Origin: Halolamina sp. CBA1230
GTDB taxonomy: Archaea > Halobacteriota > Halobacteria > Halobacteriales > Haloferacaceae
Length of the DNA stretch: 64,000 bases
Reading direction: 5' to 3'
Assembly (NCBI RefSeq): GCF_002025255.2
Contig: NZ_CP054587.1
Span: 1,116,001-1,180,000 of the forward strand
This document shows positions 1 to 64,000 of the stretch, one piece after another. Position 1 is the stretch's first letter. Each line of letters begins with the position of its first letter. The notes under the pieces were generated by a model. It ran no database searches. It was not told where the DNA came from and saw nothing but the letters and a program-made list of their open reading frames with translations. The translations under genes were made by a program, and so were the position numbers.

Positions 1-153
1 CTCCGGCGAGTCGGTCTGGAACTGGTCGAGCGAGGACGTCTGCTCGACCATCGCTGCGCCGCTGCCGATGGCGACGGTGAGCACCAGCATCACCGCGATG
101 ACCACCTTGCTGTGGTCCATCACGGCGTCGACGACGGTGTCGACCCCTCTCAT
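1..153 (-). CDS. RND/MMPL-type exporter, N-terminal fragment
   Basis: The reverse strand from the ATG at 153 reads 51 codons to the window edge without a stop, so this is the 5' end of a longer gene. The residues run from a short amphipathic start (MRGVDTVVDAVMDHSKVV) into one hydrophobic helix at about residues 17-38 and then a polar extracellular-looking stretch. This is how haloarchaeal RND/MMPL-superfamily exporters begin. A palindrome at 242-255 lies about 90 bases upstream and matches one in front of the TetR gene at 805, which suggests that TetR controls this exporter. The family call rests on a short fragment. Confidence 0.6.
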   Translation of the reverse strand, partial: MRGVDTVVDAVMDHSKVVIAVMLVLTVAIGSGAAMVEQTSSLDQFQTDSPE

Positions 154-241
154 CCGCACCTCCGCGCGGCTCCGACCCGGTTGCCAGTCATCTGTCTGTA
201 CTCTCGTACTAACAGACCGGGGTTAACGCTTCCGACTTCGT

Positions 242-255
242 TGAACGGTCGTTCA
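242..255. promoter_or_regulatory. TetR-type operator upstream of the exporter gene
   Basis: TGAACGGTCGTTCA is an inverted repeat with the centre GT; the flanking T and A extend the perfect arms to 241-256. It shares TGAAC....TCGTTCA with the site at 789-802 directly before the TetR gene. It lies between the leftward exporter gene and the rightward gene at 314, so it could act on either or both. Palindrome and match are seen; binding is inferred. Confidence 0.55.
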
Positions 256-313
256 ACCCCGGCGGTCGGGGGCAGACGGAAGCGCTTTCCCCGGCCGGGC
301 GTTGGGGCAGCGT

Positions 314-763
314 ATGGCGTTGGTTCCGGAACGACTCCGGCCGTATCTGGCCGGCCTGCTGGGAACGGTCGCGACCGGGTTCGGGCAGTTCTACCTGCGG
401 CGCTGGCTGCGCGGGTTCGGCTGGCTCGCGTTGGCGTTCGTCGTCACGGTCGCGTTCGTCCCCGACGGGACGCTGGCGGCGATGGGTGCCGGCGAGGCGA
501 TGGCGGACAGTTCGGAGCTGTTCCCCACGATGGCCGTCCAGTTCGCCGGCGCGTTCGACGCGTTCCTGCTCGCCTACCGGAACCGGGATCGGAACGACGA
601 CGCGTCGCCAGCCGACCGCGTGCCGGCGGACGTCGACGTGCCGGTCGTCTCCGAGGACGACCCGGACACGGTCAGCTGTCCCAACTGCGGGAAGGAGGTC
701 GACGCCGACCTCGACTTCTGTCACTGGTGTACGACCGAGTTCACGTCGTCGGAGTCGGACTGA
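314..763 (+). CDS. zinc-ribbon membrane protein, uncharacterised
   Basis: The protein has 149 residues and no function I recognise. Three hydrophobic stretches (about residues 8-27, 33-50 and 69-88) form an N-terminal membrane part. After an acidic linker comes a C-terminal zinc ribbon with Cys122, Cys125, Cys136 and Cys139 (CPNC...CHWC). Small haloarchaeal proteins with a short membrane unit and a terminal zinc ribbon are common. The ATG at 314 was chosen over a TTG at 302 because the hydrophobic segment begins soon after it. It lies between the two TetR-type operators and could belong to that regulon, but nothing more specific points to its job. Confidence 0.75.
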   Translation: MALVPERLRPYLAGLLGTVATGFGQFYLRRWLRGFGWLALAFVVTVAFVPDGTLAAMGAGEAMADSSELFPTMAVQFAGAFDAFLLAYRNRDRNDDASPADRVPADVDVPVVSEDDPDTVSCPNCGKEVDADLDFCHWCTTEFTSSESD

Positions 764-788
764 GGACCGACACCCCTATTCTCGCGGC

Positions 789-802
789 TGAACACTCGTT
801 CA
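789..802. promoter_or_regulatory. TetR-type operator, autoregulatory site
   Basis: TGAACACTCGTTCA is an inverted repeat (TGAAC, four bases, GTTCA) ending two bases before the ATG of the TetR gene at 805. It matches 242-255 at 12 of 14 positions. For a transcript with little or no leader, a repressor bound here would cover the start of its own gene. Confidence 0.55.
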
Positions 803-804
803 CC

Positions 805-1416
805 ATGGGGGAGACACCACCGTTCCTGGCCGACCCCGAGACCACCCGGGAGTCGATCATGCGGGCGACGTATCTGGCGCTGTGTGAGCACGGTTACGCC
901 GGGCTGACGATCCAGCGCATCGGCGAGGCCTTCGAGAAGAGCAAGTCGCTGCTGTACCACCACTACGACGACAAGGACGAACTGCTGCTCGCCTTCCTCC
1001 AGTTCATGCTCGAGGAACACGAGGCGTCGCTGCCCGAGACGGCCGACGGCGACGCGGTCGATCGCCTCGAGAGGATCCTCGACGGCGTCCTCCCGCCCTC
1101 GCTACCCGAGGAACACCGCGGGTTCACCGCCGCGATGGTCGAACTCCGGGCGCAGGCGGCCCACGACGAGCGCTACCGCGAGCAGTTCGCCGAGCACGAC
1201 CGCGTGTTCCGCGACCAGCTCGCCGACATCGTCGAGGACGGCATCGAGTCCGGCGCCTTCCGCGAGGTCGATCCCGAACCCGTCGCGGAGTTCATCAGCA
1301 CGACCGTCGCCGGCGCGATGACCCGCCGCGTGACCGGCGGCGACGACACGGCAGCGTCGGCCACCCGCGACGAGCTCGAGGCGTACGTCGACCGCGTGCT
1401 GCTGGCCGACGACTGA
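805..1416 (+). CDS. TetR/AcrR family transcriptional regulator
   Basis: The 203-residue protein has the usual TetR layout. Its N-terminal helix-turn-helix spans about residues 14-60, with the typical run LTIQRIGEAFEKSKSLLYHH followed by the DKDELL helix. A helical ligand-binding and dimerisation domain fills the rest. The open frame continues upstream without a stop, but the ATG at 805 gives the normal family length and directly follows a palindrome. A second copy of that palindrome lies before the exporter at the left edge, so autoregulation plus control of the exporter is the simplest reading. The ligand is unknown. Confidence 0.88.
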   Translation: MGETPPFLADPETTRESIMRATYLALCEHGYAGLTIQRIGEAFEKSKSLLYHHYDDKDELLLAFLQFMLEEHEASLPETADGDAVDRLERILDGVLPPSLPEEHRGFTAAMVELRAQAAHDERYREQFAEHDRVFRDQLADIVEDGIESGAFREVDPEPVAEFISTTVAGAMTRRVTGGDDTAASATRDELEAYVDRVLLADD

Positions 1417-1443
1417 ACGGGCCGTCGGCTCCGCGTCCGTCGC

Positions 1444-2127
1444 TCAGACCCCGAGCTCGTCGGCCAGTTCGTGGATCCCGTCGGCGGTCAGGTCCGGGTC
1501 GCCGGCGAACCCGTCCCACGGGTCGCCTTTCCGGTCGACCCACACGCCCTGCATCCCCGCGTGGCGCGCGCCGAGCACGTCGAACCAGCCCGCGGTGGCG
1601 TGGGCGATCTGGTCGATCGGCGTGCCGGTCCGGGCGGCGGCGTGGCGGTAGATCTCCGCGTCGGGCTTGAACGTCTCCACCTCGTCGGCGCTGATCGTGT
1701 CCGCGATCAGGTCGCCGATCCCGGCGTGTTCGACCATCGAGTCGAGCATCTCGGGGTTGCCGTTCGAGACGACGTACGTGTCGTAGCCGCCGTCGTGGAG
1801 GCGTTCGATCCCGTCGCGAACGTCGTCGAACACGTCGAGTTCGTGGTACACCGCGAGGATCTCGTCGCGTTCTTCGGTCGTCACGTCGGCGCCGTGCGCG
1901 TCGAGCGCGTACTGGAGCGCGTCGCGGTTCATCTCGTAGAACGGCTGGTAGGCGTCGACCGCGTTGGCGACGAACGTGTACGCAAGCGACCGCGAGCGCC
2001 ACAGCCGCGACACCGGCTCGGGATCGGCCACCCGCTCCGCGAGCGCCCGCTCGGCGGCGTCGACGTCGACGAGCGTGCTGTAGGAGTCGAACGTGACGGT
2101 CGTGACACGGTCGGGGTCGAACGACAT
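1444..2127 (-). CDS. HAD hydrolase, 2-haloacid dehalogenase type
   Basis: The 227-residue protein carries the HAD motifs in order. The nucleophile Asp14 lies in FDSYSTLVD. Motif II is SNGNP with Ser121 and Asn122, and Lys154 sits in TFKPDAEIY. The segment GWFDVLGARHAG replaces the final acidic motif in the way type II haloacid dehalogenases do. These enzymes hydrolyse 2-haloalkanoates, but many haloarchaeal members have no proven substrate, so the exact reaction is uncertain. It is transcribed alone; the IS element begins about 165 bases upstream of its start and may have altered its promoter region. Confidence 0.82.
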   Translation of the reverse strand: MSFDPDRVTTVTFDSYSTLVDVDAAERALAERVADPEPVSRLWRSRSLAYTFVANAVDAYQPFYEMNRDALQYALDAHGADVTTEERDEILAVYHELDVFDDVRDGIERLHDGGYDTYVVSNGNPEMLDSMVEHAGIGDLIADTISADEVETFKPDAEIYRHAAARTGTPIDQIAHATAGWFDVLGARHAGMQGVWVDRKGDPWDGFAGDPDLTADGIHELADELGV

Positions 2128-2292
2128 CTGCCCGTAGCTGGGGTCGGCGCGGCCATAGGGCTGCCGGCAGCGGCGAGTGCCGGACCGCCACAGACCGCAC
2201 CACCCGCTCGGCGGTTCGCTCCGCTCACCGCCTCACGTTTCGAGGCGGTTTGCCGCCTCGTTCCACTCGGCGTTTTCCCGCCTCGCGCGGTA

Positions 2293-2981
2293 GTGTTCAG
2301 ATAAGCTGGTTCCATGCGAAGGCGAACGCTTGAAACCAATTTTCGACGGTGTTTGGTTCGGCGTGACTGAAACAGTTTGAGAACTGGTTGGTTCGTCGTT
2401 TTAGTTCTCGGAAGACACGTTCGACGCTGTTCCGATTACCGTGTTTCTCGTATCTGTAATCGAGGCCGTGTCGATGGAGTGCAGCTTTCAACCAGGCTGC
2501 AGAATCGACGAGAAAGAGTGCGTCATCAACGAGATGTTTGTCGCGGAGTTCAGCGAGGAATATCTCGGTAATCGCTTGATTTCTCGTTGTAGAGAGCTTG
2601 ACGTGCAGGAAGCGGTTCGTTGCAGGATCGACTGCCGCGTACAGCCAGAACCGTTCGTCGTTGAGTTGGATCACGGTTTCGTCAACCGCGACGTGATCCG
2701 GGTTCGCACCGTCGAGGGGCTGTAGATCGGCCTTCTGCACCCAGTTGTGAACGGTCGTGCGACACCGTTCGACACCCAACATATCGAGAACCGAGATGGT
2801 ATCCGAAAGTGATAGTCCAGCCAGATGGAGCCGGATACCGAGCTTCATCGCGGGCTCGGGTGTCGCCTCTCGCTCCAGAAAATCTAACTCGAAGCAGTCG
2901 CTACCTCCGTTGAGGCGGGCGATTTCGAGCATGAACCACTCAAAGATCGTCCCGCCTCACTCTTCATCCTTATCTGAACAC
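2293..2981 (-). mobile_element. IS6-family insertion sequence
   Basis: A 689-bp element carries one transposase gene and is bounded by perfect 13-bp inverted repeats, GTGTTCAGATAAG at 2293-2305 and its complement at 2969-2981. Size and layout fit the short IS6-family elements of haloarchaea. The transposase stop codon lies inside the left repeat. No 8-bp direct repeat is visible at the borders: the left flank ends GCGCGGTA and the right flank starts CGCCCCTC. IS6 elements normally duplicate 8 bp, so the copy may have arisen or been rearranged by recombination. Confidence 0.88.
2297..2932 (-). CDS. IS6-family transposase
   Basis: The 211-residue protein catalyses cut and strand transfer of its own element. 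The N-terminal region contains a helix-turn-helix-like stretch (SLSDTISVLDMLGVERCRTT). The DDE residues are probably Asp84 in VAVDET, Asp143 in LVDSAAW and Glu171 in NSVERVFRELKRR. The C-terminal HAEPNTVENWFQAFAFAWN is the usual tail of haloarchaeal IS6 transposases. The gene is full length and uninterrupted, so the element could be active. Its base composition is lower in G+C than its neighbours. Confidence 0.93.
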   Translation of the reverse strand: MLEIARLNGGSDCFELDFLEREATPEPAMKLGIRLHLAGLSLSDTISVLDMLGVERCRTTVHNWVQKADLQPLDGANPDHVAVDETVIQLNDERFWLYAAVDPATNRFLHVKLSTTRNQAITEIFLAELRDKHLVDDALFLVDSAAWLKAALHRHGLDYRYEKHGNRNSVERVFRELKRRTNQFSNCFSHAEPNTVENWFQAFAFAWNQLI

Positions 2982-3011
2982 CGCCCCTCGCGCTACCCGA
3001 AGCTTTTTCTC

Positions 3012-3027
3012 TTTAGGTATCCCTAAA
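3012..3027. promoter_or_regulatory. DtxR-like palindromic operator
   Basis: TTTAGGTATCCCTAAA has perfect 6-base arms TTTAGG and CCTAAA around TATC. The half site TTAGG is typical of DtxR-family metal regulators, including the archaeal ones. It lies 9 bases before the ATG at 3036 and just downstream of a CTTTTT stretch that could be the TATA element, so a bound repressor would block that promoter. It is also close to the end of the dps operon. Binding is inferred from the sequence only. Confidence 0.45.
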
Positions 3028-3035
3028 CTCTACTA

Positions 3036-3188
3036 ATGCCGACGAAGGAGCAGATCGAGGAGGTCGAGACCGGCGACCCACCAGCCGTGAACGCTCGCTA
3101 TCTCTCCACTGAACGAACCGTGTTCACCGAGGAGGGGAACGAGGACGGCTGGATCTCGACGGATCTGACGGTCGATATCCGCCCCTAG
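3036..3188 (+). CDS. small acidic haloarchaeal protein, 50 residues
   Basis: An ATG at 3036 opens 50 codons ending at TAG 3186-3188. The product runs MPTKEQIEEVETGDPPAV, then a central part containing TVFTEEGNEDGWISTDL, and ends VDIRP. It is strongly acidic and has no membrane segment. The pattern of a Val-Phe strand, an N-x-x-x-W turn and a second strand resembles small uncharacterised haloarchaeal proteins of 50-65 residues, but I cannot assign a function. It converges on the dps operon with a 4-bp overlap. A DtxR-like palindrome sits just upstream, which hints at metal-dependent expression. Confidence 0.6.
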   Translation: MPTKEQIEEVETGDPPAVNARYLSTERTVFTEEGNEDGWISTDLTVDIRP

Positions 3189-3730
3189 AGGCTGTCGTCA
3201 GCGAGGTAGCGCTCGACGGTGTGGGCGTCCTGTTCGATGGTGAGTAGTCCCTCTTCCAGCTCTTCTGCGGTGCGCTCGTCGCCGACCTCGCGGGCGGTCT
3301 CGATCGCCTCGCGGAACGTCACCGCGAGCGTGGCGTAGCCGTCGAGGTCGCTCGAGAGCCCGTCGCGCAGCGCGTACACGTCGCCACCCTCGATCCGCAT
3401 CGGCGCGTGCTCGCGGATACCCATCGGTCCGTTGACCGGGACGCCGCCCAGCGCGTGGACGCGGATCGCGAGCTCGTCGGTCAGATCGCTGAGCCGGTCG
3501 GCCTGTGCCTCCCACCGCTGTTCGATCTGCCGGGACTCCGCGCCTTCGACGGTCCAGTAGCGTTTGCGGAGCTGGTTGAACAGGATGTACAGCCCCGACA
3601 GGCAGCGGTTCACGTCCTCGATCACCGCGGCGGCCGCCTCGGGGTCGAGGCGGACCTCGTTGTCGCCGACGGTGCCCCACTCGCGGCGCAGTTCCTCGTC
3701 GGCCGGGCGGCGGAGATGGGGCGCACTCAT
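3185..3730 (-). CDS. Dps-like ferritin superfamily protein lacking ferroxidase residues (third of three)
   Basis: The 181-residue protein aligns along its length with the DpsA encoded two genes upstream. It keeps RYWTVEGAES, the ALGGVPV turn and the final DAHTVERYLADDSL. Ferroxidase positions are changed: Tyr58 replaces the first His, Glu70 the second His and Ile89 the Glu, with only Asp85 kept. Canonical iron oxidation at the Dps dimer interface is therefore unlikely. It overlaps the preceding gene by ATGA, so the two are probably translationally coupled. Possible roles are a structural subunit of a mixed cage or a DNA-binding shell protein; neither is shown by sequence. Confidence 0.85.
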   Translation of the reverse strand: MSAPHLRRPADEELRREWGTVGDNEVRLDPEAAAAVIEDVNRCLSGLYILFNQLRKRYWTVEGAESRQIEQRWEAQADRLSDLTDELAIRVHALGGVPVNGPMGIREHAPMRIEGGDVYALRDGLSSDLDGYATLAVTFREAIETAREVGDERTAEELEEGLLTIEQDAHTVERYLADDSL

Positions 3731-4299
3731 GGCGCCACCTCCACGAGCGAGTCGTCCTCGACGAAGCGCTCGATCGTGTGGGCGTCGTCCTCGAGCGTCT
3801 CGAGGCGGTCCTCCAGCAGTTCGCGGCTCGCCTCGTCGCCGATATCGGCGGCGGTGTCGATCGCCTCCCGGAAACTCACCGCGAGCGTCGCGTACGCGTC
3901 CAGATCACCCTCGAGCGAGGCACGCAGGCTGTACAGATGCTCGGCTTCGAGGTGGACGGGCGCGTACTCCTGGATCTCCGGCGGCGTGCTGACCGGGACG
4001 CCGCCGATCTCCGTGATACGGTTGGCGACCCCGTCGTCGATCTCGCGGAGGCGCTGGTAGGCGTCGCCGAGGAACTCGGCGACCTCGCCGGACTCGGCGC
4101 CCTCGGCGCTCCAGTAGTGTTTCCGCACGAGATAGAAGAGGTTGAACGTCCCCGCGTGGACGGCGTTCAGCGCCTCCACCATCTCGGCGGCCTCCTCGAG
4201 GTCGATCCGGACCGCGTTCTCGTCGATCGACCCCTGTTCCTGTCGGACGGTCCCGTCCGGCAGGTCGCGGACGAGCCGTCCGCGTTTGGGTTCGGACAC
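3727..4299 (-). CDS. Dps-like ferritin superfamily protein lacking ferroxidase residues (second of three)
   Basis: The 190-residue protein shares KHYWSAEGAESG, IGGVPVS and the DDAHTIERFVEDDSLV tail with DpsA. At the four ferroxidase positions it has Tyr62, Ala74, Asp89 and Asn93 in place of His, His, Asp and Glu. It is thus a second degenerate paralogue, with different replacements from the third gene. A longer, basic N-terminal tail (SEPKRGRLVRD) precedes the helical bundle; in other Dps proteins such tails contact DNA. It starts four bases after the DpsA stop codon and overlaps the next gene by four bases. Confidence 0.86.
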   Translation of the reverse strand: MSEPKRGRLVRDLPDGTVRQEQGSIDENAVRIDLEEAAEMVEALNAVHAGTFNLFYLVRKHYWSAEGAESGEVAEFLGDAYQRLREIDDGVANRITEIGGVPVSTPPEIQEYAPVHLEAEHLYSLRASLEGDLDAYATLAVSFREAIDTAADIGDEASRELLEDRLETLEDDAHTIERFVEDDSLVEVAP

Positions 4300-4302
4300 G
4301 GG

Positions 4303-4836
4303 TTACTCCTGGACGAGCGTGTCGTTCTCGAGGTAGTGGTCGATGTGGTGGGCGTCGTCCTCCAGATCCTCCAGCACCTCGCGGAGGAGTTCGGCCGTCG
4401 CGTAGTCGCCGAGGTCGGTGGCGAGGCCGATATGCTCGCGCACGTTCTCGATCACGTCGCCGTAGCTGTCGAGGTCGGCCTCGAGCGAGTCGCGGATGGC
4501 GTACACGTCCTCGCCCTCGAACTCGACGTAGGCGTGCTCCTCCTGTGCGGCCGGGCCCGAGACGGGCACGCCGCCCAGCGCCTGCGCCCGCTCGGCGATG
4601 CTGTCGGCGTGGTCCTCGAGCGTCTCCGCGGCGTCGCCGAGGAAGTCGTGCAGGTCGCCGGACTCGGCGCCCTCGACGTTCCAGTGGTGTTTGCGGACCT
4701 GGTGGTAGAGCACGTACGTCGACGCCAGGTCGCGGTTGAGCGCGTCGACGATCTGTTCTGCTTTCTCGGTGTCGATGCGGACGGCGTTCTCCTCGACCGT
4801 GTCGGCTCGCTGTCGGGCGGTCTTCTGAGTACTCAT
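4303..4836 (-). CDS. dpsA: DNA protection during starvation protein DpsA
   Basis: The 177-residue protein closely resembles haloarchaeal DpsA, which forms a dodecameric iron-storing shell and protects DNA from oxidative damage. The four ferroxidase ligands are present and correctly spaced: His51 in KHHWNVEGAES, His63, Asp78 and Glu82. The ALGGVPVSGP turn and the DDAHHIDHYLENDTLV tail are also typical. It is the first gene of a three-gene operon of paralogues. A TATA element (TTTATAC at 4864-4870) lies about 30 bases upstream of the ATG, consistent with a leaderless transcript. Confidence 0.95.
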   Translation of the reverse strand: MSTQKTARQRADTVEENAVRIDTEKAEQIVDALNRDLASTYVLYHQVRKHHWNVEGAESGDLHDFLGDAAETLEDHADSIAERAQALGGVPVSGPAAQEEHAYVEFEGEDVYAIRDSLEADLDSYGDVIENVREHIGLATDLGDYATAELLREVLEDLEDDAHHIDHYLENDTLVQE

Positions 4837-4863
4837 AGCTATCCGTAGTTATGACCGGGAGAC

Positions 4864-4870
4864 GTATAAA
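4864..4870 (-). promoter_or_regulatory. TATA box of the dps operon
   Basis: On the minus strand the sequence GATTTATACG places an archaeal TATA element about 30 bases upstream of the dpsA ATG, with a purine-rich GCAAG directly upstream as a possible BRE. Transcription would then start at or close to the start codon. Confidence 0.5.
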
Positions 4871-5230
4871 TCTTGCAGCCGGTATCGCCCGATATCGAGG
4901 GTTTAGACCGGCCAAAACCACCGTTTTTTCGTTTTTGCATTTGGCGGTGAACGGGGCGTTCAGGGTCGCTGTGGCCAGCGCTCGGGACGGTGAATGTCGC
5001 CCGGAACACTAACTGCCAGCCTCATCCCGGGGCTGCGTGCCGCGTCGGCTGGCTAACCCTCGTGCCGGGCGGCCGGGTACGCCCCGGCGGGCGGTCGCTC
5101 TCGCGACGCATGTACCGCGCCTGGGTTCGCCACTCGGTCATCGCTCCCGGACGGGAGTACTCGGGTGGGGACTGAAGGCGCGGAGTGGAGTTACTCGACG
5201 CAGCCGCATAAAGGGAGCGTCGGCCCAACT

Positions 5231-5267
5231 GGGAGCGGCGAGGACGGCTAGTCCTCGACCCGCTCCC
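5231..5267. terminator. strong hairpin downstream of nhaC
   Basis: GGGAGCGG plus CGAGGAC pairs with GTCCTCG plus CCGCTCCC around the loop GGCTA, with a two-base bulge. This gives 15 base pairs, nearly all G-C. It begins six bases past the nhaC stop codon on the minus strand. It could end or stabilise the nhaC transcript, or process its 3' end. Archaeal termination usually relies on T tracts, and none follows here. Confidence 0.4.
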
Positions 5268-5272
5268 TCGTC

Positions 5273-6865
5273 TCAGTCGTCGACCGTCTCCGAAACGTCC
5301 TGTGGTGCGTCGGCGACGATCGGCTCGACGCCCTTCCGACCCGCGTCGAACTCGGAGAGCGCGTAGACCAGCACGACGAGCAGGACGACGCCGACGGCTA
5401 GCAACAGGAACGGGGTGATCCGGGTGACTCCCCACACGAGCAGCAGGACGACGGCGACGACCGCGACCGTGAGCGCGTAGTACAGCTGCGTGCGGACGTG
5501 GTCGATGAGGTCGGCGCCCGTGAACGTCGCGGAGAGCACCGTCGTGTCCGAGATCGGGGAGCTGTGGTCGCCGAAGATGGCGCCGGAGAAGATCACGCCG
5601 ACCATCGCCGCGATGATCGTGTGGTCGCCGGTGAGGTTCCAGGCGACCGGGATCACGATCGGCGTCAGAATCCCCATCGTCCCCCAGGAGGTGCCCGTCG
5701 AGAACGCGATGAAGGCCGCGAGGATCAGCACCAGCGCCGGCAGGATCGCGATCGGGAACTGGTCGCCGACGATCCCGGCGACGTACTCGCCGGTCCCGAG
5801 CGCGCTCACGACCTCGCCGATCCCCCACGCGAGCACGAGGATCGACACCGCGGTCAGCATCAGGCCGAACCCGTCGATCACCGTGTCGGTCGCCTCGCCC
5901 AGCGAGAGGATGCCGTACACCTTCCCGAGTACGAACCCCGTGACGACCATCGCGAAGGAGCCGTAGATGAGCGCCGAGGCGAAGTCGGCGTTGGTCACCA
6001 TGTCCATCAGGCTCGCGCCGGGCGAGTAGCCGGTCCATAGCGCGCTCCCGATGGTGACGACGATGAGCACGGCGATCGGCCCGAAGAAGCTCACCAGTCG
6101 GGGGTTGTCCGCGCTCGGCTCGCCGAGGTCGGACTGGACGTCCTGCATCGGGCGGGCACCCTCACGGTTCACTTGCCCCGTGCGCCAGGAGCGGTGTTCG
6201 GCGTTCAGCATCTCGCCGTAGTCCCGACCCGAAAAGACGATGATCGCGACCATCACGACCGCGAGGATCGAGTACATGTTGAACGGGATCGAGTTGAGGA
6301 ACACCTCGAACGCCGGCGGGTGGTCGGCGACGCCCGCGGCCTCGTACCCGTCGGTGATGAGCGAGAGCTGGAACGCGACCCACGAGGAGATGCCCAGCGT
6401 CGCCACCGGCGCCGCCGTCGAGTCGACGATGTACGACAGCTTCTCCCGGGAGATCCGGAGGTGGTCGGAGACGTCCTTCATCGCGGAGCCGACGATCGCC
6501 GTGTTGGCGTAGTCGTCGAAGAAGAGCACGACCCCGAGCGCCCACGCCACGATACCGGCCTGCCGCTGGTTGTCCAGTTTGGCGATCGCCCAGTCGCGGA
6601 CCGCGTAGGAGCCCCCGAGGTTCCAGATCATCGCGACGCCGGACCCGAGCAGGAGAGTGAAGACGAGAATGCGGACGTGGAAATCCCCGGCAACCGCGGC
6701 GACGATCCACTCGAACGTCTGGACGACGCCGAGGCCCCCGGTGTAGATCACTGCCCCCGACCAGATGCCGAGGAACAGCGACAACACCGCCCGTCGCGTC
6801 AGGATGGCCAGCACGATCGCGAGTAGCGGGGGGAGTATCGACAGCGCACCGAACTCTGAAGGCAT
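5273..6865 (-). CDS. nhaC: NhaC-family Na+/H+ antiporter
   Basis: The 530-residue integral membrane protein exchanges sodium for protons across the cytoplasmic membrane, useful for a haloarchaeon keeping internal sodium low. It has about a dozen hydrophobic segments. Family signatures are ALGVVLFFDDYANTAIVGSA near residue 120, SSWVAFQLSLI, the FSTGTSWGTMGILTPIVIP segment near residue 390 and GAIFGDHSSPISDTTVLSA near residue 430. The ATG at 6865 was chosen over an in-frame start at 6892 because it directly precedes the first membrane segment and a TATA-like TTTTATATGA lies about 30 bases upstream. Some NhaC-like proteins move other ions or amino acids. Confidence 0.88.
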   Translation of the reverse strand: MPSEFGALSILPPLLAIVLAILTRRAVLSLFLGIWSGAVIYTGGLGVVQTFEWIVAAVAGDFHVRILVFTLLLGSGVAMIWNLGGSYAVRDWAIAKLDNQRQAGIVAWALGVVLFFDDYANTAIVGSAMKDVSDHLRISREKLSYIVDSTAAPVATLGISSWVAFQLSLITDGYEAAGVADHPPAFEVFLNSIPFNMYSILAVVMVAIIVFSGRDYGEMLNAEHRSWRTGQVNREGARPMQDVQSDLGEPSADNPRLVSFFGPIAVLIVVTIGSALWTGYSPGASLMDMVTNADFASALIYGSFAMVVTGFVLGKVYGILSLGEATDTVIDGFGLMLTAVSILVLAWGIGEVVSALGTGEYVAGIVGDQFPIAILPALVLILAAFIAFSTGTSWGTMGILTPIVIPVAWNLTGDHTIIAAMVGVIFSGAIFGDHSSPISDTTVLSATFTGADLIDHVRTQLYYALTVAVVAVVLLLVWGVTRITPFLLLAVGVVLLVVLVYALSEFDAGRKGVEPIVADAPQDVSETVDD

Positions 6866-7052
6866 ATTCGAACAGATAACTCTCGAAATCATATAAAACC
6901 CATCGGCAGTTCATCCCGGTAATGACGTTGTAACTCTCGCAGCCTCGACACGTCCCGACGGCGGGATCGAAATCGGTTCGTGACCGGTCCCCCTCCGGCT
7001 GTTCCGGCGGGAAACAGAACCGTCTTATGAGCGTGTCACAGAGTCACGTGCG

Positions 7053-8087
7053 ATGACTGTTCGTGTCGGCCTCCTCGGCGCCACCGGCGCCGTGGGCCAA
7101 CGGTTCGTCCAACTGCTCGAGGACCACCCGACGTTCGAGATCGCCGCGGTCACCGCCAGCCCCCAGAGCGCGGGCGAGTCCTACCGTGACGCCGCAAAGT
7201 GGCGTGTCGACACTCCCATCCCCGACCACGTCGCCGGGATGACTGTCCGCGAGACCGACCCCGACGCGCTGCCGGACGATCTGGACCTGCTGTTCTCCTC
7301 GCTGCCCTCCAGCGTCGGCGCCGAGGTCGAGCCCAAACTCTGCCGGGCGGGGTACGTGGTCTCCTCGAACTCCTCGAACGAGCGCATGGCCGAGGACGTC
7401 CCCCTGACGATCCCGGAGGTCAACGCCGACCACCTCGACCTGATCGAGACCCAGCGCGAGCAGCGCGGCTGGGACGGCGCGCTCGTGAAAAACCCCAACT
7501 GCTCGACAATCACCATGACGCCGACCCTCGCCGCACTGGACGAGTTCGGGCTCTCGCGGGTCCACGTCGCCACGCTGCAGGCCGTCTCCGGCGCGGGCTA
7601 CTCCGGCGTCACGTCGATGGAGATCATCGACAACGTCCTCCCCCACATCGGCGGCGAGGAGGCGAAGATGGAGTCCGAGTCACGGAAGCTGCTCGGGAGC
7701 GTCGAGGACGGCGAGCTCTCGCTGCACGACGTCGAGGTCTCGGCCTCCTGCAACCGCGTCCCGTCGCTCGACGGCCACCTGGAGAACGTGTTCGCCGAAC
7801 TCGACGCGGACCCGACCGCCGAAGCGGTCCACGAGGCGCTGGAGAGTCTCTCACCCGTGGATCTCCCGTCGGCGCCCGAGCAGCCGATCCACGTGTTCGC
7901 CGACCCCGACCGCCCGCAGCCGCGGCTCGATCGGATGCGCGGGAAGGGGATGCAGATCTCGGCGGGCGGGCTGCGCGAGACGGCCGAGGGGATCCAGTAC
8001 AACTGCCTCGCGCACAACACGATCCGCGGCGCCGCCGGCGCGTCGGTGCTCAACGGCGAGCTGCTGGTCAAAGAAGGCTGGATATAG
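7053..8087 (+). CDS. asd: aspartate-semialdehyde dehydrogenase
   Basis: The 344-residue enzyme reduces aspartyl phosphate to aspartate semialdehyde with NADPH, a shared step of threonine, methionine and lysine synthesis. The N-terminal GATGAVGQRF is the nucleotide-binding loop. The catalytic cysteine is Cys150 in KNPNCSTITM, and the C-terminal part contains the substrate-binding SASCNRVPSLDGH stretch. Length and motifs fit the archaeal and fungal branch of the family. A TATA-like CTTATGA lies near 7024, matching the ATG at 7053. It converges on the hydroxyacid dehydrogenase gene four bases downstream. Confidence 0.95.
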   Translation: MTVRVGLLGATGAVGQRFVQLLEDHPTFEIAAVTASPQSAGESYRDAAKWRVDTPIPDHVAGMTVRETDPDALPDDLDLLFSSLPSSVGAEVEPKLCRAGYVVSSNSSNERMAEDVPLTIPEVNADHLDLIETQREQRGWDGALVKNPNCSTITMTPTLAALDEFGLSRVHVATLQAVSGAGYSGVTSMEIIDNVLPHIGGEEAKMESESRKLLGSVEDGELSLHDVEVSASCNRVPSLDGHLENVFAELDADPTAEAVHEALESLSPVDLPSAPEQPIHVFADPDRPQPRLDRMRGKGMQISAGGLRETAEGIQYNCLAHNTIRGAAGASVLNGELLVKEGWI

Positions 8088-8091
8088 TCGG

Positions 8092-9039
8092 TTAGACGAC
8101 GCGGTTCTCGATCTCGCCGCCGTCCTCCAGCGCCTCGTAGTTCCGCGCCACGATGTCGGCCAGTCGCTCGAAGTACTCCGGCGAGTGGCCGGCGTTGTGT
8201 GGCGTGATGCGGACGTTGTCGAACCCCCAGAGCGCGTGGTCGCTGGGGAGCGGTTCGGGGTCGGTCACGTCGAGAAAGGCCGCGCCGATGTCGTTCCCCC
8301 GAAGCGCCCGCACCAGCGCGTCCGTGTCGACGACGCCGCCGCGGGCGACGTTGACGAGGTGGGCGTGCGGCGGGAGCGTCTTGAACGCCTCGTCGTCGAA
8401 CAGGCTCCGGGTCGCGTCCGTCAGCGGGCAGGCGAGCACGACCGAGTCCGTGCGGGCGAGCGCGTCGTGGATCTCGTCGAAGCCGAGCATCTCGTCGGTC
8501 GGCCCGCCTTTCTCGGGGCTGTAGCGCACGCCGATCGTGTCGACGCCGAACGGCTCCAGTCGCTCGACGACCGCCTGGCCGATCGCGCCCATCCCGACGA
8601 CGGTCACCGTCGAGCCGTGGAGCTCGCGGCTGCCGAACGACTGCCAGACGCGCTCGGCCTGCTGGCGGGCCGCCCGGGGGAAGTCCCGCGCCAGCGAGAT
8701 CAGCGCGCCGATCACGTACTCCGAGATGTTCGGCCCGTGGACGCCGGAGGCGTTGGTGACGGCGACGCCGGCCTCCTCCAGCGCGTTCATCGGGAGGTGG
8801 CCCGTCCCGGCGAACGAACACGCGAACAGTTCCAGGTTCTCGGCGCTGTCTAGCATCTCGGGGTCGATGGTGAACCCCGCGGCGACGCGAACGTCCTCGA
8901 TCAGTTCCCGCTCCTGTTCGGGCGTCTCACCGACGACGATCTCGGCGTCGGGCAGTCGCTCGCGCATCGCGGCGGCGTACTCGTCGACGGACAGCCCGTG
9001 GATCTTCTGCCGCAACAGGAGGATATCCGGATCGCTCAT
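8092..9039 (-). CDS. D-2-hydroxyacid dehydrogenase family protein
   Basis: The 315-residue protein is an NAD(P)-dependent oxidoreductase acting on 2-hydroxy or 2-keto acids. The Rossmann motif is GMGAIG at residues 149-154. The catalytic residues Arg233 (VNVARGG), Glu262 (DPEPLP) and His281 (ITPHNAG) are all present. Haloarchaea have several paralogues with different substrates, and the sequence does not separate glyoxylate, lactate or phosphoglycerate activity. It lacks an ACT domain, so it is not a typical full-length SerA. It stands alone, diverging from the MFS gene about 100 bases away. Confidence 0.87.
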   Translation of the reverse strand: MSDPDILLLRQKIHGLSVDEYAAAMRERLPDAEIVVGETPEQERELIEDVRVAAGFTIDPEMLDSAENLELFACSFAGTGHLPMNALEEAGVAVTNASGVHGPNISEYVIGALISLARDFPRAARQQAERVWQSFGSRELHGSTVTVVGMGAIGQAVVERLEPFGVDTIGVRYSPEKGGPTDEMLGFDEIHDALARTDSVVLACPLTDATRSLFDDEAFKTLPPHAHLVNVARGGVVDTDALVRALRGNDIGAAFLDVTDPEPLPSDHALWGFDNVRITPHNAGHSPEYFERLADIVARNYEALEDGGEIENRVV

Positions 9040-9144
9040 ACCCGTAGGTCAGGCCGGGGGCGAAAAGAGTGTACCCTTCTCGCCCGGGTCGCGAAACTGG
9101 CCGGGGCCAGTCGGTATTTAGGGGTTCTCCACGAACCGCCACCG

Positions 9145-10410
9145 ATGCTCCCCGGGGACACGCGCCAGCGGCTGCTCGTCGCCGTCGCCGCAGCCACGCG
9201 GTTCGGGGCGGGCATCCTGCTCGGCACGGGGTTGGCGTTCTACCTCGGCGAGAACGACGCCTCGGCGCTGGTCGTCGGGCTGGTCACCACCGCGTACTTC
9301 CTCGGGATGACCGTCTTCTCGCCGTTCTGGGGCGCCGTCGCCGACGTGACGGGTCGCCGCCGCGCGGTGCTGGTGGCGACCGGGCTCGGGGCGACGCTCG
9401 CGCTCGGGCCGCTGTTCCTGTTCTCGGGCGTCTGGGTGCCGATCCTCTCCCGCGGGCTGTACGCGGTGTTCGCCGTCGGCTTCTCGCCGGTGATGCTCGC
9501 CATCGCCTCCGCACGCGGCGGCGACGAGGGGCGGGGGCGCTCGCTCGGCTTCTTCAACGCCGCGCGGGCCACCGGCTTCACCGGCGGCCAGCTCGGGGCC
9601 GGACTGCTGCTCGGCCTGCTCGTGCCCGAAGGCGTCTACTCGATCATCGTCGCCGCCAGCCTCGCGTCGGCGCTGGTGGTGGTGTTCCTCGACGACAGCG
9701 TGGCCCCACAGCCCGACAGCCAGCCGACGGTCGGCGAACTGCTCGCGGAGGTCCGCCGGCGGCTGCTCCCGGCGGTCGACGACCGCGACCACCTCCGGCG
9801 GAACGGGCTCTGGATGCTCTACCTCGCGCTGGGGTTCCGGAACGCCACCGTCATCGGGCTGATGGGGCTGATGCCGGTGTACCTCCCCGGGACGCTGGGG
9901 CTCTCGGAGTTCGCGATGGGCGTCCTGCTGGCGATCAACCCTGCGGGCCAGACCGTGTTCATGCTGCTGTTCGGCCGGGTCGCCGACGCGTGGGGGCGGA
10001 AACCGCTCGTCGTCGTCGGCATGGCCGGCTCGGGGCTGTTCGCGCTGGTGGCTGCCGCAGCGACGCTGGTCTCGGGCCCGCTGCGACTCGCCGTCGCCGG
10101 GCTCTCGTTCGTCGTCGTCGGCGCCGCCTACTCCGCGATGACGACGGGCGCGCTGGCGTTCATCGGTGACGTGGCGCCCGACGAGCGCGAATCCGAACTC
10201 ATGGGGCTGCGTTCGACGGCGAAAGGCGTCGGCGGCGTCGTCGGCCCGGTCGCCATCGGCGGCCTCGCCAGCCTCGTCGGCTACCCGACCGCGTTTGCCG
10301 TCGGCTCCTCGTTGGCGTTTCTCGCGGCCGGGCTCGCGGGGTGGAAGCTGATCGAGAGCCGTGAGGGCGTCGTGTTGCCGGGGCAGGAGCCGGTCGTGGG
10401 GGACGACTGA
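9145..10410 (+). CDS. MFS transporter
   Basis: The 421-residue protein has about twelve membrane segments in two halves. The cytoplasmic loop motif GAVADVTGRRRAVLVA follows the second helix, and the half-repeat GRVADAWGRKPLVVVG appears in the second half. This fits major facilitator drug or metabolite exporters. The substrate cannot be read from the sequence. The ATG at 9145 was preferred to earlier in-frame starts, which would lie over the divergent gene; TATTTAGG about 30 bases upstream can serve as TATA box. Confidence 0.87.
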   Translation: MLPGDTRQRLLVAVAAATRFGAGILLGTGLAFYLGENDASALVVGLVTTAYFLGMTVFSPFWGAVADVTGRRRAVLVATGLGATLALGPLFLFSGVWVPILSRGLYAVFAVGFSPVMLAIASARGGDEGRGRSLGFFNAARATGFTGGQLGAGLLLGLLVPEGVYSIIVAASLASALVVVFLDDSVAPQPDSQPTVGELLAEVRRRLLPAVDDRDHLRRNGLWMLYLALGFRNATVIGLMGLMPVYLPGTLGLSEFAMGVLLAINPAGQTVFMLLFGRVADAWGRKPLVVVGMAGSGLFALVAAAATLVSGPLRLAVAGLSFVVVGAAYSAMTTGALAFIGDVAPDERESELMGLRSTAKGVGGVVGPVAIGGLASLVGYPTAFAVGSSLAFLAAGLAGWKLIESREGVVLPGQEPVVGDD

Positions 10411-10506
10411 TCTCGCCGGCAAGAAGAGCCGGCGAGGGCGACTGATCCGTCCGGCACGCGGTCAAGCGGCCAAACACTCAATCCCCTGCCGGCCGACGGT
10501 TCGAGC

Positions 10507-10899
10507 ATGAGCCACGAGGCCACCGTCCGCCGCTACTACGAGCTGGTCGACGCCGCCGAGTACGACGCGCTGGTCGAACTGTTCACCGAGGACGTCGTCT
10601 ACGAGCGACCCGGGCAGTCGACGATCGAAGGGCGGGAGGCACTGCGGACGTTCTACGAGGAAGGTCGCCCGCTCTCGAACGGCGAGCACGAACTGCACGC
10701 GGTCGTTTCCGACAGCGCGGAGCAACGCTCCGCGGGCAATCGGACGCAGTCCGATGACGGGGACACCGTCGCAGTCCGCGGGACGTTCCGCGGGGAACAG
10801 GACAGCGAATCGGTCGAACTCGGGTTCGCGGACTTCCACGAGTTCGAGGACGGGGCGATCGCACGCCGCTACACGTACACGGATCGAGATACGGTCTGA
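10507..10899 (+). CDS. SnoaL/NTF2-like domain protein
   Basis: The 130-residue protein has the NTF2-like fold pattern: an N-terminal helix pair VRRYYELVDAAEYDALVELF, then FTEDVVYERPG and the GREALRTFYEEG helix. Strands follow, ending with EFEDGAIARRYTYTD. Such domains bind small hydrophobic ligands or act as isomerases or cyclases; no specific role can be given. Residues 71-83 are encoded by two back-to-back palindromes and form an extra loop (AEQRSAGNRTQSDDG) where related proteins have a short turn, so the gene appears to have taken up a repeat element in frame. Confidence 0.8.
   Translation: MSHEATVRRYYELVDAAEYDALVELFTEDVVYERPGQSTIEGREALRTFYEEGRPLSNGEHELHAVVSDSAEQRSAGNRTQSDDGDTVAVRGTFRGEQDSESVELGFADFHEFEDGAIARRYTYTDRDTV
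10717..10755. repeat. two tandem palindromes inserted in frame
   Basis: GCGGAGC-AAC-GCTCCGC occupies 10717-10733 and ATCGGAC-GCA-GTCCGAT occupies 10739-10755. Both are perfect 7-bp stems with 3-base loops, five bases apart. Both lie within the NTF2-like gene and keep its frame. The second is nearly the same as the palindrome at 51534-51550 inside a polysaccharide deacetylase gene. Confidence 0.85.
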
Positions 10900-10924
10900 C
10901 GACGAGCCACACTGAGTCCCCGCG

Positions 10925-11170
10925 CTATCGATGCTCGTCGATCCACGCACACCACGCGTGGAAATCGTCGGCACCACACTGATCGGCGATGCTCTGGAGG
11001 GTCCCAGTTCGAACCCGATCGTGGAGCGGCACCGTGACGGTGCGTGTCTCGCCCGTGTCCGGGTTCGTGTACTTCAGAATCGCGTGATCCCCACGGGTTC
11101 GGTCGTGACGGTAGCCGAACTTCTGGAGGACCTTCACGATCTCCCGGCCGGAGAAATCCCGCGAGACCAT
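10925..11170 (-). CDS. hicA: HicA-family toxin
   Basis: The 81-residue protein has the HicA/YcfA fold of a small double-stranded-RNA-binding domain that cleaves mRNA. It begins FSGREIVKVLQKFGY and carries the conserved catalytic His29 in RTRGDHAILKY, followed by VTVPLHDRVRTGTLQSIADQ. It directly follows the HicB gene, its start one base after the partner's stop codon, so the two are co-transcribed. The C-terminal extension DDFHAWCAWIDEHR is longer than in minimal HicA proteins. Toxicity is not demonstrated; in archaea these pairs are sometimes inert. Confidence 0.88.
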   Translation of the reverse strand: MVSRDFSGREIVKVLQKFGYRHDRTRGDHAILKYTNPDTGETRTVTVPLHDRVRTGTLQSIADQCGADDFHAWCAWIDEHR

Positions 11171-11374
11171 TCAGCTCTCGAACCAGGGGGCGTCGGGCTC
11201 CGGCGCCGACGTCCCGGCGTCCTCCGCCTCCGCGGTCGCCGAGAGCGCCTCGTCGAGGTTCTCGAGGGCCTCCTCGCGGGTTTCACCCTGACTGGCTACA
11301 CCCGTCCCCTCGTCGACCGCGGACCACCACCCGTCGTCTTCCTCGATCAGGCGGATCTCTCGACCGGTGCTCAT
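11171..11374 (-). CDS. hicB: HicB-family antitoxin
   Basis: The 67-residue acidic protein matches the short HicB form: an N-terminal strand pattern (IRLIEEDDGWWSAVDEGTGV) followed by ASQGETREEALENLDEAL, a partial ribonuclease-H-like fold that covers the HicA active site. It lacks the C-terminal DNA-binding domain of longer HicB proteins, so it may not regulate its own promoter. It is the first gene of the pair. Confidence 0.87.
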   Translation of the reverse strand: MSTGREIRLIEEDDGWWSAVDEGTGVASQGETREEALENLDEALSATAEAEDAGTSAPEPDAPWFES

Positions 11375-11436
11375 GAACGGATGTAGTGCGCTCTCCGGGA
11401 TAAACCTTCACCGGGTTCGGACCGAAAACGCCGTCG

Positions 11437-11997
11437 TTAGACCACCGGCGGCGCGGTCCGGTCCTCGACCACCGGAATCGCGTTCGCCGGCACGTCGTCG
11501 AACCACCGCACTTCGAGCACCTCCTCCCCCTCCTCCAGCCGGTTCGGATAGACTCCCGCCTCCCCGCCCACGGCGTCGGCGGTGAAGAACAACTCCAGCA
11601 GATACCCGCGGCGCTGGGGCTGCTCGCGGTGGACGAACCGCTTCCGGACCGCACGCCAGACGCTCGATACCTCGCAGTCGACGCCCGTCTCCTCCCGGAC
11701 CTCGCGGCGGGCGGTCTCGGGGAACGTCTCGCCCGGTTCGTGGCCGCCGCCGGGGAGCACCCAGGTCTCGGGGTCGCGGTCGTCACGGATCAGGAGGAGT
11801 CGCCCGTCGTCGTCGGTCACGCGGGCGCCGGCCGCGCCACGACCCCCAGACTCGAACATCTCGACGCCGTGTTCGAAGAACTCGGGGTCGTTGAGCCGAG
11901 TGGCGTCGACGACCGGGAACTGGCCGTACCGCTCGCGGAGTCGGTCGATCCGGTCGTCGATCGCACGGCGAGTACGGAGCGATATTGGGGGGACCAT
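11437..11997 (-). CDS. Nudix hydrolase
   Basis: The 186-residue protein carries a complete Nudix box, GGGHEPGETFPETARREVREETG at about residues 83-105, with the metal-binding RE-x-x-EE core at residues 98-103. Nudix enzymes hydrolyse nucleoside diphosphates linked to another group. The N-terminal 50 residues form a helical extension common in haloarchaeal members. The substrate is open. It lies behind the HicBA promoter and starts just past the end of the ribose-bisphosphate isomerase gene on the same strand. Confidence 0.88.
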   Translation of the reverse strand: MVPPISLRTRRAIDDRIDRLRERYGQFPVVDATRLNDPEFFEHGVEMFESGGRGAAGARVTDDDGRLLLIRDDRDPETWVLPGGGHEPGETFPETARREVREETGVDCEVSSVWRAVRKRFVHREQPQRRGYLLELFFTADAVGGEAGVYPNRLEEGEEVLEVRWFDDVPANAIPVVEDRTAPPVV

Positions 11998-12009
11998 CGA
12001 CCGTGACGA

Positions 12010-12855
12010 TCAGGGCTCGGTGACGCCCTCGTCGGTGACCAGCGTGTCCACCAGCTCCGTCGGCGTCGCGTCGTAGGCGGGGTTCTCGATCTCGACGCCC
12101 TCGACGGGTTCGCGCATCACCTCGCTCCCCGGGCGGAACTCGTTCTCGAACCGGAACTCGTCGATCACCTTCGCCGAGGAGCCGACGACCGTCACGGGGA
12201 CGTTCTCCCGTGCGGCGACGGCGACGATGGGGTAGGTACCGATCCGGTTGTACAGCGTCCCCTCGACGATGCAGTCCATCCCGACGACGACGCGGTCGAT
12301 CTCGTTCATGACGTAGCCGGCGGCGCTGTCGACCAGCAGGTGGGGCTCGACGCGATCGATCCCCGCGAGCCTGCGGGCGGTCTTGCGCCCGAGGTAGCGC
12401 GGCCGGGCCTCGGTGACGTAGGCGGTGAGGTGGGTGCCGTCCGCGCAGGCGGTCTCGACCGCCTCGAGCACGGTCGAGGAGTAGTCGTGGGTCAGGATCG
12501 TCTCGCCGTCCGCGAACGTGTCGGCGGCGTGGGCAGCCGCGCGGTGTTTCCCGGATTCGACGCGCTCGACGGCGTCCTCGATAGCCTGTTCGAGCAACGC
12601 CTTCGCTTCCTCGGGGGTGTCGGCCTCGCCGACGACGCGATCCACGATACCGCGCATCGCGGTGTGGAGCGAGGCGTGGGAGGGGTTCGCGCGCCGGAGC
12701 GCGCCGGCGTTGTGCTCGAGATCGCGGTCGAACGCGTCCGCGGAGACGTACTCGCGGTCGAGCAGCTCCCGGAGCGCGGTGGCGGCTTTCACGGCGACCG
12801 CGGAGGAGGAGTGGCTCCGCATCTGCCGGATCTCGGCGACCGTCTCGTCGATCAT
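12010..12855 (-). CDS. ribose-1,5-bisphosphate isomerase (eIF-2B alpha-like family)
   Basis: The 281-residue protein belongs to the family of eIF-2B regulatory subunits, methylthioribose-1-phosphate isomerases and archaeal ribose-1,5-bisphosphate isomerases. Recognisable parts are the helical N terminus, THDYSSTVLEAV, TEARPRYLGRKTARRLAG and the catalytic-region GMDCIVEGTLYNRIGTYPIA-like segment near residue 190. The ribose-bisphosphate isomerase is the usual haloarchaeal member and feeds nucleoside-derived ribose into the pentose bisphosphate pathway. A translation-factor-like role cannot be excluded. The gene is divergent from acs, with about 110 bases between them. The frame extends further upstream, but the ATG at 12855 gives the normal length. 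Confidence 0.78.
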   Translation of the reverse strand: MIDETVAEIRQMRSHSSSAVAVKAATALRELLDREYVSADAFDRDLEHNAGALRRANPSHASLHTAMRGIVDRVVGEADTPEEAKALLEQAIEDAVERVESGKHRAAAHAADTFADGETILTHDYSSTVLEAVETACADGTHLTAYVTEARPRYLGRKTARRLAGIDRVEPHLLVDSAAGYVMNEIDRVVVGMDCIVEGTLYNRIGTYPIVAVAARENVPVTVVGSSAKVIDEFRFENEFRPGSEVMREPVEGVEIENPAYDATPTELVDTLVTDEGVTEP

Positions 12856-12964
12856 GGTGGCGGCTGGGGCCGCTCGCCCGATAGGTGTTGCTACTCGACC
12901 GAGGAACGGGCGAAGGAAGCCCCGAGCGGGAAACTTATCTCCCTCACCCTTCCCACTTCGAACG

Positions 12965-14893
<1,929 letters not shown>

Positions 14894-15015
14894 TTTCGGG
14901 GGAAGTTTTCTGACGAAACCGATATTCGGCCGTCCCACTGCGTTCGACTTCCGTTCTCTGTCAAGCCCGTAGCAGAACGGTGCGTTTATTTCGCTCCGAA
15001 GAACAGACCGAAACC

Positions 15016-16698
15016 GTGTCACTACCCCCCGCGTCGTACGACCGTCTCCGGCGTGCGACCCGGACCCACCGCGAGGAGCTCGTCGTCAGGCTGGCCGGCG
15101 AAGCCGGGCTCCGGCCGGTCGAGCAGGCGCGGCTCCGGCCCGAGGACGTACTCGAACACGAGGGGACCCAGCTCGTTGCAGTCCACAGCGAGTCGACGGC
15201 CGCCGCGCGCGAGGCGGGCGAGTCGCCGGCGCCGGCCCGGGAGACGGTGCTGCCCGACGGCGTCGCCCACGACCTGCGGCAGTACGCGGCGAGCAACGGG
15301 ATCGCGGACGACGAGCCGCTGTTCTCCGTCTCCCCCCGCCGGCTGGCGATGCTGATCCGGGAGGTGTCCGACCGCGTCGACGGCGTCGACGCAACTGCGC
15401 CGGACCTGCGCGACTTCTTCGCCGCCGACCTGCTCGACGACGGCGTTCCCCCCCACATCGTCGCCGAGGCGGGCGGGTGGGAACGGCTCGACAGCCTCGC
15501 GCCGCTGCTGCCCGAGGCCGATCGCGACGCGCTGGTCCAGGCGGTCGAGGAGCGCAGTCAGGGGTCCAACGGCGTCTCGGGGCTGGCTCGCCCCGTGCTG
15601 GCCGTCGCGCGCGAACTCCCCCACACGCTGTACGACGCCGAGGACCGCGACGAGGTCGCGGCGACCGTCTGTGACCGACTGGCCGACGCCGAGGCGGTCC
15701 GGTTCGCGTGGCTCGCGGAACGGACGGACGAGACCGTAACGCTCCGCCACGTCGCCGGCGTGCCGGAACGGACGGTTCGGGACCACCTCGACGACAACCG
15801 CGAGGCGATGGAGGACGTCGCCGCCGAGGGGTCTGCCCGCGAGCTTCCGGGCCCGGACGGGGCGATCGTCGTCGCCCACGTCCCGGGCGGCGACGCAGAC
15901 GGCGCGCTGTTGGCCGTGGGGACGAGCAAGTCGGTCGACGACGCCGCGACGGACGCGGTCGCCGCCGTCGCCGGACAGACCGCCCACGCGCTGGCGGCCG
16001 TGCAGCGCAAGCGGCTGCTGCTCTCGGACTCGGCGGTCGAACTCGAGTTCCGGTGTCCGGCCGCGGCGTCGACGCTCGCCGACCTCTCGACGGCACTGGA
16101 CTGTCGGATCGAACTCTCCGGGATCGTGCCCGTCGACGGCGACGCGCTGCTGTTCTACGCCGCCGTCGAGGGGGCGGACGCCGAGCCGGTGCTCACACGG
16201 GTGGCCGCGACCGACGCCGTCGACGACGCCCGGCTGCTGGAGGGGTACGACGACGGCGCGGCGATCGAACTGGTGCTGACCGCCACACCCGTCCGCCCGC
16301 TGGTCGAACATGGGGGACGAGTCCGGTCGCTCGCGGCGAGCGACGGCGTGACGACGCTCACGGCCGAACTCCCGGGCGACGCGGACGTGCGCGCGGCCGT
16401 CGACGCCGTGACCGACGCCCATCCCTCGGTGGGGCTAACCGCGAAACGGCAGGTGGATCGGCCGGTCGAGACCGACGCCGGGTTCCGGGAACGCCTGGGC
16501 GACCGGCTCTCGGAGCGCCAGACGACCGTGCTCCGGGCGGCCTACCACGCGGGCTACTTCGAGTGGCCTCGGGACACGACCGCCGAGGAGCTCGCCGACT
16601 CCGTCGGCGTCTCGGCGCCGACGCTGCACAACCACCTCCGCAACGCCGAGGGGAAGCTGCTCACCGCCTTCTTCGAGGACCCCCCTGCGCGGGACTGA
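15016..16698 (+). CDS. Bat-type (bacterio-opsin activator-like) transcriptional regulator
   Basis: The 560-residue protein has three parts. Residues 1-165 resemble a tyrosine recombinase core: EAGLRPVEQARLRPEDV, then DLRDFFAADLLDDGVPPHIV. The first catalytic Arg positions are partly kept, but the histidine before LR is replaced and no terminal tyrosine is seen. Residues 190-340 look like a GAF sensor, and the C terminus (about 490-555) is the HTH-10 DNA-binding domain. A GTG at 15016 was chosen over one at 14980 because the TATA-like TTTATTTCG at 14984 fits only the later start. Sited between two acs genes, it is a likely regulator of acetate use. Confidence 0.85.
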   Translation: MSLPPASYDRLRRATRTHREELVVRLAGEAGLRPVEQARLRPEDVLEHEGTQLVAVHSESTAAAREAGESPAPARETVLPDGVAHDLRQYAASNGIADDEPLFSVSPRRLAMLIREVSDRVDGVDATAPDLRDFFAADLLDDGVPPHIVAEAGGWERLDSLAPLLPEADRDALVQAVEERSQGSNGVSGLARPVLAVARELPHTLYDAEDRDEVAATVCDRLADAEAVRFAWLAERTDETVTLRHVAGVPERTVRDHLDDNREAMEDVAAEGSARELPGPDGAIVVAHVPGGDADGALLAVGTSKSVDDAATDAVAAVAGQTAHALAAVQRKRLLLSDSAVELEFRCPAAASTLADLSTALDCRIELSGIVPVDGDALLFYAAVEGADAEPVLTRVAATDAVDDARLLEGYDDGAAIELVLTATPVRPLVEHGGRVRSLAASDGVTTLTAELPGDADVRAAVDAVTDAHPSVGLTAKRQVDRPVETDAGFRERLGDRLSERQTTVLRAAYHAGYFEWPRDTTAEELADSVGVSAPTLHNHLRNAEGKLLTAFFEDPPARD

Positions 16699-16799
16699 CG
16701 GACGCGTCGACCCCCCGCCGTGTGCTGAAATCCGCCGTGGTTTGGGATAATTAGCTCCCCCGTTTATGTGAGGGGAAGGCGGATCATCGGCGATAGATC

Positions 16800-18794
<1,995 letters not shown>

Positions 18795-18851
18795 CCACCG
18801 CGTATCGTTTTTTCAGACCACAACCGACCACGCCGACACACGCCACGATCT

Positions 18852-19298
18852 ATGACACAGAATCCCTCACACGAACCGGACGACTCGGACGACGACCTCG
18901 CCACAGATGGTGGGGTTGCCGAACAGGAGGAAGACGTCGATTATCTCGACACCGAGATCAACATCCTCAACCCGAACACGCCGTTCATGCGGGACCACCT
19001 GAAGCAGGTGTGGGCCGGCTTCATCGCGTGGACGATCCTCACGTGGGGGCCGGTGACGGCGACGTTCCTCGCGCCGGGGCTGATGACCCAGGAGATCCCG
19101 ATCATCCAGTTCCCGGCCCACTACTTCACCGTCGCTTTCGTCGCCCCCACGAGTTCGCTCGTCCTCGCGTTCATCTACACCCGACGGCGCGACCGACTCG
19201 ACGAGAAGTACGGGATCGACCACTCGACACCCGCCGGGAGCGAGGCCTCGCCGCCCGAGGAGGGCGCCGCCGTCTCCGACGGGGGTGAGGCGGAATGA
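18852..19298 (+). CDS. DUF4212 small subunit of sodium:solute symporter
   Basis: The 148-residue protein has an acidic N-terminal tail of about 50 residues, then two membrane helices: WAGFIAWTILTWGPVTATFL, and a second one including FTVAFVAPTSSLVLAFIYTRRRD. The second ends in a positive cluster. DUF4212 proteins are small subunits paired with large SSS-family transporters. Its stop codon overlaps the start of the large subunit by four bases, so the two are translated together. Confidence 0.87.
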   Translation: MTQNPSHEPDDSDDDLATDGGVAEQEEDVDYLDTEINILNPNTPFMRDHLKQVWAGFIAWTILTWGPVTATFLAPGLMTQEIPIIQFPAHYFTVAFVAPTSSLVLAFIYTRRRDRLDEKYGIDHSTPAGSEASPPEEGAAVSDGGEAE

Positions 19299-20950
19299 GT
19301 CTCGACGCCGCGAGCGCGGCCGTCCTCCAGTCGAGCGAACTGCTGCCGGAGGCGCTGAACATCTCGTTCAAGCCGATCCCGGCGGTGCTGGTGATCGCGA
19401 TGCTCGCGCTGTTCCTCGTCGTCGGCTACCTGTTCAAGGTCGCCGACACCGAGGGGATGTGGGTCGCGGGGCGCTCGATCGGCAACATCGAGAACGGGAT
19501 GGCGATCGGCGCCAACTGGATGTCCGCCGCCTCGTTCCTCGGGTTGGCGGGACTGGTCGCCCTCTCGGGGTTCTACGGGCTGGCGTTCATCATCGGCTGG
19601 ACGGCCGGCTACTTCGTGCTGCTCATCTTCCTCGCCGCCCAGATGCGGCGGTTCGGGAAGTACACCGCGCCGGACTTCGTCGGCGACCGCTTCAACTCCG
19701 ACACCGCCCGCGCGCTGGGCGCGCTGACGACCATCCTGATCGGTTTCGTCTACTCGGTCGGGCAGGCCCGCGGGATGGGACTCGTGGGGCTGTACGTGTT
19801 CGGCACCGACTACGTGACGATGGTGCTGATCATGATGGCGATCACGGTCGCCTACCTCACCCTCTCGGGGATGATGGGCGCGACCAAGAACATGGCCGTC
19901 CAGTACGTCATCCTCATCGTCGCGTTCCTCGCGGCGGTGTACGTCGTCGGCTTCACCGGCGGCTACTCGACGGTCCTCCCGCAGATCGAGTACGGCGCGC
20001 TGATCAACGACCTCAACAGCGAGTTCTCCGAACCGTTCGCGAACTCCTCCTTTTTCCTCTGGATCGCGACCGCGTTCTCGCTGGTGTTCGGGACCTGTGG
20101 CTTGCCACACGTCCTCGTGCGGTTCTACACCGTCGAGAACGAGAAAGTCGCCCGCCAGTCGACGGTGTGGGGGCTCTTTTTCATCATGATCCTCTACTGG
20201 GGCGCGCCCGCGCTGGCGGCCTTTGGCGTCGACCTGTACGACGCCTCCCAGTACGGCCCGACGTACGCCGCCGACGGCGGGATGAGCGGCGGCGAGGGTG
20301 ACCTGATCGTCGTGCTGGCCGCCCAGCTGTCGAACCTCCCGACGTGGTTCGTCGGCCTGGTCGCCGCCGGCGGGATCGCCGCCGCCATCGCGACGACTGC
20401 GGGGCTGTTCATCACCGCCTCCTCGGCCGTCAGCCACGACATCTACACCAACATCATCAACCCCGACGCCACCCAGCGCGAGCAGGTGCTCGTCGGCCGG
20501 GCGACGATCGTCGTCCTCGGCGCCATCGTCAGCGCGACCGCGCTCGACCCGCCCGCGCTGGTGGGCGAGCTGGTCGCGCTGGCGTTCTCGCTCGCGGCGA
20601 TCGTGCTGTTCCCGATGTTCTTCCTCGGGCTCTGGTGGGAGAACACCAACCGCGAGGGCGCGCTCGCGGGCATGAGCGTCGGCCTGCTGATCTGGGTCGC
20701 CGCCGTGGTGAACGACCTGATCGTGCCGTTCAGCGAGCTGTACGGCCAGGTGTTCCCGGCGATCGGCGCCGCGCTCGTGGGCACGCCGATCGTGTTCGCG
20801 ATCACCATCGTCGTCTCCAAGCTCACCGAGGAGCCACCCGAGGAGACCAAACGCATGGTCCGCCAGTGTCACAGTCCCGAACCGATGTCCCGACAGGAGA
20901 GCGCCGAAGACGTCGCGACCGACGGGGGCGAGACCCCCGCGGACGACTGA
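19295..20950 (+). CDS. sodium:solute symporter, monocarboxylate type
   Basis: The 551-residue SSS-family protein has about thirteen membrane helices. Recognisable parts are MWVAGRSIGNIENGMAIGAN, ASFLGLAGLVALSGFYGL, the FGTCGLPHVLVRFYTVENEK segment and the AIATTAGLFITASSAVSHD helix containing sodium-site residues. The GLPH-V-R-F pattern is typical of acetate/pyruvate-type (ActP-like) symporters of the form that pairs with a DUF4212 subunit. Its place after two acetyl-CoA synthetase genes supports acetate or a related short acid as substrate, which is inference from context. Confidence 0.87.
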   Translation: MSLDAASAAVLQSSELLPEALNISFKPIPAVLVIAMLALFLVVGYLFKVADTEGMWVAGRSIGNIENGMAIGANWMSAASFLGLAGLVALSGFYGLAFIIGWTAGYFVLLIFLAAQMRRFGKYTAPDFVGDRFNSDTARALGALTTILIGFVYSVGQARGMGLVGLYVFGTDYVTMVLIMMAITVAYLTLSGMMGATKNMAVQYVILIVAFLAAVYVVGFTGGYSTVLPQIEYGALINDLNSEFSEPFANSSFFLWIATAFSLVFGTCGLPHVLVRFYTVENEKVARQSTVWGLFFIMILYWGAPALAAFGVDLYDASQYGPTYAADGGMSGGEGDLIVVLAAQLSNLPTWFVGLVAAGGIAAAIATTAGLFITASSAVSHDIYTNIINPDATQREQVLVGRATIVVLGAIVSATALDPPALVGELVALAFSLAAIVLFPMFFLGLWWENTNREGALAGMSVGLLIWVAAVVNDLIVPFSELYGQVFPAIGAALVGTPIVFAITIVVSKLTEEPPEETKRMVRQCHSPEPMSRQESAEDVATDGGETPADD

Positions 20951-20953
20951 TCC

Positions 20954-21415
20954 ATGTACGACGACATCCTCGTGCCGACCGACGGAAGCGACACCGCCGA
21001 GGCCGCCGTGGACCGCGCGGTCGACCTCGCCGCGAAGTACGACGCGACCGTCCACGCGCTGTACGTCATCGACGTGGACGCGGTGAACTACTCGCTTGGC
21101 ACCGAGCAGGTCGACCGCATCCGGCAGGGCCACCTCGACGACATGCCCGAGGTGAAGCAGGCGGCGAACGAGGCGACGAGCTACGTCGCCGACGCCGCCG
21201 CGGCCGCGGGCGTCCCCGCCGAGGAGCACGTCCGCGCCGGCCAGCCCGCGCTGGCCATCCGGAAAGCCATCGACGGACTCGGTGCCGACATCGTGGTGAT
21301 GGGGAGCCACGGCCGCTCGGGTATCTCGCGGGCGCTGCTGGGCAGCGTCGCCGAGAAGGTGCTCCGGAAGACGAGGATCCCCGTGCTCGTGGTCGACGCA
21401 CGAGGGGAGGAGTGA
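20954..21415 (+). CDS. universal stress protein UspA family
   Basis: The 153-residue single-domain Usp protein starts ILVPTDGSDTAEAA and carries the ATP-binding signature [20 protein letters not shown] near residues 117-136. It begins three bases after the symporter stop codon and is probably co-transcribed. Usp genes are often placed next to transporters in haloarchaea and may modulate them by nucleotide-dependent binding; that role is inferred. Confidence 0.92.
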   Translation: MYDDILVPTDGSDTAEAAVDRAVDLAAKYDATVHALYVIDVDAVNYSLGTEQVDRIRQGHLDDMPEVKQAANEATSYVADAAAAAGVPAEEHVRAGQPALAIRKAIDGLGADIVVMGSHGRSGISRALLGSVAEKVLRKTRIPVLVVDARGEE

Positions 21416-21489
21416 TCCGCGAGCGGCGCTGAGCCGCGCCGCCCCACCGGCGCCGAAACGCACGTATCGTTCGGCCGCCTAGGCGGGGC

Positions 21490-21879
21490 ATGGGCTACCC
21501 CGTCACCTACTACTGCCCGCGCTGTGGCGCCGTCCACGAACTCGAGCGCGAGGGGTATCTCGCCGACAAGACCGTCACCGCCTACCCGCTCGAGGGATGG
21601 AGCTACGTCGACCCCGACGAGCCGTTCGAGGACGAGGACGACGTCGACGGCGTCCGGATCGTCTGCGGTGCGGACGATGAACTGTTACTGACGGGCGAGG
21701 AACTGCCAGACGCCGCGGAGGCGCCCGACGCGGGCTGTGGCGAGCCGTTCTACCTCTCGTTCGTCCGGTTCGAGGCGGGCGAGGAGGTTCAGCCCGAGCG
21801 CGGCGACGACAGCGTCACCATCGGCGTCGGGCCGCGGCGACCCCGTGGGCCGGAGGGGCCTGGCGGGCCGGGCGACTAG
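21490..21879 (+). CDS. uncharacterised cysteine-containing acidic protein
   Basis: The 129-residue protein starts MGYPVTYYCPRCGAVHELER, a zinc-finger-like CPRC pair. Further single cysteines in IVCGAD and AGCGEP could complete a zinc site. The middle is very acidic. The C terminus GPRRPRGPEGPGGPGD is a short Gly-Pro-rich tail resembling collagen triplets. I recognise no function. It stands alone between a Usp gene and the M3 peptidase and is convergent with the latter. Confidence 0.7.
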   Translation: MGYPVTYYCPRCGAVHELEREGYLADKTVTAYPLEGWSYVDPDEPFEDEDDVDGVRIVCGADDELLLTGEELPDAAEAPDAGCGEPFYLSFVRFEAGEEVQPERGDDSVTIGVGPRRPRGPEGPGGPGD

Positions 21880-21898
21880 TTCGCGTCGGCCCGGATGA

Positions 21899-23707
21899 TT
21901 AGCGTACGTCGGCCAGTGCGTCGAGGAACGCGTCGACTCGGTCGGCGTAGGAGTCGATCCCACGGTCGACGGTCGCCGCGTCGGTGAAGTCGAGCGTCGG
22001 CTGGAACGCCTCGTTCGAGCGGACGCTCCGGCCGCGGGCGAGCATCTCGCGGTAGCGTTCCGGCGTGAGGTCACCCTCGCGGAGCGCCCGCACCAGCGCG
22101 AGCGCGCCGACCGAGCCGGTCGCGTAGAGGTAGGCGTGGTACGGCTCGCGGGCGAGGTCGATCTCCTGCCAGCCGGCGCCGGCGTGCTCGCCGAGTTCCA
22201 CGGGGGCTTTGAACTCGCCGAGCAGGTCGCGGTGGCGCTCGTCCAGCGCGTCCGGGCCGGGGTCGGCGCCGTCGGCGACGGCTTCGTGGAGGCCGTGGAC
22301 GAACGTCGCCCCGCGGGCAGCCCGGTAGAGTGGGAGTTTGTCGAGGAACACCGAACGCGCGTGGAGCGCGTCCGTACCGTCCCACGTCTCGGCGAGGTGA
22401 TCCACCAGCAGCGTCTCGTGGGCGAACGACGCCACCTCGCCGGTGTGCTCGGGGACGCCCTGGTCGATCGGCTGCTGTGCGTCGGCCGCGAGTTCGCGGT
22501 TCATCGCGTGGCCGAGTTCGTGGGTGAACAGCAGCAGCGCCCGCAGGCTGCCGTCGTAGTTCAGCGCGAGGAACGGGCCCGTTCCGACGGCGGTGTTCTG
22601 GATCGCCTTCGGCCCGCGGCGCTTGTTCGCCGTCTCCCGGACGTCGACGCGGCGCTCGGCGAGAACCTCGGCCACGCAATCGACGTACGCCTCGCCTAGC
22701 GGGGCGAGCGAGTCGAGTACCAGCTCCGTCGCCCGTTCGTAGGGGACTTCGGGCGGCTCACCCGGCGGCAGCGGCGCGAGGAGGTCCCACTCCCGAAGCG
22801 TCTCGCCCTCGATAGCGTCGCGGCGGGCCGCGAGCAGGTCGTGGTGGGGGCCGAGCCGGTCGGCGACCCCCTCGATCACGGTCTCGTACGCCGCCGTCGG
22901 GTACGGGCCGCCGAGGCTCTGGTCGTCCCCGTTCAGCCGCCGCGCCAGCGCGGAGTCGTACCCCCTGGCATCGGCGCGACGACAGTCCGCACGGATCCGC
23001 TTGACGTACGCCGACGCCATCCCGCTGCGGTGGCGGCGCAGTGCCGCCCGGAAGCGCTCATGGGTGGCACGGCGGACCCCCCGATCACGGGAGCGCAGCA
23101 GCGCCGACTTCGCCGCCGGCGTCACGCGGCGCTCGCCGTCGTCGGTCTCGACGGTCGGCGGATCGACGTCGCCGTCGGCGATCGCCCGCCCGACATCGCT
23201 CCCGCCCTCCAGAGCCGGCGCAAGCGTCGCCAGCACCGACTCGGTTTCCTCCGTGAGCGCGTAGTCGGCGCTCGCGAGCAGTCGGTCGAGGTGAGTCTCG
23301 TGCCGGTCGAGTTCGGGCGTCGACGCGCGGATCGACTCGACACGCTCCCGGCCGGCCGCGGCGAGTTCGGGGACGAGAAACCCCATCGCCGACGCCATCT
23401 CCGCGGCCAGGTCGCGGTAGCGGACGAACCGCTCCCGGGCCGCGTCGTCGGTGGTGTCGACGTAGCTGGTGAGGAAGGCGTACTGGTGGAGCCGGCCCAG
23501 GCGGCCCACCGCCAACTCCTCGACGAGATCCAGCAGTTCGGCCAGCGTCTCGCCGCTCTCGACGACGTGACCCTCGTAGGCGCACAGGTCGTCGAGGCGG
23601 TCCTCGAACGTCTCGGCGGCGGCCGCCCAGTCGGCCGGCGAGTCGAACACGAGCGACGGGTCCCACTTCTCGTCGTCCGGGACCTCCTCGCGTGTCGGCA
23701 GGGACAT
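21899..23707 (-). CDS. pepF: M3-family oligoendopeptidase F-like metallopeptidase
   Basis: The 602-residue cytoplasmic zinc peptidase degrades short peptides. The active site is H396-E397-L398-G399-H400 in FTHELGHAMN, and a further glutamate follows in the HTGEVASFAHETLL segment about 27 residues later, as in M3 enzymes. The N-terminal helical half (KWDPSLVFDSPADWAAAAE) is also typical. No signal peptide is present. A small membrane protein gene lies upstream on the same strand, with RtcB beyond it; no functional link is evident. Confidence 0.9.
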   Translation of the reverse strand: MSLPTREEVPDDEKWDPSLVFDSPADWAAAAETFEDRLDDLCAYEGHVVESGETLAELLDLVEELAVGRLGRLHQYAFLTSYVDTTDDAARERFVRYRDLAAEMASAMGFLVPELAAAGRERVESIRASTPELDRHETHLDRLLASADYALTEETESVLATLAPALEGGSDVGRAIADGDVDPPTVETDDGERRVTPAAKSALLRSRDRGVRRATHERFRAALRRHRSGMASAYVKRIRADCRRADARGYDSALARRLNGDDQSLGGPYPTAAYETVIEGVADRLGPHHDLLAARRDAIEGETLREWDLLAPLPPGEPPEVPYERATELVLDSLAPLGEAYVDCVAEVLAERRVDVRETANKRRGPKAIQNTAVGTGPFLALNYDGSLRALLLFTHELGHAMNRELAADAQQPIDQGVPEHTGEVASFAHETLLVDHLAETWDGTDALHARSVFLDKLPLYRAARGATFVHGLHEAVADGADPGPDALDERHRDLLGEFKAPVELGEHAGAGWQEIDLAREPYHAYLYATGSVGALALVRALREGDLTPERYREMLARGRSVRSNEAFQPTLDFTDAATVDRGIDSYADRVDAFLDALADVR

Positions 23708-23784
23708 TGCTCTGGCTGTCGGGGCGGTGGACGAAAAGTGTTCGCTGAAACGAGTAGCAGTCAGAAAGGTGACTCTTCAGCCGC

Positions 23785-23982
23785 TCACTCCTCGCGCAGT
23801 CGCTCGTACACCGTCGGATGGCTCAGCAGGTTCGCCGCCGTGAGCGCGAACAGCACCACGCCGACGGCGACGACCAGCTGGGTGTACGGGTCCGGCGGCG
23901 CCACCAGCACCGTGAGTGGGAGCGCGACGACGAGGATCGCGAGGGTGATGCCGACGAACCGGCCGCGCCGCGTTTCGAGCAT
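23785..23982 (-). CDS. small two-helix membrane protein
   Basis: The 65-residue protein starts with a basic MLETRRGRF. It has two membrane helices, at about residues 9-28 and 34-54, and ends in SHPTVYERLREE. It has no known function. It lies 32 bases downstream of rtcB on the same strand and may share its transcript. Confidence 0.65.
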   Translation of the reverse strand: MLETRRGRFVGITLAILVVALPLTVLVAPPDPYTQLVVAVGVVLFALTAANLLSHPTVYERLREE

Positions 23983-24014
23983 GGGGTCCGTAGCGTTCCG
24001 GCCGAACGTAAACC

Positions 24015-25472
24015 TCAGCCCTTGATGTTGCAGACCGGGAACGTCCGCGCGACCTTGTCGCCGATCCCCAGTTCGTCGCTGACCCGAACCACTTCGTCGA
24101 CGTCCTTGTACACGCCGGGAGCCTCTTCGGCGATCGTCGCCCCGGAGTTGGCCTTCACGTAGACGTGCTCCTGCTCGGCGAGGTCGTCCTGCACGTCGCC
24201 GCCCCAGAACTCCGACTTGGCCTGCGTGCGGGACATCAGCCGCCCCGCACCGTGGGCGGTGGAGCCGAACGTCTCCGCGAGCGAGCGCTCGCCGCCTTTC
24301 AGCACGTAGCTACCGGCGCCCATCGAGCCGGGGATGATCACGGGCTGGCCCACGTCGCGGTACGCCGGTGGCACCTCCTCGCGCCCCGGCGGGAACGCCC
24401 GCGTGGCGCCCTTGCGGTGGACGAACAGCTCGCGGTCCTCGCCGTCCACGTCGTGGGTCTCGCGCTTGGCGATGTTGTGGGCCACGTCGTACAGCAGTTC
24501 CACGTCCGCGGTGTCGACGCTGTCGAACACGTCCGTGAGCGTCTCCCGCGTCCGGTGGGTGATCAGTTGGCGGTTCACCCACGCGAAGTTCACCGCGGCA
24601 CACATCGCGCCGTAGTACTCCGCGGCGAGTTCCGAGCCCGCGGGGGCGGCCGCGAGATCCTTGTCCGGCAGTTCGTCGAGCAGATCACCGTGCTGTTGCT
24701 CGATCTTTCGGACGTAGTTCGAACAGATCTGGTGGCCCAGCCCGCGGCTGCCGCAGTGGATCAGCACGACGATCTGGCCCTCCTCCAGGCCGTAGGCGTC
24801 GGCGACCGCGTCGTCGAACGTGTCGGTCACGCGCTGGACCTCGAGGAAGTGGTTGCCCGAGCCGAGACTGCCCATCTGGTTCATCCCGCGGTCCTTCGCC
24901 TTCTTCGAGACGAACTCCGGCTTCGCGTCCGGGCGCCTGCCCTCGTCCTCGCAGTGTTTGAGGTCGTCCTCGGTCGCGTACCCCTGCTCAACGGCCCACT
25001 CGACGCCGCGTTCGAGCGCGCCCTCGACGGCGTCGCGGCTGCCGTCGATGACGCCGCCGCCGCCGAGGCCGGAGGGGACCGCGTCGAACAGCGCGTCGAC
25101 GAGTTCCTCCTCGCGGCCGCGCATGTCGTCGTACGTGAGCGGCGTGCGGAGCATCCGGACGCCGCAGTTGATGTCGAAGCCGACCGCTCCCGGCGAGATA
25201 CAGCCGTTCTCGGCGTCGATGGCGCCGACGCCGCCGACCGGGAACCCGTACCCCTGGTGGGCGTCGGGCATCGCCAGCGCGTACTTCGTCATCCCGGGGA
25301 GATGGGCGGCGTTTTTGAGCTGCTGGAGGCTGTCGTCCTCGCCGATGTCGTCGAGCAGCGCCTCGCTCGCGAGCACGCGACCGGGAACCTCCATGTCGCC
25401 CTCCTGGGGGATCTCCCAGACGTGCTCCCGGACGCGTTCGAGCGTCACGTCGCCGAACTCCTTCGTGGTCAT
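24015..25472 (-). CDS. rtcB: RNA-splicing ligase RtcB
   Basis: The 485-residue enzyme joins tRNA exons with 2',3'-cyclic phosphate ends after intron removal, using GTP and manganese. The metal-binding Cys103 is in GFDINCGVRM. GSGNHFLEVQ, HCGSRGLGHQ and SMGAGSYVLKG follow in order, and His407 in TAHGAGRLMSR is the residue that carries GMP. No intein is present, although RtcB of other archaea sometimes has one. The frame runs far upstream but overlaps the DoxX gene; the ATG at 25472 gives normal length. Its activator archease is encoded about 1.5 kb away at 26910. Confidence 0.96.
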   Translation of the reverse strand: MTTKEFGDVTLERVREHVWEIPQEGDMEVPGRVLASEALLDDIGEDDSLQQLKNAAHLPGMTKYALAMPDAHQGYGFPVGGVGAIDAENGCISPGAVGFDINCGVRMLRTPLTYDDMRGREEELVDALFDAVPSGLGGGGVIDGSRDAVEGALERGVEWAVEQGYATEDDLKHCEDEGRRPDAKPEFVSKKAKDRGMNQMGSLGSGNHFLEVQRVTDTFDDAVADAYGLEEGQIVVLIHCGSRGLGHQICSNYVRKIEQQHGDLLDELPDKDLAAAPAGSELAAEYYGAMCAAVNFAWVNRQLITHRTRETLTDVFDSVDTADVELLYDVAHNIAKRETHDVDGEDRELFVHRKGATRAFPPGREEVPPAYRDVGQPVIIPGSMGAGSYVLKGGERSLAETFGSTAHGAGRLMSRTQAKSEFWGGDVQDDLAEQEHVYVKANSGATIAEEAPGVYKDVDEVVRVSDELGIGDKVARTFPVCNIKG

Positions 25473-25510
25473 ACCCGTTGTTGGGTCCGACGTGGAAAGA
25501 CCGTTGCGTG

Positions 25511-26626
25511 TCAGTCGGCCGTCGGCGTTGGCTCGTCCCCGCGCCACTGGACGTCGGCGTCGGTGTCGAACCGCTCGGCCAGCCAGCGGTCGAGCGAGTA
25601 CGCGCCGCCGCCGGTGATCACCAGCACCGACACCAGCCCGAACAGCGAGACGTGGGCCATCACGGGGTCGTCGGGCAGGCCGAACAGCGTGGTCGTGAAC
25701 ATCAGGATCGCCACCCCGCAGCCGGCGCGGGTGAACAGCCCCAGCGCGAGCGCGATCCCCAGCGCCACCTCCGTCAGCGCGGCGCCGACGACCCACAGCT
25801 CCGGCGAGACGGGGACGACCGCGGTGAGGTCGTACTTCGCGACGACGGCCAGCGCCTGCCCGGGCATGAGCAGCTTCTGGACGATCCCGAGATAGACGAA
25901 CGAAGCGCCCAGCCCGACGCGGACGACCACCGGCACGAGGTCGTCGCGGGCGGCGAGGCGCTCGCCGATCGGCGCGAGCGTCTCCCGAACGGGATCGATC
26001 CGCTGGTACACCGACCCCTCGGCGTTCGACAGCCGCGAGAACACGTGGTCCGCGCTCGGGCGCCCGCCGCCGAGCAGGAGGATCGCCAGCAGGCCCGGCG
26101 CGTACTCCAGCGCCAGCAGCAGCGCCGGGCTGAGCGCCAGCCCGAGAGCGTAGCCCGCCAGCCCGACCGCCGCGGCGAGCCGCGTCGCGAAGCCGAACAC
26201 GAGCAGGAACCCAACGCCGATCCCGAACAAGCGGACGGCCGGCCCCGGGAGCCCCAGGAACTCGGCGGTCGCCACCGGCGAGAACAGGTAGCCCGTGAAG
26301 CCCGCCCCCACCAGCGGCAGGCCGATCGCGAGGCGGGCGAGCCACGGCAGCAGGTCGTCGTAGCTCCGGAGCGTCGTCCGGAGCACGGCGAGATCCGTCC
26401 GGAGCGGTCGGAAACGGAGCCAGCCAGCCCCCGCGACGACGGTCCCGACGCCGCCGCCGAACAGCAGCGCCAGCGCGAGCGGATCCGACGCGACCGCGCC
26501 GAGCAGTTCGCCGATCCGGCCCTCGCCGCCCGGCGTGACGTAGCGGACGTGTGCCAGCGCCCGAGCCGGAACGGCGGCGAGGAGCAGGACGACTGCGGCC
26601 GCCGCGGGGGCGATGTGGCGTGTCAT
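25511..26626 (-). CDS. DoxX-like integral membrane protein
   Basis: The 371-residue protein begins with a signal-like helix ending ARALAHVRYV, followed by about eight to ten membrane helices. The C-terminal half (VVVRVGLGASFVYLGIVQKLLMPG, then EVALGIALALGLFTRAGCGVAI) matches the DoxX pattern of four helices. A similar but weaker pattern in the N-terminal half (WLARLAIGLPLVGAGFTGYLF) suggests an internal duplication. DoxX proteins have been linked to thiosulfate oxidation and redox membrane complexes, but most are uncharacterised. The gene lies 38 bases upstream of rtcB on the same strand, so the two may be cotranscribed. Confidence 0.72.
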   Translation of the reverse strand: MTRHIAPAAAAVVLLLAAVPARALAHVRYVTPGGEGRIGELLGAVASDPLALALLFGGGVGTVVAGAGWLRFRPLRTDLAVLRTTLRSYDDLLPWLARLAIGLPLVGAGFTGYLFSPVATAEFLGLPGPAVRLFGIGVGFLLVFGFATRLAAAVGLAGYALGLALSPALLLALEYAPGLLAILLLGGGRPSADHVFSRLSNAEGSVYQRIDPVRETLAPIGERLAARDDLVPVVVRVGLGASFVYLGIVQKLLMPGQALAVVAKYDLTAVVPVSPELWVVGAALTEVALGIALALGLFTRAGCGVAILMFTTTLFGLPDDPVMAHVSLFGLVSVLVITGGGAYSLDRWLAERFDTDADVQWRGDEPTPTAD

Positions 26627-26700
26627 ACTCCAAACTGTGGCCGGCGGCTGAAAGGTCGTTCGCCCGGGGAACTACGTGGGTCGATCACGGAGAGGCGTGC

Positions 26701-26904
26701 ATGTCGACGACCAGACGGTGTCCCGACTGCGGTGTCACGCTCGAGGAGATGACGATGCGGACCTCCGACGGGTTCGAACTCCACCTCGTCACCGACGAGC
26801 CGAAGGAGGGAATCCTGGGGAGCCTCGGCGCGAAAGAGAAGGTGAAGCCGACGACGTACGCCTGTCCCGAGTGCGGGCTCGTGCGGCAGTACGTCGAGGA
26901 GTGA
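26701..26904 (+). CDS. small zinc-ribbon protein
   Basis: The 67-residue protein has two CxxC pairs, Cys7/Cys10 in CPDCG and Cys55/Cys58 in CPECG, separated by a basic-acidic linker with GILGSLGAKEKVKPTTYA. This is a nucleic-acid or protein-binding zinc ribbon of unknown target. It is convergent with archease, with five bases between stop codons. Confidence 0.8.
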   Translation: MSTTRRCPDCGVTLEEMTMRTSDGFELHLVTDEPKEGILGSLGAKEKVKPTTYACPECGLVRQYVEE

Positions 26905-26909
26905 GGCGT

Positions 26910-27335
26910 TCAGACGTCGAACACGACGTACGCCTCCCACCCCCCGTCGACGCGCTCGACGCGCATCTCGGAGTACGTCACGGCCTTCACCTCCCGGGCG
27001 GTCACCGCCGAGAGCGGCACCCCCCGGTAGCTCGCGTCGACGACCCACTCGCCGTTCCCGTCGACGCTAGCCTCGTTGTCGACGGGCAGCACCGACCGCA
27101 CGTCCCGTTCGTAGATCAGCTGGTCGAGGTAGTCGTACATCGCCGCCTCCGGGTTCTCCGCGACGACGCGGAGGTCGGCACGCTCGCCGCCGTCGGGGGC
27201 GTCCGCGGCCGGCCAGTCGTTACACATCGCCGCCGCGAGCCCGTCGGCGACGGCGGCGAACGTCGCCCCCAGATGCTCGCCGTGGGCTTCGACCGCCACG
27301 TCGGCGGTGTGCTCGCGGAGCTCGAACGCCGCCAT
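26910..27335 (-). CDS. archease, RtcB activator
   Basis: The 141-residue protein matches archease: FELREHTADVAVEAHGE at the N terminus, AMYDYLDQLIYERDV in the centre and VKAVTYSEMRVER near the C terminus. The acidic metal-binding residues of the family (Asp in HTADV and the C-terminal Asp of VVFDV) are present. Archease speeds RtcB guanylylation and turnover. It overlaps the DUF502 gene stop by one base, so the two are coupled in translation. Confidence 0.92.
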   Translation of the reverse strand: MAAFELREHTADVAVEAHGEHLGATFAAVADGLAAAMCNDWPAADAPDGGERADLRVVAENPEAAMYDYLDQLIYERDVRSVLPVDNEASVDGNGEWVVDASYRGVPLSAVTAREVKAVTYSEMRVERVDGGWEAYVVFDV

Positions 27336-28573
27336 CAGTTCTGCCCGTCCCGGTCCTCGTTCGACTCCTCGGCGGGCTGCTGGTCGGTCGCCTCACGCTG
27401 GCCGGCGTCGCGGTCGGCGGCCTCCGCGGGAGGCTCGTCGGTCTCCTCCTGCTGGTCGGCGTCGCGGCCGGCGGCCTCCGCGGGCTGCCGGTCCGTCTCC
27501 TCGCGCTCGGCGGGGTCGCGTCCGGCCATCTCCGCCGGGCGCCGCTCGGTCTCGTCGGCCTCGGTCGCGTAGCGGCCGGCCTCCTCGGCGGGCGTGACGT
27601 TCGCGTCGTCCGTCTCGAGCCCGTGTGCCCACTCGGCCGGCGTGTCAGCGTCGGGGGCGGGCCCCTCGGCCTCGGGTCGCTCCCGCCGGGCGATGTCGTC
27701 GGGCGTCGTCGCCCGCTCGGGGTCGATGGACTCGTCGTACGTGCTCGATCGGTCGGGGTCGACCGACTCCGACCGGCGGATCGTCGGGGAGTCCTTCTCG
27801 GGGTCGAACTGCTGGTCGGCGTGCTCGACGCCCGCCAGATCGCGAAGCTGCTCCTCGGACATGCCGGCGTTCGTGGCCCCCCCGGCGCCGGCGACGGCGA
27901 CGCCGCTGGTGACGATAGCGCGGATCCCCTCCTCGACGGTCATGTCGACGTCCATCACGCGGTCGGCGGGCATGTGGACCAGATGCCCGCCCATCACGGG
28001 GTTGGGCGCGAGCGGGAGAAACAGCGTGAGCATCTCGGCGTGGCCCGCCGGGTCGGCGAGCGCCGAGGGCGTCTCAGTGGTGACAAAGCCCAGCGTGTAC
28101 GCCCCCTCGTGGGGGAACTCCACCAGCTTCACCTCGCGGAAGCTCTGGGTGTCCGACTCCAGCATCACGTCGCTCATCTGCCGGAACGACTCGTAGACGC
28201 CGCCGACAGCGGGGATCTGGGAGATGAAGTAGTCGAAGTAGTCGACCGCGCGCTCGCCCCACTTGGTGGTGTTCGTGAATATCCCCACCACCATGACGAC
28301 CGCGAGCAGGATCACTGGCGTGGCCAGCTGGATCACGAACACGCCGACCGGGATGTCGCCGATGACGGGGAGGTTCACCTGACTGTCTACCTCGACGATC
28401 CCCTGGGCGAACAGCGAGAGGTAGTTGTAGACGTACTGGAACGCGATCGCGAGGACGACGATCGTGACCAGCATCGGCACGACGACCGCGAGCCCGGTGA
28501 CGAACGACTCGCGAAGCGTCTCGCGGGTCGACTTCCGGACGCGCTGGTCCATCCGCATCTCCGACTCGTCCAT
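27335..28573 (-). CDS. DUF502 membrane protein with repeat tail
   Basis: The 412-residue protein has two parts. Residues 15-230 match DUF502: basic N terminus, two membrane helices (about 27-48 and 76-99), then the conserved WGERAVDYFDYFISQIPAVG and the PNPVMGGHLVHMP segment. Residues 323-412 are five 18-residue repeats containing PAE and AGR, acidic and probably disordered in the cytoplasm. DUF502 function is unknown; plant and bacterial members are membrane proteins. The tail is not part of the family and looks like a recent expansion. It is coupled to archease. Confidence 0.85.
   Translation of the reverse strand: MDESEMRMDQRVRKSTRETLRESFVTGLAVVVPMLVTIVVLAIAFQYVYNYLSLFAQGIVEVDSQVNLPVIGDIPVGVFVIQLATPVILLAVVMVVGIFTNTTKWGERAVDYFDYFISQIPAVGGVYESFRQMSDVMLESDTQSFREVKLVEFPHEGAYTLGFVTTETPSALADPAGHAEMLTLFLPLAPNPVMGGHLVHMPADRVMDVDMTVEEGIRAIVTSGVAVAGAGGATNAGMSEEQLRDLAGVEHADQQFDPEKDSPTIRRSESVDPDRSSTYDESIDPERATTPDDIARRERPEAEGPAPDADTPAEWAHGLETDDANVTPAEEAGRYATEADETERRPAEMAGRDPAEREETDRQPAEAAGRDADQQEETDEPPAEAADRDAGQREATDQQPAEESNEDRDGQN
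27338..27607 (-). repeat. five 54-bp tandem repeats in the DUF502 gene
   Basis: The repeats encode 18-residue units: residues 323-340, 341-358, 359-376, 377-394 and 395-412. The common pattern is x-T-[E/D]-x-x-P-A-E-x-A-G-R-D-x-x-x-x-E. The middle three units are most alike; the first and last are degenerate. The array ends exactly at the stop codon. Confidence 0.85.
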
Positions 28574-28688
28574 TCGTCCCGACCAACGCAGTGACCCCCG
28601 CTAAAGCCTTCGGCCTCGCACGCGAGCGTTCACTGTCGGTGGTAGATCGCCCACCACGCTTTCACACCCGCCCCGCGAACCCGCAGGT

Positions 28689-28763
28689 ATGGCCGCGGTA
28701 GACGGACTGCTGATCGGTATCGTCAGCCTGCTCGTCGACGCGCTCGGCATCCCCGAGATCTGA
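28689..28763 (+). CDS. candidate 24-residue hydrophobic microprotein
   Basis: An ATG at 28689 opens 24 codons encoding MAAVDGLLIGIVSLLVDALG followed by IPEI and TGA. The product is one short membrane helix with an acidic end. It lies in the divergent gap between DUF502 and a Usp gene, just upstream of the Usp promoter. The frame is short enough to arise by chance, so it is a candidate only. Confidence 0.3.
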   Translation: MAAVDGLLIGIVSLLVDALGIPEI

Positions 28764-28802
28764 GGGCGAGCGTTTATTTCGGTTCGCGCCCCCTGCAGAG
28801 GC

Positions 28803-29231
28803 ATGTACCGCCGAATACTGATCCCCACCGACGGGAGCGACCCCAGCTACCTCGCCGCCGAGGAGGCGCTGGACCTCGCGGAACTGTTCGACGCGACCGT
28901 CGACGCACTGTTCGTCGTCGAGCAGTCCGGGCCCAGCGGCCACTGGGACTTCGAGGTCGAGAAACAGGAGGAAGTCGGCGAGGCGGCGCTGGACAGAGTG
29001 GCCGAACTGGCCGCCGAACGCGGCGTCTCCGTCGACCGCCACCTCCGCCGGGGGAGCCCCGCCGAGGAGATCGTCGACGCGGCCGGCGACTACGGGACGG
29101 AGCTGATCGTCATGGGGACCCAGGGCCGGACCGGCTTCTCGCGCATCGCCACCGCCGGCAGCACGACCGAGCGAGTGGTCCGACTGACCGAGATCCCGAC
29201 GCTCGTCGTCGGCGGTGCGGGGGAGGACTGA
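28803..29231 (+). CDS. universal stress protein UspA family
   Basis: The 142-residue single Usp domain starts RILIPTDGSDPSYLAAEEAL. The nucleotide-binding signature is GTQGRTGFSRIATAGSTTERVV. GTTTATTTCGG about 30 bases before the ATG at 28803 is a clear TATA-type element. It has its own promoter and no evident operon partner. Confidence 0.92.
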   Translation: MYRRILIPTDGSDPSYLAAEEALDLAELFDATVDALFVVEQSGPSGHWDFEVEKQEEVGEAALDRVAELAAERGVSVDRHLRRGSPAEEIVDAAGDYGTELIVMGTQGRTGFSRIATAGSTTERVVRLTEIPTLVVGGAGED

Positions 29232-29252
29232 GGAGGAACGTGTGCGGCGCCG

Positions 29253-29483
29253 TCAGGCGGTCGCGTCGACGACGACCATCAGGCCGACGATAACCGTGAA
29301 GGCCCCGCCGACGAAGCCGACCAGTGCGGCGTTCTCGTCCATCTCGATATCTTCGGGCTCTCGGGTCGTCCCCCAGGACTTCATCCACCGATTGAGCCAG
29401 TCGACGATCGGGTGGTCGATCGCCAGGAGGGCACCGCCGAGGACCATGAACACGCCGAACGCGAGCTGTCCGAACTCGACCAT
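29253..29483 (-). CDS. small two-helix membrane protein
   Basis: The 76-residue protein has membrane helices at about residues 6-24 and 53-72, joined by an acidic loop (WGTTREPEDIEMDENAA). It has no assigned function. It is convergent with the Usp gene at 28803, with the 70-bp repeat array starting about 70 bases upstream of its start codon. Confidence 0.72.
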   Translation of the reverse strand: MVEFGQLAFGVFMVLGGALLAIDHPIVDWLNRWMKSWGTTREPEDIEMDENAALVGFVGGAFTVIVGLMVVVDATA

Positions 29484-29552
29484 GGCGGGGTGACAGTGGC
29501 GGCGCTATTAGTTCTGTTCGTGCGCTAACCGGCCGGTGGTCTGCGACGACAC

Positions 29553-29824
29553 GACCACGGCAACACGCTCCGTCGTCGCGGAACGGAGTCCGCGACAGGT
29601 CACGAGCCGTGGTCGGCAACATGACCACGGCAACGCGCTCCGTGCGAGCGACAGGGCGTCGCTCGCTGGTCACCAGCCGTGGTCGGCAACACGACCACGG
29701 CAACACGCTCCATCGTCGCGGAACGGAATCCGCGACAGGTCGCCAGCCGTGGTCGGCGACACGACCACGGCAACACGCTCCGTGCGAGCGACAGAGCGTC
29801 GCTCGCTGGTCACGAGCCGTGGTC
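29553..29824. repeat. four-copy 70-bp nested-palindrome array
   Basis: Units start at 29553, 29623, 29693 and 29763, exactly 70 bases apart. Each begins GACCACGGC and ends GCCGTGGTC 62 bases later, so each folds into a long hairpin followed by an 8-base spacer. Units 1 and 3 contain an inner stem GTCGCGGA...TCCGCGAC; units 2 and 4 contain GCGAGCGAC...GTCGCTCGC. The order A-B-A-B shows duplication of a 140-bp pair. It fills the gap between two genes and ends eight bases before the Usp stop codon. Confidence 0.92.
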
Positions 29825-29831
29825 GGTGGCG

Positions 29832-30272
29832 CTACCGGACGACGGTCACCGGGATCGGCGACTCGCGGACCACCTTCTCGGCGACGCTACCGAGCAGCAT
29901 CCGCGAGACGCCGGTGCGGCCGTGGCTGCCGACCACGAGGTGGTCGTACTGGGCTGCGTCGACGTCGTCGCTGTCGCCGCCCGCGACGTTGACGATGGTC
30001 TGTGGCGGGCGCCCCACCGCCGTCTCGGTCCGGAACTCGATCCCGTACGCCTCGTCGGCCTCCGCGAACAGCTCCTCGGCGTCCGCCTTCGCCTGCTCGA
30101 ACCACTCCTCGCCGCCGCTGGGGATGCCGACGCCGGCGCTGTAGCCGGCCTCGACTGGGTTGATGACGTACAGCAGCGTGATGTCGTGGTCGCCCCACTC
30201 CTCGACCGCGAACTCCAGTGCCTCCTCGGCCTGTGGCGTCCCGTCGTACGCGACGAGTATGCGCTTGGTCAT
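29832..30272 (-). CDS. universal stress protein UspA family
   Basis: The 146-residue Usp domain starts [20 protein letters not shown], and its ATP-binding signature is [21 protein letters not shown]. It has a longer loop near residue 50 ([17 protein letters not shown]) than the other two Usp proteins here. The gene is framed by the 70-bp array at its 3' end and a degenerate repeat unit upstream of its 5' end. Confidence 0.92.
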
Positions 30273-30348
30273 GGGTAGGGGTTCGGCGGCATCCGTGAAA
30301 AGCGAGGTGGCGGATTCGGCGGCAACTGATCCGCGTTCGGTGCTCACG

Positions 30349-30411
30349 ATCACGGCAACACGCTCCGAGCGCCAATCCCTCGATCGGCGCAGGTCGCGAG
30401 CCGTGACTGGC
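30349..30411. repeat. degenerate unit of the 70-bp repeat family
   Basis: GATCACGGCAACACGCTCC matches the start of the array units, and GCGAGCCGTGAC matches their end, with a diverged centre (GAGCGCCAATCCCTCGATCGGCGC). It lies upstream of the Usp gene at 29832, beyond its start codon. Confidence 0.7.
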
Positions 30412-30437
30412 GTTACTCCCCGTGCCTCGTCACACAT

Positions 30438-30498
30438 CGCCACGGCGTTGGTTCGGCGCTCGCGACACGAGGTCGCTTCGCGCTCACTCGCCGTGGCG
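30438..30498. repeat. hairpin unit overlapping the herA stop codon
   Basis: CGCCACGGCG at 30438-30447 pairs perfectly with CGCCGTGGCG at 30489-30498. Spacing (61 bases) and core sequence are close to the 70-bp array units. The right arm encodes the final Thr-Arg-His-Gly-Glu region of HerA, and the stop codon is at 30484-30486. Confidence 0.7.
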
Positions 30499-32307
30499 AG
30501 TAACACACTCGCTCAGCCCGATCAACTCTACCGGCTCGGAGTTGTCGGGCGAGTACACCACCATCTGGCCCTTCTCCATGTACGGCACCTTCTGGGCCAG
30601 TTCCGTCGGGATGTTGACCGACGAGATCGCGTCCTCGTCGCCGAGGTTCAGCACGACCTTCGTGTTCACCTGCTTGAACACCGGCTCCGCGATGTCCTGT
30701 GGGTCCTGCGTGATCAGGAACAGCCCCAGGCGCTCCTTCCGGCCCTGCTTTGCGGCCTCGGTGAACTTCTGGACCACTTTCTGGGCCTGCACGTTGTCGG
30801 CGTCCGAGAGGAAGTTGTGCGCCTCGTCCATCCCCAGCACCAGCGGCGTCTCCTTGATGCGCTCGCTGTTCGGGGAGTTCGAGAGCTTGTCGTCGACGAG
30901 CAGCGAGGAGACCGCGAGCACGAACATCTCCTTCGCCCGCGAGGTCGAGAGGTGGTACGTCGGCACGACTGTCAGCCCGCCCGGGCGGACGAGTTCGTGA
31001 TCGAGCTCCGTGATCGGCCGCGCGTCCTGGTCGAAGATGCCCGAGGGGATCCCGCGGACGCGGCGCTTCACGGCGTCGTAAGTGGCCTCGTGAACGCGCC
31101 CGGACTCGTGGAGCTCCTCCTTCAGTCCGGGGTCGTCGAGGAACGTGAGGAACTGCTCGTACGTACCGTCGTCCCCGTAGTCGTCGAAGAACCGGTTCAG
31201 CAGCCGAAGCAGCGCGGGGTACTGGTTGTCGTTCAGCCCGCCGCCGGCGACCAGCCACGGCATGTCGTACTCGTTCACGACCGAGAACGGGACGGTGAAC
31301 CGCACCTGTTCGGCGCGGTGGCTCTCGCCGCCGTAGCTCACGCCGTCCTCGACGGGCACGAGCGCGATCGTGTCGTCGTGGCCGCCGTGGGCGATCCCCT
31401 CGCGGTCGAGTTTGCGGGCGAACTCGTCGCCCATCCCGGGGTTGTCGTCGTGCATCTGGGCGTACTCGTCCTGCGGGTCGAACTGCACGACTGCGGGCGA
31501 GACCTCCCGCCCGTCGTCCATGGGGTACGTCCGGTCCTCGTCGAGATACTGCCGGAGGACGTTCTTGGACGCGTGTGTCTTCCCCGATCCCGTGCCGCCG
31601 GCCACGAGCGTGTGCCGGAACACGAGCGGATCGCCGTCGGCGTACTCGTCCTTCACGCGGTAGTCGACCGTCGGCGGCTCCGCGGCGGTGCGGACCTTCT
31701 CACCCCCGACGGAGAGGTGGCCCAAGAAGACGCCGTCGCCGGGGATCTTCAGCCCGGTTTTGATCTGCTCCTCGTCGGACGCCTCGCGGGCGAGCGCGCC
31801 GGGTTTGGGCACGCGGTCAGTCATCCGGCGCTTGAGTTCGCCGCCCTCCTCGTAGATCACGGCCACGGGTTCGAGTTCGGCCATGAACTTGTAGTCGCGC
31901 TCCTCGAACTCCTCGCGGCGCATCTGCCGGCGGGCGTGAATCTCGGTGGCGTCGTCGGACTGGAACTCCTGGGCGTACTCCAGCGCGGCGATCGAGCAGA
32001 ACAGCGCCTCGTCGTCGGGGTAGGGGACGAGCAGGTAGCTCCCCAGCCGGACGGAGTCGCGGTTCCCGGTGGTGATAAAGGCCCGCAGCGTCGTCTCGTC
32101 GCCGTCCTGGGAGACCCGCAGCCCCTGCGAGACCGAGACGGTTCCCAGCCCCTCGTCGGCGCCCGCCGTCTCGGCGCCGTAGCGCTCGAAGTCGGCCGCG
32201 TCCTCGCTCCCTTGGGCCTCGTCAGTCTCCGTGGCCGCGTCGGTTTCGCCGTCCCCCGCCTTCTCGGCGTAGTCGGTGAAATCGCCGAGATCGCCCGAGT
32301 CGCTCAT
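30484..32307 (-). CDS. herA: HerA-type bipolar DNA helicase/translocase
   Basis: The 607-residue ATPase works with NurA in DNA end resection. An acidic N-terminal extension of about 45 residues precedes the HAS barrel-like region. The Walker A motif is GGTGSGKT with Lys243, and Walker B is [11 protein letters not shown] with Asp494 and Glu495. [14 protein letters not shown] follows as a sensor, and an arginine-finger region lies near the C terminus. The ATG at 32307 is chosen; an alternative at 32334 would add nine residues. NurA is encoded about 1 kb upstream on the same strand but is separated by a reversed small gene and a repeat element. Confidence 0.9.
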
Positions 32308-32415
32308 GTCCCGGAGGTGGGCGGCTCCCGCCATACGCCTTTCCCTGTGCGCGGCGCTCCCTGCACGGCTCGCCACGGACACCACCCCTAAGAGCGCAGA
32401 CCGAGTACCTTCGGT

Positions 32416-32745
32416 ATGATCCACGTCCACGGCCGCGGCGGGGGGACGACCCTCACGGGGACGGTGTTCGAGCGCGGCGAGGAGCCGCCGTCGTACAAGG
32501 GTGCCCCCGACGAGGACGCCGCCTACGTCTGGGTCTGCGACGCGTTCTACCAGGTCGAGAGCGGCGGCTCGGCCATCGAGATCGACGGCGAGGAGATCCG
32601 GGTGGCGTTCGAGTCGCCGATGCCGCGGGGGTTCGACACCCGCGAGCAGGCGCTCGAAGCGGCGCGAGAGCACATCCGCACGCAGTTCGCCCGGATCGGG
32701 GTCGAGGACGTGGCGATCGACGTGGAGAAGGAGACGCCGGCTTAG
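32416..32745 (+). CDS. uncharacterised haloarchaeal protein between herA and nurA
   Basis: The 109-residue acidic protein reads as alternating strands and one helix (DTREQALEAAREHIRTQFARIG) and starts MIHVHGRGGGTTLTGTVFER. There are no catalytic motifs, cysteines or membrane segments. It is divergent from herA with about 110 bases between them, with GGTACC-rich sequence and a CTTCGG start context. The function is unknown. Its steady place next to herA in other haloarchaea would have to be tested by comparison. Confidence 0.75.
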   Translation: MIHVHGRGGGTTLTGTVFERGEEPPSYKGAPDEDAAYVWVCDAFYQVESGGSAIEIDGEEIRVAFESPMPRGFDTREQALEAAREHIRTQFARIGVEDVAIDVEKETPA

Positions 32746-32865
32746 GGGTTGTTTTGGTGAGTAGTCGGTTTTGTAGTGTTGTCTGAGGGAGAACGGAGGA
32801 GCAGTGGCATCGACCGCGGCACCGCGGAGTTCGCTGTTTCGACTGCGAACAGCACCGCGGAGTGA

Positions 32866-33222
32866 GCATGACCACTGGTGACCGCAACCGCCCCGCACAG
32901 CCCACACGCCTCCCCAACCGATTCAGTCGCTTCGCTCCCTCATCCCTCGCGCTCGGCTCGCACACGGAGGTGCTCGCGCTTCGCGCCGACCGCCACCGCG
33001 GTGCTGTGGCGGTGGACGCGAGGGTTCGCCACCGGTCGGCGAACCCGTGGGGAGGATGGCGCGGCCGACCAGCGCAGGACCGAAGGTCCTGCAGGCTGCA
33101 CGGGCGACTCGCGAGTCGCCCGTGCAACGATGGGAGGCCGCGGGAAACCGAGCGGGGAACGAAGTGACCCGCGAGGAGAGGGGAAGACCATCGCGGTGCT
33201 GTGCGGTCACAAGTGGTCATGC
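32866..33222. mobile_element. MITE-like element with 21-bp terminal inverted repeats and nested palindromes
   Basis: The left end GCATGACCACTGGTGACCGC... (32866-32886) and the complement of the right end (33202-33222) agree at 20 of 21 bases. Inside lie three perfect palindromes: a 25-bp one at 33022-33046 (GGGTTCGCC arms), a 19-bp one at 33074-33092 (GCAGGACC arms) and a 30-bp uninterrupted one at 33097-33126 (centre ACTCGCGAGT). No open frame looks protein-coding. The flanks (32746-32865 and 33223-33367) carry further AACAGC-ACCGCG motifs in both orientations and hold no gene. Confidence 0.65.
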
Positions 33223-33367
33223 TTCGAGATGCTGTTGCGGTCGCGGTCGCTGTTTCAGAAGTCGACGATTGAACTGCTGTTGCTGCCGCGGTCGCTGTTC
33301 CGGAACCAAACAGTCGAAATACGCCTCCCGCCACCGACAATCAAACTCCAACCGCCAAACGAAAAGA

Positions 33368-34630
33368 CTACTCCTCCTCACCCCACCGCAGCCGATCGTA
33401 CGTCGACCGGGACTCGCTGCCGAACGTCTCCTCGAACTTCCGGCGGATCGCGGTCTTCTCGCCGGCGCCGATCTTCGCCAGCTCGTCGGCCTTCCCGATC
33501 GCTTCCGGCGGCCCGCGTTCGGTCGCGACCTCGCTCAGGAGCTGGGTCGTCAGCGCCTCCCGGGTCTCGGGATCCCGGGTGACGGCGTAGGGCGCCTCGA
33601 TCTTGTACGTCACGTCGGTCCGGGGGTCGTAGAGGTAGCAGAACGTCACCTCGTAGCATTCGGGGTCGAGGCGGCGCTCGATCCCCATCGCGTCGCCGTC
33701 GACGGACATCGGCTCGTCCGAGGAGCCCCGCGAGCGGAACCACGAGGTGAACGTGAGATCCGACTCCTTGCGGGCCGCCGCGGGGTCTTCCGCGGTCTCG
33801 TCGATGTCCTGATCACGCTGTTCGAGCAAGCGGGTGAACAGCGCGGCGTCGTCGGTCCACGGCGTCGGCGTCCGGTCCGAGAGCGTCCGGACGATGAAGC
33901 GCGACGTGGGGTTCTTCACGAACCCCGCGAGCGGGACGCCGCGCTCGACGAACTCCTCGACGAGGCGGACGTAGTTCTCCACGATCGCCTGCGGGGCGGC
34001 CTCCTTCGTCGCCTCCGCCAGCGCGGGGTCGCGGGACTCCCAGTTGAACAGGCGCTTGGGGTACAGCGGCCCGTCGAGCAGCAGGAGCTCCTCCACCCTC
34101 TCGGCGTGTTCGAGCGCGTGGGAGGACTCCGCGAGGTACAGCGCGAGCTCGTGGGTCACCTCGTCGGCGAACTGGCTCACCTCCGGCACCTGGAGCACCT
34201 GCTGGCGGCTGTACCCCTCGTCGTAGCGCTGCCAGTCGGTGCCGTACTCCCGGGTCGCGTCGTTGGCGTGGACCGTCGCGACCAGCGAGCGCGAGCGGTG
34301 GAGGTCGAGCGCCGTCGGCGCCGCCGCCATCGCGGCCTGGGCCACGTCGAGCAGCAGCCCGTTCTTGAACCCGGTGGGGTTGAGCGTGCCGGCGTCGAGC
34401 CCGTGGGTCGTGTCGAACGGGCGGTCGGCGAGCGCCACGTCGTCGATCGCCGCCGCGCGGAGGGCAGGCTCGTCGAGCGGTTCGACCACGACGCGGCCGT
34501 CCTCGCGGAGCGGGTCGAGCAGCTCCCACGCCGCCCGCGCGTGGTCGTCGTGGTCGGTGTCGTCGACGGTGCCCGCGATGGAGGCCGCGATGCGGGCGAT
34601 GGTGTCGACGTGGATGGGGTCGAGCGTCAC
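33368..34630 (-). CDS. nurA: NurA-type 5'-3' nuclease
   Basis: The 420-residue protein is the NurA partner of HerA, a manganese-dependent single-strand and 5'-3' exonuclease. Key parts are the acidic LLLDGPLYPK motif near residue 185, the aspartate in DRPFDTTHGLDAG and the VTYKIEAPYAVTRD segment near the C terminus. The start is taken as GTG at 34630 (VTLDPIHVDTIARIA), since this N terminus is standard for haloarchaeal NurA; an upstream frame start at 34675 would add 15 residues. A divergent small membrane protein begins 83 bases away. Confidence 0.87.
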   Translation of the reverse strand: MTLDPIHVDTIARIAASIAGTVDDTDHDDHARAAWELLDPLREDGRVVVEPLDEPALRAAAIDDVALADRPFDTTHGLDAGTLNPTGFKNGLLLDVAQAAMAAAPTALDLHRSRSLVATVHANDATREYGTDWQRYDEGYSRQQVLQVPEVSQFADEVTHELALYLAESSHALEHAERVEELLLLDGPLYPKRLFNWESRDPALAEATKEAAPQAIVENYVRLVEEFVERGVPLAGFVKNPTSRFIVRTLSDRTPTPWTDDAALFTRLLEQRDQDIDETAEDPAAARKESDLTFTSWFRSRGSSDEPMSVDGDAMGIERRLDPECYEVTFCYLYDPRTDVTYKIEAPYAVTRDPETREALTTQLLSEVATERGPPEAIGKADELAKIGAGEKTAIRRKFEETFGSESRSTYDRLRWGEEE

Positions 34631-34713
34631 TGGGCGTCGGTGGGGCGCCCCTCGGGAAAACTCCCTCGCCTGCACACGGAAGAGCGAAGTAACCCCCGAC
34701 CGAACGCCGAGCC

Positions 34714-34920
34714 ATGGTTACGCTGCAGGAGTTCGTGACCCGGATCGTCACCGACATCCCCGAGATGGGACGGCTGTTCGAGGGCGTCGTCACAGGGGAC
34801 CCGCTCTCGGCCGTCTCCGCCGTGATGGGCGCCCTCCTCGTGATCGTCGCCAGCGGCGTGCTGGGCTACCTCGCCTTCGGTGCGACGCTCGACCTGCTCG
34901 GCGCGAGTTCGACGCGGTAG
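34714..34920 (+). CDS. small membrane protein
   Basis: The 68-residue protein has an amphipathic start, VTLQEFVTRIVTDIPEMGRLF. One or two hydrophobic segments (about residues 33-62, including SAVMGALLVIVASGVLGYLAFGA) follow. The function is unknown. It is divergent from nurA. Confidence 0.7.
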   Translation: MVTLQEFVTRIVTDIPEMGRLFEGVVTGDPLSAVSAVMGALLVIVASGVLGYLAFGATLDLLGASSTR

Positions 34921-35055
34921 CTCGCAGCCGATCCGGTCAAACCCTCGTAACGATTGGTTTTCAGCGGGTGCGCTAGATACGACACGGGTAGCAGCCGGAC
35001 ACTACCGCGGAAACTGTTCGCTCCGCGACCGCGGGCAACCCAACGACTAAACCGT

Positions 35056-35073
35056 GTCAACGCCAACGTTGAC
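35056..35073. promoter_or_regulatory. palindromic operator of vapBC
   Basis: GTCAACG-CCAA-CGTTGAC is a perfect inverted repeat with 7-base arms, ending six bases before the vapB ATG. A GACTAAACC stretch just upstream can serve as TATA element. Antitoxin or toxin-antitoxin complexes of this family commonly bind such sites to repress their own operon. Confidence 0.55.
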
Positions 35074-35079
35074 GTAACG

Positions 35080-35340
35080 ATGGCGACCGCCGATGAACAG
35101 ATTCGAGTGAGTGGCCGGGTGAAGCGCATCCTCGACCGGCACCGCGCCGAAGGCGAGAGCTACAACGACGTGCTCGAGCGCGTCCTCGACCGGGAGACGG
35201 GCGGCGACTTCGACGACGGGTTCGGGCGCTGGTCTGACGACGAGGCCGACCGCGTCCGCGAGCAGCGAAGCGAGGCGAAGGAGGAGCGGAAGGCGCGGAT
35301 GCATCGACGGAGCGGCGAGACCGAGGACGCCGACGCATGA
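35080..35340 (+). CDS. VapB-type antitoxin
   Basis: The 86-residue protein has an N-terminal strand and two helices (IRVSGRVKRILDRHRAEGES, then YNDVLERVLD) of the short ribbon- or AbrB-like antitoxin kind used with PIN toxins in haloarchaea. The charged C-terminal tail would wrap the toxin. The stop codon overlaps the toxin start by ATGA. An upstream in-frame start exists, but the palindrome directly before 35080 supports this ATG. Confidence 0.83.
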   Translation: MATADEQIRVSGRVKRILDRHRAEGESYNDVLERVLDRETGGDFDDGFGRWSDDEADRVREQRSEAKEERKARMHRRSGETEDADA

Positions 35341-35738
35341 AGGTCCTCGACGCGAGTTTTCTCATCGACTACTACGACGGCCACCCGGCGACCAAGGAGT
35401 TCTACGAAGCGTATGGTGGCGAGGAGGAGCGGTGGGTGATCCCCGCGCCGGCCTACGCCGAACTGCTGGTCGGCGAAGGGAACCTCCCCGATGGCGATGT
35501 CGAGTCCGCTCGATCCTCGCTCGCGTGGGCCGAGACGCACGCTGTCGATGAGCATACCGCTGTGCTTGCTGGGAAGATCGCGGACGAGATCCCCGCGGAT
35601 GGGCCATTCCTCGACGGTCCCGACGCGATGATCGCAGCTGTCGGGCGCGAGCTCGACGCCCCGGTGGTGTCCCGCGACGGCGACATCACCCACGAGGCGA
35701 CGAAGGACGTCATCGATGTCGAAGAGTATCTCGACTGA
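35337..35738 (+). CDS. VapC-type PIN-domain toxin
   Basis: The 133-residue PIN-domain ribonuclease has acidic residues Asp5 (MKVLDASFLID), Glu42 (PAYAELLVGEG), Asp96 (DGPDAMIAAVG) and Asp114 or Asp116 (SRDGDITH), completing the magnesium site. VapC toxins typically cut tRNA or rRNA loops. It is paired with the antitoxin directly upstream. Confidence 0.92.
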   Translation: MKVLDASFLIDYYDGHPATKEFYEAYGGEEERWVIPAPAYAELLVGEGNLPDGDVESARSSLAWAETHAVDEHTAVLAGKIADEIPADGPFLDGPDAMIAAVGRELDAPVVSRDGDITHEATKDVIDVEEYLD

Positions 35739-35851
35739 CACAGGCTGCCCACGGTGCGGTAAGTACAGGTTGTACACGTATTCACGTAGTGCATGAGTCA
35801 TATCACTACTCTTCTCGCATTAACCCGACTAGACTGTCACGGCTTCCACCA

Positions 35852-36193
35852 TTACGGGATAAGAGAAATTAGTGACTTTTTCAGTAGCTTTCGTCCGTCG
35901 TCTGTAAGTTCACCTTTCGTTTTCCCGTTCATGATCGACTCTGGTGCGATCGTGTAGAGCGCCCATGGCATCAGGTACGACGTATCGTTGAATGAAATAC
36001 CGGTGAGGTGCTCCTCTTTGAGTTCAGGCGTCGTTTGCTGGTACTTTCCGGCGCTTGTCCCAACGCACATCACAGTACAATCCGTAGCACTGAACGGGTG
36101 TGTATCGTGGGCTAAGACGATAATTGGTCTCTGAGGATGGGCACCTGTTGGGTCTTGTGCCCAGCAAACATCGCCTGCAGATAGCTTACTCAT
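35852..36193 (-). CDS. PemK/MazF-like toxin
   Basis: The 113-residue protein has the PemK/MazF pattern: GDVCWAQDPTGAHPQRPIIV at the N terminus, CTVMCVGTS in the core, and SYLMPWALYTIAPESI followed by LTDDGRKLLKKSLI. MazF proteins cleave mRNA at short motifs. It overlaps the upstream HTH gene by eight bases. Codon use is less G+C-biased than in neighbours, suggesting recent arrival. Confidence 0.8.
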   Translation of the reverse strand: MSKLSAGDVCWAQDPTGAHPQRPIIVLAHDTHPFSATDCTVMCVGTSAGKYQQTTPELKEEHLTGISFNDTSYLMPWALYTIAPESIMNGKTKGELTDDGRKLLKKSLISLIP

Positions 36194-36590
36194 TCAATTC
36201 GCCTTCCAGCTCTGCGAGTTCTGCATCGAGTTCCTCGTCGGTGCGATCCTCCCCGATCTGTTTCTCGGGTTCTTCTGGAGTGGCGTCCGCATCGAGGTGG
36301 TGACCGAACATTCGATCTACTTGGTTGAGACTGGAGACGTACCGTCGGACGTCTTCTCGTTCGCTCAGAGCGTAGTAGTAGCCGTCGTCCGTTTTTCCGA
36401 GGTAGTCGTCGTCGTGGAGGCGCTTGAGTGTGGTCGTGGCGGTCCCTCGGGGGATGTCGAGAGCTTCTTTGAGCTCCTGCGGGGTGTATCCCCACTCAGG
36501 GTTTTGGTACAGGTACGCTACGATATCTGATTTCGTGGTTCCTGGCCGAAGATTGAGTTCAGAGTCGTGGTCTTCGAGGAGCACCGGCAT
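36186..36590 (-). CDS. winged helix-turn-helix protein paired with PemK-like toxin
   Basis: The 134-residue protein has an N-terminal winged HTH (TKSDIVAYLYQNPEWGYTPQ, then ELKEALDIPRGTATTTLKRL and the wing DGYYYALS). A linker and an acidic C-terminal tail follow (EELDAELAELEGELNE) that could bind the toxin. The ATG at 36590 was chosen over 36620 because CTTTATGG near 36620 is a TATA element suited to a leaderless start there. It replaces the usual MazE/AbrB antitoxin, so the pair is a non-standard toxin-antitoxin arrangement. Confidence 0.78.
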   Translation of the reverse strand: MPVLLEDHDSELNLRPGTTKSDIVAYLYQNPEWGYTPQELKEALDIPRGTATTTLKRLHDDDYLGKTDDGYYYALSEREDVRRYVSSLNQVDRMFGHHLDADATPEEPEKQIGEDRTDEELDAELAELEGELNE

Positions 36591-36757
36591 GATGTACCCG
36601 AATGTAGTCAATTGTACCATAAAGACGTTTCGGTCAGTTCGCACACCCACTTATCGGCTGTTGCAGCACTTACTACCTGATACGAACAACGTCGCTTGCC
36701 GATCACAGCCCCCATATCCAGCACGCTCTCGGGTGCCGAGAACTCCAACGGAGCCTC

Positions 36758-37762
36758 TCAACCCTGCTCCTCCGCCTGCTCCACCGCCTCGCTCGCCAGC
36801 CCCACCGCCGCGTCGAGATCCGGCCCGAGCGGCGAGCCACAGACCACGCCGTCGGCGTGTTCCAGCACACCCGCGAGTCGCTCCGCCACGTCGTCGACCG
36901 TCCCCGCGGCCGCGAAGGCGTCGATCATCGCCGGCGTCACGCGCTCGAACGCCGCCGAGAACGCCCCCTCGCTGATCTTCTCGCCCACCGCGGCGGCGCG
37001 CTCGGCGTCGATATCGTGCCGGGCGAGCACTGGCGCCGGCGCGCCGGCAGCGATGAACGCCACCGGCGGGCGCGCGGCCTCGCGGGCAGCCCCGCGCTCG
37101 GCGGCGACGCTCACGCTCGCGTAGGCGAGGAAGTCGAACGCGCCGCGGCGGTCGGGACGCTCACCGAGTCCCTCCTCGACGCGGTCCCCGGCCCACGCGA
37201 GATCGCGCGGGTGGGAGCCGTTGAACAGCAGCCCGTCGGCGTGTTTCGCGGCCATCCGGCACATGTGCGGCCCCTCGCCGCCGACGTAGACGGGGATCTC
37301 GCCCGGCGGTTCGTAGTTCAGCCCGGCGTCGTCCGCCCGGAACGTCCCGTCGTGGTCGACGCGCTCGCCGTTCCAAAGCCGCTTCGCGACCTTGAACGCC
37401 TCCAGCACCGAGCGCAGGCCGCGGTCGTCGCCGTCAACGCCGAGGTTGCGCAGCGTCGACGGATCGCCCGGCCCGATGCCGAACACGCCGCGGCCGCCGG
37501 AGTGCTCGTCGAGCGTCGCCATCCGGGAGGCGAGCGCGACGGGGTGGCTCTCGTGTGGGTTGGCGACGCCGGGACCCAGCCGGATCGAGTCGGTTCGCTC
37601 GGCGATCGCGGTGAGCGTCTGGAACGGGTCGCGGTTGTTGTAGTGCGAGGAGACGAACGCGGCGTCGAAGCCGGCCGATTCGGCCGTCTCGGCCAGGTCG
37701 GCGAGTCGGGAGACCGGGTGTTCCGGCGTGAGTTCGATCCCCCGAGAAATCGGCTCGCTCAT
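36758..37762 (-). CDS. mer: F420-dependent methylene-tetrahydropterin reductase-like protein
   Basis: The 334-residue luciferase-like TIM barrel uses coenzyme F420. GIELTPEHPVSRLADLAETA, AFVSSHYNNRDPF, GVANPHESHPVALAS and GIGPGDPSTLRNLG match Mer, including the non-prolyl cis-peptide region. In methanogens Mer reduces methylene-H4MPT; haloarchaea lack methanogenesis and use folate-type C1 carriers, so here it probably acts in methyl-group synthesis. It overlaps cofE by four bases, linking the enzyme to the synthesis of its cofactor. Confidence 0.85.
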   Translation of the reverse strand: MSEPISRGIELTPEHPVSRLADLAETAESAGFDAAFVSSHYNNRDPFQTLTAIAERTDSIRLGPGVANPHESHPVALASRMATLDEHSGGRGVFGIGPGDPSTLRNLGVDGDDRGLRSVLEAFKVAKRLWNGERVDHDGTFRADDAGLNYEPPGEIPVYVGGEGPHMCRMAAKHADGLLFNGSHPRDLAWAGDRVEEGLGERPDRRGAFDFLAYASVSVAAERGAAREAARPPVAFIAAGAPAPVLARHDIDAERAAAVGEKISEGAFSAAFERVTPAMIDAFAAAGTVDDVAERLAGVLEHADGVVCGSPLGPDLDAAVGLASEAVEQAEEQG

Positions 37763-38517
37763 GGCTCGTACTCCCAGTCACGCAGCGCTTGGCGCACGAA
37801 GTCCCCGCGCATCTCGCGGAACATGTTGTCGCTGCCAGCGTGGTCGCCGAACGCCCAGTCCCGGACGACGACGACGGGGGTGCCGTCGTCGCCCTCGCCG
37901 GAGACGAGGTTGGCGGCGGCCGCGAGCTCGTCGACGACGCTCTCGACGGTCACCTCGAGCTCGTGCCCGTCACGGTCGGTCTCGCCGCGCCAGTCCCGCG
38001 AGGCGGGCATCCCGGCCCAGCCGATCGCGACGCCGCGCTGGCCGTGCCGGAACGAGCGCCCCGAGGTGTCGGTGACGATCACCGGCGGCGACTCGGGGAG
38101 GCGATCGTGGATGCGCTCGGCCGACTGGCTCGGCCGTTTCGGAAGGAGGAGCAGATCGTGGTCGGGAACGTTCGAGCGGTCGATGCCCGCGTTGACGCCG
38201 ACGTGGCCGAACCGCGTCTCGGTGAGGAGGAACGGCTCGTCCATCACCACGTCGGTGCTCTCCTCCAGCACCGCTTGGGCGAACCGCGGATCCTTCTCGT
38301 CGCCCGAGATCTCCTCGAGGTTGCGGGCGATCTCCTTGGCCCGCGGCCCGGCGGGAAACTCGTCGAGGTCGGCGGCCCGACCCTCGGCCTTGGAGACGAC
38401 CGTCGAGGCGACACAGACGACGTCGTCGGCCCGGAGGTCGATCCGGTCGGCGATCATCGCGGCCAGATCGTCCCCCGCAGTGATCTCCGGCAGGTCGGGG
38501 ACGGCGAACAGCTCCAT
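37759..38517 (-). CDS. cofE: coenzyme F420-0:L-glutamate ligase
   Basis: The 252-residue enzyme adds glutamates to F420-0 using GTP. Matching segments are VVSKAEGRAADLDEF near residue 40, the ETRFGHVGVNAGIDRSN motif near residue 105, LLLLPKRPSQSAE and VTDTSGRSFRHGQRGVAIG. The ATG at 38517 is supported by length and by the MELFAVPDLPEI start usual in the family. It forms a two-gene operon with mer through an ATGA overlap. Confidence 0.93.
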   Translation of the reverse strand: MELFAVPDLPEITAGDDLAAMIADRIDLRADDVVCVASTVVSKAEGRAADLDEFPAGPRAKEIARNLEEISGDEKDPRFAQAVLEESTDVVMDEPFLLTETRFGHVGVNAGIDRSNVPDHDLLLLPKRPSQSAERIHDRLPESPPVIVTDTSGRSFRHGQRGVAIGWAGMPASRDWRGETDRDGHELEVTVESVVDELAAAANLVSGEGDDGTPVVVVRDWAFGDHAGSDNMFREMRGDFVRQALRDWEYEP

Positions 38518-38629
38518 ACCCGCCTCTGCGCGCCGGCACACAAAAGTCGTGACGAAGGGCGCGGACGCCATCGGCGGCTCACAAAAGCAACAAGAATACG
38601 TAGAACGGCTGTGAACCCCCCCATAATTG

Positions 38630-39493
38630 ATGCGGGATCAGGATTTCCTCGAGTCCGAGTGGGACTACTGCCTGGTGCTCGACGCGTGCCGCTACGACGT
38701 GTTCAGCGAGATCTACGACGAGTATCTGGACGGTCGGCTGGAGAAGCGACGTAGCGTCGGCTCGTCGACGCCGGAGTGGGCCTACCGCAACTTCACGGAG
38801 TACCACGACATCGCCTACTTCTCGGGGAACCCGTTCATCAACGATCTCGGCATCCCGCTGAACGAGCTCAAGTGGGGGGCGAGCTGCGACTACGAGTGGA
38901 CCGCATCGGACCACATCAGCGACGTGTTCGACGTCTGGAAAACCGGCTGGGACGACGACCTCGGCACGGTCCCGCCCGAGGGCGTCACCGAAGCGTACCG
39001 GAACAACCAGGCGGCCGTCGAGCGCGCCGAACGCACCGTTCTCCACTACATGCAGCCCCACGCGCCCTACCTCTCCCGCGGGAAGGGCCAGAAGCTCAAA
39101 CAGATCCAGAAGGGGATCCGGAAACAGGAGGAGGCCGAGAACGGCGACGCCGAGGCCGACGGCGGCACGCTCGCGTCGATGAGCGACACGCTGCGGACGA
39201 ACGTCGAGAGCGTCCTCGACGGCAGCGAGCTCGCACAGAAAGCCGGGCTCTGGCTCGAGCTCGATCCCGCGGACGTGATGAAAAACGGCACGCAGGAGGC
39301 CGCGCTCGGCCTGTACGAGGAGAACCTCCGAATCGTGCTCGAGGACATCGCCGAGTTCGTCGGCGAACTCGACGGCGACGTGGTCGTCACCGCTGACCAC
39401 GGCGAGGCGTTCGGCGAGGAGGGCGTCTGGGAGCACCACATCGAGACGCACATCCCGCCGCTGATCGAGGTGCCGTGGTTGGAGCTGGAGTGA
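38630..39493 (+). CDS. alkaline phosphatase/sulfatase-superfamily protein
   Basis: The 287-residue protein starts with LVLDACRYDVFSE, in which Asp18 and the following Cys-Arg resemble the metal site and nucleophile region of sulfatase-like enzymes. VVVTADHGEAFGEEGVWEHH near residue 255 provides the second metal site. It is shorter than true sulfatases and has no signal peptide. Similar haloarchaeal proteins often occur near glycan genes, but none is adjacent here, so the substrate is unknown. An AT-rich patch follows its stop codon. Confidence 0.75.
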   Translation: MRDQDFLESEWDYCLVLDACRYDVFSEIYDEYLDGRLEKRRSVGSSTPEWAYRNFTEYHDIAYFSGNPFINDLGIPLNELKWGASCDYEWTASDHISDVFDVWKTGWDDDLGTVPPEGVTEAYRNNQAAVERAERTVLHYMQPHAPYLSRGKGQKLKQIQKGIRKQEEAENGDAEADGGTLASMSDTLRTNVESVLDGSELAQKAGLWLELDPADVMKNGTQEAALGLYEENLRIVLEDIAEFVGELDGDVVVTADHGEAFGEEGVWEHHIETHIPPLIEVPWLELE

Positions 39494-39791
39494 CGACGGC
39501 ACGGTGAGACGTCGACGATTGAGAGTGACGGTAGAGCGAACGACTGATACAGATCCGGAGCGAACGCCCACCGGGCGGCAGTGACGAGGGTTACCCCCAC
39601 CGAGCCCCGTGTGACGATGGATTCTCCCGAGCCGCCCGTTTCAGCCCGTGAGCGGTAGCGGTAACAGTAAAAGGGGCGGGATTTCGTTGTTCGAAACGGC
39701 TACGAAAGGTGTGGTACGTAGTTCGTACATATTGAACGTCCCAGATGATTCACCAAAAGAGATATTATTCCGTAACGTTTGGGGAATCAAT
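39494..39791. other. gap with change to AT-rich sequence
   Basis: These 298 bases begin with normal G+C and turn AT-rich after about 39640. A frame from GTG 39648 is open but is more likely upstream of the real start of the next gene. AGATATTATT at 39757 is a likely TATA element. No RNA gene is apparent. Confidence 0.4.
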
Positions 39792-40013
39792 ATGTTCAGA
39801 TTCGTAGCTAAAATCCTGGCCGCATCTTTCCTATTTATAATCGGTTTACAGTTTATACACCATCCGAACGATATGTTCCGGATGCGGAATTGGCCGGGGG
39901 TTGAGAAAGACCAAGAAATGACTGCGGGAGGGGTGTATATGTACAAGATAACCGGTGTGATTATCTGCCTCGGAGCTTCTGGATTTGCTGCTGGAACAAT
40001 ATTGTCTCTTTAG
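39792..40013 (+). CDS. small AT-rich membrane protein (DUF6199-like)
   Basis: The 73-residue protein has two membrane helices (about residues 4-20 and 51-71) and between them FIHHPNDMFRMRNWPGVEKD, reminiscent of the short DUF6199-type membrane proteins with a Pro and a Trp in the loop. Codons are far more A+T-rich than in neighbouring genes, indicating recent acquisition or relaxed selection. The ATG at 39792 fits the TATA-like element about 30 bases upstream; an upstream GTG would give 121 residues. The function is unknown. Confidence 0.55.
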   Translation: MFRFVAKILAASFLFIIGLQFIHHPNDMFRMRNWPGVEKDQEMTAGGVYMYKITGVIICLGASGFAAGTILSL

Positions 40014-40117
40014 AGGAAATTCCTCCGAGTGTGGCATTCGTTTGTATTTCTCCTGATTCATCAGCAGTTTGGTATTATTTCCGAATAAAGAAACCGCTAC
40101 CAACTACTGCTAGCGCG

Positions 40118-41290
40118 CTACCGCTGCACGCGCTCGGGCAGCCCCAGCACGTCCACCGCCGCGTCCGCGACCGAGTCACGCTCTCGTTCGGGCGCGTACA
40201 CGCCCAGCCGCCAGCCGTCGCGCTGGGTCTGCCGGATCGCGCTCACGAGCCCCGACGCCTCCTCCAGGCGCTGGACCACGCCGTCGACGACGACGCGGGC
40301 GTTTGACTCCTTCATCGACGGTCGGCGCGGCACGTCGACGATCACCTCGGACTCGTCGACGCCCGCGCGCTCCGCGATATCGCGTTCCGCGGCGCGTTCG
40401 TCGTCGTGGCTCAGTTCCAGCAGGTGGGCGGGCGTGTCCGAGAGGCCGGCCCACACCGTCCGCTTGTACAGGTCGCGGCGCTCGACCCGGCCGCCGAGGT
40501 CGGGGACGTGCTCACACAGCGCCACCAGCAGGTCGTGATCGGCCATCCGCGCGAACGCGTCGATCCCCACGTCGTTCTCCCCGTCGAGCAGGCGTTCGGC
40601 GGCGCGTTCGAGCATCGAGCCAGCGATCCGGGAGACGTGGTGGCGGTAGACGATCCCGTTCATCAGCCCGCGGGCGAGCAGCAGCGACTCCGCAGTGCGG
40701 ACGTTCCCCGCCGCGAGCACGAGTTCGCCGTCGCGGTAGCGCAGCGAGCGAACGAGCCGCCCGTGGTCGATGGAGCCGTAGGGAACGCCCGTGTGGTGGG
40801 CGTCGCGGACGAGGTAGTCCATCCGGTCGACGTCGAGTTCCCCGGAGACGAGCTGGCCGAGTTCACCCTCGCCGCGGACCAGCGCGGCGACGCGGTCCGG
40901 CGAGAGGTCGTGACCCCTGAGCACGTCGGCGATCCCGGTGTCCGCGATCACGTCGCCGATCTCGTCGTGGTGCCGGCCCGCGCGGCGCATGATCACCTCC
41001 TCGGTCTGGTGGCCGTACGGGCCGTGGCCCACGTCGTGCAGCAACGCCGCGGCGCGGACGTGATCCGCGCGTTCGCCGTCGACGCGCAGGTGGGTGAGCG
41101 CCTGCTCGGCGAGGTGGTAGACGCCCAGCGAGTGCTCGAAGCGCGTGTGCGAGGCTGAGGGGTAGACGAGCCGGATCGTCGAGAGCTGCTTGATGTGCCG
41201 GAGCCGCTGGAAGGCGGGCGTGTCCAGCAGGTCCGCCGCGACCGGGGAGAGGGTGATCCAGTCGTGGACGGAGTCCTTGATCGCGTTCAT
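40118..41290 (-). CDS. HD-domain phosphohydrolase
   Basis: The 390-residue protein belongs to the dNTP triphosphohydrolase/SAMHD1-like HD group. Metal ligands are His53 (FEHSLGVYHL), His85-Asp86 (LLHDVGHGPYGH) and Asp153 (GELDVDRMDYLVRDAHHTG). The opening KDSVHDWITLSP, LLDTPAFQRLRHIKQL and VYPSASHTRFEHSLG is typical. It probably hydrolyses nucleotides, but the substrate is not determined. The C-terminal 100 residues are specific to archaeal members. Confidence 0.88.
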   Translation of the reverse strand: MNAIKDSVHDWITLSPVAADLLDTPAFQRLRHIKQLSTIRLVYPSASHTRFEHSLGVYHLAEQALTHLRVDGERADHVRAAALLHDVGHGPYGHQTEEVIMRRAGRHHDEIGDVIADTGIADVLRGHDLSPDRVAALVRGEGELGQLVSGELDVDRMDYLVRDAHHTGVPYGSIDHGRLVRSLRYRDGELVLAAGNVRTAESLLLARGLMNGIVYRHHVSRIAGSMLERAAERLLDGENDVGIDAFARMADHDLLVALCEHVPDLGGRVERRDLYKRTVWAGLSDTPAHLLELSHDDERAAERDIAERAGVDESEVIVDVPRRPSMKESNARVVVDGVVQRLEEASGLVSAIRQTQRDGWRLGVYAPERERDSVADAAVDVLGLPERVQR

Positions 41291-41430
41291 GTTCCGATTC
41301 GCGGCGGGGAGGCCAAAAAACCGCCCCGGTTCGGGCGTGTGGGCGCGTTCTACTCCTCCCAGAGGAAACTGCCTCTTCTCTCGTCTTCTCGGTTGCCGTC
41401 AGTGGTGGCCGATCAATGAAGATTCCTGAA

Positions 41431-41889
41431 CTATTTTTCAGTAGTTATAACTTTGCTAGATATATGTTCGAGCTCTCCGATCGGCCCATGATACACCGCA
41501 ACTGCAAACTTCTCTGGTAAATTTGGGAAGTGGGTTACGTTAGTGTATGAGTATAAGTGGGATTCGGTCCCGTCTGTACTGGTCGGACGGATGTGAATAC
41601 TTAGTTCCGGAGTATCGCGGCTACCCAGACCAGCTGTCGGCTTCACAGATTCAATAACTCCATCCACTTCTATCACCCCGTCTACGATAACTTCACTTTC
41701 AGATTCGTTAAACTGTATATCTACTTCTTCGGGGGAAGAGCCATCGTATTTACTGATAGAGGAAATCGTCGTTTGGGCGTTTCCCGGCTTCGTAGAATAA
41801 TTTCCAACCGATACCAAAAGTCCACCACCAACTACCCCGCTGGTAGCGAGAAGCGCTAGCAGTTTTCGTTTACTTATTCCTGTTTCCAT
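41431..41889 (-). CDS. AT-rich exported or membrane-anchored protein, uncharacterised
   Basis: The 152-residue protein begins METGISKRKLLALLATSGVV followed by a further hydrophobic run, an N-terminal anchor or signal. The rest is a Ser/Thr-rich beta-type domain (ISSISKYDGSSPEEVDIQFN and onward). Codon use is markedly A+T-rich against its neighbours. The start at the ATG 41889 is preferred to a TTG at 41901. No family is recognised; it resembles the variable cell-surface proteins that haloarchaea gain horizontally. It has no operon partner. Confidence 0.6.
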   Translation of the reverse strand: METGISKRKLLALLATSGVVGGGLLVSVGNYSTKPGNAQTTISSISKYDGSSPEEVDIQFNESESEVIVDGVIEVDGVIESVKPTAGLGSRDTPELSIHIRPTSTDGTESHLYSYTNVTHFPNLPEKFAVAVYHGPIGELEHISSKVITTEK

Positions 41890-42204
41890 ACTGTTGCGCA
41901 AACTCCGATATATTCCTTATTGGATTACTAGATAGAAATAAGTTTATTATTCGAGAATACGAGGCCACTCCCGCGATGCCCCTTCCGTCATCAACACAGG
42001 CAGTGGATTCAGCCCCCCGAGAACAGTTTCCGCAACCCGAGAGACGGTCAGTATGACGAACCCCCGCACCGCGATCGCCCTCGCGACCCCTCCTTGTCCT
42101 CGCTGGCTGTCGAGGGGGTGTCTACGTCGTGGTCGACACGGAAGCCCTCGGAGCAGTGGCGCCGACGGCGCAACGACTTTTTCCCTGCCACTGCGACTCC
42201 GAGC
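41890..42204. other. gap upstream of cofD
   Basis: This stretch of 315 bases starts AT-rich, holding the promoter of the leftward gene at 41889 (AATATATCGG and TTATTTCTATC on the minus strand). It becomes G+C-rich after about 41965. Frames running into cofD are open but lack haloarchaeal protein character. I see no RNA gene. Confidence 0.4.
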
Positions 42205-43296
42205 ATGGTCACGTTCCTCGCCGGGGGCACCGGCACCCCCAAGCTACTCTCGGGCGACGATCTCGTCTTCGCCCGCGACTCCGTCACCGTCGTCGGCAAC
42301 ACCGGCGACGACGTCGAACTCGGCGGCCTACTCGTCTCGCCGGATCTCGACACCGTGCTGTTCGACGGCGGCGGCGTGCTCGACCGCGAGACGTGGTGGG
42401 GGATCGCCGACGACACCCACGAGACGAACGAGGAACTGTTCCGCCTCGCCGACGCCGCCGGCCTCGACGGCGGCCCGCGCTACCTCCCCGACGACGCCCA
42501 GACCGAGGGAAGGGAGATCGCGCGCTGGCGGCGCTTCTCCGGGATCGCGGAGTTCATGACGATCGGCGACCGCGACCGCGCGGTCCACATCACCCGGACC
42601 TCGCTGCTCGACGAAGGCCTCACCCTGACCGAGGCGACGTGGACGCTCGCCGACGCGTTCGACCTCGAGATCGACCTGCTGCCGATGAGCGACGACCCCG
42701 TCGCCAGCATCGTCCACACGCCCGACGGCGAGATGCACTTCCAGGAGTACTGGGTCGCGAGACGCGCTGAACCCACTGTCGAGGACGTGGAGTTCCGCGG
42801 CGCGAACAGGGCCGAACCGACTCCCGAGGTCGAAGCCGCCCTGACCGATCCCGTCGTGATCGGCCCCTCGAACCCCGTCACCTCCGTCGGCCCGATCCGG
42901 GCGCTGCCGGGGGTCGACCGCGCGCTCGCGGAGACGCCGGTCGTCGCCGTCTCGCCGTTCTGCGAGGACGAGGCGTTCTCCGGCCCCGTCGCGGATCTGA
43001 TGGCCGGCACCGGCCGCGAACCCTCGACCGCCGGCGTCGCCGAGACGTACGCGTTCGCGGACGCGTTCGTGCTCGACGCGGCGGACGGCACCGACCTCGA
43101 TCGCCCGGTCGTCCGCACCGACACGGGGATCGACGATCCCGCGGACGCCGAACGCGTCGCCCGGGCCTGCGCGCTCGCGCTGGCTGCCGTCGGCGCGTCA
43201 GCGGCGGATCTCGACCTGACCGTCGACGATCCCGCCGAACTGGACGGCGACGACATCGACACGAGCGGTCTGCCCGCAGTCGAAGGTGAGCCGTGA
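42205..43296 (+). CDS. cofD: 2-phospho-L-lactate transferase
   Basis: The 363-residue enzyme joins the lactyl-phosphate moiety to FO, making coenzyme F420-0. [16 protein letters not shown] is the phosphate-binding start, [19 protein letters not shown] follows, and [15 protein letters not shown] sits near residue 215. The frame extends upstream, but the ATG at 42205 gives the standard N terminus. It is first in a four-gene cluster with one- to four-base overlaps, so the following genes are its operon partners. Confidence 0.93.
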
Positions 43297-44060
43297 TGTT
43301 CGACCCGAGACTTGCCCTCGCGTCGCTCTCCGGCGAGGCCGACGCCGAGTGGGCCGCCAGCGGCGCCGAGTGGGCTGGCGCGGCGTTCCTCGGCGGGCTC
43401 TGTCTGGACGAACCCACCCGCGAGGCGGCGCGGGAGATGGTCGCCGACAGGGATCGGGAGGAGTTCCTGCCCGACGATCCGATCGTGTTCGTCGCCGACG
43501 AGCTGGCGGCGCTTTCCGGCGTCGACGTGCGAGCCGGGATCAACGTCCGGTCGACCACGACGGCACCGGTCCGTGAGGTCGCCGAAGTGGCGGCCGAGCA
43601 CGACGCAATCGTGGAGATCAACGCCCACTGCCGGCAGGCCGAACTCTGTGCCGCCGGCGCGGGCGAGACGCTGCTCCGGGAGCCGGACCGACTCGAACCG
43701 CTGGTCGGGGCGGCCGCCGCGACGGGCGCCGACGTGAGCGTGAAGGTCCGGACCGAACTCGCGGGCGTCGATCTCGTCGACGTTGCCAAGCGAGTCGACG
43801 CCGCGGGCGCCGACGCGCTCCACGTCGACGCGATGGACAGCGAGGCTCGCGTGGCCGACCTCGCCGACGCGACCGACCTGTTCCTGATCGCCAACAACGG
43901 CGTTCGGGGGCGGGAGAGCGTCCGGGAGTACCTCGAACACGGCGCCGACGCCGTGAGCGTGGGCCGACCGAGCGACGATCCCGCGGTGCTCGAACGCGTG
44001 GCCGACGCCGTCGAGGAGTGGTTCGCCGAGCACGGGGCGCCGGCGGAGGCGCCGCGATGA
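43296..44060 (+). CDS. TIM-barrel protein, dihydrouridine synthase-like
   Basis: The 254-residue protein reads as a flavin-type TIM barrel related to dihydrouridine synthases and dihydroorotate dehydrogenases. Supporting segments are GINVRSTTTAPVREVAEVAA, IVEINAHCRQAELCAAGAGE, VSVKVRTELAGVDLVDVAKR and LIANNGVRGRESVREYLEHG. The usual catalytic Cys and RNA-binding C-terminal domain of tRNA-modifying Dus proteins are not evident, so a different reaction is likely. It starts inside the cofD stop codon (TGATG) and is translationally coupled, pointing to a cofactor-related role. Confidence 0.8.
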   Translation: MFDPRLALASLSGEADAEWAASGAEWAGAAFLGGLCLDEPTREAAREMVADRDREEFLPDDPIVFVADELAALSGVDVRAGINVRSTTTAPVREVAEVAAEHDAIVEINAHCRQAELCAAGAGETLLREPDRLEPLVGAAAATGADVSVKVRTELAGVDLVDVAKRVDAAGADALHVDAMDSEARVADLADATDLFLIANNGVRGRESVREYLEHGADAVSVGRPSDDPAVLERVADAVEEWFAEHGAPAEAPR

Positions 44061-44938
44061 GCCGCGACAGCCCCCGAACGCCGGCGGAGAACGCCGAACT
44101 CGCGCTGCTGCTGGAGGTCGCGGGCACGCCGAAGCCGGGGAACGTCGACCGCCGGCGCGACCTCGACGACCTGCGCTTCGAGCAGTTCCTCGCCGGGAGC
44201 GTCGGGAGCGCCGCAGGACTGCGGCAAGCAGCCGAGGGTGCGCCGATCGGGGAGGCGTTCGACCACGCCGTCGCGGGGATGAGCCGCCAGTCCGGCGGCA
44301 ACACGCAGTTCGGCTGTCTGCTGCTGCTGACGCCGCTGGTGAGCGCTGCGGCGGACGACGAACTGACCCGCGAGGCGGTTCGTGAACGCTGCCGGGCGAC
44401 CACTGTCGACGACGCCGTGGCGTTCTACCGCGCGTTCGAGCACGTCGACGTGGCGGTCGGCGATCCACCCGAGGGCGCGGACGATCTCGACGTCCGGCGC
44501 GGGAGCGACGCCGAGTCCGCGCTCCGCGAGCGGGGGACGACGCTGTGGGACGTGATGGAACTCTCCGCCGACCCCGACGACGGCGTTCCCGACACCAACG
44601 CCGCGGAGTGGGTCGAGGGGTTCCCGCGGACGTTCGACGCCGCCGACGCGGTCCTGGGGGACGACGGGCCAGTGCCCGACCGCGCGGCTCGCTGTTTCCT
44701 CCGACAGCTCGCTGCGGAGCCGGACACGCTGGTCCGGACGAGCCACGGCGAGGCGACTGCGCGTGAGACCCGCCGGCGTGCCGAGGAAACGCTCGCCGAG
44801 GTCGAACGGACAGACTCGCTCGATCCGGCCGAGGAACTGGCCCGCGAGTTCGTCGACGGGGGGATCAACCCCGGGACGACCGCGGACCGCGTGGCCGCGG
44901 CGCTGTTCGTCGCGCTCGAACGGGGGTTGACCGTATGA
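44057..44938 (+). CDS. CitG-like (triphosphoribosyl-dephospho-CoA synthase family) protein
   Basis: The 293-residue protein has the CitG core: NAELALLLEVAGTPKPGNVDRR at the N terminus, SVGSAAGLRQAAEGAPIG, then RQSGGNTQFGCLLLLTPL and the C-terminal FVDGGINPGTTADRVAAALF. True CitG makes the citrate lyase prosthetic group, but no citrate lyase genes are here. Archaeal members occur near pterin or F420 genes, so it probably transfers a phosphoribosyl-type group in cofactor synthesis. It overlaps both neighbours by four bases. Confidence 0.85.
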   Translation: MSRDSPRTPAENAELALLLEVAGTPKPGNVDRRRDLDDLRFEQFLAGSVGSAAGLRQAAEGAPIGEAFDHAVAGMSRQSGGNTQFGCLLLLTPLVSAAADDELTREAVRERCRATTVDDAVAFYRAFEHVDVAVGDPPEGADDLDVRRGSDAESALRERGTTLWDVMELSADPDDGVPDTNAAEWVEGFPRTFDAADAVLGDDGPVPDRAARCFLRQLAAEPDTLVRTSHGEATARETRRRAEETLAEVERTDSLDPAEELAREFVDGGINPGTTADRVAAALFVALERGLTV

Positions 44939-45558
44939 CGGGGGAGAACGGCGATTGGAAGCCCGAGAACGACGCGCCCGACGGCTGGCCGGTCCCGCTA
45001 CGCGGGGTAACGGAGTCGGTGATCGCAACGAAGGGGCCGAACGGCCTGTGGAACCTCGCCGCGCTCGGGCTCCACGCGGGCGATCCCGTGACCGCGCGGA
45101 CGTACGGCAACACACGGACGCGGCGGAACCTCGAACGCCGCGGCGGCGGGGTGGTCCAGTTCGTCGCCGATCCGCGAACGTTCGTCGACGCCGCGCTGTC
45201 GATCCGGGAGGAGTCCGAACCGGTCGTTCCGAGCGCGGACGGGTGGGTCGACGTCGACGCGACGCTCATCGATAGCTGGACGGACGAGGGGACGGCGATC
45301 CGGGAGTGGGAGCTTCTCCCCGGCGAGTCGGCAGTCGTCCGGGAGGGGGCGACGACGATCAACCGCGGTTTCGGCGCGGTGGTCGAGGCGACGGTCGCGG
45401 CCTCGCGGCTCGGCGTTTCGGGGTTCGACGACGAGGAGCTCCGGGCCCGACTCGACTTCCTCGCGAGCGTGGCCGAGCGCGCCGGCGGCGCCCGCGAGCG
45501 CGAGGCGATGGAGTGCGTGGCGGCGAACGCGGACTGGTGCTACCAACCGGAGAACTAA
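44935..45558 (+). CDS. DUF447 protein
   Basis: The 207-residue protein matches DUF447, with a split-barrel FMN-binding-like fold: GVTESVIATKGPNGLWNLAALG, AGDPVTARTYGNTRTRRNLERR, VVQFVADPRTFVDAAL and ATTINRGFGAVVEATVAASRL. The reaction is unknown. DUF447 genes occur beside tetrahydromethanopterin genes in methanogens and methylotrophs, as I recall, and here the gene is coupled to the CitG-like gene by a four-base overlap. A shared cofactor pathway is inferred. Confidence 0.85.
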   Translation: MTGENGDWKPENDAPDGWPVPLRGVTESVIATKGPNGLWNLAALGLHAGDPVTARTYGNTRTRRNLERRGGGVVQFVADPRTFVDAALSIREESEPVVPSADGWVDVDATLIDSWTDEGTAIREWELLPGESAVVREGATTINRGFGAVVEATVAASRLGVSGFDDEELRARLDFLASVAERAGGAREREAMECVAANADWCYQPEN

Positions 45559-45583
45559 GGTCGCAGCCGCCGACTTGGGAGGC

Positions 45584-46330
45584 ATGAACGACAGCGCTCG
45601 CCCCGCGAGCCAGTTCGCCGTCGAAGGTACCGAAGACCCCAAGGAGACGCTGCTCTGTGGGTTCGCGAGCTACGGGCTCTCCGGGCTGACCGCCGTCGAC
45701 TTCCTGATCGACCAGCTCGAACTCGTCGAGACGGGCCACGTCGCCGCCGAGGGGATGCCGAGCATCACCCCCTTCGAGAACGGACAGCCGACCCACCACA
45801 CGCGGCTGTTCTCCCGGCCGGATTTGGAGCTGACGCTTTTGAAGAACGAGCTGTTCGTCCCGCCGGCGCTGAGCTCCCCGTTCGGCGAGGAGATCCTCTC
45901 CTGGACCGAGCGCCACGGCGTCCGCGAGATCGTCGTCGTCGACGCGGTGCCGATGCAGCACGGGCCTGACGACCACCGCACCTACTACGTCGCGACCGAC
46001 GACTACCGCGAGCGGCGGCTCGCCGAGACGAGCATCGAGCCGATGGCCCGGGGGTATCTCGACGGCGTGACGGGCGCGCTGGTCGAACAGGGGATCGACT
46101 CGCCGCTCGCGGTCGGGGTGTTCCGCACGCCAGTCCACGAGCAGATGCCCGACGTGGAGGCGGCGATCCGACTGATCGAGACGGTCAACGGCGTGTACGA
46201 CCTCGACGTCGACACCGAGCCGCTCCAGGAGTTCGCCGACGAGATCCAGCGCTACTACGAGGAGCTCCACGAGCGCTACGAGGCCGCTGCCGAGCGCGAG
46301 CGCGCGTTCGACGACCGGATGTACATGTAG
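45584..46330 (+). CDS. PAC2-family proteasome assembly chaperone-like protein
   Basis: The 248-residue protein shows the PAC2 pattern: ETLLCGFASYGLSGLTAVDF, FENGQPTHHTRLFSRPDLEL, VREIVVVDAVPM and a C-terminal helical part that includes DEIQRYYEELHERYE. Archaeal PAC2 proteins such as PbaA help assemble or adapt proteasome particles. The proteasome alpha gene is about 6 kb away, but a direct functional link is only suggested. The ATG at 45584 is used; a TTG at 45575 is in frame. Confidence 0.85.
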   Translation: MNDSARPASQFAVEGTEDPKETLLCGFASYGLSGLTAVDFLIDQLELVETGHVAAEGMPSITPFENGQPTHHTRLFSRPDLELTLLKNELFVPPALSSPFGEEILSWTERHGVREIVVVDAVPMQHGPDDHRTYYVATDDYRERRLAETSIEPMARGYLDGVTGALVEQGIDSPLAVGVFRTPVHEQMPDVEAAIRLIETVNGVYDLDVDTEPLQEFADEIQRYYEELHERYEAAAERERAFDDRMYM

Positions 46331-46386
46331 GCCGGCTCCGCCCGGAGTCAGTAACTTTAACGCGGCGAGTACACAGCTATCCAGTC

Positions 46387-47760
46387 ATGGAACGCGTAGA
46401 CGTCGCCATCGTCGGCGGGGGGCCGGCCGGCACCGCGGCCGCCCACGCCGCGGCCGAACACGGTGCCGACGCGCTGGTGCTGGAGAAGGGGGTCCCGCGC
46501 GAGGACCGCGAGGAGCTGGGGCCCGACTCCACCGACGCGGCCGGGATCCTCGACTACTGGGTCGACATCATGGGGATCCACCCCGACGAGATGCCCGACG
46601 GGGTGGTCCAGAACACCCTCGACCGCGCGGAGTTCCGCGGGCCGAACACGGCCTGTAACCTCCGCTCGACGGGGATCGACTCCTCCTACGACGAGTTCGG
46701 CTACACCTTCCACCGCGCCCGCTTCGACGACTTCCTGCGTTCGCGGGCGGAGGACGCGGGCGCCCACTACCGCACGCAGGCGTCGGTGAAGGGCGTGCTC
46801 GCGGATCAGGACGGCCACCCGCGCCACACGCTCGCGCTGACCAACGGCGAGGAGATCGGTGCCGACTACCTCCTGCTGTGTGACGGGCCCCAGCGCACCG
46901 TCACGATGGGGGTGCTCGACGAGTTCCTCGCGGATCATCGCGCGGCGAGCGAGGTGCTCTCGCCGCCGACGGCCAACCACATCGCCTACCAGGAGTACCG
47001 GAAGTTCCCCGAGGAGATCTACGAGCAGGTGCAGGACGCGATCGTGTTCTGGTGGGGGCTGATGCCCGGCCACACCGCCTACCCGTGGATCTTCCCGAAC
47101 CAGGACCGGGTCTGCCGGGTCGGGCTGACGATGCCCATCGGGATGGACATCGACGCGGTCGAGGAGCGCGAGAAGTACGACCTCCTGCGCCCCGAGGACG
47201 ACCGGATCCCGCAGGGCGCGACGTACATCGAGCGCCTGCTCGAACGCGAGTACGGCGACGAGTACGACCTCTCGGACTTCCCGTTGGTCGAGGACGCGGG
47301 CAAGAGCCGTGGCACCGAGACGTACCCCATCTCCTCGACACGGCCGATCGAGTCGCCGGTCGACGCCGGGATCGCCGTCTGTGGCGGCGCGATGGGTACC
47401 ACGTCGGCGTTCCACGAGGGCGGCGACCACCTCGCGGTCCGGACCGGGGCCATCGCGGGGCGACTGGCCGCCGAGGAGCGACTGGGTCACTACAACCACG
47501 AGTGGCGCGAGGCGATCGGCGAGGAGGTACTGCGCAACGTCTCGCTCGCCGAACTCGTCCGGGACTGGGGGCCGGATCAGTGGGACAAGGTGTTCCGCGT
47601 CGGCGAGGAGATGCTGGCCGAGGACGACGCCGGCGAGATGCTCTCCTGGAGCCCGCAGGCGGGGCTGCGTGGCGCGAAGCTACTCGCGGAGTACAAGCTG
47701 GTGAAGTTCCGGAACCGCAACCGACACGTCCAGCTGACCGCCGACGAGTACAGCTACTAG
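46387..47760 (+). CDS. geranylgeranyl reductase-family flavoprotein
   Basis: The 457-residue FAD protein starts VDVAIVGGGPAGTAAAHAAA, the dinucleotide-binding fold. RSTGIDSSYDEFGYTFHRARFDDFLR, then DYLLLCDGPQRTV and GIAVCGGAMGTTSAFHEGGDH form the second FAD motif. This is the digeranylgeranylglycerophospholipid reductase type that saturates archaeal lipid chains or related prenyl groups. Haloarchaea have several paralogues, so the substrate is uncertain. It has its own promoter; the TTTAACG stretch near 46356 is a possible TATA box. Confidence 0.83.
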   Translation: MERVDVAIVGGGPAGTAAAHAAAEHGADALVLEKGVPREDREELGPDSTDAAGILDYWVDIMGIHPDEMPDGVVQNTLDRAEFRGPNTACNLRSTGIDSSYDEFGYTFHRARFDDFLRSRAEDAGAHYRTQASVKGVLADQDGHPRHTLALTNGEEIGADYLLLCDGPQRTVTMGVLDEFLADHRAASEVLSPPTANHIAYQEYRKFPEEIYEQVQDAIVFWWGLMPGHTAYPWIFPNQDRVCRVGLTMPIGMDIDAVEEREKYDLLRPEDDRIPQGATYIERLLEREYGDEYDLSDFPLVEDAGKSRGTETYPISSTRPIESPVDAGIAVCGGAMGTTSAFHEGGDHLAVRTGAIAGRLAAEERLGHYNHEWREAIGEEVLRNVSLAELVRDWGPDQWDKVFRVGEEMLAEDDAGEMLSWSPQAGLRGAKLLAEYKLVKFRNRNRHVQLTADEYSY

Positions 47761-47768
47761 CGGGAGAA

Positions 47769-47972
47769 CTACGCTTCGGCTTCCTGGGCGGCGGCGCCGG
47801 CTTCCTTCCGCGTGATGTACCCCGCGATGCGGTTGCGGACTTCCTTCGACTCGACGTTGGTGAGCGCTGAGACGCTCTCCTTGTTCGTCTCGAAGTTCTG
47901 GTTGAACGACTCGGGGTACTTCTCGAGCAGGAGCGTCCCCAGCTGTTTGACGTACTTCGGCTTGATTGCCAT
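47769..47972 (-). CDS. rps17e: 30S ribosomal protein S17e
   Basis: The 67-residue small-subunit protein is found only in archaea and eukaryotes. MAIKPKYVKQLGTLLLEKYP, NFETNKESVSALTNVESKEV and VRNRIAGYITRKE are all conserved. The tail GAAAQEAEA is an acidic haloarchaeal extension. CTTTAGTGG about 30 bases upstream on the minus strand is the TATA element. Confidence 0.95.
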   Translation of the reverse strand: MAIKPKYVKQLGTLLLEKYPESFNQNFETNKESVSALTNVESKEVRNRIAGYITRKEAGAAAQEAEA

Positions 47973-48098
47973 ACGGTTGGATTCCCCGGAGAGCCACTAA
48001 AGCGATTCGTTCCGGGCCAAGTGGTCCCAGCCCGGCGCGTCGAACACCGACCGAGGAAACGAGGTATTAACCTCGGCCCGTTCTCTCCCCCGAGTAGG

Positions 48099-48842
48099 AT
48101 GGAGGTCGAACTACTGGAGGCCACGGAGAACCCGGAGGAACTGATCTGTTCGGCCGCGCGAAACGACTACGCGTCGGCGTTCGTCGGCGACCAGACGTTC
48201 GAGGAGACGATGGAGACCGTCGACGGCGACGATATCGAGGAGAAGAAGGGGACGCTGATCGGCCACCTGCTGAGCCACGGCCACTTCGGCCCGTTCGAGC
48301 ACGCCCAGGCGACGTTCGCGATCGAGGGGATGTCCCGCTCGTGTATGGCCCAGCTCACCCGCCACCGCCACGTCTCCTTCGACGTCCAGAGCATGCGCTA
48401 CGTCGCGTTCGACGACGTCGACCCCGAGGACGTAGGTGACGGCGAGATGGTGGTGACGCCCCCCTCCGCGACCGACCCCGACTGGATCGGCCGCAATCAG
48501 CAGGGCGGCAGCGTCGACGAGGAGACCGTCGAGAAACGGGAGGAGGTGTTCCGGGACTCGGTCCAGCGCTCCGTCGAGGAGTACCAGCGCCTGCTCGACC
48601 TCGGGATGCCGCCGGAGGACGCCCGGTTCGTCCTCCCGATCGGCACCGAGGTCAACGTCGTGATGAGCATGAACGCCCGAACGCTGATGCACGTCGCCGA
48701 CATGCGCGCCGCCGCCGACGCCCAGTGGGAGATCCGCGGGCTGACCGAGCAGGTGCTCGACTACGCGGCGGAGTGGTGTCCGATCACGTTCGAGTACTAC
48801 GAGGAGCACATGAAAAACCGGAAGAACCGGCTCGCGCCGTAG
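48099..48842 (+). CDS. thyX: flavin-dependent thymidylate synthase
   Basis: The 247-residue enzyme makes dTMP from dUMP with methylene-tetrahydrofolate and FAD. The diagnostic RHRx7S motif is R88-H89-R90 to S98 (RHRHVSFDVQS). GHFGPFEHAQATFAIEGMSR and the C-terminal dUMP-binding RTLMHVADMRAAADAQWEIR also match. The ATG at 48099 follows GAGGT-ATTA-ACCTC, a 5-bp inverted repeat that includes the TATA-like GTATTAAC at 48063. Confidence 0.95.
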   Translation: MEVELLEATENPEELICSAARNDYASAFVGDQTFEETMETVDGDDIEEKKGTLIGHLLSHGHFGPFEHAQATFAIEGMSRSCMAQLTRHRHVSFDVQSMRYVAFDDVDPEDVGDGEMVVTPPSATDPDWIGRNQQGGSVDEETVEKREEVFRDSVQRSVEEYQRLLDLGMPPEDARFVLPIGTEVNVVMSMNARTLMHVADMRAAADAQWEIRGLTEQVLDYAAEWCPITFEYYEEHMKNRKNRLAP

Positions 48843-48877
48843 CCAACGCTTTCCCCCTCCCCCGTGTAGCGTCGCCA

Positions 48878-49882
48878 ATGGCTTCCCGTGCCGCGGCGGT
48901 CGCGCTCTGCTGTCTGCTCGTTCTCGCCGGCTGTGCCGACAGCCCAGTTCCGACCGACGGCGCCGACTCCCCGTCGGCCACCGCGACGCCCGGATCGTCG
49001 ACGGCCATCGACGCGCCGCCCGCGGCGACGCCCAAACCCGACGCGGTGGAGGTCGAAGTGATCGATATCGTCGACGGCGACACGATCGACGTGCGGTTCC
49101 CGAACGGGAGCAAAGATACGGTGCGCCTGCTCGGCGTCGACACGCCGGAGGTCCACGCCGAGAACGACCCCACGGAGTTCCCGGGCGTGCCCGACACCGA
49201 CGCGGGCCGAAACTGCCTCCGCGAGTGGGGTGAGCGCGCCAGCCAGTACGCCGAGGACGAACTCGCGGGCGAGACGGTGACGCTCTCCTTCGACGAGAAC
49301 GAACCCCGTCGCGGCTACTACGGCCGGCTGCTGGCGTACGTCCACGTCGACGGCGACTCGTTCAACTACGGCCTGATCACGAAGGGCCTCGCGCGGCGGT
49401 ACGACAGCTCGAACTTCCAGTACCGCGAGCGCTACGGCACCGCCGAGGGGATCGCCCGCGGCACCGGCACCGGGCTCTGGGGCGCCTGCGCGACCGAGAG
49501 CCCGCGGACGGCAACCGAGACGCCGATCCCCGCCGCCGACGGCGGCCCGCCGCTGTGGGTCAGCGAGATCCACGCCGACGCCGCGGGCGACGACCGGGAG
49601 AACCTCAACGGCGAGTACGTGACGTTCGCCAACGCCGGCGAGGAGACGCTGGATCTCTCTGGCTGGACCGTCAGCGACGAGGCCGACCACACGTACACGT
49701 TCCCCGAGGGGACCGAGATCCCGCCGAACGGGACGCTCACGCTCCACACCGGCAGCGGCGAGGACGGCGACGGGCATCTCTACTGGGGCGAGGGGAGCCC
49801 TGTCTGGAACAACGGCGGCGACACGGTGATCGTCCGGAACGGGAGCGGGGAGACGGTGATCGAACGGGAGTACGGCGGGTAG
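48878..49882 (+). CDS. secreted lipoprotein nuclease with lamin-tail domain
   Basis: The 334-residue protein has a lipobox LVLAGC with Cys19, then a Ser/Thr/Pro-rich stalk to about residue 55. A thermonuclease (SNase) domain at about residues 57-205 has DGDTIDVRF, RLLGVDTPEV and RRGYYGRLLAYV carrying the catalytic Arg and acidic residues. A lamin-tail domain fills about 220-334 (LWVSEIHADAAGDD, LDLSGWTVSDEADH, WNNGGDTVIV). The protein is exported and anchored outside the cell, probably digesting environmental DNA for nutrient or phosphate supply. The lamin-tail may bind the surface or DNA. Confidence 0.88.
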   Translation: MASRAAAVALCCLLVLAGCADSPVPTDGADSPSATATPGSSTAIDAPPAATPKPDAVEVEVIDIVDGDTIDVRFPNGSKDTVRLLGVDTPEVHAENDPTEFPGVPDTDAGRNCLREWGERASQYAEDELAGETVTLSFDENEPRRGYYGRLLAYVHVDGDSFNYGLITKGLARRYDSSNFQYRERYGTAEGIARGTGTGLWGACATESPRTATETPIPAADGGPPLWVSEIHADAAGDDRENLNGEYVTFANAGEETLDLSGWTVSDEADHTYTFPEGTEIPPNGTLTLHTGSGEDGDGHLYWGEGSPVWNNGGDTVIVRNGSGETVIEREYGG

Positions 49883-49925
49883 TCGGACCGCAAACCACAT
49901 TCCGCGACGCGCCCACACCCCGGAC

Positions 49926-50582
49926 ATGCACTCGGCCGTGATCGTCGCCGGCGGGCGTTCGACCCGGTTCGGCGACGACGACAAGGCGGTCGCGCCGCTG
50001 TCCGGAACGCCGATGATCCGCCGCGTCGCGGACCGACTCGAACCCGTCGTCGACGAGCTCGTGGTGAACTGTCGGGACGACCAGCGCGACGCGATCGAGG
50101 AAGCGCTCGCCGGCTACCCATTGGCTACCAATTTCGCGCTCGATCCCGAGGTCGATCAGGGACCGATGGCGGGGATCCGGAACGGTTGTCGGGCCGCGAG
50201 TGGCGAGTACACCGCCGTCGTCGCCTGCGACATGCCGTTCGTCGACCCCGACGCGATCAGCTACCTGTTCGACCGTGCGAGCGGCGAGGTTTCGCCGCCA
50301 GAGGGCGCCGACGACGAGGGAGCGCCGCCGTTCGACGGCGCAGTGCCGCGACTGGGCGACGGCTGGTACCAGACGACCCAGGCCGTCTACCGGCCGGACG
50401 CGATGGCCGACGCCTGCGACGCCGCGCTGGAGCGCGGGGACCGGAAGATCCTCGCACCCTTGGAAGACCTCAGCTACGCGGTCGTGAGCGAGGACGAACT
50501 CACGACGGTGACCGACCTCACCACGTTCGAGAACATCAACACGAAGGAGGAGTTCGACGAGGCCGCGTCGCGACTGGGGTAG
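49926..50582 (+). CDS. mobA: molybdenum cofactor guanylyltransferase
   Basis: The 218-residue nucleotidyltransferase attaches GMP to molybdopterin, forming the bis-MGD type cofactor. AVIVAGGRSTRFGDDDKAVA is the nucleotide-binding loop, DQGPMAGIRNGC follows, and VVACDMPFVDPDAI holds the metal-binding aspartate. It ends tail to tail with yqeC with no spacing, which suggests related roles in molybdenum or tungsten enzyme maturation. Confidence 0.9.
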   Translation: MHSAVIVAGGRSTRFGDDDKAVAPLSGTPMIRRVADRLEPVVDELVVNCRDDQRDAIEEALAGYPLATNFALDPEVDQGPMAGIRNGCRAASGEYTAVVACDMPFVDPDAISYLFDRASGEVSPPEGADDEGAPPFDGAVPRLGDGWYQTTQAVYRPDAMADACDAALERGDRKILAPLEDLSYAVVSEDELTTVTDLTTFENINTKEEFDEAASRLG

Positions 50583-51314
50583 CTAGGCGACGACTTCGCG
50601 GATCTCGGCGTCGGCCATCCGCGCGAGCACCACGCGTGGGACCACCGAGCGGTCGGCGTGGTCGAGAACCGCCTCGGCGATATCCCGGGCCGCGTCGAGA
50701 TCCTCGTCGTCGTCGACTTTGTTCACCAGCGGGATCGCCGTCGCACCCGGCGGAACGCCGCGCAGGCCGCCCTCGGGGCTGGCGAGCACGCGGCCGACGA
50801 CCTCGGGCGTGATCTCGTCACCCACCTCGACGCCCGCGACCGTGGCGACGCGCTCGGGGCGGTGGACCAGCTCCTCGTCGAGCGGTTCGCCGACGACGTG
50901 GGCGCTGGCGACCGGGATCACGGTGTCCGCCCACGAGGGGATCCGGGGTTCGTTCTCGCCGGGGGCTTTGAAGTCGCGCATCCGCGCGCCGTCGGCCTTC
51001 ACGAGGACGGGACCGTCGTGGGCCGCCGCGATCTCGTCGACCGTCTCGGGGTCGTAGCCGCGGTAGCGGTCCTCGAACTCCTGTTCGGGGACGAGGCCGA
51101 GCGGCCAGTCGGCGGCGGTCATCAGTGCCGCGAGCGGGTCCTCGGTGATCTCGACCCGGGCGACGTGGGAGTCGAAGATGGGGATGCGGACGGTGGCGGT
51201 GACGACCGCGCGGTCGGCCGCGGCAGCCAGCGCGTACATGGTAGTTTTCTTGCCGCCGGCGCCGACGACGCAGGTCAGGCCGTCGGCGTCGAGCGCGTCG
51301 ATGAGGTCGGACAT
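50583..51314 (-). CDS. yqeC: YqeC-family cofactor-maturation protein
   Basis: The 243-residue ATP-binding protein begins LTCVVGAGGKKTTMYALA, a P-loop-like motif, and has PVLVKADGARMRDFKAPGEN, the conserved ADG-R-KAP segment of YqeC. In bacteria YqeC is linked to selenium-dependent molybdenum hydroxylases. No selenocysteine genes are seen here, so a function in molybdenum or tungsten enzyme maturation without selenium is inferred from its convergent position with mobA. Confidence 0.85.
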   Translation of the reverse strand: MSDLIDALDADGLTCVVGAGGKKTTMYALAAAADRAVVTATVRIPIFDSHVARVEITEDPLAALMTAADWPLGLVPEQEFEDRYRGYDPETVDEIAAAHDGPVLVKADGARMRDFKAPGENEPRIPSWADTVIPVASAHVVGEPLDEELVHRPERVATVAGVEVGDEITPEVVGRVLASPEGGLRGVPPGATAIPLVNKVDDDEDLDAARDIAEAVLDHADRSVVPRVVLARMADAEIREVVA

Positions 51315-51362
51315 GGGTGTGGGTGGGAGTGCGGGGGATCAAACGGTTTCGGGACGGGGCAG

Positions 51363-52232
51363 TCAGGCGTCGTCCCCGTCGGCGCGCTGGCGGGCAGCGA
51401 GCGCGTCGCTCACGGTCGCGAACTCGACGCCGGGCTTGGCGGCCATATACTCGATCAGCTCCCGGAGCATCGACGGCCGGGGGCTGCGGCCGCTGACCTG
51501 CGGGTGGAGCGTGAGCACGTAGATGCCGCCCCCGTCGGACTCCGTCCGACTCCCCGGGGAGCGTGGGTAGTGCTCGTACATCCAGTCGAACTGCCGGCGC
51601 CAGTGGTCGAACACCGCGACCTCGTCCGAGAACGCGCGGTTGCCGGAGAACGCCAGCGCGGGGTAGTCGTCACGCTGCCACGACACCGGGACCTCAGTGA
51701 TCCCCATGGGATCGCCCACCTCGTACGGTTCGTCGAGGGGCGCGTGGTCCTCGGTGAGCTCGTACGGTTCGAACTCCCGGGCCATACCGCTGGAGGACCA
51801 CTCGAAGTCGAACTCCGAGAGCAGCCAGACGGTGTCGGCAGAGAACTCCCACGACGGCGAGCGGTAGCCCGCCGGCCGGGAGCCGGTGAGCGCCTCGATG
51901 CTGTCGATCCCGCGGGCGATGTCCGCGCGCTCGGCCTCGCGGCTCTCGTACTCGCTCGGCGGCGTGTGGCTCCAGCCGTGGTGGCCGATCTCGTGGCCGG
52001 CGTCGACGACGCGCTCACACGGGTCGGGGAAGGATTCGATGGTGTGCCCGGGGACGAACCACGTCGTCGGCACGTCGAGGCGGTCGAACAGGTCGAGCAG
52101 TCGCGGCGCACCCACCTCGGCGCCGAACCGGCCGCGGGAGCGTTGGACGGGCGCGTCGGCGAACTCACCCGCGTGGAGCCACGGCGAGACGGCGTCGAAG
52201 TCGACGGTGAGACAGACGGTCGCGCGGGCCAT
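51363..52232 (-). CDS. polysaccharide deacetylase (NodB-type)
   Basis: The 289-residue protein has the catalytic Asp11 and Asp13 in TVDFDAVSPW and the metal-binding GHHGWSH with His85 and His89. YRSPSWEF and the C-terminal LTLHPQVSGR histidine follow. It probably removes acetyl or related groups from glycans; no signal peptide is present, so it acts in the cytoplasm. Residues about 228-233 (SRTESD) are encoded by a 17-bp palindrome close to one inside the NTF2-like gene at 10739. Confidence 0.87.
   Translation of the reverse strand: MARATVCLTVDFDAVSPWLHAGEFADAPVQRSRGRFGAEVGAPRLLDLFDRLDVPTTWFVPGHTIESFPDPCERVVDAGHEIGHHGWSHTPPSEYESREAERADIARGIDSIEALTGSRPAGYRSPSWEFSADTVWLLSEFDFEWSSSGMAREFEPYELTEDHAPLDEPYEVGDPMGITEVPVSWQRDDYPALAFSGNRAFSDEVAVFDHWRRQFDWMYEHYPRSPGSRTESDGGGIYVLTLHPQVSGRSPRPSMLRELIEYMAAKPGVEFATVSDALAARQRADGDDA
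51534..51550. repeat. 17-bp palindrome inside the deacetylase gene
   Basis: GTCGGAC-TCC-GTCCGAC is a perfect 7-bp stem with a 3-base loop. On the coding strand it reads almost the same as the palindrome at 10739-10755: 14 of 17 bases agree, and the outermost pair differs by a compensatory change. Both encode Arg-Thr-[Gln/Glu]-Ser-Asp. Confidence 0.8.
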
Positions 52233-52403
52233 ACCGTCCCGGAGGGTGCAGCGGTGATAAACCCCGCGAGCCGTTGGGTATCGGTCGGCTCGTCGGCCGC
52301 GCCCCCCTTCTCGAACGACGACCGCGAGATCGCCAGCAACGATAGGGGTCGTAAAATCCCGCTTAGGCAGGGTTTTTCAGTCGGGGGGGCGTAGCGATAG
52401 TCG

Positions 52404-52448
52404 ATGACCGACAGCGAAGCCGTCTTCGCGGCGGAGGGTTCCCGATGA
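52404..52448 (+). CDS. short upstream ORF coupled to psmA
   Basis: ATG at 52404 opens 14 codons (MTDSEAVFAAEGSR), and the stop TGA overlaps the psmA start as ATGA. The ribosome-binding-like GGAGGG at 52433-52438 lies inside it, 6 bases before the psmA ATG, so psmA may be reached by re-initiation or by direct binding. Whether the peptide is made is unknown. Confidence 0.35.
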   Translation: MTDSEAVFAAEGSR

Positions 52449-53203
52449 GAGGAAACGATCAACAGGCCTACGACCGCGGTACGTCGCTGTTCTCCCCCGA
52501 CGGCCGCATCTACCAGGTGGAGTACGCCCGCGAGGCCGTCTCGCGTGGCGCGCCCAGCGTGGGCGTCCGGACGGAGGAGGGCGTCGTGCTCGCCGCCCAG
52601 GCCCAGGCGAGTTCGGAGCTGATGGAGTCCGAGAGCATCGAGAAGATCCACAAGCTCGACGACCACATCGGCGGCGCCTCCGCGGGCCACGTCGCGGACG
52701 CGCGACAGCTGATCGACTTCGCGCGCCAGATGGCCCAGAGCAACCACCTGCGCTACGGCGAGGCCGTCGGCGTCGAGACGCTCACCAAGTACATCACCGA
52801 CCACATCCAGGAGAACACCCAGATGGGTGGGACCCGACCGTACGGCGCCGCGCTCCTGATCGGCGGGATCGAGGGCGGCGTCGAGGGTGAGGAGGGCACA
52901 CCGCGGCTGTTCAGCGCCGACCCCTCGGGGACGCCCCACGAGTGGAAGGCGACGATCATCGGCGGCGGTCGTGAGGAGATCCAGGGCGTGCTCGAGGACG
53001 GCTGGTCCGAGGATCTCAGTCTCGAGGAGGGGCTGAAGCTCGTTCTCAGCAGCCTGCGCGAACACGAGGAGGAGATCGAGGCCGACGCGCTCTCGGTCGT
53101 CTCGATCACGATCGACGACGGCTACCAGACGTACGAGACCGAGGAAATCGCGGAGCTGCTCGACGCGCTGGCCGAGGAGTCCGGCGACGACTCCGAAGAG
53201 TAA
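52445..53203 (+). CDS. psmA: 20S proteasome alpha subunit
   Basis: The 252-residue protein forms the outer rings of the 20S particle. YDRGTSLFSPDGRIYQVEYA is the alpha signature, followed by AREAVSRGAPSVGVRTEEGV and GGTRPYGAALLIGGI. The N-terminal helix required to gate the particle is present. The acidic C-terminal tail (LAEESGDDSEE) is typical of haloarchaea. The internal GGAGG ribosome-binding site and the short overlapping upstream ORF show that this message has a leader, unlike most haloarchaeal genes here. Confidence 0.96.
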   Translation: MRGNDQQAYDRGTSLFSPDGRIYQVEYAREAVSRGAPSVGVRTEEGVVLAAQAQASSELMESESIEKIHKLDDHIGGASAGHVADARQLIDFARQMAQSNHLRYGEAVGVETLTKYITDHIQENTQMGGTRPYGAALLIGGIEGGVEGEEGTPRLFSADPSGTPHEWKATIIGGGREEIQGVLEDGWSEDLSLEEGLKLVLSSLREHEEEIEADALSVVSITIDDGYQTYETEEIAELLDALAEESGDDSEE

Positions 53204-53282
53204 CGCGATCCCGATTTCCCGCCGCGGACCGCTTCTCGCCGCCACCCGACGCTTTAGGTAGTCGGCGCCACCACCGCCAGCC

Positions 53283-54437
53283 ATGCAGTTACTCGAAGGC
53301 GGCCACGTAGTCGACGCCGACGGCACCCGGGCGGCGGACGTACTGATCGACGACGGCAACGTCGCCGTCGTCGGCGACGCGGGCGACGAGAACCCCGACG
53401 AGCGCGTGGACGTCTCGGGCCAGTTCGTCGTGCCCGGGATGATCGACAGCCACGTCCACCTGATGATGGACGCCCGACCGGACGCCGAGAGCGTCCAGGG
53501 CGACAGCGAGGCGACGCTCGCTTACCGCGCCGCCGAGAACCTCCGGAACCAGGCCGAAGCGGGCGTCGTCGCCACCCGGGATCTGGGCGCGCCGGCGACG
53601 GTCGCCATCGACGCCCGCGAGGCGGTCGCCGACGGCACCCTCCTCGGCCCGCGCGTGGAGGCCGCAGGGCAGAACGTCGTCATGACCGGCGGTCACGGCC
53701 ACTGGTTCGGCCGTGAGGCCGACGGCCCCGACGAGATCCGGAAGGCGGTGCGCGAACAGCTCAAAGCCGGGGCAGACGTGATCAAGTGTATGGCCACCGG
53801 CGGCGTGCTGACGACGGGTGCCCAGACGGGGGCGCCCGAACTCACGCCCGCCGAACTGGAGGCGCTGGTCGAGACGGCCCACACCGCCGGCCGCCCGACG
53901 GCGGCGCACTGCCACGGCACGCAGGGGATCAAAAACGCCGTGCTCGCGGGGATCGACAGCGTCGAGCACGGGACGTTCATGGACGAGGAGGCTGCCGAGC
54001 TGATGGCCGAACAGGACACGTACTGGGTGCCGACGCTGTCGGCGCTGAAGGGGATCGTCGAGAACAGCGACGCCGGCATCCCCGAACAGGCCGTCGAGAA
54101 GGGGCAGGACGCCGCCGACCGGATGGCCGCCGCGTGGGAGTACGCGCTCGACGCCGGCGTCCCGATCGCGATGGGCACCGACGCGGGCACGCCGTTCAAC
54201 GACCACGCCGACGCGGCCCACGAGCTCGCGTACATGGTCGAGTACGGGCTCGACGAGGAGCGCGCGCTGGCGGCGGCGACGGTCAACGCCGCCGACCTGC
54301 TCGGCCTCGGCGACACGGGACTGGTCGAGAGAGGGTACCGTGCGGACCTGCTCGTGCTGCCCGACAACCCCCTCGAGAACGTGCAGGCGTGGCAGTCGCC
54401 CCGGCAGGTGTACCTCGGCGGCGAGCGATTTCGGTAG
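53283..54437 (+). CDS. amidohydrolase family protein (imidazolonepropionase/prolidase-like)
   Basis: The 384-residue metal-dependent hydrolase has His57 and His59 in PGMIDSHVHL, Lys in AGADVIKCMATGG, two His in AAHCHGT, a His in VEHGTF and the Asp in MGTDAGTPF. Together these form the binuclear site of the amidohydrolase superfamily. The order resembles the dipeptidase and imidazolonepropionase-related branch. The substrate cannot be fixed. The gene stands alone, 80 bases after psmA. Confidence 0.85.
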   Translation: MQLLEGGHVVDADGTRAADVLIDDGNVAVVGDAGDENPDERVDVSGQFVVPGMIDSHVHLMMDARPDAESVQGDSEATLAYRAAENLRNQAEAGVVATRDLGAPATVAIDAREAVADGTLLGPRVEAAGQNVVMTGGHGHWFGREADGPDEIRKAVREQLKAGADVIKCMATGGVLTTGAQTGAPELTPAELEALVETAHTAGRPTAAHCHGTQGIKNAVLAGIDSVEHGTFMDEEAAELMAEQDTYWVPTLSALKGIVENSDAGIPEQAVEKGQDAADRMAAAWEYALDAGVPIAMGTDAGTPFNDHADAAHELAYMVEYGLDEERALAAATVNAADLLGLGDTGLVERGYRADLLVLPDNPLENVQAWQSPRQVYLGGERFR

Positions 54438-54532
54438 GGCGTCGACGACCCCTGTAACCTGCGAATCCGCCACACGGCGGCGAGGAAACGCAACGGTTTT
54501 ACGTTCTACCCCGCTACGAACGTCTGCGAAGC

Positions 54533-54607
54533 GCTCTGGTGGTGTAGTCCGGCCAATCATATCACCCTCTCACGGTGATGACCTGGGTTCGAATCCCAGC
54601 CGGAGCA
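54533..54607 (+). tRNA. tRNA-Glu (anticodon CUC)
   Basis: A full cloverleaf is visible: acceptor GCTCTGG pairs with CCGGAGC, a D-arm has GTAGTCCGGCC, the anticodon stem TCACC/GGTGA encloses the loop CTCTCAC with anticodon CTC, and the T arm is TGGGTTCGAATCCCA. The discriminator is A and no CCA is encoded. There is no intron. TTTTACG about 35 bases upstream is the likely TATA element. Confidence 0.95.
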
Positions 54608-54760
54608 TTTCTGCGGCGAGCAACGTTCGAGCGACGTGTTTCGGGAGTCGGTTCGACGCCCGTTTTCGACAGCCGCGGCGCCGTCTCGGGGGGCCGGCCA
54701 CGACCGAGAAACGAATCTTTATACCGTCGCCGCGGCCATTCTTCGCTAACAGAGCGTACC

Positions 54761-55192
54761 ATGGCATCGACGATCTACCTCGTGAGTGCGGCGCTGATGG
54801 CAGTCCTCCTCGTCGCCGTCGTGGCGGCGACGGTAGGCCGAGGCTGGAAAAAGTACACGCCGGGGCTCCAGCGTGACCAGTCGGTCTGGAGCTCCCTCGC
54901 CGGCAACGAGTCGGCGTGGGTGCTGGCGTTCGTCCTCGCCGCGCTGGCCGCCGGCGGCGGTGCGACGCTGTTCGTGAGCGGCGACTCCTTCTCGGGGTCG
55001 GTGGTCACCGTCGGCGGCGCCGCGGTCGGCGTCGCGCTGGCGGTGGCGTTCGTCTTCTACCTCTTCTACGGCACCTACGCGGCCGCGAAGGCGCGTGGCT
55101 ACCAGCGCGCGGCGGCCGTGATGGCCGGCTCGTGGATACTGGGGCTGCTGATCGTGCTCCTGATCACGGTGAACCTCCTGACCGGCGCCTGA
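54761..55192 (+). CDS. four-helix membrane protein, uncharacterised
   Basis: The 143-residue protein has four membrane helices, at about residues 4-24, 51-70, 82-105 and 118-140. A charged loop GRGWKKYTPGLQRDQ lies between the first two. CTTTATACC at 54717-54725 is the TATA element. It is unassigned; helical spacing and position near the cytochrome oxidase operon fit a small respiratory accessory protein, but no motif proves it. Confidence 0.72.
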   Translation: MASTIYLVSAALMAVLLVAVVAATVGRGWKKYTPGLQRDQSVWSSLAGNESAWVLAFVLAALAAGGGATLFVSGDSFSGSVVTVGGAAVGVALAVAFVFYLFYGTYAAAKARGYQRAAAVMAGSWILGLLIVLLITVNLLTGA

Positions 55193-55242
55193 GCCGGCTG
55201 CGAAACGCTCCCGTGCCCTCCCGACCCGAGTTTCGGAGAGGC

Positions 55243-56703
55243 GTGAGTCCTCCCCGCCAGTGCTCGGTGTCGGCCCGGGGAGCCCGGGCGTGCACGCGCC
55301 GGCTCGCAGCGCTCCTCCGGTCGACAACGACCCGGGGAACGCGCTGGCTCACGGTGCTGTGTTCGCTACTGCTGTTCACGGCGCCGGCACGGGCCCACGG
55401 TGGACCGGGGATCAGTTCGGGCACCGTCGACGCGCCGACGTGGCTGTTCCTGCTGACCGGCGTCGTCGTCGTCGCCGTCTCCTTTCTGCTCACCAGCTTC
55501 GTCACCGACCGCGACCTGCTGGCGTCGTACCACGACCGCCGCCTGTCGATCCCGGGCGGCGCGACGGTCCGGCGCTGGGGCACCCCCGTCGGTGCCGTGG
55601 TCGGCGTGCTCGGCCTCGCCAGCGTGGTCGTGACGGGCGTGTTCGGCCCGCCCGAGGCCGACCGAAACCTCGCCGTGTTACTGGTCTGGGTGGTCTGGTG
55701 GGCGGGGTTCACCGCGAGCACGTACCTCCTCGGGAACAGCTGGCCCGCACTCGACCCGTTCGGCCGGCTCGCGGCGCCGCTTTCGGGCGACGGTGTGATC
55801 TCGTTGCCCGACTGGATCGGTCGCTGGCCCGCGGTCGCCGGCCTACTGCTGCTCGTCTGGCTCGAAGTCGTCACCGAAGTCGCGGCCGATCCGACACAGC
55901 TGACCGTCGTCGTCGGTACGTACCTTCTCGCGACCGTGCTCGGGAGCGTCCTGCTCGGCCTGGGGACCTGGCGCCGGCAGATCGACCCCATCTCGGGCGT
56001 GTTCGAGCTGTACGGCCGGGTCGCGCCGATTCAGCGCACGGACGAGGGGCTCGAGCTCGCCGCCCCGGGCGCGGTGCTGACCGACGTGGACGCCGACGGG
56101 ACGACGGTGGTCAGCGAGGTCGGCTTCGTGATCGCGCTGCTGTGGGTGACGACGTTCGACGGGTTCGTCACGACCCCCGGCTGGCAGTCGGTCGCGGCGC
56201 CGGTGATCCGCGCGGGGCTGCCCGCCGAACTGGCGTACTTCGCCGCGATGCTCGTGGGGTACGCACTGTTCTTCGGCCTCTACTGGGCCGCCTCCGCACG
56301 CGTGCGGCCGGGCGGGGAGGCGTACCGCTCGGCGCCCCGCATCGCCGCCGCGTTCGCGCCCACGCTGTTGCCTATCGCCGCGGGCTACCACTTCGGCCAC
56401 TACGTTCCGTACTTTGTGACACAGCTGCCGGCGTCGATCGTCGTCACCCTGAACCCGCTGTCGCCGCCGATCGCGCCGCCCGTCCTCGGACTGCCGGGCT
56501 GGATCGGCTGGGCGGGCCCGGTCGCGGTGCTTCTGGGCCACCTGCTCGCGGTGTGGGCCGCCCACACCCGCGCGTTCGAACTGTTCACCGGGGGGCGTCA
56601 GCCGATCCGGAGCCAGTCCCCCTACGTCGTCGTGATGGTGCTGTACACGATCACGGGGCTCTGGCTGCTCGCACAGCCGACCATCGACGTACCGTTCGTC
56701 TGA
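55243..56703 (+). CDS. multi-pass membrane protein (fenitrothion hydrolase-like family)
   Basis: The protein of up to 486 residues has a signal-like segment ending TAPARAHGG followed by about ten to twelve membrane helices. The stretch AHGGPGISSGTVDAPTWLFL, then VVVAVSFLLTSFVTDRDLL, matches the start of actinobacterial membrane proteins annotated as fenitrothion hydrolases, whose physiological role is unclear. The start is uncertain: GTG codons at 55243, 55267 and 55354 are all possible, and the last would leave a compact signal peptide. It lies upstream of the oxidase operon and is transcribed toward it. Confidence 0.65.
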   Translation: MSPPRQCSVSARGARACTRRLAALLRSTTTRGTRWLTVLCSLLLFTAPARAHGGPGISSGTVDAPTWLFLLTGVVVVAVSFLLTSFVTDRDLLASYHDRRLSIPGGATVRRWGTPVGAVVGVLGLASVVVTGVFGPPEADRNLAVLLVWVVWWAGFTASTYLLGNSWPALDPFGRLAAPLSGDGVISLPDWIGRWPAVAGLLLLVWLEVVTEVAADPTQLTVVVGTYLLATVLGSVLLGLGTWRRQIDPISGVFELYGRVAPIQRTDEGLELAAPGAVLTDVDADGTTVVSEVGFVIALLWVTTFDGFVTTPGWQSVAAPVIRAGLPAELAYFAAMLVGYALFFGLYWAASARVRPGGEAYRSAPRIAAAFAPTLLPIAAGYHFGHYVPYFVTQLPASIVVTLNPLSPPIAPPVLGLPGWIGWAGPVAVLLGHLLAVWAAHTRAFELFTGGRQPIRSQSPYVVVMVLYTITGLWLLAQPTIDVPFV

Positions 56704-56733
56704 TCGCGACGGCGCCGACGTGCTGACCGCCGC

Positions 56734-57352
56734 TCAGCGCTCGTGGAGCGTCACGTCGACCTCGCCCCCCTCCGCCACGACGGTCATCATCGTCGTCCGC
56801 TCGGCTGGCTCCGCGCCGGTCACCGAGCCGGGGTTGAGCACGCGTACGCCCTCGTGGACGGTGTCCTCGACGACGTGTGTGTGGCCGCCGACGCCGACGA
56901 CCGTCTCGCCCGGTTCGCCCCGGCCACGCGCTCGCGCCGTGTCCGCGATGGCGTCCGCCCACGCCTCGCCGCCGAGCACGAGCCCCGCCCCGCTCTCGAC
57001 GGTCGCCTCGAACGACGTGATCTCACCCTCGTCGCTCACGGCCATCTCCGTCGAGACGTCGGCGGCGTCGACGGCCGCGGCGACGGGGTTGATCGTCGTG
57101 GGTGACGACGAACGTGACGCCGCCGAGCGTGACTGCGTCGACGGCCGGAAGGCCGATACCGTCCGGATCGACGTTGCCGTGGACGGCGGTCAGTTCCGAC
57201 GCGAGCGCTCGCACGTCGTCGAGGACGTCGACCGTCTGGAAGTCGCCCGCGTGGATGGTGTGGTCCGCGGCGGCGATCCGCTCGCGGAACTCCTCGGGGA
57301 GGGCCGATTCGCGTTCGGGAACGTGACTGTCGGAGACCACTGCTAGCTCCAT
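56734..57352 (-). pseudogene. frameshifted YfcE/MJ0936-type phosphoesterase
   Basis: The N-terminal frame from ATG 57352 reads MELAVVSDSHVPERE, then HTIHAGDFQTVDVL, VHGNVDPDG and GGVTFVVTHD, all typical of MJ0936-type metallophosphoesterases. Near 57094-57100 the reading continues only in another frame, as TINPVAAAVDAADVSTEM and then VVGVGGHTHVVED plus VLNPGSVTGAEPAER. Joined, these give one normal protein of about 205 residues. One extra base or two missing bases in the ACCCACGACGATC region would explain it. The family THGT motif is disturbed exactly there. A sequencing error is possible. Confidence 0.72.
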
Positions 57353-57440
57353 ATCACCTCGTTGGCAGGATCCGGAATAACGGTACCGGCCGTGTGGAAC
57401 GGTTACCCACACGCGCCGAAGAAAAACCGCGGGCGGCGTC

Positions 57441-57710
57441 TTACTGGATCGAGTACGACGCCGCGACCGTGAGCGCCAGGAAGCCGACGACTCCCAGCAG
57501 CATCACGTACGTCACCGAGCGGGGCTCCCAGACCAGATGCTGGAAGTAGCCCGCGACGATCACTCCCTTGATCAGCGAGAGGGCGGTGATCAGCCCGAGC
57601 GCGAGCAGGTAGTTCTCCTCGAGCAGGCCGACCTGCTCGACGCCGACCTGCAGCGTCGCGAAGACGAACAGTGCCACGTAGATCCCGGTGTAGAGTTTTG
57701 TTCGTGCCAT
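57441..57710 (-). CDS. cytochrome c oxidase subunit IV
   Basis: The 89-residue protein has three membrane helices (about 8-22, 35-54 and 66-86). The motif LSLIKGVIVAGYFQHLVWEP is characteristic of prokaryotic oxidase subunit IV, which assists assembly or stability of the heme-copper oxidase. It is the last gene of the oxidase operon, starting four bases after the coxAC stop codon. Confidence 0.88.
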   Translation of the reverse strand: MARTKLYTGIYVALFVFATLQVGVEQVGLLEENYLLALGLITALSLIKGVIVAGYFQHLVWEPRSVTYVMLLGVVGFLALTVAASYSIQ

Positions 57711-57714
57711 TGGT

Positions 57715-60255
57715 CTAGATGATGTAGAACATCGGGAACAGGAACAGCCACACGATGTCCACGAAGTGCCAGTACAGGCCGAAGTACTCCAACGGCTCGT
57801 CGTCGCCGTTGACGTACGCGCCGTTCCAGGCGCGCCAGATCAGGTAGGCCGTGACCAGCAGTCCCGCGATCACGTGGCCCATGTGCAGCCCCGTCGTCAG
57901 GAAGTACGTCGAGGCACGCACGCTGGAGTCGAGCCCGATCGGCGCGTACTCCTCGGTCCCCTGGAACAGGACGACCCACTCGATGGCCTTGTTCACGAGG
58001 AACGCGAGTCCGAGCAGGAACGTCGCCACGAGACTGGCGACGACGCCCTTGCGACTGCGCTTCTGGGCAGCCACCAGCGAGAGGATCACCGTGAACGAGC
58101 TGGTCAACAGCAGGTAGGTGTTCACCAGCCCGGGGATCGGGTTGTGCGGCACCGGATGCCACTGCGTCCAGCCGTAGGCCACACGCAGGAAGATGGCGGC
58201 GCCGATGAACGCCCCGAACAGCACCACGTCGGAGGCGAGGAACACCCACATCCCCATCTTCGTGTTCTCGACGCCCTCGAACGGCCAGGCCTCACCGAGA
58301 CCGCCCTCGTGGGCGGTGAAGTTCTCGTAGCCCATGAACGAGATCGAGCCGATCAGTCCGAGCACGCCGAGCACCGAGGCCGCCTGGTAGAACACGCCCT
58401 CGAGCCCGGACGGGAAGCTCCCTGTCTGGAGCCCGGAGAAGCCGATCGCGGTGATCACCGTGAACAGGCCGATCGCGAACGGCCAGTGGCTGGCGTGATC
58501 GACGTGGACGTCGTCGTCGTGCCCCGACTCGAGCGCCGACGCGTGCCCGCCGTCGGTGGCGGTCGTGCCGCCGTCGGCAGCCGCGGCCGCGCCGTGATCG
58601 TCGTCATCGCGCAGGAACTCCAGCGACCCGCTGGCGTAGCTGGGTTTGCCGGGGAAGTTCTCCATCGGCGGCGGTGAGGAGACCGCCCACTCGGCGGTGG
58701 TCGAGTACGGCCACGGGTTCGCCGCGGCGTCGTCGCCGGCGACGATGCTCTTCGCGAGGTTGTAGATGATCAGCAGGAACGAGATCCCGAGGATCACCGC
58801 GCCCACCGACGCGAGTCGGTGCCAGCCGATGTACTCCGGCCGGTAGGCGAACACGCGCCGCGGGGTCCCCCACGCGAGGAACAGCGGGAAGTACAGCAGA
58901 TTGAACCCGGTGAAGTACACCGCGAAGCTGACCTTCCCGAGGAACTCGTCGTACGTCTTCCCGGTCATCTTCGGGAACCAGTAGAACAGCCCCGCGATCA
59001 GGCCCGTCACCCCCGAAACCATCACGTAGTGGAAGTGCGCGACGACCCAGTAGGTGCCGCGGAACTCGTAGTCCAGCACGACCGCGCCCAGGAACACGCC
59101 GGTGATCCCGCCGACGATGAACAGCACGAGCGCGCCGAACGCGTACAGCATCGGCGTGTCCCATCTGATCCGTCCCTTGATCAGGGTGTAGATCAGCGCG
59201 AACACCATCAGGTCGAACGGCAACGAGATCCCGATGGTCGTCGCCATGAACAGCGTCTTCACCTCGAGGTTGATCGAGGTGAGGAACATGTGGTGCATCC
59301 AGACGATGAAGCTCTGGAGTGCGACCAGCACCATCGAGACGATGAACCACTTCCGGCCGACGATCCGGTTGCCCGAGAACGTCTGGAAGATCTCCGCCAT
59401 CGCGCCCAGCGCCGGGAAGAACACGATGTACACCTCGGGGTGGCCGAAGAACCAGAACAGGTGGGTCCACAGCACCGACCCGCCCGCGGTCGTCGCCGCG
59501 AAGTAGGTCGTTCCCAACATCCGGTCCGAGAGCAGGATCATCGTCGCCGCCAGCAGCGCCGCGAAGGCGAGCAGCATCATCCAGACGGTCAGCAGCCACG
59601 ACCAGGTGAACAGCGGCAGCGAGCGCATCGTCAACCCCTCCGCCCGCATGCGGTGTATGGTGGTGATGAAGTTCACCCCACCGACCGTGACGGATACACA
59701 GAACACCACGATGGCTAACACCGTCGTCGTCGCCCCGATACTCGGCATGAAGGCCGGGATGTTCAGCGGGGCGTACAGCGTCCACCCGCCCGCGTAGGAA
59801 GCGCCCTGGAAGAACGACGCGAACACCAGGATGCCCGAGGCGAGGTAGAGCCAGTAGGAAAGCGCGTTCAGCCGCGGGAACGCCAGGTCCTCGGCCCCGA
59901 TCTGGAGCGGGACGATGTAGTTGGCGAACCCGGTGGCAAAGGGTGAGATGAACCAGAACACCATGATCAGGCCGTGCAGCGAGACGGCCTGGTTGTACGC
60001 CATCGCCGAGAGGATCCCCTCACCCGGCGCCCGCGGACTCCACATCTGGGCGCGGATCAGCAGCGCCAGCACCCCGCCGAAGACGAGGAAGAACATCGCG
60101 GTCGCGATGTAGAGCAGGCCGACGTCCTTGTGGTTGGTCGTGACGAGCCAGCGCTTCAGCGACCACCGCGGCGGGAGGTGGCCGTCGTCGTCGTGGCTGT
60201 CACCCGGCAGTGCTGCCGTGCCGCCGTCAGTTCGTGGTTGGTCGTCGTCAGTCAT
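57715..60255 (-). CDS. coxAC: fused cytochrome c oxidase subunit I and III
   Basis: The 846-residue membrane protein joins two subunits. Residues about 30-560 are subunit I with the heme and copper ligands: HGLIMVFW, the CuB segment HLFWFFGHPEVYI with the Tyr after His, VWMHHMF with two His, and WVVAHFHYVM with the two heme ligands. After an Asp/His-rich linker, residues about 585-846 form subunit III (HEGGLGEAWPFEGVENTKMG, GTEEYAPIGLDSSVRASTYF). The enzyme reduces oxygen to water and pumps protons. It starts between coxB and the subunit IV gene with spacings of three to four bases. Confidence 0.95.
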   Translation of the reverse strand: MTDDDQPRTDGGTAALPGDSHDDDGHLPPRWSLKRWLVTTNHKDVGLLYIATAMFFLVFGGVLALLIRAQMWSPRAPGEGILSAMAYNQAVSLHGLIMVFWFISPFATGFANYIVPLQIGAEDLAFPRLNALSYWLYLASGILVFASFFQGASYAGGWTLYAPLNIPAFMPSIGATTTVLAIVVFCVSVTVGGVNFITTIHRMRAEGLTMRSLPLFTWSWLLTVWMMLLAFAALLAATMILLSDRMLGTTYFAATTAGGSVLWTHLFWFFGHPEVYIVFFPALGAMAEIFQTFSGNRIVGRKWFIVSMVLVALQSFIVWMHHMFLTSINLEVKTLFMATTIGISLPFDLMVFALIYTLIKGRIRWDTPMLYAFGALVLFIVGGITGVFLGAVVLDYEFRGTYWVVAHFHYVMVSGVTGLIAGLFYWFPKMTGKTYDEFLGKVSFAVYFTGFNLLYFPLFLAWGTPRRVFAYRPEYIGWHRLASVGAVILGISFLLIIYNLAKSIVAGDDAAANPWPYSTTAEWAVSSPPPMENFPGKPSYASGSLEFLRDDDDHGAAAAADGGTTATDGGHASALESGHDDDVHVDHASHWPFAIGLFTVITAIGFSGLQTGSFPSGLEGVFYQAASVLGVLGLIGSISFMGYENFTAHEGGLGEAWPFEGVENTKMGMWVFLASDVVLFGAFIGAAIFLRVAYGWTQWHPVPHNPIPGLVNTYLLLTSSFTVILSLVAAQKRSRKGVVASLVATFLLGLAFLVNKAIEWVVLFQGTEEYAPIGLDSSVRASTYFLTTGLHMGHVIAGLLVTAYLIWRAWNGAYVNGDDEPLEYFGLYWHFVDIVWLFLFPMFYII

Positions 60256-60258
60256 GCG

Positions 60259-61104
60259 TTACACCCCCGCCGCCGCGACGCTGGCGGCGGACTCGTTGTT
60301 CGCGGACGCGTTGCTCGCGGATTCGTTGCTTGCGGACGCGTTGCTCGCGGACGCATTACTCGCGGACTCGTTGTTCGCGGCCGCGATCTGGGAGTCGTAC
60401 CAGTCCTGGTACTCGTCCTGTGGCATCACGACCACTTCCGCGTCCATGTAGGAGTGACCCTGGCCACACAGCTCGTAACAGTGGGCCGTGTAGTTGTTCA
60501 CCTCGGTGGCCTCGAACCACGTGTCCGTGGTCGAGCCGGGGATGGCGTCGGACTTCACCCGGAGCTCCGGGATGCCGAAGTTGTGGAACACGTCGTCCGA
60601 GGTCACGTACAAGTTCACTTGCGTGTCCACGGGGACACGGAGCGTGTTCGTCGTGTTCACCCCCGTATAGTCGTCGCTCGTGACGCCTCCCGAGTAGTCA
60701 CCGTCGTTCTCGAGGTAGTGGAAGTTCCAGCCGAACTGGTACCCCTCGACCTCGACGTCGACGCCCTGTTCGCCGGTCTGGCCCTCGACGAACAGCAGCG
60801 TCCCGTAGGTCCACGCGATGAGCGAGATGACGATGATCGCACTCAGGCTCAGCGAGAGGAACAGCTTCTTCCCTTTCCCCCCGCCGGTCGGAATCTCCCC
60901 CAGCTTCGGGCGGTCCTCCTCGTCGGCGCCGCCCTCGTAGCTGTATTTGTATCCATTGTACAACATGTAGCCGATAACGACGGCTCCCACCAGGGTTCCC
61001 AGCGCCAGGAACACCCAGTAGATCTCGCTGAACACTTGCACCCGTGTCCCGTCGGGGACCAGCCCGGTCTGGAGTACGGATGCGGCTGTGGAATCAGGTA
61101 TCAT
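60259..61104 (-). CDS. coxB: cytochrome c oxidase subunit II with sequon-repeat tail
   Basis: The 281-residue protein has two membrane helices (about 28-50 and 85-106) and an extracellular cupredoxin domain that receives electrons through CuA. The CuA ligands are in VFHNFGIPELR and in HCYELCGQGHSYMD. Residues 244-281 form a low-complexity tail with N-x-S sequons at Asn245, 250, 255, 260, 265 and 270, five residues apart. The tail is not part of the usual subunit. It is first in the operon, and the divergent aldehyde oxidoreductase gene lies 131 bases away. Confidence 0.95.
   Translation of the reverse strand: MIPDSTAASVLQTGLVPDGTRVQVFSEIYWVFLALGTLVGAVVIGYMLYNGYKYSYEGGADEEDRPKLGEIPTGGGKGKKLFLSLSLSAIIVISLIAWTYGTLLFVEGQTGEQGVDVEVEGYQFGWNFHYLENDGDYSGGVTSDDYTGVNTTNTLRVPVDTQVNLYVTSDDVFHNFGIPELRVKSDAIPGSTTDTWFEATEVNNYTAHCYELCGQGHSYMDAEVVVMPQDEYQDWYDSQIAAANNESASNASASNASASNESASNASANNESAASVAAAGV
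60283..60372 (-). repeat. 15-bp tandem repeat encoding a sequon array
   Basis: Six units of 15 bases encode N-[E/A]-S-A-[S/N] type pentapeptides at the C terminus of CoxB (residues 245-274). Units alternate between Glu and Ala after the Asn. The DNA units differ mostly at third positions, so the array is old enough to have drifted while keeping the N-x-S pattern. Confidence 0.85.
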
Positions 61105-61235
61105 CGGCGGCCTTGATACACGCTAGTCGCTTCGCTCCGACCTTAGTGGTTTCGAACGCTTGCGCACACGCGCGCGTTACGTCGGCGGAAAAACGGGAGA
61201 CAGGAATAAGTCTCGGCGGGACGAAGCGACCACGT

Positions 61236-62921
61236 ATGTTACACGCGGAGGGGCCGATGCTCACCGTCGACGTCGGCGATCGGAGCGCCCGGTCCGTCGA
61301 CATCGACGACGTCCTCGAACGCACCATCGGCGGGCGCGCGACCGCGACCGCGCTGGCCCACGACCGCATCCCGTTCGACGCCGACCCGTTCGGTCCGGAG
61401 AACCGGGCGTACCTCTCGACGGGGCCGATGCAGATGAGCCGGACCTCCTTCACGGGCCGGATGAACATGACCGGCCTCTCGCCGCTGACCGACGGCCTCG
61501 TCTCCACCAACGCCGGCGGCTACCTCTCCCGGAACTTCGTCGGCGCGGGGCTCTCCGTGCTCGAACTCGTCGGGGAGGGCGACGAACTGCTCGCGATCCA
61601 CGTCACCGACGGCCCGGAGGGGCCGGAGGTCGAGTTCGAGGAAGTCCCCGAACTCGAGGGCGCCGAGACCAGCCGCGTCTCGGGGTATATGGAGAGCCAC
61701 CACGACCTCGGCCCGGAGAACTGCATCGCGATCGGCCCCGCCGGCGAGAACCGCGTCCGGTTCGCGTCGGTGATGACGTTCGACTCCCGGGCGTTCGGCC
61801 GCGGCGGCATCGGCGCCGTGCTCGGGTCGAAGAACGTGAAATGTGTCACCTTCGAGGGCGACTCCGCCCCCGAGATCGAGATCCCCGACCCGCCCGCGAT
61901 GGATATCCACCGCGAGGCCGCGACCAGCGACGACCTGATGCGCCGGCAGGGGACGACGGGGAACACGGAGTTCATCAACGACAACTTCTCGATCCCGACG
62001 CGGTACTTCGACGAGTACGAGTTCGAGAGCATCGAGGGGATCGGCGGCGACGCCGTCGAGGAGAAGAAGTACAAGAAAGGCGCCTGCTCGCAGTGTGCCT
62101 ACGCCTGCAAGCTCCCCACGAGAGACGAGGAGCGCGGCGTCGAGACCGAGGGGCCGGAGTTCGAGACGGTGTACTCCTTCGGCAGCTGTCAGGGCGTCGG
62201 CGACATCGTCGACGTGATGATCTCGAACGAGCTCTGTGACCAGCTCGGGATGGACACCATCTCCGCGGGCGTCACGGTCGCGGCGTACCTCAAAAGCGAG
62301 GAGGAGTTCGGGAACGCAGATCTCGCCCACGAGACGCTGGAGAAGATCGCCCACCGCGAGGGGGTCGGCGACCTGCTCGCCGAGGGGGTCGACCGCTGTC
62401 ACGAGGAACTAGGGGTCGGCAACTACACCGTGAAGGGGCTGGAGTTCGCGGCCCACGACGGCCGCACGCTCCACGGCCAGGGGCTCTCCTACGCGGTCGC
62501 GAACCGCGGCGCCGACCACATGTACGGCGGGATGCTCGGGCTGGAGTACTCCGGCGAGGTCGACCCCGAGGGGACGCTGGGCAAGGCCGAGACGCTCGTC
62601 GGCCTCGAGAACCACAACGTCGTCCGGGACTCCGGGGTGATCTGTGCGTTCGGCGGCGACTACATGACCGACGAACGCCTCGAACAGCTGTTCGGCGTCG
62701 AGTACGAACGGCTCCAGGAGATCGGCGCCACGGCTGTCGAACGCGAACGTCACTTCAACAACAAGCGCGGCAAGGACGTCGCGGACGACGACCTCCCCTA
62801 CGAGATCCCGAATCTCGCCGAGGCCGTCCAGCAGTACTACGAGGCCCGCGGCTGGAACGAGGACGGCACCGTGCCGGACGCCGACGTGGACTCGGTCGCG
62901 CCCGCCAGCGCGGACGACTGA
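61236..62921 (+). CDS. aor: aldehyde:ferredoxin oxidoreductase (tungsten-type)
   Basis: The 561-residue enzyme oxidises aldehydes to carboxylates with ferredoxin as acceptor. The 4Fe-4S ligands are Cys284, Cys287 and Cys291 (ACSQCAYACK) and Cys470 (SGVICAFGGDYM). The N-terminal region has STGPMQMSRTSFTGRMNMTG for pterin binding, and GRGGIGAVLGSKNVKCVTF follows. It binds a bis-pterin tungsten cofactor. The ATG at 61236 was chosen for length; an upstream frame exists. A MoaD-like gene is convergent and may supply the sulfur carrier for the cofactor. Confidence 0.93.
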   Translation: MLHAEGPMLTVDVGDRSARSVDIDDVLERTIGGRATATALAHDRIPFDADPFGPENRAYLSTGPMQMSRTSFTGRMNMTGLSPLTDGLVSTNAGGYLSRNFVGAGLSVLELVGEGDELLAIHVTDGPEGPEVEFEEVPELEGAETSRVSGYMESHHDLGPENCIAIGPAGENRVRFASVMTFDSRAFGRGGIGAVLGSKNVKCVTFEGDSAPEIEIPDPPAMDIHREAATSDDLMRRQGTTGNTEFINDNFSIPTRYFDEYEFESIEGIGGDAVEEKKYKKGACSQCAYACKLPTRDEERGVETEGPEFETVYSFGSCQGVGDIVDVMISNELCDQLGMDTISAGVTVAAYLKSEEEFGNADLAHETLEKIAHREGVGDLLAEGVDRCHEELGVGNYTVKGLEFAAHDGRTLHGQGLSYAVANRGADHMYGGMLGLEYSGEVDPEGTLGKAETLVGLENHNVVRDSGVICAFGGDYMTDERLEQLFGVEYERLQEIGATAVERERHFNNKRGKDVADDDLPYEIPNLAEAVQQYYEARGWNEDGTVPDADVDSVAPASADD

Positions 62922-62948
62922 GTATCCCCCGCCGCCGTTCTCTCCTCC

Positions 62949-63233
62949 CTACCCGCCGTACACCGACGGCACGATCCGCACTGTGTCGCCGTCGTCGAGT
63001 TCCGTATCGAGCCCGTCGAGGTGTTTCACGTTCTTCCCGTCGACCGTCACGACCGTCGATCCCTCGGTGGTTCCGCCCTCCTCGTCGACGATCCGCCCCT
63101 CGAGACTGGGGTACTCGGCCTCCAGGCCCCGTAGGAGCGCCCCGACGGTCGTCCCGGGGTCGTACTCGCCACCGACGTCCTCGACGCCGGCGTCGTCGCG
63201 GAACGGGCCGAACAGTTTGCAGTCGACGTTCAT
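62949..63233 (-). CDS. MoaD/SAMP-like ubiquitin-fold sulfur carrier
   Basis: The 94-residue beta-grasp protein ends in the diglycine VPSVYGG, the feature needed for adenylation and thiocarboxylate formation. NVDCKLFGPFRDDAGVED, then TVGALLRGLEAEYPSLEGRI and GKNVKHLDGLDTELDDGDTV match the MoaD family. In haloarchaea such proteins act in molybdopterin synthesis and as protein modifiers (SAMPs). Its position next to aor favours cofactor synthesis. An upstream in-frame start would add eight residues. Confidence 0.87.
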   Translation of the reverse strand: MNVDCKLFGPFRDDAGVEDVGGEYDPGTTVGALLRGLEAEYPSLEGRIVDEEGGTTEGSTVVTVDGKNVKHLDGLDTELDDGDTVRIVPSVYGG

Positions 63234-63287
63234 GCGGTTCGATACCGGCGCTGCCAAGAAGTAGCCGACGGTCCCACTCGGCGGCTC

Positions 63288-64000
63288 TCAATCAGCCAGC
63301 GGACCGGCCGAAACCGCCCCGCCTGCGGACGGTTCGACGACCCCAATCGAACCCTCGAACCCCGCGACCCAGGCGAACCGTCGGCCGTGCCAGTCGCCCG
63401 CCGGTACGAGGTCGAACGACTCCCCCGCGGCGTCGAGATCGGACGTTCCGAGCAGGAACGCGGTCGGACGCGGGTTCGTCGCGTGTGACGCCGACTCCGC
63501 CAGCACGAGCGGCGTTCCCGGAACGTCGAAGCAGCTCCCGTCGACGCCCTCGTGGTCGAACGGAACCGGTCGCGGCGTGTGGAAGCCGGCCGCGAACCGG
63601 TCGCTCCACGCCCCCGCGTCCTCGACGGCGACGACGACGTCCGAGACACCCGCGAGCGGCCCGTCTCCGAGCCCGTCAGTGGGTGTGACGCGGAATCGTC
63701 GCGGGGTGCGGTCCGCGACGAGGAACGGGTAGGCGGTGCCGTCGGCGTCGTCACCGAGGAACGCCATGTCCCACTCGATGGACGTGCCGTCGGGCCGTTC
63801 CCGGCCGCGGTGGTGCGGGCCGTCGATCGGCGTTCCACGTCGGACGTGCCGGACCGCACGCTCGGCGACGTCGTCCACCAGCAGCGCCCACGCCGCCGGG
63901 CCGGCGTCGGCCGCGAGCAGGGCCGGCCAGAACACGGCCGCCGACGGCGGCGTGTCGGGTGTCGGCCCGATGAGTTCGAGGTAGCTCCCGTCCGGGAAGC
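63288..64000 (-). CDS. VOC-superfamily glyoxalase-like protein, 5' end missing
   Basis: The frame runs from the stop at 63288 to the right window edge, so the start lies outside. About 237 residues are visible. FPDGSYLELIGPT near the edge is the first VOC repeat, and the glyoxalase_3-type layout follows with FRVTPTDGLGDGPLAGVSDV and a C-terminal strand set (FAWVAGFEGSIGVVEPS). The enzyme activity is not determined. Confidence 0.78.
   Translation of the reverse strand, partial: FPDGSYLELIGPTPDTPPSAAVFWPALLAADAGPAAWALLVDDVAERAVRHVRRGTPIDGPHHRGRERPDGTSIEWDMAFLGDDADGTAYPFLVADRTPRRFRVTPTDGLGDGPLAGVSDVVVAVEDAGAWSDRFAAGFHTPRPVPFDHEGVDGSCFDVPGTPLVLAESASHATNPRPTAFLLGTSDLDAAGESFDLVPAGDWHGRRFAWVAGFEGSIGVVEPSAGGAVSAGPLAD

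Follow-up and report, generated by a model that had tools for sequence, protein, structure and literature searches.

Proteins of the Dps family are described as homo-12-mers that rely for their function on di-iron sites to which two subunits contribute; in each site the His pair 51 and 63 comes from one chain and the Asp/Glu pair 78 and 82 from the other. The metal sites are located at the two-fold interface, with ligands supplied by both subunits (PMC13168243, PMC11150526), and according to a 2026 paper all Dps possess ferroxidase centres (PMC13319912). Division of labour between subunits has been described among the ferritins: animal H/L ferritin combines catalytic and non-catalytic subunits of one family (PMC12532284) in a 24-mer with the site inside each subunit, while the Shewanella hetero-bacterioferritin SoBfr12 brings two paralogous subunits with divided tasks into a 1:1 cage (PMC12120770), a haem-binding 24-mer in which one subunit kind keeps the active centre. 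Genomes with several Dps paralogues are also known, as in Streptomyces (DpsA, DpsB and DpsC; PMC3613396) and in Nostoc punctiforme (Dps1-5; PMC6675082); the accessible text of these two papers does not describe the paralogues as a linked operon or an obligate pair, and that of the second presents an unusual ferroxidase centre in Nostoc rather than a lost one. Among the haloarchaea the reference protein is the DpsA of Halobacterium salinarum (1moj, 1tjo, 1tk6, 1tko, 1tkp). A Dps may reportedly lack the usual ferroxidase site, as is said of the bacterial Lactococcus lactis DpsA and DpsB, which are known only as homo-12-mers with DNA-binding N-terminal helices; we know of no strict pair or fusion in that case. 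A literature search, covering mainly openly available papers, returned no report of a hetero-Dps or of the two haloarchaeal paralogues considered below.

The window, that is, the whole stretch of DNA analysed (64,000 nucleotides of Halolamina sp. CBA1230, whose closest named relatives are H. rubra and H. pelagica), contains three consecutive minus-strand ORFs at 4836-3185, all of them ferritin-like and here called A, B and C, with the following features:

4303..4836, minus strand: gene A, canonical DpsA; ATG start, 177 aa; ferroxidase ligands H51, H63, D78 and E82 intact.
3727..4299, minus strand: gene B, Dps paralogue without the ferroxidase ligands; GTG start, 190 aa; Y51, A63, D78 and N82, with Y70 and R74 on helix B.
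3185..3730, minus strand: gene C, Dps paralogue without the ferroxidase ligands; ATG start, 181 aa; Y51, E63, D78 and I82, with A70, D71 and S74 on helix B.
4865..4873, minus strand: probable TATA element, AGATTTATA, some 34 nt before the ATG of gene A.
4306..4316, minus strand: GGAG Shine-Dalgarno-like element, read from the sequence, a few bases before the gene B GTG and within the end of gene A.
3734..3745, minus strand: GGAGG Shine-Dalgarno-like element, read from the sequence, before the gene C ATG and within the end of gene B.

The gap between A and B is 3 nt; B and C overlap by 4 nt, the start of C overlapping the stop of B as ATGA. In an alignment of five upstream regions the TATA-like element reads CAAGATTTAT in four of the five Halolamina loci and CAACCTTTAT in L040, and its putative promoter role is suggested by its position, which is the usual one for a haloarchaeal TATA box. 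A plus-strand ORF of 50 aa (window 3036-3188), for which Pfam and NCBIfam gave no match, is convergent with gene C, whose stop codon it overlaps; directly downstream of the operon lies a transposase ORF (window 2297-2932) with a weak match to an IS240/IS6-type DDE domain (PF13610). The sole other ferritin-like protein of the Halolamina genome is distant in sequence and encoded far from the Dps operon (174 aa, with Ferritin and Rubrerythrin matches; L004 1432-1956, G000:C1 near 489,949).

All three products match the Pfam family Ferritin, PF00210 (E = 2e-31, 7e-20 and 8e-13 for A, B and C, respectively), and their best PDB match is in each case the H. salinarum DpsA, 1moj/1tjo (E = 7e-63, 2e-32 and 5e-32), of which gene A is a direct relative; B and C, which share its fold, are 49% and 44% identical to A. 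Chance likeness is excluded by these E-values together with the conservation over 45 loci, and the three-gene Dps operon proposed in a preceding sequence-only reading is confirmed. The same holds for the fold landmarks named there, W52, EGAES, GGVPV and D172/L174 of the end motif being invariant among A, B and C. In the AF2 monomer models both B (pLDDT 77, pTM 0.73) and C (pLDDT 71, pTM 0.70) consist of four long helices, the best PDB matches being Dps chains, with 1moj at the top (TM 0.73-0.76 by query length), and the BC-loop being of low confidence; the models, of moderate quality, support a predicted Dps fold for each chain and have no bearing on assembly. Against the DpsA equivalog NF041388 of NCBIfam, whose cut-off is 170 bits, A, B and C score 279.5, 175.2 and 160.6 bits, so that only A and B pass; since B does so despite the loss of the ferroxidase ligands, the equivalog label is too wide. 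Current annotation conceals the B-C pair, as in the Halarchaeum plasmid pCBA1220-01 (L115 5454-7136), where all three genes are annotated dpsA.

The aligned positions 51/63/78/82 carry H/H/D/E in A, as against Y/A/D/N in B and Y/E/D/I in C, exactly as first read; the inter-subunit ferroxidase centre of Dps (H51, H63, D78', E82') is accordingly complete in A and incomplete in B and C, so that within the B-C pair neither subunit keeps one. The site loss is ancient and conserved: the ligands are invariant in 44/44 A-type rows, whereas position 63 is A, T, G or S and never His in the 44 B rows, and highly variable in the 45 C rows (3.0 bits; G, A, S, V and E being the most frequent), position 82 of C being I/V/L or N, never Glu. 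D78 is kept in both paralogues (43/44 in B, 45/45 in C), and K49, W52, D78, R83 and G89 are retained nearly without exception in both. The paralogues further differ from H. salinarum DpsA in having lost several acidic and His residues that are (nearly) invariant in haloarchaeal DpsA, namely E71, E74, E130, H45 and H167, all of them residues typical as iron ligands or attractors, and the mean net charge of the core per subunit is -32 in A, -22 in B and -13 in C. Because of these additional losses and of the less negative core, B and C seem, on their residues, to have abandoned iron handling as a whole, beyond one site; read in the same way, they do not fit the general statement that ferroxidase centres are present in all Dps. 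C carries an invariant BC-loop motif, GPMG (G94-P95-M96-G97), followed by R99 (window gene C, A-numbering 93-99), and the residue just before the motif is often Cys, being Asn in Halolamina.

B and C were read in 45 loci, belonging to 44 haloarchaeal genomes and to one Halarchaeum plasmid record, after searches of 170 genomes of the family and 392 of the order. In both samples the B-type proteins are set clearly apart from the many DpsA; in the 392 genomes of Halobacteriales they score above 285 bits, whereas no A or C exceeds about 232 bits. A separate search for C was positive in 37/392 genomes, 36 with an intact B and one (G283) with a broken B frame, so that the C-bearing genomes are the same 37 that have B. 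The loci are spread over five families of the order and are patchy within genera, while the phylum sample of 247 genomes yielded neither B nor C outside Halobacteriales. In a tree of 133 sequences B forms one clade (44 rows, SH-aLRT 98) and C another (45 rows, SH-aLRT 99); the two are sisters, parted from all DpsA at SH-aLRT 100, whereas the A proteins that accompany them are not monophyletic (3 changes) and look like ordinary DpsA. Since B and C each form one clade and together stand opposite all DpsA, the tree indicates that one old duplication of a DpsA-like ancestor produced the B/C ancestor, and that a second duplication split B from C.

Gene order is conserved across the haloarchaea: B is always followed by C, the junction measuring between -4 and +6 nt wherever the two genes are separate and intact, and A, where directly adjacent, precedes B (28/45 loci, spacing -4 to +13 nt). 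A is missing beside B-C in 17/45 loci; there is none in the stretch read at L041, L046, L047, L048, L051, L087, L089, L092, L095, L099, L100, L102-L105 and L113, and at L050 a DpsA gene lies about 5 kb upstream of B-C, not adjacent. The indivisible unit is therefore the B-C pair, which never separates (37/37 genomes), and not the trio, although the co-occurrence of neighbouring genes can result from operon inheritance alone. This changes part of the earlier picture: a mixed-subunit cage is still the best explanation, but the trio as its defining unit, with DpsA sites diluted by the paralogues, finds no confirmation; nor does the tight spacing imply a fixed ratio of the three products, since it shows translational coupling and A is not always in the cluster.

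Proteins that occur fused are classically taken to act in contact with each other, and in genomes G043 (L048:3428-4618, minus strand) and G045 (L051:3332-4576, minus strand) B and C are a single ORF joined by a polar linker. Both intact fusions occur in one genus; the fused proteins, 66% identical over 392 aa, are not the product of a single sequencing error, and the linker was gained, as the unfused neighbours have no spacer. In G394, from another family, the B frame passes a linker of similar kind and reaches the C start motif ATSHLRRPGPSH, is interrupted there by an insertion, and the C domain resumes after it in another frame; the insertion (L113 4600-5170) is IS200/IS605-like, about 500 bases long, with CCCACGA...TCGTGGG hairpins at both ends. 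The fusions unite only B and C, never A.

Where the two chains would meet may be deduced from the geometry of the ferroxidase centre rather than from coordinates: because the metal site brings residue 63 together with 78' (63+78=141), the two-fold axis should pass near residue 70.5 of helix B, with residues 67, 70, 71 and 74 lying around it. At positions 70/71/74, B has Y (43), K/Q/R (36) and R (43 of 44 rows), and C has A (44), D (43) and T/S/A (45 of 45 rows); around the presumed axis B would thus be large and basic and C small and acidic, and the opposition of these two surfaces would favour B-C over B-B or C-C. The conservation pattern points the same way. Positions 51 and 63 are conserved in B (0.5 and 0.7 bits), as is the aliphatic residue 82 of C (44/45), while 51 and 63 of C (1.6 and 3.0 bits) and 82 of B (2.2 bits) are variable; in a B-C pairing Y51/A63 of B would oppose D78 and the aliphatic 82 of C, and residues 51/63 of C would oppose 82 of B, so that apparently only this pairing, and neither homodimer, matches a conserved face with a conserved one and a variable face with a variable one. 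By APC-corrected mutual information the pair B82-C63 ranks 9th of 24,649 inter-protein pairs; in a tree-aware test it shows 3-4 independent changes, every one of them concordant with the expectation but too few for significance (effective number of sequences, 18), and the covariation is suggestive only. No general excess of mutual information was found along the antiparallel helix-B diagonal among the other predicted contacts.

The reading that we prefer, to which we assign a probability of roughly 0.6, is that B and C pair with each other as an obligate heterodimer, from which a Dps cage lacking ferroxidase sites is built. In its full form, namely paralogues that would not pair with themselves, a di-iron interface turned into a purely protein-protein one and an alternating 6+6 cage devoid of ferroxidase activity, sometimes made from one fused polypeptide, the proposal has about an even chance of being right. 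B and C would pair across the two-fold interface, which in a normal Dps houses the di-iron site, with B giving a large basic surface (Y70, K/R/Q71, R74) and C a small acidic one (A70, D71, S/T/A74), the former metal bridge being replaced by Tyr51-Asp78' contacts between the chains; six such dimers would build a Dps-type 12-mer, unable to oxidise iron at the usual sites and far less negatively charged. This cage would modulate the iron and oxidative-stress response that DpsA drives; it would do so as a shell of its own that does not mineralise, or by co-assembly with DpsA, as L-type does with H-type animal ferritin. Its most likely role would be that of a shell that does not oxidise iron, or mineralises weakly, and is produced when DpsA is, whether or not A joins the particle. 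Such a system would work much as the H and L subunits do, with the differences that the site concerned is the inter-subunit one of Dps and that here two paralogues together make up the inactive kind; with SoBfr12 the B-C pair would share the paralogous subunits, except that B and C have both lost their active centres.

Some clues to function come from the surroundings of the genes. At L042 (1983-2402), L043 (2239-2658) and L044 (1961-2380) in three genomes, genes for iron/manganese-dependent repressors of the DtxR/MntR type are divergent from the Dps trio and some 370-530 bases upstream of it; they are candidate regulators, and these three loci support a connection with metal regulation. Among the neighbours other than Dps genes, no family recurs in more than 6/45 loci, and only the DtxR/MntR-like one is suggestive. 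The N-terminal tails are conserved, with a near-invariant LVR in B and HLR in C; their mean net charge is -0.9 in B and -1.3 in C, and with tails that are not basic (about -1) neither simple DNA binding through them nor the earlier idea of specialised DNA-binding subunits finds support in this part of the proteins.

Other explanations of the same genes have been weighed. A three-component cage, with A, B and C in one 12-mer and the paralogues diluting complete ferroxidase sites so as to tune oxidation and mineral growth in the manner of H/L ferritin, is unlikely, if a serious contender: where A directly precedes B the three genes probably share one transcript, the E71/E74 face of A is charge-complementary to K71/R74 of B, making A-B dimers possible, and 24-mers of mixed subunits are known among ferritins and bacterioferritins (PMC12120770, PMC12532284), but the loci without an adjacent A, the restriction of the fusions to B and C and the absence of a special clade among the partnering DpsA proteins all speak against it. 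Less probable is that B and C each make a homo-12-mer of their own and have taken on unrelated new functions, such as the binding of DNA, the nucleoid or other ligands, their adjacency reflecting no more than tandem duplication; known Dps proteins are indeed homo-12-mers and the paralogous Dps of Streptomyces act as separate proteins (PMC3613396), yet the strict co-occurrence, the fusions and the non-basic tails disagree, and in a C-C dimer the acids D71-D71' would be poorly matched, even if A tolerates E71-E71'.

Somewhat more doubtful again is a B-C complex that bears a new catalytic or metal site elsewhere and is still an enzyme of iron or another metal. The retention of D78 in both chains, the invariant loop G94-P95-M96-G97 ... 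R99 of C, with Cys just before it in many sequences, and the acidic three-fold position 153 of B (D/E in 34/44) would suit such a site, whereas position 153 of C is variable (E, R, G, V) and the clade-defining residues include no new His/Glu/Asp cluster, except for H105 in B. That the paralogues are decaying or neofunctionalising copies without a maintained role is very improbable. Within Halolamina dN/dS is 0.21-0.43 for B and 0.19-0.33 for C, above the 0.07-0.17 of A, and one insertion-split pair (L113, in G394) and one broken B frame (L114) exist; B and C thus evolve faster than A, yet they are constrained, under purifying selection. Indeed, 43/45 loci are intact over roughly 40-50% divergence, L113 and L114 being the only broken ones, W52, R83, R74 in B, and T77 and D78 in C are near-invariant, and the start spacing and ribosome-binding elements are preserved; on dN/dS, invariant positions and intact loci decay was rejected, and the decaying copies in relatives that the sequence-only reading had envisaged as counter-evidence are limited to two of the 45 loci. 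In G283 a frameshift or an assembly error divides gene B between two frames (L114, about 3886-4728), A and C being intact.

An obligate B-C heterodimer, if real, would be a natural hetero-Dps, the first of its kind, and would clearly break the ferroxidase-centre rule; for engineering it would provide a ready-made cage, of two components or of one fused chain. The pair would extend the mixed-subunit ferritins to the 12-mer class and to the Archaea, and, as a conserved pair devoid of the site, it would show how a metal-bridged interface became a partner-specific one.
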